Source of the DNA: Terriglobia bacterium
Lineage (GTDB): Bacteria; Acidobacteriota; Terriglobia; Acidiferrales; UBA7541
Length of the DNA: 37,897 nt
NCBI GenBank assembly: GCA_020072805.1
Contig: JAIQGC010000019.1
Location: 1-37,897, forward strand
Reading direction: 5' to 3'
Shown here: positions 1 to 37,897 of the stretch, in pieces
Position numbering within the stretch: the stretch's first letter is position 1
Layout of the letters: each line of letters opens with the position of its first letter
The notes under the pieces: model-generated
Databases searched by the model: none
Seen by the model: the letters and a program-made list of their open reading frames with translations, nothing else
What the model was told of the DNA's origin: nothing
Translations under genes and position numbers: made by a program

Positions 1-2095
1 GGTCAATCTCGATCACCTTGTCCAGATGCTCGATGCCCAGAATCATGCGGTGCGCCCCGGGCGGCTCCATCGAGCGATAGAGCTTCTGCGCCAGCGCGCG
101 GTAAAGAATATCGTTCACCAGCGTGGATTTTCCCGAGCCGGAAACTCCCGTCACCACCGTGAGCAGCCCCAGCGGAATCGTCGCATCCACGTTGCGCAGG
201 TTGTTGGCCGAAGCTCCCAGCACCTGTAAAGACTTCCCGTTCGGCGTGCGCCGCTTCTCTGGCACCGCGATGCTCGCCGCTCCGGAAAGATAGCGGCCCG
301 TGAGCGACTGCGCATTGCCGGCGATTTCCTCCGGCTTGCCCTGCGCCACCAGATAACCTCCAGCGTTTCCCGCGCCGGGGCCCAGGTCCACCACGTAATC
401 GGCGCGCCGTATGGTCTCCTCGTCGTGCTCCACCACCAGCACGGTGTTGCCGAGGTCGCGCAGCCGCGTGAGCGATCCCAGCAGGCGGTCGTTGTCCCGC
501 GCGTGCAGCCCGATGGAAGGCTCGTCCAGCACGTACAGCACGCCGCGCAGCCGCGAACCAATCTGCGTGGCCAGGCGAATCCGCTGCGCCTCCCCGCCGG
601 AAAGCGTGGCTGCCGAGCGGTCCAGGCTGAGATAGCCCAGTCCCACGCCCAACAGGAAATCGATCCGCGCGGCCACCTCCTCGAGCGGCCGCGCCGCGAT
701 TTCCAGCTGGCGCGGTGTCAGTTCGGCCAGCATCGCATCCACCACCGGCCGCGCCGCGGTCAGCGAGAGCGCCGTAAAATCCGCGATCGAGCGCCCCGCC
801 AGCCGTATCGCCAGGCTTTCCGGCCGAAGCCGGTGCCCCGCGCAGGCCGTGCACAGCGTCGGGGACATGTACTGTGTCATCCATTCGCGGTAGCTGTCCG
901 AGCCGCTCTCTTCAAAATTCCCTTCTAGAAATGTGAGGATGCCCGGAAAATGAAAACCCTTCTCGGCCTTCGCACCCGCGGCCTTCCCCGCCCGCGCCTT
1001 GCCGTTCCCTGCCCCTTCCCCGCTGGCCTTCGACGAGGGATACCCGTAGAGCAGAAGATTCTGTATGCGCGCGGAATATTTTTCGAACGGCGTATCCAGC
1101 TTGAACCCGTGCGCATAAGCCCCCAGCTCCAGCGTGCGCTTGAGGATCGCCGAACCCGATCCGGGGCCCAATCCGCCGTCAAAAAGCGGCCGCGTCCAGT
1201 CCGTAATCACCTTGGCCGGATCGAAATTATATTTCGACCCAAGCCCGTTGCACGCAGGGCAGGCGCCATAAGGCGAATTGAAGCTGAACGAGCGCGGTTC
1301 CGGCTGCGGCACGGAGATTCCGCAATCCGGGCACGCCAGCTTTTCCGAAAACACATGCTCCTTGCCCTCCACCACCGCCACCGTCACCAGCCCCTGCGCC
1401 AGCTTCAGCGCCGTGGTGATGGACTGCTCGAGCCGCGCCGCGATCCCCGGCTTCAGCAGCAGCCGGTCCACCACGATCTCGATCGTGTGGTTCTTGCGCT
1501 TGTCCAGCTCCTGCGGCTCATCCAGAGGACAAAGTTCCCCGTCAATCCGCGCCCGCACATAGCCTTCCTGCGCGTATTTCTCCAGTTCCTTGCGGTACGC
1601 TCCCTTCCTCCCGCGCACCACCGGCGCCAGGATCATGATGCGGTCTTCGGGCCCGCACAGCCGCCCGCCCAGAATCGCCTGCACAATCTGGTCGCTGCTC
1701 TGCCGCGCGATGGGAATCGAACAGTTGGGGCAATGCGGAACGCCGATCGCGCAGTAAATCACGCGCAGATAGTCGTAGACTTCCGTGACGGTCCCCACCG
1801 TCGAGCGCGGCGAGCGCGAAGTGGTCTTCTGCTCGATGGAAATCGCCGGCGAAAGCCCCTCGATCACGTCCACGTCCGGCCGCTCCATCTGGTCCAGGAA
1901 TTGCCGCGCGTATGCCGAAAGTGACTCCACGTAGCGCCGCTGCCCCTCGGCATAAATCGTGTCGAAGGCCAGCGACGATTTTCCCGACCCGGACAGCCCG
2001 GTAATCACCGAAAGGCTGTTGCGGGGGATCTCCACGCTGATGTTCTTCAAGTTGTGCTGCCGCGCGCCCCGCACGACAAGTTTGGTAAGTCCCAT
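1..2095 (-). CDS. uvrA: UvrABC excinuclease subunit A (3' end beyond window)
   Basis: UvrA is the damage-recognition ATPase of nucleotide excision repair; it loads UvrB at lesions in the cytoplasm. About 698 codons are visible out of a usual 940-1000, and the C-terminus lies off the left edge. The first Walker A (GLSGSGKSS) is at residues 33-41. A CxxC...CxxC zinc module starts near residue 253, a CTACAGHRL segment follows in the middle, the ABC signature LSGGEAQRI is near 500, and the second Walker A (GVSGSGKST) is near 650. The ATG at 2093-2095 gives the conserved start [19 protein letters not shown]. Around nt 960-1040 there is a Gly/Ala/Lys-rich stretch just before the conserved [13 protein letters not shown] segment, probably a flexible insertion. 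The gene stands apart from the respiratory operon, with a gap of almost 400 nt upstream. Confidence 0.97.
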
Positions 2096-2486
2096 ACTCT
2101 TCGAACGCCCCCTCCCGGGAGCTCCGGCGCACAGTGAGTACACTGCGCCCAGCTTAACTCTTGAAAGTAGCAAGGCGGCTAGCAGCGGTCAAGCCGGAAG
2201 CACCGGCGGAAAAGCCGAAAAAAGGCGGCGGCGCGGAGCGGGTAATTTTGGGAGGTAAGCGGCCATTTTTACAAGGTTTCGGATTGGCAATGCACTGATA
2301 ACACGGCACTTAACTATGGCCTGCCGCTTGCCACTATGAAACCGAAGGGGAGGCGAGTCGAGATCCCTTTAGGGGATTGAGGGCTGGGCCGGCTCGTACC
2401 TCCCCTACACCACCTCCCCTGGAACACACCCAGAGTTATCTTTACTCTTCGCCTGTTTTCAAATTGGAAGGAATCAGAATCGCGCG
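2096..2486. other. gene-free region between uvrA and ctaF; inverted repeat
   Basis: This 391-nt stretch holds the upstream region of uvrA and the downstream region of the respiratory operon. I see no credible coding sequence. AGGGGAGG at 2346-2353 is complementary to CCTCCCCT at 2399-2406 and again at 2413-2420, with a smaller ATCCC/GGGAT hairpin inside. It may end transcripts from the ctaF side, but no T-run follows on the minus strand, so a terminator role is uncertain. No convincing uvrA promoter or LexA-type box was seen. Confidence 0.4.
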
Positions 2487-2771
2487 TTAGTACCAGCTGC
2501 GCGTGGCATAGTCCGCCAGCGTCATGAACAGCAGCAGGCCCAGCCAGAACACCCCGGCAACCACGATGAGCTTGGTGCGGCCGGGGCTATAGCGCACATG
2601 CATGAAATAGAGCACCACCAGCGTGGCCTTGAGCGTGGCGATGACCAGCGCCACCACGATGTTCCACGGACCCAGCTCCACGTAGGCGGCCCCCACGGTG
2701 ACCGCGGTGAGAACCATCAGCGTCAGGATGATTCCCAGATAAAGTTTCGGCGATACGATATGTTCAGACAC
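2487..2771 (-). CDS. ctaF: Cytochrome c oxidase subunit IV, prokaryotic type
   Basis: This is the small membrane subunit of the haem-copper oxidase, 94 aa with three hydrophobic helices. It has the family pattern of a short polar N-terminus (VSPKLYLGI), a first helix, then ALVIATLKATLVVLYFMHV, which is typical of the COX4_pro family, and a last helix ending near LADYATRSWY. Its role is stabilisation or assembly of the complex; it carries no redox centre. The start is GTG at 2769-2771, 14 nt after the stop of ctaE, and it is the last gene of the operon. Family assignment rests on the lysine-centred second helix and on position. Confidence 0.9.
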   Translation of the reverse strand: MSEHIVSPKLYLGIILTLMVLTAVTVGAAYVELGPWNIVVALVIATLKATLVVLYFMHVRYSPGRTKLIVVAGVFWLGLLLFMTLADYATRSWY

Positions 2772-2785
2772 GCGCCTTCTCCGTC

Positions 2786-3469
2786 CTATTTGTGCCGCCG
2801 GTCAATCAAGTACAGCAGCGGAAAAAGATAAATCCACACGATGTCCACGAAGTGCCAGTACAGCCCCACCATTTCCACCGGCGTGTTGTATTTCGCCGTG
2901 AAGCGCCCCTGCATCGATTGCCGAATCAGCCAGATCAGCAGGCCCGCGCCGACCACCATGTGCAGCGCGTGCAGCCCGGTCATCCCGAAATACAGCGAAA
3001 AGAAGAGCTGCGCATGCGCGGCAAAATCCGGATCAGCTTTGGCTGCGGCGGCGGAAACGTCTTCGGCGGGGATGTGGAACGACGAGCCCGGAACCAGGTG
3101 ATGCTCGAACTTGGCCGCGTATTCCACGGTCTTGACGCCCAGGAAGATTCCGCCCAGGAGCAGCGTCAAAATTAGGAACAGGGTGATGAGCTTCTGCTTC
3201 CCCGTGTGCCCGGCCCACACCGCCATGGCCATGGTGAAGCTGCTGGCCAGCAGCACGCCTGTATTGAACGCGCCCAGCTTCAAATCCAAGGTGTTGCTGC
3301 CCATGGCGAAGGCCACCGGATTCGCGTGGCGATTCACCGTGTACGCGAGAAAAATTCCGCCGAAGAACATCACTTCGGTGATCAGAAATATCCACATGCC
3401 CAGCGAAGCGGATTCCCGCTGCTGTTCCAGCGTTTCAAAATGTCCGTACAGCTCTCCGGTGCGATGCAC
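2786..3469 (-). CDS. ctaE: Cytochrome c oxidase subunit III
   Basis: Integral membrane subunit III of the caa3 oxidase, 227 aa. It shows the family's N-terminal helix LGMWIFLITEVMFFGGIFLA, a central amphipathic stretch, and the signature GLHALHMVVGAGLLIWLI followed by YWHFVDIVWIYLFPLLYL. Subunit III binds no metal but supports proton uptake and stability of subunit I. The GTG start at 3467-3469 is preceded by a GGGGAG ribosome-binding site six bases upstream. It lies 28 nt after ctaD and 14 nt before ctaF in the same operon. Five membrane spans can be seen, fewer than the seven of mitochondrial-type subunit III, which fits the short bacterial form. Confidence 0.95.
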   Translation of the reverse strand: MHRTGELYGHFETLEQQRESASLGMWIFLITEVMFFGGIFLAYTVNRHANPVAFAMGSNTLDLKLGAFNTGVLLASSFTMAMAVWAGHTGKQKLITLFLILTLLLGGIFLGVKTVEYAAKFEHHLVPGSSFHIPAEDVSAAAAKADPDFAAHAQLFFSLYFGMTGLHALHMVVGAGLLIWLIRQSMQGRFTAKYNTPVEMVGLYWHFVDIVWIYLFPLLYLIDRRHK

Positions 3470-3497
3470 TCAGCACTCCCCTTCCACTTTCAGATAA

Positions 3498-5171
<1,674 letters not shown>

Positions 5172-5175
5172 AAGC

Positions 5176-6159
5176 CTATTTCTTCCCCATGTGCGGCGCT
5201 TCGGCGGGGGCTTCGGAAGCCGGGGCCGGCGCCTGCAATGACTTGATGTATGCCGTCAAACTCAAAACCTGCTCCTCGGTCACCAGCCCCTGGAAACTGG
5301 GCATCAGCGGCTGATAGCCCGCCACGATTTTTGCCTTCGGAGAGAGGATCGACTCGCGGACATACGCATCATCCGCCTGCACCGTGGTCCCGTCCGCCAG
5401 CTTCACCTTCGAACCATAGAGCCCCACCAGCGACGGCCCGCGTCCCTTGCCGGTCGGCAGGTGGCAGGTGTTGCACGAATATTGCGTGAAAAGCTTCTCT
5501 CCCGCTCCCGCCGGATTGGCGTCCTGCGCGCCTCCGCTCAGCCACGCCGCGTACTCCGCCGGTTCCATCACCGTGACCCAGCCGGTCATCAGCGCGTGGC
5601 TCGTGCCGCAATACTGCGAGCAATAAAAATGGTAGCGCCCGGTCTTGGTCGCCCGGAACCACAGCGTGGTGTACCGTCCGGGAACCACGTCCATCTTGAT
5701 TCGGAAGTTGGGAATCGAAAAATCGTGGATCACGTCCTCGCTGGCCATGATCAGCTTCACGTTGCGGCCCACCGGCACGTGCAGTTCGTTGATTTCCCGC
5801 CGCCCGTCCGTGTGCTGCAGCTTCCACATCCACTGCTTGCCGATCACGTACACGTCCAGGGTGTCGCTGGGCGCCCGCCGGAAATCCATGTAAATCACCG
5901 CGCCCCAGGCGAACATCACCATGGCCAGCACCAGCGGAATCAGCGTCCAGACGATTTCCAGCGGCACCGAGCCGTGCACCGGCACGCCGATTTCCGTCTG
6001 CTTCTTGCGCCGGTATTTCAGCGAAAAAATAACAACGAGAACAACCACCAGCAGGGCAAAAAACAGCGATGTGCCCAGGATGTATAACGTCAGGGCGTCA
6101 ACGCCGCCCGCGAAGTTGGACGCCTGCTCGGGAAGTATGGATGAGTTTTGCAACTGCAC
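5176..6159 (-). CDS. ctaC: caa3 oxidase subunit II fused to cytochrome c
   Basis: Subunit II accepts electrons at CuA and passes them to subunit I; in caa3 enzymes a C-terminal cytochrome c domain replaces or docks the soluble donor. This 327-aa protein has two N-terminal membrane helices (about 25-48 and 68-88), a cupredoxin domain with the first CuA histidine in VIHDFSIP and the ligand loop [12 protein letters not shown] near 180-191, then a haem site CNTCH near 227 with an Ala/Pro-rich tail. The usual Glu of CSE(x)CG, a backbone-carbonyl ligand, is Gln here, a common substitution. The start is GTG at 6157-6159, with AAGGAG about 12 nt upstream. It sits 4 nt after sco and 4 nt before ctaD. 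Confidence 0.97.
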
Positions 6160-6163
6160 GGTC

Positions 6164-7030
6164 CTAGTGTACTCCTTGCAAATTCGCGCCAGCCCCGAGT
6201 TTCGCGAGGCGGGTCACCCGGCTTTCATACCAGCGGAAGATCAGTATCCCGAAGACCAGCGCCAGCACGGTCAGAATTCCCACCGCGCGCACCACCGTTA
6301 AAATCGTCGCGCTGTAGCGCGCCGCGCCGGGATCGTATTGAAAGCAGAACAGCAGCACGTGGTCGCTCACCGTCCCGATCTTGCCCGCCGAAGCTTCCAC
6401 CAGTCCCAGCCGCACGTCCCGCGGCGAAAAATCCACCCCGTAGAAATACCGCGAAATGTGCCCCGCCGGCGTCAGCAGCAGAATCCCGCTGGCATGCGCG
6501 AACAATCCGCTTTTGGCGTCGTAGCTGTAATGATAGTTCGCCGCCTCGGTTACTTGCGCAATCGCTTCCTGGCCGCCGCTTAGATAATGCCACCCGCCCG
6601 CGGTTTCCGGACGGCCGTAGCGCGACATCGCTTCCTTCTTCTTGCGCGCCGCGATTTCCGGCGTGTCCTTCGGATCAAAACTGATCAGCACCACTTCGTA
6701 GTCGCTGCCCGGCCGCAGCGAAAGCATTTTCAGCGTCCCGGCAATTCCCTGCTGCAACTGGTCGCACAGCGCCGGGCACTGGTAATAGACAAACGCCAGC
6801 AACACCGGCCGGATCCCGTAATAATCCCCCAGGCGCACTTCCCGCCCGGTCTCGTCGCGGAACGCCGCCGTTCCCGGAATCACCGCGTCCAATTTCGGCG
6901 CGAAGCCGATCGAGCGCAGCGAAGCGGGCAGCCCCGGATCGGTAACCCCTTCCGGAATCGTTTGCGCGGACGCGCTCCAGGCTGCGCCCAGCAGCACGGC
7001 CATTCCGGCGAGTTGGCGAATCCGGCTCAT
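6164..7030 (-). CDS. SCO1/SenC family copper chaperone
   Basis: SCO proteins deliver copper to CuA of subunit II or keep its cysteines reduced, on the outer face of the membrane. The 288-aa protein has a signal peptide ending near ASAQT, a thioredoxin-like domain with the metal-binding CPALC (CxxxC) near residue 87 and the matching His in SDHVLLF, and a C-terminal membrane helix (VGILTVLALVFGILIF) followed by basic residues. The C-terminal anchor differs from the N-terminally anchored mitochondrial form. It is encoded directly ahead of ctaC with a 4-nt gap, as expected for a CuA assembly factor. Confidence 0.93.
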   Translation of the reverse strand: MSRIRQLAGMAVLLGAAWSASAQTIPEGVTDPGLPASLRSIGFAPKLDAVIPGTAAFRDETGREVRLGDYYGIRPVLLAFVYYQCPALCDQLQQGIAGTLKMLSLRPGSDYEVVLISFDPKDTPEIAARKKKEAMSRYGRPETAGGWHYLSGGQEAIAQVTEAANYHYSYDAKSGLFAHASGILLLTPAGHISRYFYGVDFSPRDVRLGLVEASAGKIGTVSDHVLLFCFQYDPGAARYSATILTVVRAVGILTVLALVFGILIFRWYESRVTRLAKLGAGANLQGVH

Positions 7031-7034
7031 TTCC

Positions 7035-7470
7035 CTATTTCTTTTTTCCGGCGGGCGCGGGGGCCGTAACCGGCAAACCTTTCTCGGAGATAATCTTCAT
7101 CGCTTCTTCCACGGGAATCTCCGCGATGCCCGCCTTTTCGTCCACCCAGCGCGTCTGCGAAAGATTTTTACGCTCGCGCGCCCGCATGTCGCGAAGGTCC
7201 TGCTGCGGATCGGTTTCGTGTCCGGGGACGCCCTGCAAAAACGGCTCGGGCAGTGCCTTGGGCGGCTCCGCCTGCCGCGCCGTGGCTGCCTGGACATCCG
7301 CGCGCCGCGCGTGTTCCAGAGAAACGCTGTAAATCGCCCAGCAGAGATAGTAGCTGGCCACCAAGACCACGGCCATCACCACCAGAAATTTCAGAATCCA
7401 GGGTACCTGAATGTCCTTGGCTTCGAACCCCACGTCCTTATGGACCGGGTCCTGCCCCGTATTGTGCTGT

Positions 7471-7481
<11 letters not shown>
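7035..7481 (-). CDS. Uncharacterised single-span membrane protein of the ACIII/caa3 operon
   Basis: 148 aa of unknown function. Residues about 29-51 form one membrane helix (ILKFLVVMAVVLVASYYLCW). A hydrophilic Ala/Pro/Glu-rich linker follows, then a conserved-looking block TRWVDEKAGIAEIPVEEAMK and a basic tail PAPAGKKK. From memory, small proteins with a similar W-(V/x)-D...G...IP...AM block accompany oxidase and SCO genes in other phyla; no function is established that I can name. The ATG at 7479-7481 overlaps the end of actF by 11 nt, and the stop is 4 nt before sco, so it is co-translated with both. It could be an assembly factor or an extra subunit bridging ACIII and the oxidase; that is inference. 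Confidence 0.85.
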
Positions 7482-8645
<1,164 letters not shown>

Positions 8646-8646
<1 letters not shown>

Positions 8647-9257
8647 CAGTGCGCTCCTCCTTCGGGGGTGTGCTCCGCCGGCGCCGATTCCGGCCCGGCT
8701 TTCAGCTTGCGCAGCGTTTCCGGAGAAAGCATTCCTGCCGGCGCGTTGCGGCTCAATTGCAGCGCGCGAATATAGGCAATGATGGCCCAGCGGTCATGCG
8801 CATTCACCTGCGCCGAATAATCGTACATCGCGCCGAATCCGTGCGTGATCACGTCGAAGAAGTATCCCACCGGAGCCTGTCGCAGGCGCTCCTGCTGGTA
8901 CGACGGCGGATGCTTCATCCCGCGCACCGCGATCATTCCGTTGCCGTCCCCTTCCGCTCCGTGGCACGGCGCACAGAAAATTCCATAACGCTCGCGCCCG
9001 CGCTCCAGCAGCGCCTGCGTGATGGGCAGCGGAAAAAATGTCGAATCCTTGGGCACCGCCAGTTCATCCTCGGCCAGCGCTCCCCGCTCCACCGTGTTCT
9101 CCTCCGGCGTGCGGCTGCCCCGCCCGTCGCTGAAAAACGCGCTGGGCGTCAGCGGATTATTCTTGGGCTGGTCGGCCATGTCCTGGCGGCAGCCTCCCGC
9201 CAGCGGCAGCAGCACTGCCGCCGCGAAAATCGCGCAATTGCGCAGCGCGCTACTCAT
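8646..9257 (-). CDS. actE: Alternative complex III monohaem cytochrome c subunit ActE
   Basis: A 203-aa lipid-anchored cytochrome c. The N-terminal signal LLPLAGGC ends in a lipobox cysteine near residue 23. The haem motif CAPCH is near residue 95, followed by GAEGDGNG, a YFFDVITHGFGAMYDYS segment that resembles the methionine-ligand region, and DRWAIIAYIRALQLS, the usual C-terminal cytochrome helix. In characterised ACIII, ActE is the mobile or terminal haem that hands electrons to the oxidase. It overlaps actD by 8 nt and actF by 3 nt. Confidence 0.94.
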
Positions 9258-9798
9258 CGAGCACCTCGGCCACGCTGGCCGGTTTCAGCCCCTCGAGAAA
9301 CTTCCGGGCTCCCGCGCCGTCAAAACTCGCCTTCCCCGCCTCGATGCACAAAAAGAAACGGTCGCTCGAAGCGTGCGCGGCAAACCGCGCCACGTTGAAC
9401 ACCGGATGATACGGCTGCGGCAGCTTGTTCAACGCCAGCATCCCGAACACCGCGAACGTCGCCGCTCCCAGCACCGTCGTTTCAAACGTCACCGGAATAA
9501 ACGCCGGCCAACTGTTCAGCGGCCGGCCGCCGATATTCAGAGGATAGGCGATCACCGAAGTCCAGTATTGCAGCCCGAATCCCGCGCAGCCTCCCAGAAT
9601 CCCGCCCAGCAGCGTGATCTGCGGCACCCACGTGCGCTTCAGCCCCAGCGCCTCGGAAAGCCCTTCCACCGGATAGGGCGTGTAAGCGTTCAAGTTCGCA
9701 AAACCCGCCGCGCGGGTCTTCTCCGCCGCTTCCAGAAGCTCTTCCGGCGTCGCGAATTCCGCCATCACCCCGTATAGTTTTGAACTCTGCTCGTTCAT
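9250..9798 (-). CDS. actD: Alternative complex III subunit ActD (DUF3341 type)
   Basis: A 182-aa membrane subunit of ACIII. The N-terminal cytosolic domain starts MNEQSSKLYGVMAEFATPEE and reads like the DUF3341 family (GVMAEF...LLEAAEKTRAAGF...AYTPYPVEG). Two membrane helices follow (ITLLGGILGGCAGFGLQYW and a second near FETTVLGAATFAVFGMLAL), then a C-terminal segment with SSDRFFLCIEA. It carries no redox centre and is thought to stabilise ActC and ActF. The frame is open further upstream, but the start at 9796-9798 is chosen because it overlaps the actC stop as ATGA and begins the conserved domain. Confidence 0.93.
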   Translation of the reverse strand: MNEQSSKLYGVMAEFATPEELLEAAEKTRAAGFANLNAYTPYPVEGLSEALGLKRTWVPQITLLGGILGGCAGFGLQYWTSVIAYPLNIGGRPLNSWPAFIPVTFETTVLGAATFAVFGMLALNKLPQPYHPVFNVARFAAHASSDRFFLCIEAGKASFDGAGARKFLEGLKPASVAEVLDE

Positions 9799-11174
9799 TT
9801 CTGTTCCTCGGAAGTGTGCGCCACCAGCTCGCGCATCTCGGCGATGGAAATCGCCGGCAGCGTGCGCACAAACAGGAATATCAGCATCACAAAGAGCCCA
9901 ATCGTTCCCGCGAACGTCCCCACATCCCAGATCGTCGGCCGGTAATTGCCCCACGCCGAGGGCATGAAGTCGCGGTGCAGGCTCATCACCACGATCACGA
10001 AGCGCTCCAGCCACATCCCCACGTTGATCACCAGCGACATCACAAAGAGCAGCGCCACGTTCGTGCGCGCCCGGTGCAGCCACAGCAATTGCGGGATCAC
10101 GATGTTGCACAGGATCAGCGCCCAGTAAAACGCCGCGTACGGCCCGTGCATCCGGTTCATGGCCAGGAAGCTGTCGTACTTATTCCCCGAATAAAACGCC
10201 ATGAAGAATTCCATGCAGTAGCCGTAAGCCACGATCAGCCCCGTCGCCAGCATCACCTTGGCCATGTTCTCCAGATGGCGCATGGTGATGAAATCCTCGA
10301 GCCCGTAAAACTTGCGCAGCGGAATCGCCAGCGTCACCACCATGGCGAAGCCCGAATAAATCGCCCCGGCCACGAAGTACGGCGGGAAAATCGTCGTGTG
10401 CCAGCCCGGCACCACCGCCACCGCGAAGTCGAAGCTCACCACCGTGTGCACCGAAACCACCAGCGGCGTCGCCAGGCCCGCCAGCAGCAGGTAGGCCATC
10501 TGGTAGCGGTGCCAGTGCCGCGCCGAACCCCGCCAGCCCATGGCCAGCAGCCCGTAAATCATCTGCTGCGGCCGCGAAGTCGCCCGGTCCCGCAGCGTCG
10601 CCAGGTCCGGCAGCAGGCCCACGAACCAGAACAGCAGCGAAACCGTGAAATACGTGGATACCGCGAAAACGTCCCAGATCAGCGGGCTGCGGAATTGCGG
10701 CCAGATCCCCATCGTATTGGGATACGGCATCATGAAGTACGCCGCATACCACGGCCGCCCCGTGTGAATCAGCGGAAACAATCCCGCGCAGGCCACCGCG
10801 AACAGCGTCATGGCCTCGGCAAAGCGGTTGATCGACGTCCGCCACTTCTGATTCAGCAGCAGCAAAATCGCCGAAATCAGCGTGCCCGCATGTCCGATAC
10901 CGATCCACCAGACGAAATTGACGATGGCGAAGCCCCAGGCGACCGGGATGTTCAGTCCCCAGATCCCCGTGCCCCTGGCGATCAGGTACGCCACGCACAT
11001 TCCCAGCATCATCACCAGGCCGAAAGCGATGCTGATCCCGAAAAACCAGCCCGCTCCCGCCGGCCGGCTGAGCACAATCGAGCTGATCTTTTCCGTTACC
11101 GTTCCAAACGTGTGGCCGGGCTCGACAACCGGAGCGACCCTGCGCAGGGAAGATGTATCGTTCGTCGCGCTCAT
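9795..11174 (-). CDS. actC: Alternative complex III NrfD-like membrane subunit ActC
   Basis: ActC is the NrfD/PsrC-family quinol-binding membrane subunit of ACIII. The 459-aa protein has about ten helices. Typical stretches are GWFFGISIAFGLVMMLG at the first helix, NFVWWIGIGHAGTLISAIL, a HTGRPWYAAYFMMPYPNTMGIWPQFRSPLIWD loop (quoted here only by its ends), HTVVSFDFAVAVVPGWHTT and IFPPYFVAGAIYSGFA. The HTGRPW, HTVVSFDF and GWHTT histidines and acids lie where NrfD-like proteins bind quinol. The chosen ATG at 11172-11174 overlaps the actB stop by 4 nt (ATGA), whereas the longer open frame upstream is only actB antiphase sequence. Confidence 0.96.
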   Translation of the reverse strand: MSATNDTSSLRRVAPVVEPGHTFGTVTEKISSIVLSRPAGAGWFFGISIAFGLVMMLGMCVAYLIARGTGIWGLNIPVAWGFAIVNFVWWIGIGHAGTLISAILLLLNQKWRTSINRFAEAMTLFAVACAGLFPLIHTGRPWYAAYFMMPYPNTMGIWPQFRSPLIWDVFAVSTYFTVSLLFWFVGLLPDLATLRDRATSRPQQMIYGLLAMGWRGSARHWHRYQMAYLLLAGLATPLVVSVHTVVSFDFAVAVVPGWHTTIFPPYFVAGAIYSGFAMVVTLAIPLRKFYGLEDFITMRHLENMAKVMLATGLIVAYGYCMEFFMAFYSGNKYDSFLAMNRMHGPYAAFYWALILCNIVIPQLLWLHRARTNVALLFVMSLVINVGMWLERFVIVVMSLHRDFMPSAWGNYRPTIWDVGTFAGTIGLFVMLIFLFVRTLPAISIAEMRELVAHTSEEQK

Positions 11175-14100
11175 TTCGTTTCCTTGGCCGGATGCTCCGG
11201 ACGTTCCAGCTCCGGATTGGTGTTCTTCACGGCTCCCAGATAAGTCGTGCGCGGCCGCGCGTTCAGCTCGGCCAGAATCGTGTAGTTGCGCTGCTGCGCC
11301 TTGAGCTTGGCCACGCGGCTCTTGGGATCGTTGGCGTTGCCGAAGACGATGGCCTCGCTGGGGCAGGCCGCTTCGCACGCCGTGACAATTTCCCCGTCGC
11401 GGATCGGCCGGTTTTCCTTTTCCGCTTCAATGCGCACGTTATTGATGCGCTGCACGCAGTAGGTGCACTTTTCCATCACGCCGCGGCTGCGCACGGTCAC
11501 TTCCGGATTGCGCATCAGCTTGAATTCGGGCGTTTCCCAGTCCTGGTAGCGGAAGAAATTAAAGCGCCGCACCTTGTACGGGCAGTTGTTCGAGCAATAG
11601 CGTGTCCCGATGCAGCGGTTATAGACCATGTCGTTCAGGCCCTCCGCGCTGTGCGTCGTTGCTCCCACCGGGCAAACCTGCTCGCACGGCGCGTTTTCGC
11701 ACTGCTGGCACGGCACCGGTTGAAAGAGCATCGCCGGATCGTCCAGCGAGCCCTCGTAGTAGCGGTCAATGCGGATCCAGTGCATTTCCCGCCCGCGCAG
11801 CACCTGCTCCTTGCCCACGATCGGAGTGTTGTTTTCCGCTCCGCAAGCCACCACGCACGCGTTGCAGCCGTTGCAGGAAGCCAGGTCAATCGCCATGCCC
11901 CAGGCATAGCCGGGGTATTCGAATTCCTTGTAGAGAGACAGTCCCTTCATCTTCTCTTCTTCGGGAAGCTGCGTGAATCCGGGATTCTTCTTGAACTCCT
12001 CGAACGAAGCCGAGCGCACCAGTTCGCGCCCTTCCATGTTGTGATGCGCCTGCGTGCACGCCAGCGGATACGTCTCGCCCGTCTTGCGCACGCTCCCGCC
12101 CGTCGCCGTCCACAGCGCCGCCGCGCTGCGCACCGCGTAGGCGTTGAATCCCTTGTTCGTTCCCGCGTGCCCGGACTTGCTGCGCCCGTAGCCCAGCGGC
12201 AGGGTAATCACGCCCTCGGCCTGCCCCGGCAGCGTCCACACCGCCGCGCTCACTTTGCCTCCGGACAACTCGATCTCCGCAATGTCGGAAATGGTCTGTC
12301 CGTGCTCGCCGCCCACGAACGCGCTGCTGTGCTTAAATCCGAATTTCTCCGCCGTCTTCGGACTTACCAGCGCGGCGTTGTCCCACGTCAGCTTGCTCGC
12401 CGGCTTGGGCAGCTCCTGCAGCCAGCCGTTGTTGGCGAATCGCCCGTCGTAAACGCAGGGGTCGGGCCGGAAAACAAACTCGATCTGGTCCGCCGCCAGT
12501 GGCTTCGCCGCCGGCATGCTCGCCGGGCTCCACTTCGTCGTGAGGCTCAGCGGCGCAAACGCCGTCGCTTCGATCACGCCGTCGTGCAGCCACTTGCGCC
12601 ATTCCTTTTCCGTGTGCCCGCCCAGCCAGGTCGCCCGCACGCGGTCGTAGGCGGACATCCCCGGCTTGTCCGAGAAAGCTCCCACCACGTCATGCGCCGT
12701 CTTGCCCTGATAGAGCGGCGCGATCAGCGGCTGCACAATGCTCGCCGTTCCGTCGAACGCCCGCGCATCGCTCCACGATTCCAGGTAATGCGCTTCCGGA
12801 ATGTTCCACTGGCAATGTTCCGCGGTCTCGTCGGCGTAGGCGCCCAACCGCACCGCCAGCCGCACCTTCTTCAGCTTCTCCGCAAAATCGTAATCCCGCG
12901 GCGCGTCATAGACCGGATTCCCGCCCAGGATCAGCAGCGTGTCCACGCGCCCGTTGTGCATGTCCGCGCACAATTCGCGAATCGACTCCGCATGATTCAC
13001 CGGCTGCGCTTCCGCCGGCTCCGTGTAGTACACCGTCGCGCCATTATTTCCCAGCGCCTGATTCATCGCGTGCGCCAGCGCATGCACTTCCGCGGGCTGC
13101 TGCTCCCCGGCAATTACCAGGCTCGCCCCGCGATGCTTCTGCAGCTCTCCGGCCACCGTCTCCAAAAGTTTTTCGCTGCCCGCCGGAAGCGGCGCTCCAC
13201 CGCCCAATCCCAGTTTCCCCGCCAGCGCCCGCGCAAACAGCCCCACATCCGAGGCCCGCATTGGCACGCGATGATCCGCGGACGCTCCCGTCACCGAAGG
13301 CGTCGGCTCCAGCACGTACAGCCGGTTCATCTCCGACCCCGCCCCGCTCAGCTTGCGCCGCCGCGCGAACTGCTTCGCGTAACGCAAATGCCCCGGCCCG
13401 CTCGCCAGGAAATCTGCATCCAGCGACAGAATCACTTCCGCCTTCTCCGGGCGGTACACCGCGCTGACCACGCGCCCGAACGTCAGCTTCGCGCCTTCCC
13501 GCGCTCCGTCCGAACCCGCCGGCTCCCACTGATGCCACTTCGCCTGCGGATACTGCGTCAGCAGTCCCCGAATCTGCGCCGCCAGCGTCGGCGACGTCAC
13601 GCTTCCCGTCAGAATCTTCAGTCCCGCGCCGGTCTTCAGCACCTTCGCCGCGCCCGCCGCCGTCTCCAGAAATGCTCCCCAGGATTCGATATTCCCCTGG
13701 TGCGTCACCACCTGCGCGCGGTCCGGGTCATAGAGCCCCAGCACGGATGCCTGCGCAAACGCGTTCGACGCTCCCAGGCTCCCCGGATGATCCGGATTGC
13801 CCTCAATTTTGGTCGGCCGCCCTTCGTGGCTTTCCACCAGCAGCCCGATCGCGTCCGCGCCCATCTGCAGCGCCGTCGCATAAAACTGCGGCTTGCCCGG
13901 GGTCAGTCCGGTGGGCTGCGTCACGTACGGCACAATCGACTCGCTCGGCGGTCCGCCGCATCCCGAAAGACCCGCCAGAGCCAGCGAAGCCGCCGCCAGC
14001 TTCAGAAAATCGCGCCGGTCCACCGATTCATCCAGCTCCGAAGCCTGCCGCGGAAATTCCCGGTGCAGCAGCTCCGCAAAGTGCGGATTGTCGGAAAGCT

Positions 14101-14251
14101 CTTCGAGGCTGCGCCAGTATTCCTTCCCGCTGCTCTTGCTCAGCCGTTCGCGGATGGCTGCCAGGTCCACGGAATATTCCCGCGGCGCCAGTTCCACTTC
14201 CTCGTGGTCGTGTTCGTCGTGTTGCTTGTGCTTGTGATCGTCCGCGCTCAT
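11171..14251 (-). CDS. actB: Alternative complex III iron-sulfur subunit ActB (B1-B2 fusion)
   Basis: The largest ACIII subunit, 1026 aa, on the outer face of the membrane. The first ~780 residues resemble a molybdopterin oxidoreductase that in ACIII binds no molybdenum (B1); the rest is a ferredoxin-like B2 part. The N-terminus is His/Asp-rich, and the twin-arginine motif RRDFLK lies only at residues 79-84 with a hydrophobic run ending at GCGG; this delayed Tat signal is known for the family. Cysteine groups are CNGCNACVVAC near 794, CQQCENAPCEQVCP, CIGTRYCSNNCP, and CTYC paired with CEAACP. In the third group the second Cys is Thr, the form expected for a [3Fe-4S] cluster, so three [4Fe-4S] plus one [3Fe-4S] are predicted. 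It lies 37 nt after actA. Confidence 0.97.
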   Translation of the reverse strand: MSADDHKHKQHDEHDHEEVELAPREYSVDLAAIRERLSKSSGKEYWRSLEELSDNPHFAELLHREFPRQASELDESVDRRDFLKLAAASLALAGLSGCGGPPSESIVPYVTQPTGLTPGKPQFYATALQMGADAIGLLVESHEGRPTKIEGNPDHPGSLGASNAFAQASVLGLYDPDRAQVVTHQGNIESWGAFLETAAGAAKVLKTGAGLKILTGSVTSPTLAAQIRGLLTQYPQAKWHQWEPAGSDGAREGAKLTFGRVVSAVYRPEKAEVILSLDADFLASGPGHLRYAKQFARRRKLSGAGSEMNRLYVLEPTPSVTGASADHRVPMRASDVGLFARALAGKLGLGGGAPLPAGSEKLLETVAGELQKHRGASLVIAGEQQPAEVHALAHAMNQALGNNGATVYYTEPAEAQPVNHAESIRELCADMHNGRVDTLLILGGNPVYDAPRDYDFAEKLKKVRLAVRLGAYADETAEHCQWNIPEAHYLESWSDARAFDGTASIVQPLIAPLYQGKTAHDVVGAFSDKPGMSAYDRVRATWLGGHTEKEWRKWLHDGVIEATAFAPLSLTTKWSPASMPAAKPLAADQIEFVFRPDPCVYDGRFANNGWLQELPKPASKLTWDNAALVSPKTAEKFGFKHSSAFVGGEHGQTISDIAEIELSGGKVSAAVWTLPGQAEGVITLPLGYGRSKSGHAGTNKGFNAYAVRSAAALWTATGGSVRKTGETYPLACTQAHHNMEGRELVRSASFEEFKKNPGFTQLPEEEKMKGLSLYKEFEYPGYAWGMAIDLASCNGCNACVVACGAENNTPIVGKEQVLRGREMHWIRIDRYYEGSLDDPAMLFQPVPCQQCENAPCEQVCPVGATTHSAEGLNDMVYNRCIGTRYCSNNCPYKVRRFNFFRYQDWETPEFKLMRNPEVTVRSRGVMEKCTYCVQRINNVRIEAEKENRPIRDGEIVTACEAACPSEAIVFGNANDPKSRVAKLKAQQRNYTILAELNARPRTTYLGAVKNTNPELERPEHPAKETK

Positions 14252-14288
14252 ACCTTCTCTTTGCGTCTCTCCGGATTCCCTGCGTTTT

Positions 14289-14948
14289 CTACCGATGACA
14301 CGTCGAACAACTGGTCAGTTCCGCCGTCGTCCGAATCTTGTACTGCGCCGCCAGCGCCCGCCCGATTTCCGCCTGGTTCGCCGGCGCCTTCCAATCCATG
14401 TTCACAACGTCCTTCTTCTCGCGCAGCACCTGCCCTGGATTGCGGTGGCAATCCAGACACCAGCTCATCAGCAGCGTCGAGGACTGCCACATCAGGGCCA
14501 TCTGATTCACCGGCCCGTGGCAGGACGAACAGCCCACTCCCTTGTTCACGTGAATGCTGTGGTTGAAATAAACGAAGTCCGGCAGGCGGTGCACCCGCGA
14601 CCACTGCAGCGGCTTCCCGCTCCGGTAGCTTTCCCGCACCGGCTCCAGGTACGCCGCATCCTTAAACAGCACCGAATGGCAGTTCATGCAGGTCTTCGTC
14701 GGCGGTATCCCCGCAAACGCCGAAGTCTCCACTCCCGTGTGGCAGTACCGGCAGTCTATGCCGTCGTCCCCCACGTGGTGCTTGTGGCTGAATTGAATGG
14801 GCTGCTCACGCACCACATTCTGGTTCGTCTTATAGGGTGAACGCGGCGTGGCGTAAATTACCAGACCCGCCAGCCCCGCCGCCAGGATGGCAGCGAACAG
14901 CGAGAACCGCGCGATAAAGTTTGTACTGCGGTGAAAAATCTGCGCCAT
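14289..14948 (-). CDS. actA: Alternative complex III pentahaem cytochrome c subunit ActA
   Basis: A 219-aa multihaem cytochrome anchored by one N-terminal helix (RFSLFAAILAAGLAGLVIY). Five CxxCH haem sites are visible in order: CRYCH, CMNCH, CSSCH, CLDCH and CSTCH, the last at the extreme C-terminus. Extra histidines in SHKHH and NHSIH are candidate distal ligands. In ACIII it takes electrons from the ActB clusters and passes them to ActE or an external acceptor. It is the first gene of the operon; the ATG is at 14946-14948, with a ~370-nt upstream region containing two hairpins. Confidence 0.96.
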   Translation of the reverse strand: MAQIFHRSTNFIARFSLFAAILAAGLAGLVIYATPRSPYKTNQNVVREQPIQFSHKHHVGDDGIDCRYCHTGVETSAFAGIPPTKTCMNCHSVLFKDAAYLEPVRESYRSGKPLQWSRVHRLPDFVYFNHSIHVNKGVGCSSCHGPVNQMALMWQSSTLLMSWCLDCHRNPGQVLREKKDVVNMDWKAPANQAEIGRALAAQYKIRTTAELTSCSTCHR

Positions 14949-15315
14949 GGTATATGTCTAGCCCGAACCTGTAGAGCGTCCCTCAGGGAGCGCCTTGCGG
15001 CTTGCTTTGCACCGTTCACTTGCCGAAGCAACGAACGGTTGACTAGTTTCCGATAATTCTTTCCTTATTGCAACTCGACCGCTCACAAATTTCCAAAATC
15101 ACAATACCGCTGCGAACCACGGGTGACGTAACTAATTCGCAAATTTTAGCGGATGGTTCAATCAGGAATCCGTTCCGCGTGCCACTCCGGAACGCACCAC
15201 CCTGCTTTTTTCCCGCTCCTTGCCTCTTTCCACGATTTTCCCGTTCTCGCCCCAATTTGATTCCAATTCCAACTCACGGTATTCTGTGAAGACCTGCTTC
15301 ACTGCACTACGCCGC
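14949..15315 (-). promoter_or_regulatory. act operon upstream region with two RNA hairpins
   Basis: No gene is visible here apart from the tRNA upstream sequence. Read on the minus strand, 15039-15011 forms ACCGTTC...GAACGGT around an inner TTGC-TTCG-GCAA stem, that is a C(UUCG)G tetraloop of the extra-stable type. Nearer the gene, 14993-14976 forms GCG(C)TCCCT/AGGGA(C)GC. Both could sit in the 5' leader of the actA mRNA. I could not pick a convincing -35/-10 pair for the operon, so the promoter position is open. Confidence 0.5.
15257..15285 (+). promoter_or_regulatory. sigma70-like promoter of tRNA-Asn
   Basis: A -35 TTGATT (15257-15262) and a -10 TATTCT (15280-15285) are separated by exactly 17 nt. 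The -10 ends 30 nt before the mature tRNA 5' end, leaving a short leader for RNase P to remove. Confidence 0.55.
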
Positions 15316-15391
15316 TGGGGCGTGGTCTAACCGGTAGGACACCTCACTGTTAATGAGGTCGGTGAAGGTTCGAATCCTTCCGCCCCAGCCA
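15316..15391 (+). tRNA. tRNA-Asn (anticodon GTT), CCA encoded
   Basis: The full cloverleaf can be folded by eye. The acceptor stem is TGGGGCG/CGCCCCA, the D stem GTCT/GGAC, and the anticodon stem CCTCA/TGAGG with loop CTGTTAA gives anticodon GTT (Asn). The variable loop is TCGGT, and the T arm is GAAGG-TTCGAAT-CCTTC. The discriminator is G at 15388, and CCA is encoded at 15389-15391. A T6 run at 15392-15397 follows at once and probably ends transcription. Confidence 0.95.
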
Positions 15392-15423
15392 TTTTTTCCC
15401 TGCCAGCAATACCCGCCCCCGCT

Positions 15424-15795
15424 TCACTCCTTCGCCGTCGGCAACCCCGCATCCACCCAGCCCTTCCATCCGCCGTCCATCGACTCCACATTCCTGTAGC
15501 CCATCTTCTGCAGATTCTCCGCCACCAGCACCGAACGGAACCCTCCTCCGCAGTACAGCACCAGCTTGGCCGCCGTGTCCGGAATCTTCTGCTCGATGTC
15601 CCGCTCAATCACCCCGCGCCCCATGTACACCGCTCCCGGCAGATGCCCCCGCGCCCATTCGCTCTCTTCCCGCACGTCCACCAGCACCAATTTCTCCCCC
15701 GCATCCAGCCGTCGTTTCACCTCGGCCACGTTCGTTTCCTTCACGCGGGACTTTGCTTCATTCACCAGTTGCAAGAATTTCGGCGCATGCGCCAT
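15424..15795 (-). CDS. Rhodanese-like sulfurtransferase domain protein
   Basis: A 123-aa single-domain rhodanese. It has the LVDVREESEWARGHLPGA motif (CH2A type), the active-site loop YCGGGFRS with the catalytic Cys near residue 82, and the closing MDGGWKGWVDAGLP motif. A short N-terminal helix (KFLQLVNEAKSRVKE) precedes the domain. Such proteins carry persulfide sulfur in the cytoplasm; the acceptor is unknown. The ATG at 15793-15795 is chosen over the longer frame because AGGAGG lies just upstream. A strong terminator stands between it and the preceding cytochrome gene, so it is either expressed by read-through or from a promoter overlapping that hairpin. It converges on tRNA-Asn. Confidence 0.92.
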   Translation of the reverse strand: MAHAPKFLQLVNEAKSRVKETNVAEVKRRLDAGEKLVLVDVREESEWARGHLPGAVYMGRGVIERDIEQKIPDTAAKLVLYCGGGFRSVLVAENLQKMGYRNVESMDGGWKGWVDAGLPTAKE

Positions 15796-15820
15796 GCCTT
15801 CCTCCTGAATAAATTGCACT

Positions 15821-15859
15821 CCAAAAAATACAGCCCGGCAGTTGCAAGCGCCGGGCTGT
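15821..15859 (-). terminator. Rho-independent terminator of the cytochrome c gene
   Basis: On the minus strand a perfect 10-bp stem ACAGCCCGGC/GCCGGGCTGT (15850-15859 with 15830-15839, 10-nt loop) is followed by ATTTTTTGG. It begins 27 nt after the cytochrome stop and ends about 25 nt before the rhodanese start. Confidence 0.85.
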
Positions 15860-15886
15860 CCTTCACTAATTCCCGATTCTCTCTCC

Positions 15887-16516
15887 TCACGTCCCCTGGC
15901 GAGCCGGAGGCTTCGGTGCGTCCGCTGGCGGTGTTGGCGCATCGGCGGGCGGCTTGGGCGCATCCCCTGCCGGCTTCGGCGCGTCGGCCGCGGGCGGCTT
16001 CGGAGGCTCCGCTGCGGGCGGCTTGGGCGCTTCTACGGCCGGCTTCGGAGCCTCTGCCGCGGGCTTGGGAGTCTCCGCCGCGGGCTTTGCTTCTTCCGCC
16101 GCGGGCTTTCCGATGGCCGGAGCCGGCGGCGTGCTTCCTCCTCCGCCCTTCCTCGCCAGCAAGCGCACATAATGCACCAGACTCCAGCGAATCTCCGCCT
16201 TCACCCTCTCCCCCTCGGGCACCATCTTCCCCTTGCCCTTGGTGATGATCGTGAAGATCTCCGCATCCGTCATCTTCTCGATCACATTCCCTGTGCGCCA
16301 GTCGTGCGTCTCCAGCTTCATGTCCTGCGCCAGATCGCCCTTGCCGCTTCCGTCCGCGCCGTGGCACATCTCGCAGTCGTAACGGTAAAACCGCCCGGCC
16401 TCTTCGATTACCGCCAGCGACGATTTAACGGGATTCTGTTCCTGAGCTTTCACAACCGCGGCGCCCGTCAAAAGCAACGGCAACACCGCCAAAACGCTGA
16501 TACTCAACTTGCGCAT
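15887..16516 (-). CDS. Monohaem cytochrome c with Pro/Ala-rich repeat tail
   Basis: A 209-aa exported cytochrome. A signal peptide (about 1-24, ending VVKAQ) is followed by a class I-like haem domain with CEMCH at 48-52, GADGSGKGDLA, a likely Met ligand in KGKGKMVPEG, and SLVHYVRLLARK as the C-terminal helix. From about residue 125 the protein is a low-complexity tail of repeated PKPAAEAP/PKPPADAP-type units reaching the C-terminus. The tail may span the periplasm or tether the haem to a partner. The ATG is preceded by GGAGGGG. It probably serves as an electron carrier near the ACIII/caa3 chain, but no partner is proven by the sequence. Confidence 0.9.
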   Translation of the reverse strand: MRKLSISVLAVLPLLLTGAAVVKAQEQNPVKSSLAVIEEAGRFYRYDCEMCHGADGSGKGDLAQDMKLETHDWRTGNVIEKMTDAEIFTIITKGKGKMVPEGERVKAEIRWSLVHYVRLLARKGGGGSTPPAPAIGKPAAEEAKPAAETPKPAAEAPKPAVEAPKPPAAEPPKPPAADAPKPAGDAPKPPADAPTPPADAPKPPARQGT

Positions 16517-16567
16517 GGTCCCCTCCGAGGCAGGTCAGTGAAGGGCAGGTCCTGACCCCCCGGGCGC

Positions 16568-16596
16568 ATTCTACTCCCTGCCGCGCCTCCTGAAAA
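16568..16596 (-). promoter_or_regulatory. Candidate promoter of the cytochrome c gene
   Basis: Read on the minus strand, -35 TTTTCA (16596-16591) and -10 TAGAAT (16573-16568) are 17 nt apart. They are upstream of the ATG at 16516, leaving a leader of about 45 nt with a small GGTCAG/CTGACC hairpin. Confidence 0.45.
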
Positions 16597-16634
16597 GAAT
16601 TGCTTTAAAAAAGCCTTCCGCGCGCCCCCGGACC

Positions 16635-19259
16635 CTATTGCATGTCCCGCCAGTTCGCCCCCGCCTTCACGTCCACCACCAGCGGAACGTCCAGCTTCCG
16701 CACTCCCTGCATCTCCTTGCGCACCATCTCTTTCAAATTTTCCAGCTCTCCCGGCGGCGTTTCAAACAGCAGCTCGTCATGCACCTGCAAAATCATCCTC
16801 GCCTTGTACTTCTCCGCCCGCAGCCTCCGCTCGATCGCGATCATCGCCAGCTTGATCAGGTCCGCCGCCGTCCCCTGCAGCGGCGAATTCAGCGCCGTCC
16901 GCTCCGCGAAATTCCGCAGCTGCATCTGCGGCGCGGTTATCTCCGGTATCGGACGAATGCGCCCAAACAGCGTCTTCACCTGGCTCGTCTTCCGCGTCTC
17001 TTCCAGCGTCCGCTCCAGATATTCCTTCACACCACTGTACCTCTGAAAATACGCCCCAATAAACTTCGCCGCCTCCCGCTGCTCGATTCCCAGTTGCTGC
17101 GCCAGCCCGAACGCCGAAAGCCCGTAAATAATCCCAAAATTAATCGCCTTGGCCGCCCGCCGGTGCTCCGCCGTCTGCGCCAGCGGCCCCACCCCGAACA
17201 CCTCCTGCGCCGTCCGCGCATGGATGTCCTCGCCGTTGCGAAACGCCTCCACCAGCACCTTGTCCCCCGAAAAATGCGCCATGATCCGCAGCTCAATTTG
17301 CGAATAGTCCGCCGAGAGCAGCACCTTCCCCTTTTCCGCCGCGAACGCCGCGCGAATCTGCCGCCCCAGCTCGCTCCTCACCGGAATATTCTGCAGGTTC
17401 GGATCCGACGAGCTCAGCCTCCCCGTCGCCGTTCCCGTCTGATTAAAGCTGGTGTGCAGCCGCCCGGTCGCCGGATGAATCAGTTTCGGCAGCGCATCCA
17501 CATACGTCGATTTCAACTTGGCGATCTCCCGGTACTCGATAATTTTCCCCGGCAGCGGATGCGACGCGGAAAGTTCCTCCAGCACGTCCACCGCCGTCGA
17601 ACGCGCCTTGGCCTTCCCTCGCTTCGTCGCCGTCTGCAAATTCAGCTTGTCAAAAAGTATCTCCGCCAGCTGCATCGGCGAGTTCACGTTGAACTCCACA
17701 CCCGCCAGTTCCCAGATCTCCTTCTCCAGCCGCCGGATCTCCTTTTCCATCGCCCGCGACATCTCCTCCAGCGCCGCCGGATCCACCCGCACTCCCGTCC
17801 GCTCCATCGCCGCCAGCACCGGCGCCAGCGGCAGATCAATCGTCTCGTACACCTCCGCCAGCCCCTGCTCCTCCACCTGCTGGCGCAGCACCGGCGCCAG
17901 CCGCTGCAAAATCGCCGCCCGTTCCCCCGGCGCTCCCGTCAGCACCGCGTTCAAATGCCGCAGCGCGCAGTCCGCAAAATTGTGATTCGCGGTCGTCGGC
18001 CGCAGCAGATACGAATAAAGCTGCGTCGCATGCCGAATCCCCGCCACCGGCCCCGCCAGCAGCTCCATCAGCTTCGCGTCGTGCACCACCTTCGCGCGCT
18101 TCCCGTCCGCCAGCACGGTCCCCAGCGCCCGCAGCGCCTCTCCCTTTTCATCCACCCACACCGCGCGCCCTTCTCCTTCCCCGCGCGAGACCTCCACCGA
18201 CGCAATCCCCGTCCCAAATCCTTCCGTCTCCCGCCCTTCGCTTTCCAGATTCAGCCATACCGCCAGCGCAGCGCTCTTGGGCAATTTTTCCAGCCACGCC
18301 CGAAATTCCCCCGCCGTGGCCAGTTGCGCGAAATCCGTCTTCTCCGCGGCGGCCCCCGGCCCGGGCGGCGCGGCCGCATCGGCCCCCAACTCCTTTAGCA
18401 GCGATGTGAATCCCAGCTCGCGGTAGAGCGCCGCCAGCGCCGCAACATCCGGCTGGCGGCTCTCCAGTAAGTGCAAATCCAGCTCCAGCGGCACATCCAG
18501 CGCGATCGTCGCCAGTTGCTTCGAGAGCATCACCTGCTCGCGCTGCTGCTGCAGCGCCTCGCGATACCGCTTATTCGAAACTTCATCCGCATGATCCAGC
18601 GCGTTCTCCACGCTCCCATATTTCCGGATCAGCTCCACCGCCCCTTTTTCCCCAATCCCCTTGGCTCCCGGAATATTGTCGATCGTGTCGCCCATCAAGG
18701 CCATCACGTCCACCACCTGTTGCGGCGGCACCCCCAGAATCTCCTCCACCTTCCCTTCATCCACCAGCGTGTCGCTCTTCGCTCCTCCCGACCCCGTGCG
18801 CAGCGTCCGCACCCCGTTGCCCACCAGCTGCATCATGTCCTTATCATTGCTGACCAGCACCACCTCCAGCCCCTTCTTCGCCCCCTGCTGCGCCAGCGCC
18901 CCCAGCACGTCGTCCGCCTCGTACCCGTTCATCTCCAGCACCGGCAAGCGCATGGCCTCGCACAGCCGCCGCACAAACGGAATCTGCATCGCCAGCTCGT
19001 CCGGCATCGGCGGCCGCTTGGCCTTGTACCGTTCAAACAGCTTGTCCCGGAACGTCGGCCCCTTGCTGTCAAACACAATTCCGACGTAGTCCGGCTGATA
19101 CTCCTTCAGAATTCTCCGCACGATATTTCCAAACAGGTAGGGAACCTTGGTGGGCACTCCGTCGCGCGTCCGCAGACGGTCCATCGGCACATAAAACGCC
19201 CGGTAGATGTGCGCCATCGCATCCACCAGGAACAGCTTCTTTTTTTCCGCAGCGCTCAT
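16635..19259 (-). CDS. polA: DNA polymerase I
   Basis: Gap-filling and Okazaki-processing polymerase, 874 aa. The N-terminal 5' nuclease spans about 1-290, with FLVDAMAHIYRAF, YEADDVLG and VSNDKDMMQL, and a helix-3-turn region at IPGAKGIGEKGA. A middle 3'-5' exonuclease-like fold occupies about 310-490. The polymerase domain carries motif A DYSQIELRIMAHFSGD near 650, motif B RRAAKAINFGIIYG, and motif C LQVHDELLFE near 825. In the exonuclease-like domain the usual DxE, D and D metal ligands align by eye to NLE, M and A, so proofreading is probably lost, as in Thermus Pol I. The ATG is at 19257-19259. The stop is followed by an A/T-rich weak hairpin rather than a clear terminator. Confidence 0.97.
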   Translation of the reverse strand: MSAAEKKKLFLVDAMAHIYRAFYVPMDRLRTRDGVPTKVPYLFGNIVRRILKEYQPDYVGIVFDSKGPTFRDKLFERYKAKRPPMPDELAMQIPFVRRLCEAMRLPVLEMNGYEADDVLGALAQQGAKKGLEVVLVSNDKDMMQLVGNGVRTLRTGSGGAKSDTLVDEGKVEEILGVPPQQVVDVMALMGDTIDNIPGAKGIGEKGAVELIRKYGSVENALDHADEVSNKRYREALQQQREQVMLSKQLATIALDVPLELDLHLLESRQPDVAALAALYRELGFTSLLKELGADAAAPPGPGAAAEKTDFAQLATAGEFRAWLEKLPKSAALAVWLNLESEGRETEGFGTGIASVEVSRGEGEGRAVWVDEKGEALRALGTVLADGKRAKVVHDAKLMELLAGPVAGIRHATQLYSYLLRPTTANHNFADCALRHLNAVLTGAPGERAAILQRLAPVLRQQVEEQGLAEVYETIDLPLAPVLAAMERTGVRVDPAALEEMSRAMEKEIRRLEKEIWELAGVEFNVNSPMQLAEILFDKLNLQTATKRGKAKARSTAVDVLEELSASHPLPGKIIEYREIAKLKSTYVDALPKLIHPATGRLHTSFNQTGTATGRLSSSDPNLQNIPVRSELGRQIRAAFAAEKGKVLLSADYSQIELRIMAHFSGDKVLVEAFRNGEDIHARTAQEVFGVGPLAQTAEHRRAAKAINFGIIYGLSAFGLAQQLGIEQREAAKFIGAYFQRYSGVKEYLERTLEETRKTSQVKTLFGRIRPIPEITAPQMQLRNFAERTALNSPLQGTAADLIKLAMIAIERRLRAEKYKARMILQVHDELLFETPPGELENLKEMVRKEMQGVRKLDVPLVVDVKAGANWRDMQ

Positions 19260-19340
19260 GCGCGCGAGTATAGCAAACCGCGGCTAATGCGGCAGAGCCG
19301 CCGACCCTCCCTAGCCCGCGAACAATAATGTAAGGGTGTC

Positions 19341-19379
19341 ATCCTGAGGGCCCGATGCTTTTTATCGGGCCCGAAGGAT
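19341..19379. repeat. Interspersed TCATCCTGA-type palindrome
   Basis: In the 181-nt gap between polA and kbl, ATCCT-GA-GGGCCCGAT (19341-19356) pairs with ATCGGGCCC-GA-AGGAT (19364-19379) around a 7-nt loop. From memory this resembles dispersed TCATCCTGAG...GAAGGATCT elements common in acidobacterial genomes. No T-run follows on the minus strand, so it is not an obvious kbl terminator. Nothing else is seen in the gap. Confidence 0.65.
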
Positions 19380-19440
19380 CTCAACTTTTAATTTCTGCAC
19401 AACGCCCATCCGGAATTCTCGCTCTTCGTCCGTACCGCCC

Positions 19441-20652
19441 TCACACAATCCCCAGCGGCCCCGCCACTTCCGCCATCAACTCCGCCGCCCGCAGCAACTG
19501 CTCCCTCTTGTGCCCCGCGCTCACAATCGCCCGCAGCCGTGCCTTGCCCTCCGCCACCGTCGGGAAACCCACCGCCGGCGCAAACACCCCGGCCTCGAAC
19601 AGCTTTTTCGAAAATTCGAACGCCTTCGCCGCGTCCCCCACGTGAATCGGAATGATCGGCGTCTCGCTGGCCTGAAACTGAAACCCTCGCCGCTTCAATT
19701 CCCTCTTGAAATATTTCGTATTCGCCCACAGCTTCTTCACCAGCTTTTCTCCCTCCGGGGAATCCAGCAGCGTGAACGCCGCCTGGCACGCTCCCACGGT
19801 GGCCGGCGGATGCGAAGTCGAAAACAGGAACGGCCGCGCCCGCAAATACAGAAAATCGATCAGGTCGCGCGAACCGCACACGTACCCACCCATCGCCCCA
19901 ATCGCCTTGCTCAGCGTCCCCACCTGGATGTGCACCCGCCCGTGGCATGCGAAGTGATCCACGCTCCCGCGCCCGCCCCGCCCCAGCACGCCCGAAGCAT
20001 GCGCGTCGTCCACCATCATGATGCAGTTGTATTTCTCCGCCAGGTCGCAGAGCTTTCCCAGCGGCGCGATGTCCCCGTCCATCGAAAACACACCGTCCGT
20101 AATGATCAGCTTGTGCCCCGCCCAGTTCGCCGTCTCCTGCAAAATCCGCTCGCAGTCCTTCACGTCTTTGTGCTTGAACACCTTGATCGTCGCTTTCGAA
20201 AGCCGCGCCCCGTCAATAATCGACGCGTGATTCAGCTCGTCCGAAATGATCAAGTCCTCCTTGCCCAGCACTGCCGAAACCGTTCCCGCATTTGCCGTAA
20301 ACCCGGATTGAAACACCACGCACGCTTCCACGTTCTTGAACCGCGCGATCTGCTCCTCCAATTCCATGTGCAGCTTCATCGTCCCGGCAATCGTGCGCAC
20401 CGCTCCCGCTCCCGCCCCGTACTTGCGCACCGCCTCCAGCGCCGCCTTGCGCAGCGCCTTGTGCGTCGTCAGCCCCAGATAGTTGTTCGACGCCAGATTG
20501 ATAATCTCCCGCCCGTCGAACGTGCACACCGCCTTCTGCTCCCCCTCCAGCACGCGCAACTTCGGCGCCACTCCCTTCGCCCGCAACTCCGCCAGCTGCT
20601 CCGTAATGTACTGCAGCGGATTCCCCTTCATCATCTCTTCTCCCGTAGCCAT
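19441..20652 (-). CDS. kbl: Glycine C-acetyltransferase (2-amino-3-ketobutyrate CoA ligase)
   Basis: A PLP enzyme splitting 2-amino-3-oxobutanoate with CoA into glycine and acetyl-CoA, the second step of threonine degradation. The 403-aa protein has fold type I features of the alpha-oxoamine synthase family: NLASNNYLGL, the glycine-rich GAGAGAVRTIAGT, DELNHASIIDGARLS, the PLP-contacting DDAHASGVLGRGGRG, and the Schiff-base lysine in VGTLSKAIGAMGG near 247. An ATG 15 nt farther upstream also exists, but it overlaps the GAGGAG ribosome-binding site that precedes the ATG at 20650-20652 by seven bases, so the latter is used. Close relatives such as BioF or serine palmitoyltransferase are possible by fold, but the neighbouring tdh supports Kbl. 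Confidence 0.93.
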   Translation of the reverse strand: MATGEEMMKGNPLQYITEQLAELRAKGVAPKLRVLEGEQKAVCTFDGREIINLASNNYLGLTTHKALRKAALEAVRKYGAGAGAVRTIAGTMKLHMELEEQIARFKNVEACVVFQSGFTANAGTVSAVLGKEDLIISDELNHASIIDGARLSKATIKVFKHKDVKDCERILQETANWAGHKLIITDGVFSMDGDIAPLGKLCDLAEKYNCIMMVDDAHASGVLGRGGRGSVDHFACHGRVHIQVGTLSKAIGAMGGYVCGSRDLIDFLYLRARPFLFSTSHPPATVGACQAAFTLLDSPEGEKLVKKLWANTKYFKRELKRRGFQFQASETPIIPIHVGDAAKAFEFSKKLFEAGVFAPAVGFPTVAEGKARLRAIVSAGHKREQLLRAAELMAEVAGPLGIV

Positions 20653-20711
20653 ATCCACACTCCTCATTCCCGCTCGCTATTATTGTGAGTTGTTATGCCT
20701 GGCAAATCTAA

Positions 20712-20783
20712 CAGGCTGCGGAATAACTGTTGCCTCGCCTGTATTTGTAGAAGCCGGGCTTCAGCCCGGCTCTTGTTTTCAAT
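20712..20783. repeat. Dispersed palindromic repeat, intact copy
   Basis: A 72-bp unit starting CAGGCTGCGGAA and ending CTTGTTTTCAAT, with a perfect 9-bp hairpin AGCCGGGCT-TC-AGCCCGGCT at 20752-20771. A second, interrupted copy lies at 22009-22204 with the same 49-bp spacing from the start to the hairpin. It separates tdh from kbl and could attenuate transcription into kbl. No transposase is linked. Confidence 0.7.
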
Positions 20784-20840
20784 CTTTGCCGGAAAGCATC
20801 CCAACGTTTACTTCACTACTCAAGCAAAAATGAAAAAACC

Positions 20841-21902
20841 TCACCCCGCCATCCCATTGGGATACAAAAGAATCTTCCCCGCATGCCCACCCGACAACTT
20901 CGCAAACGCGCTCTCAAACTCGCTCAACGCCACCCGCTCCCCGAACAGCGGCTCCAGGTTCACCCGCCCCGCCTTCAGCAGCGCCGTCATCTGCACCCAC
21001 GTCTCGTACATCCTCCGCCCGTAAATCCCCTGGACCGTCGCTCCCTTGAAAATCACGTCCTTCACCAGGTCCAGCGCCACCGCTTCCGTCGGGATCCCCA
21101 GCAGCGACGCCCTTCCCCCCGCCCGCAGCGCCGCGAACCCCTGATGAATCGCCGTCACGTTCCCGGACATCTCCAGCAGCGCATCCACTCCCGTTCCGCC
21201 CGTCTCTCTCAGAATCCGCGCCACCGCATCTTCCTCCGCCGGATTCACCACCACGTCCGCGCCCATCTTCTTCGCCATCGCCCGCCGCTGCTCGTTCACT
21301 TCCGTCGCAAAAATCACCGAACTCCCGCACGCCCGCGCCACCGCTATGGCCATCAGCCCAATCGGCCCGCACCCCGTCACCAGCACCGTCCGCCCCGCCA
21401 CCGGCCCCGCCAGCACCGTATGCACCGCGTTCCCCAGCGGGTCCAGAATCGCCGCGTAGTGCTCCGGAATCGACGAATCCAGCTTCCAGATATTCGCCGC
21501 CGGAATCTTCACCAGCTCCGCGAACGCTCCGTCGCGGTCAATCCCCAAAATATGCAGATTCTGGCAGACGTGCGCCTCGCCCAGGCGGCACTGGTGGCAG
21601 TGCCCGCAATTCACGTGCATCTCCGCGCTCACGAAATCGCCGGGCTTCACCGCCGCGACGTCCTCGCCAATCCGCTCCACCACCCCGCAAAATTCGTGCC
21701 CCAGCGTCACCGGCGGCTTGATCCGCCCCTGCGACCACTTGTCCCATCCATAGATATGTAAATCCGTCCCGCAAATCGAAGCCGCCCGCACGCGCACCAA
21801 TACATCCGCCGGCCCAATCTCCGGCACCGCTGCGCTCTCGTACGAGAGCCCCCGCCCGCTCTTCATCTTGCGCAATGCCTTCATCGTCGTGCTCGATGTC
21901 AT
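20841..21902 (-). CDS. tdh: L-threonine 3-dehydrogenase
   Basis: Zinc- and NAD-dependent medium-chain dehydrogenase oxidising L-threonine to 2-amino-3-oxobutanoate, which Kbl then cleaves. The catalytic zinc ligands are in ICGTDLHIY (Cys near 43) and LGHEFCG; the structural zinc loop is NCGHCHQCRLGEAHVC; the nucleotide site is VTGCGPIGLMAI. The Tdh-like stretches GWDKWSQGRIKPP and NLHILGIDRDGAFAEL distinguish it from sorbitol dehydrogenase. The start is uncertain: ATGs at 21902 and 21884 both lack a strong ribosome-binding site, and the family usually begins MKAL, which is the 21884 codon. An upstream ATG at 21920 and the end of the open frame at 21965 look too far out. It precedes kbl by about 190 nt. 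Confidence 0.93.
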   Translation of the reverse strand: MTSSTTMKALRKMKSGRGLSYESAAVPEIGPADVLVRVRAASICGTDLHIYGWDKWSQGRIKPPVTLGHEFCGVVERIGEDVAAVKPGDFVSAEMHVNCGHCHQCRLGEAHVCQNLHILGIDRDGAFAELVKIPAANIWKLDSSIPEHYAAILDPLGNAVHTVLAGPVAGRTVLVTGCGPIGLMAIAVARACGSSVIFATEVNEQRRAMAKKMGADVVVNPAEEDAVARILRETGGTGVDALLEMSGNVTAIHQGFAALRAGGRASLLGIPTEAVALDLVKDVIFKGATVQGIYGRRMYETWVQMTALLKAGRVNLEPLFGERVALSEFESAFAKLSGGHAGKILLYPNGMAG

Positions 21903-22008
21903 ACGATCGCTCAACTCCATCCGCCAGCCAATAACGCGATGGTAACACACCCCTCCAGCCGCCACCCAAACCCGCGGGCACCCCTTGTTTTCACGTATAG
22001 AGGTTTAC

Positions 22009-22204
22009 CAGGCTGCGGAAAAACTCTTCCTTCTTATGATTTTGTAGAGGCCGGGCTCTAGAGTGTGTGTGGTAACTCTTGCTTTATAGGGGGTCGGAGC
22101 TTAAGCTCCGACAAAAATGCTTTCTTTTCAATGCGGCTTTAGCCGCTGAGGAACTGATTTTGCGGTTGCCCCACAGGCTCTTTAGCCCGGCTCTTGTTTT
22201 CAAT
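22009..22204. repeat. Dispersed palindromic repeat, copy interrupted by a MITE-like insert
   Basis: The outer parts match the intact copy at 20712-20783: CAGGCTGCGGAA at the left, TTTTGTAGAGGCCGGGCT before the break, and AGCCCGGCTCTTGTTTTCAAT after it. The hairpin loop is replaced by 126 nt. That insert contains two further palindromes, a perfect 20-bp one centred on GAGCTTAAGCTC (22093-22112) and GCGGCT-TT-AGCCGC (22133-22146). The stretch 21903-22199 upstream of tdh holds no gene besides this repeat. Confidence 0.7.
22060..22181. mobile_element. Candidate 122-bp MITE-like insert with imperfect terminal inverted repeats
   Basis: The left end AGAGTGTGTGTGG (22060-22072) and the complement of the right end, AGAGCCTGTGGGG (22181-22169), agree at 10 of 13 positions. 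The element sits exactly in the loop of the palindromic repeat, has no coding capacity and carries internal palindromes. No clear target duplication is seen, so a mosaic of palindromic units is the alternative. Confidence 0.4.
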
Positions 22205-22349
22205 CCTTTACCTGCTCCAAGGCAGCCTCTAGACGAATTTTCAGCCCTTTTTCCCGTAGCCTGTTAGAGTTAACCTCACGCACAAATGACGCAAGACCTG
22301 CAGCGGCGACCGTCCCGAATCCCGCCCATAACCAAGTTCGGAGTGTCAT
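22200..22349 (-). CDS. Doubtful small ORF downstream of the PilZ gene
   Basis: A 49-aa frame beginning MTLRTWLWAGFGTVAAAGLASF, a possible membrane segment, followed by a charged helix-like tail (SNRLREKGLKIRLEAALEQ). The frame is open farther upstream to a TTG at 22481 that would overlap the PilZ gene by 53 nt. None of the candidate starts has a good ribosome-binding site, and the stop lies inside the palindromic repeat. No family is recognised. It may be a real small membrane protein or chance. Confidence 0.25.
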   Translation of the reverse strand: MTLRTWLWAGFGTVAAAGLASFVREVNSNRLREKGLKIRLEAALEQVKD

Positions 22350-22428
22350 GTTGATCTGCAGCAAGAGGGGATGTTTCTCTTCGAAGCCCTTGGCCTTCAC
22401 GCCAGGCGGAACCCTGGAAGGTTTCAAC

Positions 22429-22788
22429 TCAATGAACAGTCTCCGGCCCACCGTCCTGTTTCGGCCCCTGCTTAAAATCAATCCCCCAGAAATGCGGCGA
22501 CGGTGTCAAAAACTCCACTCCCACGCGCTGCCCTTTCTCTCCCGCATCCCCCAAAAACACGATCCGGCATTCCAGCTCTTCCTGCGTCTCCGGATTCACC
22601 AGCACCAGCAGCCCTCCGTTCTCTACCCCATGATTCAGGTAGAGCAGGCCGCCGTGGGCGCTTACCATCACCGTCTCGCAGATTTCCCGGAATTTCCGCC
22701 CCTGCAAGCCCGTCCCCAGCGCCTGCACCCGCACCCGGTGAAAAATCCGGCTGCTCCGCCGTGGATCGCTTGCATATTCACGCCCCAT
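22429..22788 (-). CDS. PilZ domain protein
   Basis: A 119-aa single PilZ-like domain, a cytoplasmic module that often binds cyclic di-GMP. The N-terminal RRSSR fits the RxxxR ligand motif. The second motif, normally (D/N)xSxxG, reads MVSAHG, keeping Ser and Gly but not the acidic or amide residue. The C-terminal strand GVEFLTPSPHFWGIDF is typical of PilZ proteins in Acidobacteriota. GGGGGA lies just before the ATG at 22786-22788. No motility or polysaccharide genes are adjacent, so the output is unknown and ligand binding is plausible but not certain. Confidence 0.75.
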   Translation of the reverse strand: MGREYASDPRRSSRIFHRVRVQALGTGLQGRKFREICETVMVSAHGGLLYLNHGVENGGLLVLVNPETQEELECRIVFLGDAGEKGQRVGVEFLTPSPHFWGIDFKQGPKQDGGPETVH

Positions 22789-23029
22789 GATTCCCCCATG
22801 TTCGGACGATCCGGGGATACGGTCAATTCCCTCGTCCTGAACTGTTCTCCAATGTAAACATCTCCCGCTTTTCTGTTGCTCTCTCCTGTTGCTCCAAACT
22901 CCGGAATCATACTATTCTGTACTTGGCATGGGAATCATTCCTTTGCCGCGCTTCTTGTCCCGGAGGCGGCTTGGTTTTTTGTTATTGGTTTTGAAACTCA
23001 AATGAAATCAGCGCTTTCCGCGGGGGAAT

Positions 23030-24394
23030 ATGAATCTGGCCGAGTATATTTTTGCCCATCGTGATCAGCACCTGAACGAGCTTTGCGACTTCCTGCGCAT
23101 CCCCAGCATCAGCGCCAAGACCGAGCACAAGCCCGATATCGAGCGCGCCGCCCAATGGGTCGCCTCCAATCTCCGCTCCGCCGGCTTCCAGACCGTCGAA
23201 ATCGTTCCCACTGCTCTTCATCCTCTCGTCTACGCCGAATCCCTTCACGCCCCCGGCAAGCCCACCATCCTTTTCTATGGTCATTACGACGTTCAGCCCG
23301 CCGAGCCTCTCGATCTCTGGACCTCCCCGGCTTTTGAACCCACCGTCCGCGACGGCCGCCTCTTCGGCCGCGGCACCGCCGACGACAAGGGCCAGGTGCA
23401 TATCCACCTTAAGGCCCTCGAATCCCTCTTCAAGACCCACGGAAAACTCCCCATCAACGTCAAGGTGCTCATCGAAGGCGAAGAGGAAGTCGGCAGCGTC
23501 AGCCTCTGGGAGTACGTCCAGAAGAACAAAGCCCGCCTGCAGGCCGACGCCCTCGTCGTCTCCGACACCTCCATGCTCGCCCCGGGCGTTCCTTCCATCA
23601 CCTACGGCCTGCGCGGCCTCAACTACTACCAAATCGAACTCACCGGCCCCGAGCGCGATCTCCATTCCGGCGTCTACGGCGGCGCCGTTCCCAATCCCAT
23701 CACCATCCTCTGCGAACTCTTCGCCAAGCTTCATGACAAGGATTTTCGCGTCGCCATCCCCGGTTTCTATAAGGACATCGCCAAGCTTTCCAAAGCCGAA
23801 CGCAAATCCCTCAATGCCCTTCCCTGGAAGGAAAAGGATTTTCGCAAGGCCGTCGGCGCTCCCGCCTATTGCGGCGAAAAGGGCTTTTCCATCGTCGAAC
23901 GTCTCTGGACTCGCCCCACTCTCGAACTCAACGGCATCTGGGGCGGCTACCAGGGCGAAGGCGCTAAGACCGTCATCGCCTCCAAGGCCTTCGCCAAATT
24001 TTCCACCCGCCTGGTTCCGAACCAGAACCCCGATAAAATCGCCCGCCTCGTCGAAAAGCACATTCGAAAACTTCTCCCCAAATCCGTGAAGATGAAGTTC
24101 GAAACTCTCAGCACCGGCAAACCCTGGGTGGCCCCTTTCCACGCCCCCATTTTCCAGATCGCCCAGGCCGCTCTGCAGAAGGGTTTTGGCAAAAAAGCCG
24201 TCTTCATCCGCGAAGGCGGTTCCATCCCCTTTGTCACCCAGATGCACGACACCTTCAAGGTTCCCTGCGTGCTCATCGGCTTCGGCCTCCCCGATGAAAA
24301 CGCCCACGCTCCCGACGAGCACATCGCCCTGGACAACTATTTCAACGGCATCCGCGCCATCGCCCACTTTTACGAGGACCTCGCTTCCCTCTAA
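23030..24394 (+). CDS. M20 family metallodipeptidase
   Basis: A 454-aa zinc aminoacyl-peptidase of the M20/CNDP-like group, cleaving dipeptides or related amides, with no signal peptide and so probably cytoplasmic. Metal and catalytic motifs are in order: YGHYDVQP (His near 84), GRGTADDKGQ (bridging Asp near 120), EGEEEVGS (general base and ligand Glu near 155), VVSDTSM (Asp) and APDEHIAL (His near 433). The lid or dimerisation domain lies between about 190 and 350, with ERDLHSGVYGG. GGGGGA precedes the ATG. Codons end strongly in C, unlike the M28 gene downstream. A rho-independent terminator follows 36 nt after the stop. Confidence 0.94.
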   Translation: MNLAEYIFAHRDQHLNELCDFLRIPSISAKTEHKPDIERAAQWVASNLRSAGFQTVEIVPTALHPLVYAESLHAPGKPTILFYGHYDVQPAEPLDLWTSPAFEPTVRDGRLFGRGTADDKGQVHIHLKALESLFKTHGKLPINVKVLIEGEEEVGSVSLWEYVQKNKARLQADALVVSDTSMLAPGVPSITYGLRGLNYYQIELTGPERDLHSGVYGGAVPNPITILCELFAKLHDKDFRVAIPGFYKDIAKLSKAERKSLNALPWKEKDFRKAVGAPAYCGEKGFSIVERLWTRPTLELNGIWGGYQGEGAKTVIASKAFAKFSTRLVPNQNPDKIARLVEKHIRKLLPKSVKMKFETLSTGKPWVAPFHAPIFQIAQAALQKGFGKKAVFIREGGSIPFVTQMHDTFKVPCVLIGFGLPDENAHAPDEHIALDNYFNGIRAIAHFYEDLASL

Positions 24395-24429
24395 CGGGTT
24401 TCGAAACCTCCTCCAAACCTTTCGAATCC

Positions 24430-24457
24430 GGGCGCCGCGGGCGCCCCGTTTTCTTTT
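24430..24457 (+). terminator. Rho-independent terminator of the M20 gene
   Basis: GGGCGCC-GCG-GGCGCCC (24430-24446) followed by CGTTTTCTTTTT. A weaker 12-bp palindrome GGTTTCGAAACC (24397-24408) lies just after the stop codon. Confidence 0.8.
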
Positions 24458-24533
24458 TCCCGCACGGCAAATCCCGCCCGCTCCCGTCTCTTCCGGAAAC
24501 CCCCGTTTTTCTTGGTATTTTTGCTGTTTTTTC

Positions 24534-24562
24534 TTGCGTTCTGCGAATCCCTTGGCTATAGT
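24534..24562 (+). promoter_or_regulatory. sigma70-like promoter of the HU-like gene
   Basis: -35 TTGCGT (24534-24539), a 17-nt spacer, and -10 TATAGT (24557-24562), with a T-rich stretch upstream. The leader to the ATG would be about 95 nt and contains the hairpin GCCCGA-TTCGT-TCGGGC at 24616-24632. Confidence 0.65.
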
Positions 24563-24662
24563 GCCTTTCGGTGCGCGTTTTACACTTCATCTGTCGGGGA
24601 AAATCGCGCCGCCTGGCCCGATTCGTTCGGGCTCAGAAGAAAGTCAAATAAGAGGAGACTAG

Positions 24663-24956
24663 ATGGCAGCCAAGCCAATGAGCAAGAGCAAGATCGTGGC
24701 GACCTTAGCTGAAAAGTGCGGCACGCCGAAAAAGACAGTGGTCACGTTTTTTGAAGAACTCTTCAAACTGGCCGTGAAAGAGTGCAAGGGCGGCGCGGGA
24801 AAGTTCGTCGTTCCGAACATTGGCCGCGCCGTGAAAGCGCACCGCAAGGCGCGCATGGGCCGCAACCCGGCAACGGGCGAAGCCATCAAGATCAAGGCCA
24901 AGACCGTGGTGCGTCTGCGCGCGGCCAAGGCCTTCAAGGATGCCATTCTCGGATAA
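24663..24956 (+). CDS. HU family DNA-binding protein
   Basis: A 97-aa histone-like protein that bends and compacts DNA. The N-terminal helices (SKSKIVATLAEKCGTPKKTVVTFFEELFKLAVKE) are followed by the beta-arm region with the family signature RMGRNPATGEAIKIKAKTVVRLRAAKAFKDAIL. The arm tip carries RNPATGE, where HU and IHF place the intercalating proline. The usual VxF before KxLK is changed to VRLRAAKAF. AAGAGGAGACTAG precedes the ATG. It is a single-gene unit with its own promoter and a terminator shared with the convergent cytochrome. Confidence 0.95.
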   Translation: MAAKPMSKSKIVATLAEKCGTPKKTVVTFFEELFKLAVKECKGGAGKFVVPNIGRAVKAHRKARMGRNPATGEAIKIKAKTVVRLRAAKAFKDAILG

Positions 24957-25055
24957 GTATTTTCCGGGAATGCCCTGACTCCGCCCGCGCCGCTGCACAA
25001 TTCGTTTGCGCCGTGAAGCCGGGTGGGTGTCGAAGCCGTATCGGGAAAAATACTC

Positions 25056-25095
25056 CTCCGCGGGATTGCCTTCGCGCAATTCCGCGGAGTTTTTT
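25056..25095. terminator. Bidirectional rho-independent terminator
   Basis: CTCCGCGG (25056-25063) pairs with CCGCGGAG (25082-25089), with an inner ATTGC/GCAAT extension. T6 follows at 25090-25095 on the plus strand, and GAGTATTTTT follows on the minus strand. It lies between the convergent HU-like and cytochrome c genes. Confidence 0.88.
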
Positions 25096-25107
25096 ATGCC
25101 GGAGGTC

Positions 25108-25482
25108 TTACAGCGTTCTTACGTAGCGCACCACGTCCATAATTTCTTTTTCGCTCAACACTTCCTTGAACGGCGGCATCTGCTCGTCTCCGCTTTCGAT
25201 CCAGGCCTTCAGCGTTTTGTCCGTGATTTTGTTGTCGTTAACGCTGAATTTCCCGCGCTGGTTCAAGCCCTTCAGTCCCGGGCCGATCTTGCGCACATCG
25301 CTGTCCGCGTTGTGGCAGAGCGCGCACTTTTTTTCGAACAGGATTCTCCCGCGCTCCACGGCTTCCTTATCCACCGGCGCGGCGGCTTTTTTGGCCTTTG
25401 GTTTCTTTTCCGTTCCCTGCGCCAGCGCCACTCCCGCCATGGCCAGCGTTGCGATTCCCAACCAGCAGATTATGCGCTTCAC
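25108..25482 (-). CDS. Small monohaem cytochrome c
   Basis: A 124-aa exported cytochrome with a signal peptide (about 1-21, ending GVALAQ), a Lys/Ala-rich linker, the haem motif CALCH near 53-57, a KIGPGLKGL segment typical of class I cytochromes, a Met ligand probably in DEQMPPF, and the closing helix SEKEIMDVVRYVRTL. It is a likely soluble electron carrier to the caa3 oxidase or another periplasmic reductase, though no partner is encoded nearby. The start is GTG at 25480-25482, with GGGGAGG just before it. It is transcribed away from the TPR gene and toward the HU-like gene. Confidence 0.92.
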   Translation of the reverse strand: MKRIICWLGIATLAMAGVALAQGTEKKPKAKKAAAPVDKEAVERGRILFEKKCALCHNADSDVRKIGPGLKGLNQRGKFSVNDNKITDKTLKAWIESGDEQMPPFKEVLSEKEIMDVVRYVRTL

Positions 25483-25647
25483 AAAACCTCCCCGGACTTC
25501 GTTGCTATTTCCGACGTTCCGCTATTTTCCCAGCTTTATCTGCCGACTTCCAGCGGAAGAAAGCAACTCCCGCGTGGTACAGGTTCTACCGCTGCAATAC
25601 AGGACTTTCGTACTGTAGAAAACTTTCTCCCTGCGTGCTATTCCTGG

Positions 25648-26136
25648 ATGGTGATGAGCCAGGACACACTGACCAACGCATGGGACTTGCTGCAAGACGC
25701 CTACCAGGCCCAGATGGAAGGCGACTACGATAACGCCGTGGAACTCTACCGCGCTTCGCTCGAAGTGCATCCGACGGCGGAAGCGTACACCTTTCTCGGC
25801 TGGGCTTACCATTTTCAGGGCCGCCTCGAAGAGGCCATCGCCGAATGCAAGCGGGCCATCAAGATCGATCCCGAATACGGCAACCCGTACAACGACATCG
25901 GAGCCTACCTGATCGAACTAGGCCGCCCCGATGAGGCCATTCCGTGGCTGGAACTGGCGCTGGAAGCGCGCCGTTACGAGCCGCGGCATTTTCCTTATTA
26001 CAACCTGGGCCGGGCCTATCTGGCCAAGGAACTGTATGTGCGCGCCAAAGCCAGTTTTCAAAAAGCGCTGACGATCGAGCCGCGCTATCGTCTGGCGCGC
26101 GAAGCGCTCGATCATCTGCGCCGCCGCGTGAACTGA
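25648..26136 (+). CDS. Tetratricopeptide repeat protein
   Basis: A 162-aa protein made almost entirely of TPR units, from about residue 10 to 155. Repeats are readable at EGDYDNAVELYRASLEVHP, GRLEEAIAECKRAIKIDPEY, a degenerate GRPDEAIPWLELALEAR unit, and LYVRAKASFQKALTIEPRY. It has no signal peptide or catalytic domain and is probably a cytoplasmic protein-interaction adaptor. The frame is open far upstream, but that part overlaps the antisense cytochrome. ATG at 25648 or 25654 begins the first TPR; neither has a strong ribosome-binding site. The 165-nt gap to the divergent cytochrome should hold both promoters. Confidence 0.85.
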   Translation: MVMSQDTLTNAWDLLQDAYQAQMEGDYDNAVELYRASLEVHPTAEAYTFLGWAYHFQGRLEEAIAECKRAIKIDPEYGNPYNDIGAYLIELGRPDEAIPWLELALEARRYEPRHFPYYNLGRAYLAKELYVRAKASFQKALTIEPRYRLAREALDHLRRRVN

Positions 26137-26156
26137 ATCTTCCTCCGGGCGCTTCG

Positions 26157-27437
26157 CTATGCGCTCGCGGCGGGAGCGTCCTCCTGTCCCGGCTTCACGA
26201 TGCGGTCATAGACGACGAGCAGGGCGGTAGTCAGCAGACCAACGCCACAGATTACCCACCACATGCGTTCCGGCTGATTCACCACTTCGCCGTAGTGATG
26301 CGCGAGGCGTCCGCCGAGCCAGCCGCCAATCAATGAGCCGATGCCGATGGGCATGAACGCAAAGCCCATGTAGGTGCCCTGTTGCCCGGCCGGCGCCAGG
26401 TTGGAAATATATTCGTAGTAGCGCGGCTGTTGAATGATTTCGCCGACGGCCACGATGCCGATGGCGAGCACGGCGGTCCACACAGTGGGATGCGCGGCCA
26501 GGACAAGCCAGGCGAGGGAACTGACCAGCGTGCCGAGAATGACCGCGCGGAAGGCGCCCAGCTTGCGCAAAACATGGTTCACGGCCAGGGTCAGGCAGAT
26601 GACCACCGAGGCGTCGGTCATCAGCATGAGTTCGACATCGGCGGTGGAGCTGATGTGCGCGTGAATATAGACGGGCAGCATGATGAATTCCTGCCAGAAG
26701 ACGACCCAGTAGCCGGTGAAGATAAGCAGAAAAATCATGAATTTGGGATTGCCGGCCACGGTGAGGAAGTTGCGCAGGGTTTGCTTGATGGAGGGGGAAA
26801 CTTCCGCGGCGCGCCCCGGATCGCGAAAGAAAATCAGCACGGCGATGAACATGGCAAAGACGCTGAGCGCGGAAACGCGAAAGACTCGCTCGATGCCCAG
26901 GTGGCGGTGGGCCCAGGAGGCCACAAACGGACCTGCGGCGCCGCCGATATTGACCATGGTGTAGTAGATGGAATAGCCGAGGGTGCGGACGTTTTCGCGG
27001 GAGCCGCGCGCGGTCATGCCCACGACGCAGGGTTTGACCATGGAGACACCCAGGGCGGGCAGGAGGAGCACGAAGGCGACCAGGCCGGTGAGCGGGACCG
27101 CGCCGCGCAGCGGGGCCATCCAGGAGGCACCCAGCGAGCCGATGAGGAAATAGGCAGCGCTGAGGATGAGGTAGGCGAGGGAAAGGGCGCGGCGGAATCC
27201 CAAGCGGTCGGCCAGGGCACCGCCGAAGATGGCCATGAACCAGACCATGCCGCCGAAGATGCCGGTGAGCGTGCCGGTTTGGGAGGCGGGAAAATTCAGG
27301 GTTTCGTGGAGATAGATGGCCAGGGAGGAGAAGGCCGCGTAGTAGGCCAGGCGCTCGAAGATCTCGCTGATGTTGGCGACCCAGAAGCCGGAGTCGAAGC
27401 CGTCGCGGATGTCTTGCAGGCGCTGACTAAAGCTCAT
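26157..27437 (-). CDS. POT-like major facilitator superfamily transporter
   Basis: A 426-aa membrane transporter with about 12 helices. Near the N-terminus EIFERLAYY matches the ExxER(F)xYY motif of proton-coupled oligopeptide transporters, with Leu for Phe. MFS motif A is visible as GALADRLGFRRAL. A POT-like EIIQQPRYYEYISNLAPAGQQGTYMG segment (ends quoted only) lies in the second half. This suggests proton-driven import of di/tripeptides, but the length is below the usual ~480 and the substrate is not proven. The ATG at 27435-27437 has GGAGG just upstream; the frame continues open for another 330 nt, but that stretch is repeat sequence. It converges on the TPR gene with a 20-nt gap. Confidence 0.85.
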   Translation of the reverse strand: MSFSQRLQDIRDGFDSGFWVANISEIFERLAYYAAFSSLAIYLHETLNFPASQTGTLTGIFGGMVWFMAIFGGALADRLGFRRALSLAYLILSAAYFLIGSLGASWMAPLRGAVPLTGLVAFVLLLPALGVSMVKPCVVGMTARGSRENVRTLGYSIYYTMVNIGGAAGPFVASWAHRHLGIERVFRVSALSVFAMFIAVLIFFRDPGRAAEVSPSIKQTLRNFLTVAGNPKFMIFLLIFTGYWVVFWQEFIMLPVYIHAHISSTADVELMLMTDASVVICLTLAVNHVLRKLGAFRAVILGTLVSSLAWLVLAAHPTVWTAVLAIGIVAVGEIIQQPRYYEYISNLAPAGQQGTYMGFAFMPIGIGSLIGGWLGGRLAHHYGEVVNQPERMWWVICGVGLLTTALLVVYDRIVKPGQEDAPAASA

Positions 27438-27505
27438 GTGGCCTCCGAGGGTGCCGAGGCGGGATTGTATAGGAGAAAGGCGAGGTAAGGAAGTATGGGA
27501 AAGAT

Positions 27506-27537
27506 GAGGTAAGGAGGTAATGAGGTAGTGAGGTAAA
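27506..27537. repeat. Octamer tandem repeat GAGGTARN x4
   Basis: GAGGTA recurs at exact 8-nt steps at 27506, 27514, 27522 and 27530, inside a G/A-only-biased tract of about 90 nt (27466-27555). An isolated extra GAGGTA is at 27482. It lies 69-100 nt upstream of the transporter start. Confidence 0.8.
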
Positions 27538-27574
27538 GAGAGGGGCGGGGAGGAGTTCCATTTTGGGAAGAGAT

Positions 27575-27894
27575 GGGGTACACCCCGGTTGTTTTCGTAA
27601 GAATGGCAAATAAAGGGGGTTACGGAGAGCGAAGTTTGTAAGAATGGCAAATAAGGGACTTGCGGGATGGGGTTTGGCGCGGAGGGATGAAAAAAATGAG
27701 GATCGGAGAGGCGGGAATAGATTATTAGAGAGCAGAAGGCGGTACATCCCCGGTGTTTTTGCAAAGAGTGCGCAAATTACAGATTTCAGAAGGGTTGCGG
27801 CGCGATCCTGTTTTTGGAAAAGCGAAAGAGTGTGGAAGAGATTGATTGCAGGGGAGTTGCGGAACGCTCCTGCTTTTGGAAGAGCGCAAGAGGG
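27575..27894. repeat. Imperfect direct repeats in the noncoding region
   Basis: Three families are visible. GTAAGAATGGCAAATAA is at 27597 and 27638. GGTACAYCCCCGGT-like blocks followed by T-rich sequence are near 27577 and 27741. A ~39-nt block beginning GTTGCGG and containing CCTGYTTTTGGAARAGCG is at 27794-27832 and again at 27856-27894, offset 62 nt. They look like duplicated noncoding modules. Confidence 0.65.
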
Positions 27895-28086
27895 CGAAGA
27901 AAATGCGGTTTGGGGTTGCGGGAGGATGTGGAGGCCGTAATTCATAAAGAATGATAGCGTATAAGTAACGGTATTTCAATGATTCTAATGTAAGATTTGA
28001 AGGGTTTGTGGAAAAGTCTAGAAATCGTGATCGGGAATAGTGAGTGATGCGCAGTGCGGTCAAAGTACGAGCCCTGCAACGAATCC

Positions 28087-28115
28087 TTGAAGTTCGGCGC
28101 ACGAATGATTATAAG
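28087..28115 (+). promoter_or_regulatory. sigma70-like promoter of the SNF2 gene
   Basis: -35 TTGAAG (28087-28092), a 17-nt spacer, and -10 TATAAG (28110-28115). The expected transcript start is about 15 nt before the ATG at 28137, leaving almost no leader, and no ribosome-binding site is seen. Confidence 0.65.
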
Positions 28116-28136
28116 TCGCTAGATATCTAATCCATT

Positions 28137-30650
28137 ATGCGCCAGGCAGCCGGACAGGTGTTCATAAGTTTCTTCTCCCGTCTCTTTCCCAAGACGAAGG
28201 ATGTGGAGGTCCATGTTGATTCCTCCGTTGATGAGAGCAACGTCTACGTCGATGTGAGCCTGCGCCATGGGGATGCGGTCTATCGCTTTGAAAATCTCGG
28301 AAAACTACCTGCGCGCATCAAGGTCGGGGATCGATATTTTCGCATTTCCCAGAAAAATCGGCATACGTTAATCCAGCTGGCAAATCTAGACGCGCGGTTT
28401 GATCCTCAAAAGGGTTTTGTCTTTCCGGAAAGAGATGTTCCTGAAGTACTCAACTATCTTCGCCCGAAGGCCAGTGTTGAGTTTTCGAAGGCTTCAAAGC
28501 GCATACATGTTGATGAGAAGCCGCTGGAATATGAACACAACGTGTCGCAAGTTGGGGAAGACGTCGAGGTCGAGACGTCATTGGCATCCCCTGATTCCCG
28601 GATTCGAATTGACGCGCCCCAGGACGCGAAGTTTATCGAGGGCTCTAAGTACGCCCATGCGCCGAGCGGATATTTTCGTAAGCCTCAGGAGAGGAAGTTC
28701 GAAACGCTAACTGGGGAAATTGGAAAAACCAGGCTGCGCGGCGATCAAATTCCTTTTTTCCTATTGCATGATCTGAAAAGAATTCAATCTGAGCCGGGAA
28801 GTAAAGTGGCGAGAGATGTTCAGTCGCAACGCGTTATCGTACAGCAGTTCCAGCCAAAAGTTTCGCTGCAAGTGGATGGACCCTGGATTTGGTTTGACGT
28901 TCGTTACGAGGCCGATAAATTCAAGGTCGGCTATCAGGAAATGGAGAAGCTCGACTCCTCGCGAAGCTTCATTCGACATGGCGAGGCTTGGATTCAAGCG
29001 GACAAGCAAACCCATGCGCGCGTTGCTGAGCGAGTCGAGGAGATCCCGGAAGTCGAGGCTATAGAAGAAAGGTTTCGCACTCGGACTTACCACTTCGATG
29101 AGGTGCAGTCTCTCTTAGAGCAAGTCGCCAGCCTTGATATATCTGATGCTTATGCTCAATTTCGAAAGGCACTCGAAGATTTCTCGCAGATTGAGGAGCA
29201 TCCGCTGCCGTACAGTTTAAAAGGTATATTGCGGTCGTACCAGAAACATGGCTATGACTGGCTCGCGTTTCTTGCGAAGTATGGTTTGAATGGGATTCTG
29301 GCCGACGAGATGGGATTAGGAAAGACTGCCCAAGCGCTGACGAAACTACTTGATGCTCATGCGGGTGGAGAAGCAGGGACATCACTGGTCGTTTGTCCGC
29401 CGTCTGTTCTCAGTTCATGGCAAGACGACCTGAAAAAATTCACGTCCCCGGTTGAGTTTCGCACTGCGATCTATATGGGTTCAAATCGACAAAGGATTCT
29501 AAAGGATCTTCATCACTACCAGGCAATTCTGACGACGTACAACATTGTCACGCGGGATATAGAGATTCTCTCGAAAGTGACGTGGGAATATGTAGTGCTA
29601 GACGAGGCGCAGAAAATCAAAAATGTGGAAACTACCACGGCGAAGACGTGCAAGAAGTTAATAGGGAAGCACAAGCTCGCAATTACGGGCACACCCATTG
29701 AGAATAGGCTTAGCGAATTGTGGTCAATCTACGATTTTTTGATGCCCTCTTATTTGGGAACTCAGAGTTACTTCCGCGACCAGTTTGAGATTCCGATTAT
29801 GAAGAGGAACGATCGGGGCGCCCAAGAGAGACTGCGCAGGCGAGTGAGTCCTTTCAAGCTTCGACGTGAGAAGACTCTCGTGGCCTCCGAGCTTCCAGCC
29901 AAGATTCCGATGGATCGCTATTGCGAGCTTACGCCCGAACAGGTTCAGCTCTATAAGCGTTATGCTCTTGCGGAGAGGGACAGGATAGCGGGACTTCCTG
30001 GGGACAAAGTTCGAATCGACACTTCCGTTCTCACTGCAATTCTGAGGCTTAAACAAATCTGCTGTCATCCTGCGCTCGTTACGGAAGATTCGGGCGGAAT
30101 CTACAAGAGATCGGGCAAACTTGAGGCGTTCGTTGAGGTCCTGGACGAGATAATAGAGAACGATGAGAAGGCACTGATTTTCAGCCAATTTACGCAAATG
30201 CATTCGATTTTGCGGCGGGTTCTTGGCGACAAACAGTTGCGGTATTTCTATTTGGATGGTTCGACGCCGATTAAGGAACGGGCCAGATTGAAAGAGGACT
30301 TCCAGCGGGGCGAAGTTCCGTTCTTTCTAATCAGTCTCCAAGCCGGAGGCTTGGGCATGACCCTGACCGAGGCGAATTGTGTGATCCACTACGACCGTTG
30401 GTGGAATCCTGCCGTGGAAGATCAGGCGACGGATCGAGTCCACCGGATAGGCCAAAAGAAGCCCGTGAAGGTCTTTAAGATTCATACACGCGGGACGATC
30501 GATGAACGAATTGATGAGCTACAGGCGAAGAAGAAAGATCTTTTCAATTCGGTCATCGAAGTGGATCAAATGCGGAAGGAAATTACGAAGGAGGAGTTGC
30601 TTGCGCTCTTTGCCGCGCCACTGGAAACGCATCGCGGCAACGGCGTTTAG
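28137..30650 (+). CDS. SNF2 family helicase-like ATPase
   Basis: An 837-aa SWI2/SNF2 ATPase, a DNA translocase that remodels protein-DNA complexes rather than unwinding DNA. The motor follows LRSYQKHGYDWLAFL: Walker A DEMGLGKT near 391-398, CPPSVLSSW, Walker B LDEAQKIKN near 488, TGTPIENRLSELWSIYDFL, then the second lobe with IFSQFTQ, QAGGLGMTLTEAN, YDRWWNPAVEDQATDRVHRIGQ (ends quoted) and a C-terminal helix. Residues 1-370 form a basic/acidic beta-rich region that I do not recognise. TAA lies in frame three codons before the ATG, so the start cannot move up. Base composition is visibly less GC-rich than the neighbours. No methylase, nuclease or phospholipase partner is adjacent, so a known defence system is not supported. 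Confidence 0.93.
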   Translation: MRQAAGQVFISFFSRLFPKTKDVEVHVDSSVDESNVYVDVSLRHGDAVYRFENLGKLPARIKVGDRYFRISQKNRHTLIQLANLDARFDPQKGFVFPERDVPEVLNYLRPKASVEFSKASKRIHVDEKPLEYEHNVSQVGEDVEVETSLASPDSRIRIDAPQDAKFIEGSKYAHAPSGYFRKPQERKFETLTGEIGKTRLRGDQIPFFLLHDLKRIQSEPGSKVARDVQSQRVIVQQFQPKVSLQVDGPWIWFDVRYEADKFKVGYQEMEKLDSSRSFIRHGEAWIQADKQTHARVAERVEEIPEVEAIEERFRTRTYHFDEVQSLLEQVASLDISDAYAQFRKALEDFSQIEEHPLPYSLKGILRSYQKHGYDWLAFLAKYGLNGILADEMGLGKTAQALTKLLDAHAGGEAGTSLVVCPPSVLSSWQDDLKKFTSPVEFRTAIYMGSNRQRILKDLHHYQAILTTYNIVTRDIEILSKVTWEYVVLDEAQKIKNVETTTAKTCKKLIGKHKLAITGTPIENRLSELWSIYDFLMPSYLGTQSYFRDQFEIPIMKRNDRGAQERLRRRVSPFKLRREKTLVASELPAKIPMDRYCELTPEQVQLYKRYALAERDRIAGLPGDKVRIDTSVLTAILRLKQICCHPALVTEDSGGIYKRSGKLEAFVEVLDEIIENDEKALIFSQFTQMHSILRRVLGDKQLRYFYLDGSTPIKERARLKEDFQRGEVPFFLISLQAGGLGMTLTEANCVIHYDRWWNPAVEDQATDRVHRIGQKKPVKVFKIHTRGTIDERIDELQAKKKDLFNSVIEVDQMRKEITKEELLALFAAPLETHRGNGV

Positions 30651-30776
30651 CTTCGAACTTCCGACCGAGACTAAGTCCACTGTGGATTGCAAAAGCACGA
30701 GAAGAGAAAAACAAGATGCCGGGTTAAAACCAGGCGCTACACAATCAGGAAAAGATGGCGGGCTCCAGATAGGGAC

Positions 30777-30817
30777 GGGCACGGCATCCCGACAAGGTCG
30801 GGACAGGTGCCGTGCCC
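30777..30817. repeat. Interspersed long hairpin
   Basis: GGGCACGGCA (30777-30786) pairs perfectly with TGCCGTGCCC (30808-30817), and inside it TCCCGAC pairs with GTCGGGA around an AAG loop, with a 4-nt bulge on one side. It lies in the 227-nt gap between the SNF2 and M28 genes. It resembles a dispersed genomic repeat rather than a terminator, as no T-run follows. Confidence 0.7.
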
Positions 30818-30877
30818 CTACGCGGCGGGAAAAAGATCGAAACGATTTGATTGCAAGTTGGTGGAAGGAGATTGGAC

Positions 30878-33016
30878 ATGAAACTGTTTACGGCGTGGGT
30901 GGTGGGGATTGTTGGGGTGATGGTGGCGAGCGCGGGCGTGGCGGCGGGGCAGAGGGTGCCGCTGTTGGCGGAGAGGGAGGTGGCGGCGCTGCATGAGGAG
31001 ATTTCCGGGGAGGCGGCGAAGAGGAATTTGGAGGGGATTGCGCGGAATCACCGGCAGAGGGGTTCGCGGGGATTTCGGGCGGCGGCGGAGCTGGTGGCGG
31101 AGCGGGCGCGGGCGTATGGGTTGAGCGATGTGCAGATTTTGCAGTTTCCGGCGGACGGGAAGATTTTCTATGGGACGCAGCGGTCGCGGCCGGCATGGGA
31201 TGCGGAGTTCGCGGAGTTGTGGGAAGTCGGAAAGGATGCGGCGAGTTGTTACGACGCAGCGACGAAAAAACCGCAAAGCAACGAGGAGATGCGCAGGCAG
31301 CTTGCGACCTTGCTACGGGAGGATTGCGACCCGAGGCTGCTCAACGGGAAACTTTTGGCGAGTTATGAGGCGATGCCGATTGTTTTGGCGGAGGACAGCG
31401 AGTCGGCGGAAGTAACGGCGGGGCTGATGGACGTGGGGAGCGGGACGGCAGAGAGCGATTATGCAGGAAAGGACGTGAAGGGAAAGATTGTCCTGGTGAG
31501 CGCGCAGGCGGGGGCGGTGCAGGAGCTGGCGGTGGGAAAGTTCGGGGCGGCGGGGATTGTGAGTTATGCGCAGAATCAGAGAACGGCGTGGTACGGCGAG
31601 GACGAGAATCTGATTCGCTGGGGGCATTTGGAGACGTTTTCGGCAAACAAGACGTTTGCGTTCATGGTGTCGCTGAAAACCGCGCGGGGATTGCGGGAGC
31701 GGCTGGGGCGCGGGGAGGAGATCCGGCTGCATGCAACGGTGAAGGCGGGGCAGCATGCGGGGAATATCGAGGTGGTGACGGCGACGATTCCGGGGGCAGA
31801 CGCGAAGTTAAAGGACGAGGAGATTGCGTTTTCGTGCCACCTGGACCACCAGCGGCCGGGGGCCAATGACAATGCGAGCGGGTGCGCGACGATTCTGGAG
31901 GTGGCGCGGACGCTGCAGAAATTGATCAATGAAGGAAAACTGGCGCGACCGGCGCGGACGATACGGTTTATCTGGCCGCCGGAGATCGAAGGGACGACGG
32001 TGCTGCTGAATGCGCGGCCGGAGTTGGCGCGGCGGATCAAGGCGGCGATTCATATGGACATGGTGGGCGGCGGGCCGGTGACCAAGGCGGTGTTCCACGT
32101 GACGCGGGGGCCGATGAGTTTGCCGTCGTTTGTGCATGACGTAGCGTGGGCGTTCGCGGAGTTCGTGAACGAGGAGTCGTACCAGTATGCGGCGACGGGG
32201 AAGGCGGAGTTTCCTTTTGTGGCGGCGGAGGGGGGTAAGGAGCCGCTGCGGGCGGAGTATTCGGCGTACACGATGGGGAGCGACCATGACGTGTATCAGG
32301 ATGGGTCGTTCAAGATACCGGCGATTTATCTGAATGACTGGCCGGATAGGTACATTCACACGAATTTCGATACGGCGGAGAATATTGATGCGACGAAATT
32401 GAGGAGGGCGGCGTTTATCGGGGCGGCCAGCGGGTATTTTCTGGCGGGAGCGGGGGCGGAGAATCGCTTGGGAACAGCAGAAGCGGTGCAGACTGGGCGG
32501 TTGGCGAGGCGGAGTTTGTTGGAGCGGAGGATGGCGCAGGTACCGCGAGATGAATACGGCGTGCTGGGGTTCGCATTTGCGGATGCGGAGCGGGAGATTG
32601 GGCTTTCGGTCATGCGTTTTTTTCCGCACTTGGCCGCGGGGAATGAGAAGTTGGCGCCGTTTGTGGCGGTGGAGCAAAAAGTGATTCGGGGCGGCGCTGC
32701 GGCGAGCGGGGACGGGGCACTGGTTTTTCGGAGAGTGGAACAGCCGCGGGGGCCGATGGCCGTGTTTGGGTATGACTATTTTACGGATCACTGGCGGGAG
32801 AAAGGGATGGCCGCGCCGAAGCTGCTGAGCTACGAGGGATTGTGGGGCGCGGGGGAGGAGTACGCGTACGAGGCGCTGAATTTTGCGGATGGGACGAGAA
32901 ATGCGCGGGAGATTCGGGATGCGGTGTCGGCGGAGTATGGGCCGGTGGGGCTGGAGATGGTGGTGGAGTATTTGCGTGGGCTGGAGAGGATTGGGGTGGT
33001 GGAGTTGAAGAAGTGA
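30878..33016 (+). CDS. Secreted M28 family metallopeptidase with PA-like insert
   Basis: A 712-aa exported zinc aminopeptidase. A Sec signal peptide (about 1-24, AGVAAG) is followed by an N-terminal region, a PA-like protease-associated segment (DYAGKDVKGKIVLVSAQ ... FGAAGIVSYA, about 185-240), then the catalytic domain: SCHLDH near 320, GANDNASGCATILE, PPEIEGTTVLL with the base and ligand Glu, HMDMVGG, and YIHTNFDTAENID. About 190 C-terminal residues follow without a recognised domain. It probably releases N-terminal amino acids outside the cytoplasm. AAGGAG lies eight bases before the ATG at 30878. Codons end strongly in G (GCG, GGG, TTG), opposite to the M20 gene. Confidence 0.9.
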   Translation: MKLFTAWVVGIVGVMVASAGVAAGQRVPLLAEREVAALHEEISGEAAKRNLEGIARNHRQRGSRGFRAAAELVAERARAYGLSDVQILQFPADGKIFYGTQRSRPAWDAEFAELWEVGKDAASCYDAATKKPQSNEEMRRQLATLLREDCDPRLLNGKLLASYEAMPIVLAEDSESAEVTAGLMDVGSGTAESDYAGKDVKGKIVLVSAQAGAVQELAVGKFGAAGIVSYAQNQRTAWYGEDENLIRWGHLETFSANKTFAFMVSLKTARGLRERLGRGEEIRLHATVKAGQHAGNIEVVTATIPGADAKLKDEEIAFSCHLDHQRPGANDNASGCATILEVARTLQKLINEGKLARPARTIRFIWPPEIEGTTVLLNARPELARRIKAAIHMDMVGGGPVTKAVFHVTRGPMSLPSFVHDVAWAFAEFVNEESYQYAATGKAEFPFVAAEGGKEPLRAEYSAYTMGSDHDVYQDGSFKIPAIYLNDWPDRYIHTNFDTAENIDATKLRRAAFIGAASGYFLAGAGAENRLGTAEAVQTGRLARRSLLERRMAQVPRDEYGVLGFAFADAEREIGLSVMRFFPHLAAGNEKLAPFVAVEQKVIRGGAAASGDGALVFRRVEQPRGPMAVFGYDYFTDHWREKGMAAPKLLSYEGLWGAGEEYAYEALNFADGTRNAREIRDAVSAEYGPVGLEMVVEYLRGLERIGVVELKK

Positions 33017-33059
33017 GGGACCGTGGAGGCGGAAAAGAGCGGAAGACTTACCGTCGAGC

Positions 33060-33734
33060 TTAAGCTGGTTTGTGGGCGAGAAAAATTGTGTGGCGGGGAC
33101 CGCCTTTTTTCAGGCGGGCGCGAACGGGTTCGGCGTGGACGGCGAAGCCAGCGTAGCGCAGGCGCTGTTCGAATTTGCGGTCCTCGCGGGCGGACCAGAC
33201 GGCCAGGACGCCGCCGGGCTTCAGCGCCGCATAGGCGGAGGCTAATCCAGCGTTGTTATAGAGGCCGGCGTTTTCCGGGGAGGAAAATGCGGAGGGGCCG
33301 TTATCCACATCGAGAAGGATGGCGTCGAATCGGGCGGGGCTGGAGCGGAGTTTGACGGCGACATCGCCGATTTCGACGCGGGCACGTTTATCCTTGAGCG
33401 GGTGATTGGCCAGAGGGCCGAGGGGGCCGCGGTTCCATTCGACGACGGCGGGCAGGAGCTCGGCGACGACGACTTCGGCGTCAGGCGGGAGAAGATCAAG
33501 AGTGGCGCGAAGGGTGAAGCCCATGCCGAGGCCGCCGATGAGGACGCGGGGCTCTTCGTGGGTGCGCAGGCGGGAGCAGGCGAGCGTGGCCAGGGCTTCT
33601 TCCGAGCCGTGCATGCGGCTGGACATGAGGCTTTTGCCGCCGGCGAGGATGATGTACTCGTTGCCGCGGCGGGTGAGTTTCATGTCGGCGCCGTCGGGAG
33701 TGAGCGTCTCGGCGAGTAATTCGAAAGGGTTCAC
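33060..33734 (-). CDS. Spermidine synthase-like / class I methyltransferase-fold protein
   Basis: About 224 aa with a Rossmann nucleoside-binding fold. The glycine loop is RVLIGGLGMGFTLRATLD, the acidic strand end is VVVAELLPAVVEWNR, and FDAILLDVDNGPSAF matches the spermidine-synthase-like catalytic Asp region. The N-terminal MKLTRRGNEYIILAGGKSLMSSRMHGSEEALA resembles the substrate-gate strand region of the family (ends only compared). Full SpeE proteins are longer (about 280-300 aa), so true polyamine synthesis is doubtful. The start is GTG at 33732-33734, with an adjacent TTG at 33737; no strong ribosome-binding site is seen. It converges on the M28 gene with 43 nt between. Confidence 0.8.
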   Translation of the reverse strand: MNPFELLAETLTPDGADMKLTRRGNEYIILAGGKSLMSSRMHGSEEALATLACSRLRTHEEPRVLIGGLGMGFTLRATLDLLPPDAEVVVAELLPAVVEWNRGPLGPLANHPLKDKRARVEIGDVAVKLRSSPARFDAILLDVDNGPSAFSSPENAGLYNNAGLASAYAALKPGGVLAVWSAREDRKFEQRLRYAGFAVHAEPVRARLKKGGPRHTIFLAHKPA

Positions 33735-33792
33735 CAAAGAATCTTACAGGAAAAGAGGGGGGCAACGCAGAGGCGCAGAGGGATACGTTCAC

Positions 33793-33829
33793 TTGCGACG
33801 GCGAATGTGGTGTGATATGTTCCGCACAC
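33793..33829 (+). promoter_or_regulatory. iclR promoter with overlapping inverted repeat
   Basis: -35 TTGCGA (33793-33798), a 17-nt spacer, and -10 TATGTT (33816-33821). The inverted repeat GTGTG-N10-CACAC (33810-33829) straddles the -10, a suitable place for an autoregulatory operator. Confidence 0.5.
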
Positions 33830-33884
33830 AATGTAGCCGCCGGCCGGGCTATGAGAATTTCATCAAGCCGGGGTGGAATTGATC

Positions 33885-34742
33885 ATGCGTTCTAAAAACA
33901 AGAGCACGTCCCGAGCGGTGGAGCGCGCGCTGGCGATCGTTGAAGCTTTTGGAGAACGCGACAGAATGAGCTGCCGTGATATTGCCCGCCGCCTGCGGAT
34001 TCCAAAAACATCTGCTTGGTACATCCTGCGGACACTGGAGTCGCAGGGCTACGTGCTGCGAGACGCCGAAGACGGGCGCTACCGGCTCAGCATGAAAATG
34101 GCAACATTCGGCCACTCATTAACCGAGAAGCGCATCAAGCGATTGGCGATTCCCGTTCTCATGTGGCTTACGGAGCAAACTCATCTCAGCACTGGTTTGG
34201 CCAGTTCCGGCTGGATTCTGCATTGCGCTTTGCCGGACATGAGACCGGAGAACTGGAAGATTTCTCAGAATGAGTTTTATCCCTCGCCCTGCGGCAAGCT
34301 CTCCCTGGCCTACCGTGCCGAGCCGGAAGTGCTCGCCAAGCTGGAGCAACAACAGTTGATGCGCCGTATGCCTATCAAGATTACCAACTTGTCCCATCTT
34401 ATGGAGGAACTCGCACAGGTCCGACAACAGGGCTACGCGGTGGATTATGGAAGAACCATCCACGGACTGTGCTTCGTTTCCGCCCCGGTCTTTGGGCCCT
34501 GCGGGCATCTGAAAGGATGTATCGGTGTGGCCGGATTTGTTGGCCATATACGTGAGGACAGGTTGCCGCAGATAGGGGCCTCGGTGAAGGAAGCGGCACA
34601 GGTGCTGATGCAGCAACTGAACTATCCCGACCAGCTCTCGGCTGAGGGAGCAGGATTCTTGCCTGCTATGTCGCGGCGCTGCCTTCCCGGCGTTGGACGC
34701 ATCTTCGAACTACCCGTTGTGCACTACGATCACCAAGTCTGA
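33885..34742 (+). CDS. IclR family transcriptional regulator
   Basis: A 285-aa one-component regulator. The N-terminal winged helix-turn-helix (about 8-70) reads SRAVERALAIVEAFGE, CRDIARRLRIPKTSAWYILRTLESQGYV and YRLSMKM. The C-terminal IclR effector domain (about 80-240) includes TGLASSGWILHCA, SPCGKLSLAY, VRQQGYAVDYGR and CIGVAGFVG. The ligand is unknown; IclR members usually sense small carboxylates or aromatic compounds. ATG at 33885 is preferred, with G-rich GGGGTGG upstream; a GTG at 33873 in that same stretch is the alternative. It lies 162 nt upstream of the receptor gene in the same direction, which suggests that it controls the receptor. Confidence 0.92.
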   Translation: MRSKNKSTSRAVERALAIVEAFGERDRMSCRDIARRLRIPKTSAWYILRTLESQGYVLRDAEDGRYRLSMKMATFGHSLTEKRIKRLAIPVLMWLTEQTHLSTGLASSGWILHCALPDMRPENWKISQNEFYPSPCGKLSLAYRAEPEVLAKLEQQQLMRRMPIKITNLSHLMEELAQVRQQGYAVDYGRTIHGLCFVSAPVFGPCGHLKGCIGVAGFVGHIREDRLPQIGASVKEAAQVLMQQLNYPDQLSAEGAGFLPAMSRRCLPGVGRIFELPVVHYDHQV

Positions 34743-34904
34743 GCAGAGCCAGGACTTAGCGGGAGCTCCCGTCAAAGTAGCTGGACCGAGTTCAGCGAAA
34801 CATCCCCTCAGAGACTCAGTTCTTGTCCCATATTTGGACCACCCGTCTTGACACTCCCCTGCCTTGTGCGTAAAAGAGGTGCAAATCTCGCAGGAGAGTG
34901 AGAA
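34743..34904 (+). promoter_or_regulatory. Receptor gene promoter and possible operators
   Basis: A good -35 TTGACA (34848-34853), a 17-nt spacer and -10 TAAAAG (34871-34876) precede the receptor start by about 28 nt, with AGGAGA as ribosome-binding site. Upstream are a perfect palindrome CGGGAGCTCCCG (34760-34771) and an imperfect dyad with GTCC/GGAC arms ending at the -35 (34824-34841). Either could be the IclR site. Confidence 0.55.
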
Positions 34905-37897
34905 ATGCTCAGACCAGTCACGGCTTCGCTGCTAGCGGCTATCTTATTTTCGCTACCATTGTGGTCACAAACCTCGGCTACCGGAGCGCTTTCCGGCACA
35001 GTCACCGACGCCCAAGGTGGGGCGTTACCGGGCGTGACCGTCGGACTCCTCCAGCAGGAAACGGGCGCGCAACGCACAGCCATGACGGATACCGACGGCG
35101 TGTTTCGTTTTGCGTTGCTCTCCCCCGGCAAGTACTCCGTCGAATTCAGTATCACGGGTTTCAAGACTGTCAAAAGGACTGACGTCACGGTGAACGTGTC
35201 GGAAACCGCTGTCGTCAACACTTCCCTGCAAATAGGGATGAAGAGCGAAATCGTTCTGGTAAAGGCCGATCAGGTGCAGGTCCAAACAGAGACTTCATCG
35301 CTTGGCCAACTGATTGGCGAAAATGATCTCAGGGATATTCCCCTGACGAACCGCAATTACACCCAGATGCTGCACCTGTCGGCCGGGGTGACGGCCAGCC
35401 TCATAAATGCCGCGGAAGTGGGACGCAACACCCAGGATGTATACGTTCACGGCGGGACTACGCTGGACAACAACTACCAGATGGATGGCGCTCAGATCAA
35501 CAGTTCCTACAGTGGCCGGGCCGGAGATACCTCGGCATTCGGTGGAATCCCCGTCCCCAATCCCGATGCCATTCAGGAATTCAATATCCAGACCGGGCAA
35601 TACGATGCCGGATCGGGCAGAAGCATGGGCGCCAACGTGAACGTGGTGACCAAGTCCGGCGGCAACGATTTCCACGGCGGGGTTTTCGAGTATTTCCGCA
35701 ACGACGTGCTGAATGCCAATGATTACTTCCTCAACCGGAACGGCCAGCCGCGGCCAGCGATGAAGCAGAATCAGTTCGGATTCACGCTGGGAGGACCGGT
35801 TAAGCACAATAAGTTGTTCTTTTTCGGCTCTTACCAGGGCACCCGCCAAGTGAACGGGATGGGGGCTTCTTCGCTGCGCAGCGTCAACCTGCCGCCGCTC
35901 ACCAACGACCGCTCCGCCGCGGCGCTGGGTGCGATCTTTGCCGGGCAGCGGGGTTTGTTACAGATGATGTTTGGAGGCGTGGGCCCGGCGATTCTGGCGG
36001 ATGGGAGCAACATCAATCCCGTGGCCCTGACGCTGCTGCAATTCAAACTGCCCGACGGCAGCTACTACATCCCCACGCCGCAAATCATCATCAATGGCCT
36101 GGGGATGTCCACCTATAGTGTGCCCTCCCATTTTTCCGAGAACCAGATGATCGAGAACGTGGATTATAAGATCTCTGCGAAGCATACCTTCAGTGCGCAC
36201 TGGTTCTCCGGTTGGGACGACGATGAACTCGGTTTTCCGCAGTCCAGTCTCGTCCAGAACGTCAATGCGGTTCCTGGGAACGGCCCGCTGGGGGCTTTCC
36301 GTAACCACACCCTGACCGCCAAACTCACGTCCATTCTCACCAGCAACTTCGTAAACGAAGGCCGTTTCAGTTTCATTCGCAACGTGGGCGTTACGCAGGG
36401 TGGAGCGCCGCTCAGCGCCCAGCAAGCGGGGATCCAGCCCGGACCGATGTCGACTGAAATGCCTTCCATCGTCATGCCGGGCTTATTTTCATTGGGCGCG
36501 GACGTCAATGACGGCGAAAAGACAGCGGCTGAAAGCTTTCAGTTAGCCGACCAAATTGCGTGGAGTAAGGGCAAGCAGAACATCCGCGCGGGGTTGGGCT
36601 TCGAGCGCATCCGCCAGAATGACAATGCCGACGGTGTGGAGCGGGGAGTCGTGATCCTGCCCAGTTTCCCCGATTTCCTGCTGGGCTTGCCCGGCTGCCC
36701 TCCCGGGACCTTTCCTGTCACTTGCAATCCCTTTAACCCAGGAAGCACTACCGGCATCCCGTTCAGCAACTTGTTAGTGTCCGTCGGCTTCTCCGGAGTT
36801 GTGGCCCGGCACCGCCGGATGAACGACTGGTCCATGTTCTTCCAGGATGATTACAAGCTGCACCGTCAGCTTACGCTGAACGTCGGGCTTCGCTGGGAGG
36901 TCAACGGGCCTGCGTCGGAAACCAACGGCTTGATCACCAATTTCAATCCTGCCCTGGCGGATCCCGTGCCGCCCCCCGGCGGAACCTTCAGCGGGTTCGT
37001 GGTGCCCTCGAATTTTCCGGGTACCCTGCCCACAGGTGTAACGCGGAGCGACAACAAGAGCACCTTAGCCGGCGGAACCCCGCTGCACAATTTCGCCCCG
37101 CGTATCGGTCTGGCGTGGCGGCCTCTCGCTGGCAATCAGAACTTCGTGGTCCATTCGGGATATGGCATTTTCTACTCCCGCACCAGCACCATGGGGATTT
37201 TTGGCACCAGCTTGGCGCAGCCTTATTTCGTCCTCTCGCAATTGAGCGGGCCGGCAAATACCCTGGCCAGTTTGCAGCAGCCGTTCAACCCCGCGCCGCC
37301 GCCGGCGAGCGCCTTTCCCATATGGACACCTCGGCAAGTAGGAAGCAATATGTCCACGGTACTTCTGGCACCCAATTTTGATTCGCCGATGGCACAGCAG
37401 TGGAGCCTGAACTTGGAATACGAGCTGAAGGGCGGCGTAATGGCCAAGCTTGGTTATGTTGGTTCTCACGGTACACGGCTACTGGAGATGGCCGAACTGA
37501 ACCAGGCACAACTGGCCAGCCCGCAGAACCCCATTCACGGCGAAACGACCAACACGGTTCTGAACGTCGGGATGCGGGTACCCATCGTGGGCTTTACGCC
37601 GGACGGCCTGCGTGCCACCGAGACGGGGGGAATGAGTTCCTACCATGGACTGGAAGCGACCGTGCGCAAGCGCCTGAGCCACGGATTGCAATTGCAGGCC
37701 TCCTACACCTTCAGCAAGACGCTGGATAACGAGGTAACTCTTCAATCTTCCGGGGGGGTCTTATATGGCGGTCAAACACAAACAACCGTGGGGAACGGGC
37801 GCGGCGTAGCTGAGTTCTCGCGCCCGCAGCGCCTGGTGCTGAGCTATCTATACAGTTTTTCCAACTTCCGCGCGGGTGCAGGCCTTTGGGGCAGACT
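34905..37897 (+). CDS. Oar-like TonB-dependent receptor (C-terminus beyond window)
   Basis: The first 997 codons of an outer-membrane receptor are visible. A signal peptide (about 1-21, ending PLWSQ) is followed by a carboxypeptidase-regulatory-like beta domain (about 27-110: GALSGTVTDAQGGALPGVTV, TDTDGVFRFALLSPGKYSV). A plug region comes next (about 120-260: LGQLIGENDLRDIPLTNRNY, VYVHGGTTLDNNYQMDGAQI, ANVNVVTKSGGNDFHGGVFE). Long barrel strands follow (FGFTLGGPVKHNKLFFFGSYQ, FFQDDYKLHRQLTLNVGLRWE, GLEATVRKRLSHGLQLQASY). This architecture is the large Oar-like class that is abundant in Acidobacteriota, usually tied to uptake of polymer fragments; the ligand cannot be named. The ATG has AGGAGA upstream and a consensus-like promoter. 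Confidence 0.93.
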   Translation, partial: MLRPVTASLLAAILFSLPLWSQTSATGALSGTVTDAQGGALPGVTVGLLQQETGAQRTAMTDTDGVFRFALLSPGKYSVEFSITGFKTVKRTDVTVNVSETAVVNTSLQIGMKSEIVLVKADQVQVQTETSSLGQLIGENDLRDIPLTNRNYTQMLHLSAGVTASLINAAEVGRNTQDVYVHGGTTLDNNYQMDGAQINSSYSGRAGDTSAFGGIPVPNPDAIQEFNIQTGQYDAGSGRSMGANVNVVTKSGGNDFHGGVFEYFRNDVLNANDYFLNRNGQPRPAMKQNQFGFTLGGPVKHNKLFFFGSYQGTRQVNGMGASSLRSVNLPPLTNDRSAAALGAIFAGQRGLLQMMFGGVGPAILADGSNINPVALTLLQFKLPDGSYYIPTPQIIINGLGMSTYSVPSHFSENQMIENVDYKISAKHTFSAHWFSGWDDDELGFPQSSLVQNVNAVPGNGPLGAFRNHTLTAKLTSILTSNFVNEGRFSFIRNVGVTQGGAPLSAQQAGIQPGPMSTEMPSIVMPGLFSLGADVNDGEKTAAESFQLADQIAWSKGKQNIRAGLGFERIRQNDNADGVERGVVILPSFPDFLLGLPGCPPGTFPVTCNPFNPGSTTGIPFSNLLVSVGFSGVVARHRRMNDWSMFFQDDYKLHRQLTLNVGLRWEVNGPASETNGLITNFNPALADPVPPPGGTFSGFVVPSNFPGTLPTGVTRSDNKSTLAGGTPLHNFAPRIGLAWRPLAGNQNFVVHSGYGIFYSRTSTMGIFGTSLAQPYFVLSQLSGPANTLASLQQPFNPAPPPASAFPIWTPRQVGSNMSTVLLAPNFDSPMAQQWSLNLEYELKGGVMAKLGYVGSHGTRLLEMAELNQAQLASPQNPIHGETTNTVLNVGMRVPIVGFTPDGLRATETGGMSSYHGLEATVRKRLSHGLQLQASYTFSKTLDNEVTLQSSGGVLYGGQTQTTVGNGRGVAEFSRPQRLVLSYLYSFSNFRAGAGLWGR

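Follow-up and report, generated by a model that had tools for sequence, protein, structure and literature searches.

A 37,897-nt window of a Terriglobia genome, by which we mean the whole stretch of DNA analyzed, carries a solitary SNF2-family ATPase gene (positions 28137–30650, + strand; 837 aa) that was very probably acquired horizontally. Acquisition is well supported by composition and by comparison with other genomes. The protein is a shortened, sporadic version of a known, widespread bacterial SNF2 motor type, and the closest known systems are helicases that carry a SWIM zinc finger ahead of the motor. With moderate confidence, we propose that it is an accessory double-stranded DNA translocase that removes proteins stalled on DNA, its N-terminal half serving as a gate or target reader.

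An intact gene with a complete SNF2 motor

The open reading frame is intact, and Pfam places its product among the SNF2-family ATPases. SNF2-rel_dom (residues 368–646) scores 230.6 bits against a cut-off of 24.9 and Helicase_C (residues 667–772) 85.2 bits against 23.5, defining a motor at 29238–30452 (+) that structure superposition also recovers. The motifs ADEMGLGKT, DEAQ, TGTPIEN and QATDRVHRIGQ are all present, and key motif residues, e.g. K396, D489, E490, R767 and R770, are invariant in a 34-row alignment (A2), which bears out the first-pass annotation in calling the motor complete. Pfam recognized neither a nuclease or other effector domain nor a sensor domain: seven matches were returned at E ≤ 1, among which ResIII and DEAD cover the motor, whereas the N-terminal half carries no assigned fold. 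Within its own genome, the protein is the sole match of its kind at E ≤ 0.001.

The gene looks to be under selection. Between the window gene and its orthologue G590, differences at codon positions 1, 2 and 3 amount to 0.32, 0.22 and 0.66, and positions 1 and 2 differ far less than position 3 in all three pairs formed by the window gene, G590 and a second orthologue, G526. None of the three carries an internal stop.

AlphaFold2 modelled the motor confidently, residues 201–350 well (block means 72–92) and residues 1–195 poorly. The predicted motor superposes on the SNF2 ATPases of eukaryotic remodelling and repair complexes, namely INO80 (8oo9_G; Z 40.2, rmsd 2.4, 420 aligned), ISW1 (9jnp_K; Z 38.6, rmsd 2.8, 434 aligned) and CSB (7opd_b; Z 38.0, rmsd 3.0, 466 aligned). 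By sequence, the best PDB match is the Sulfolobus solfataricus SNF2 core (1z63/1z6a), with 1z63 reaching 375 bits over residues 358–823, but that protein is a motor core only, and superposition over the full chain is poor (rmsd 21.5).

Composition, distribution and insertion site

Base composition sets the gene apart from its flanks, as had been noted from the letters alone. Its GC content is 0.503, against a minimum of 0.567 (mean 0.610, s.d. 0.021) across 304 same-sized segments taken from the rest of the 37.9-kb window. GC3 is 0.56, compared with 0.63–0.84 in 19 of the 20 other ORFs measured; the twentieth, at 3–884 (GC3 0.48, GC1 0.83), is unlikely to be a gene. The SNF2 gene is poorly adapted to the codon usage of its fellow genes in the window (0.496), a value that is not unique among 14 other ORFs, the IclR gene scoring 0.502 and an ORF at 950 scoring 0.455. 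Both orthologues are GC-poorer than their own flanks (0.527 versus 0.607 and 0.479 versus 0.592), so each of the three copies is low in GC for where it sits. Elsewhere in the window, GC skew flips sign near 26000, apparently along with a change in gene orientation, and a very long ORF on the + strand (11153–14566) overlaps another on the − strand (11171–14251).

We surveyed 36 genomes of the genus, 89 of the family, 399 of the class and a phylum sample of 396, with the gene's own genome included in every count. The other 35 genus genomes hold no orthologue. Some SNF2 match occurs in 16 of the 36; among the genus matches listed, the gene itself aside, none starts before residue 235, and the best is 38% identical over residues 252–825. 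When residues 1–346 served as the query, two of the 89 family genomes matched, its own and G445 (22% identity), as did four of the 399 class genomes, those two included. The phylum sample, in which at most two candidates were scored per genome, contains SNF2 matches in 242 of 396 genomes. Among the matches listed there, the best other reaches 434 bits at 39% identity over residues 207–826, one 33% match starts at residue 83 and, the gene itself aside, no match of more than 39% identity reaches beyond residue 202. A syntenic housekeeping gene of matching composition throughout the phylum, the arrangement that would speak against acquisition, was looked for and is not what these genomes hold.

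Two clear orthologues were found, G590 and G526, both in one other family of the class, where 2 of 39 genomes carry the gene (2 of 40 in the order). They are 61% identical to the window protein, with 49–50% identity in the N-terminal part, the faster-evolving half of the protein, and 68–69% in the motor. Their neighbors differ from those of the window gene. The genomes that bear them are 57% and 89% complete, which leaves room for a mis-assigned contig in either. Relatives were taken as the best 80 matches in a search of genome contigs, a set from which closer relatives elsewhere may have been missed. Carriage by a phage or plasmid was considered and rejected: among 50,697 phage and 72,556 plasmid records, none covers 80% of the protein and all matches fall below 60% identity; one viral contig matches at 40% over residues 273–807.

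The gene lies between a divergent MFS transporter gene on its left (26157–27437, −; start placed by eye), matched in 34 of the 36 genus genomes, and an M28 peptidase gene on its right (30878–33016, +), matched in 24 of the 36 at the thresholds used, with both counts including its own genome and both genes named by Pfam. In 11 other genus genomes these two genes sit on one contig within ~10 kb of each other, and tblastn at E ≤ 1e-10 found an SNF2 match between them in none of the 11. The interval measures ~0.3–0.7 kb in four of these genomes, is 1.9 kb long in one, where it contains a 286-aa ion-channel-type ORF, and holds a block of some 6–9 kb in six. Four genes of the G006 block, scanned with Pfam, encode an M1 peptidase, an esterase, an FtsX permease and an ABC ATPase; single genes were scanned in the others, where similar ORF sizes suggest a similar 6–9 kb block. 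Because its contents differ across genomes, the MFS–M28 interval (26157–33016) is variable in the genus. Taken together, deviant composition, sporadic distribution and absence from between the same flanking genes in 11 other genus genomes uphold the earlier suggestion that the gene was acquired.

Pfam scans of ten surrounding ORFs named ordinary genes on both sides and no partner gene, in agreement with the first-pass view that the usual partners are absent. Farther out lie genes for a TPR protein, an HU-type DNA-binding protein, an M20 peptidase, a methyltransferase and an IclR regulator. No integrase occurs among the ten neighbors scanned, and the only tRNA of the window lies at 15316–15391.

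The gaps on either side of the gene are indeed repeat-rich, but the repeats are dispersed and do not frame it. To the left, two intergenic repeats (27547–27661 and 27734–27896) recur elsewhere in the genome and are not gene-specific; the gap that holds them (27480–28136) has 18 other genomic matches at 73–93% identity. At one place with these left-gap repeats (C117), two 17-bp units lie 41 bp apart, as they do here, with one mismatch each. Downstream of the gene, the gap 30651–30880, with five other matches at four places in the genome, contains a dispersed palindromic repeat (30777–30822) that is identical at one other genomic place and 96% identical at another. We rejected gene-specific flanking repeats, since both gaps' repeats are dispersed and a repeat search found no framing pair. 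Dispersed as they are, the repeats carry little weight as a sign of acquisition.

The gene had also been credited with its own promoter and a nearly leaderless start. By eye, a promoter-like element on the + strand consists of TTGAAG (28087–28092), a 17-nt spacer and TATAAG (28110–28115); it ends 21 nt before the ATG and would give a leader of ~15 nt, in which no Shine-Dalgarno sequence is visible. A consensus scan did not list this element, as it accepts only a T in the final position, and the three matches that it did return, against 2.1 expected, carry no weight. TATAAT stands 44 and 39 nt before the adopted starts of the two orthologues. A promoter at 28087–28115 with a short leader is plausible, not proven.

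Kinship with SWIM-SNF2 helicases

The N-terminal region (residues 1–345; 28137–29171, +) is predicted to be beta-rich. Through intermediates and an iterative profile, it appears distantly related to the region that runs from SWIM finger to motor in bacterial SWIM-SNF2 helicases. It had been described as unrecognized, and for Pfam this remains accurate: before residue 360 the sole match at E ≤ 1 is DUF7902 (E 0.45), and neither SNF2_assoc (PF08455) nor DUF3670 (PF12419) matches the protein at E ≤ 1. Profiles, however, relate it to SNF2-associated regions. An N-terminal profile based on seven closely related sequences (G590, G526, L127, L053, L044, L045 and the window protein itself) additionally matches six Planctomycetota proteins, L023 and L011. 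After five rounds it gathers 122 ORFs, most of them only over the part equal to residues ~185–345 and with drift possible. Among the 34 rows of A2, DUF3670 is found in 18 and SNF2_assoc in 7 at E ≤ 0.001, and SWIM in 7. L127, itself matched by the N-terminal profile, scores 20.7 bits against PF08455 over residues 169–467 (cut-off 27), while SNF2_assoc falls below the cut-off in L053 and above it in L011 and L100.

The closest known systems are the SWIM-SNF2_assoc/DUF3670-SNF2 helicases, represented by L053, L044, L045, L046, L047, L011 and L100. The window motor is 44–46% identical to those of L053, L044 and L045, the N-terminal region is matched by profile, and the window gene stands beside these helicases in a motor tree. 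Unlike them, the window ORF has no SWIM finger, nor does one lie in the 1.5 kb upstream, and with ORFs taken from stop to stop it is ~75–95 aa shorter than L053 and L046. The SWIM zinc-finger pattern CxCx(n)CxH was found within the first 260 residues in 13 of 18 proteins searched, the window protein included; the five without it are the window protein, G590, G526, L127 and the short ORF L048. A remnant SWIM domain upstream was considered and rejected, the best tblastn match of the L053, L046 and L127 N-termini to the 1.5 kb upstream of the three orthologues having an E of 0.41. In the motor tree (121 rows, midpoint-rooted, with long branches meeting), the window gene and its two orthologues form one group with support 100, and this group joins L127 and ten further rows, nine of them SWIM-bearing, with support 94, drawn open. 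The simplest reading is that the window lineage lost its SWIM finger.

Structure prediction, which the first-pass annotation had pointed to for this region, yielded a model without a convincing solved-structure match. Modelled alone, the N-terminal half has a mean pLDDT of 65.6. Foldseek returned 849 matches to solved structures at E ≤ 10, of which none reached E ≤ 0.001, and a second structural comparison gave Z ≤ 4.2, Z being 2 or more for 57 of 1000 chains. The top chain there, ZorD of Zorya (8qy7; Z 4.2, rmsd 7.8, 145 aligned), scores too low to count. Given so weak a model, we claim no fold and exclude none. Two PDB matches of the N-terminal profile to magnesium-transporting ATPases (E 0.0028 and 0.035; 47 residues) were taken as chance, and three internal repeats, proposed from the predicted strand order, were rejected at profile comparison probabilities of 20.9, 2.2 and 0.8%.

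Two NCBIfam families come nearest to the whole protein. The SCO1167/SCO6262 family helicase (NF058637) is the top match at 480 bits, far below its cut-off of 1200, and the pilus expression-regulating Snf2 helicase (NF053675) matches from residue 64 with 397 bits, far below 1100. Pilus regulation was pursued through a Variovorax paper and set aside: the 'snf2' proteins described there are small and secreted, 102 aa long when mature (PMC7494200), and so are not relevant here.

A proposed role in clearing DNA-bound proteins

SNF2 ATPases move on double-stranded DNA and displace or remodel bound protein. By this precedent, the ATP-driven motor of the window protein would travel along double-stranded DNA and push off or remodel the proteins bound to it. 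The likeliest targets would be stalled RNA polymerase or obstacles of another kind, which would place the protein in transcription recycling or in the tolerance of DNA damage. The beta-rich N-terminal region may gate the motor or pick its target, as the RapA N-terminal domain gates RapA.

The window protein resembles RapA/HepA in being an SNF2 ATPase with a large N-terminal region ahead of its motor, but it scores 24.9 bits against a cut-off of 576 for that family (PRK04914). The RapA N-terminal domain is described as autoinhibiting its own ATPase until RNA polymerase opens it (PMC8501970), and Bacillus subtilis HepA (YqhH) and YwqA are described as RNA polymerase interactors (PMC7385302). RNA polymerase would most plausibly be the target, by analogy with distant precedents only, as the RapA score indicates. 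A housekeeping-like role of this sort fits oddly with so sporadic a distribution, and the candidate restriction-modification pair found beside one orthologue (below) fits defense better than roadblock clearing.

We think it unlikely that the protein is instead a DNA-repair or replication-stress factor, active in fork remodelling or UV tolerance, and not an RNA polymerase recycler. Such a role would accord with a B. thuringiensis yqhH knockout, reported to have lower UV survival (PMC10054049) and equally a precedent for the preferred reading, and with the superposition of the predicted motor on CSB, taken from solved complexes with Pol II. Yet Pfam matched no repair-type accessory domain, and DNA polymerase I, 9 kb away, is the only repair gene among the ten window neighbors scanned. 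Displacement of stalled proteins from DNA remains our preferred reading.

Comparison with defense systems

The first-pass annotation had raised the idea of a single-gene phage defense system, which the comparisons do not sustain. Against PADLOC models, the window protein is led by DpdE (447 bits, best stretch 282–819) and ZorD (441 bits). These matches are motor-driven, and the corresponding NCBIfam cut-offs are far missed: ZorD scores 237.5 bits of 1500 (NF041790) and DpdE 33.9 of 500 (NF041062). Hence the motor is shared, and the family is not. The motor likewise matches ZorD 8qy7 at 195 bits, and the DISARM protein DrmD is matched at 103.7 of 950 bits (NF038318) and 65.5 of 610 (NF038317). 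PADLOC families had no match in ten window proteins at E ≤ 1e-5, and three further proteins yielded a single match, weak and generic (mad2, 26.8 bits); no Zorya partner was matched among these 13.

The neighborhoods of the homologues are mixed. The G590 orthologue has a candidate type II restriction-modification pair 411 bp upstream on the same strand. Its candidate methyltransferase scores 100 bits in PADLOC and 57.5 bits against Pfam N6_N4_Mtase (cut-off 26.7), which supports a DNA methylase, with NCBIfam matches only far below their cut-offs; the putative endonuclease scores 83 bits against the PADLOC type II REase and has no Pfam or NCBIfam match. The pair occupies L125:11383–13462 (−). 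Around G526, five ORFs scanned comprise a short IS1595-type transposase, an MFS transporter, a CoA-transferase, a sulfite reductase and one that is unmatched. The more distant relatives L053 and L049 sit among housekeeping genes: thiolase, ResB and cytochrome c assembly genes among six neighbors of L053, and CTP synthase among three of L049. A defense-like setting around one copy of three does not suffice for a claim.

Could the protein nonetheless be a solitary anti-phage or anti-plasmid factor, whose motor alone would strip or stall replication or transcription complexes on invading DNA? We judge this improbable. The gene's sporadic distribution and deviant composition would suit such a factor; related motors figure in the PADLOC models of Zorya, DISARM, Dpd and BREX, and the reference list of PMC11890865 includes a Halomonas antiphage protein in which Snf2 is fused to a nuclease. 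The pair beside G590 is the sole defense hint from context, and its putative endonuclease is the member that Pfam and NCBIfam leave unmatched. Weighing on the other side are the lack of any recognized nuclease or sensor domain, the ten window proteins without a PADLOC match, and the ordinary surroundings of G526, L053 and L049. In the open-license literature, judged by titles and the starts of abstracts, we found no title on a nuclease-free lone SNF2 defense gene. A more far-reaching version is doubtful indeed: that the short, SWIM-less SNF2 lineage spreads from genome to genome as a lone gene, at times in the company of restriction-modification genes, and works unaided against mobile DNA by dislodging replication or transcription complexes with no nuclease involved.

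Most remote is a passenger brought in by recombination that has no current function and is still undecayed, as a gene alone amid dispersed repeats, in an interval of only ~0.3–0.7 kb in four other genus genomes, might suggest; its intactness after divergence to 61% identity, its retained motifs and the restraint at codon positions 1 and 2 in all three pairs argue against this.

Discussion

As it stands, the finding is mostly one of ordinary gene acquisition. Bacterial SNF2 proteins are common, and few have a tested role. The case bears on whether lone SNF2 genes of the accessory genome are defense, repair or transcription factors. A compact, SWIM-less version that is seemingly under selection would be a handy protein for studying the motor and its N-terminal region in the absence of the finger.
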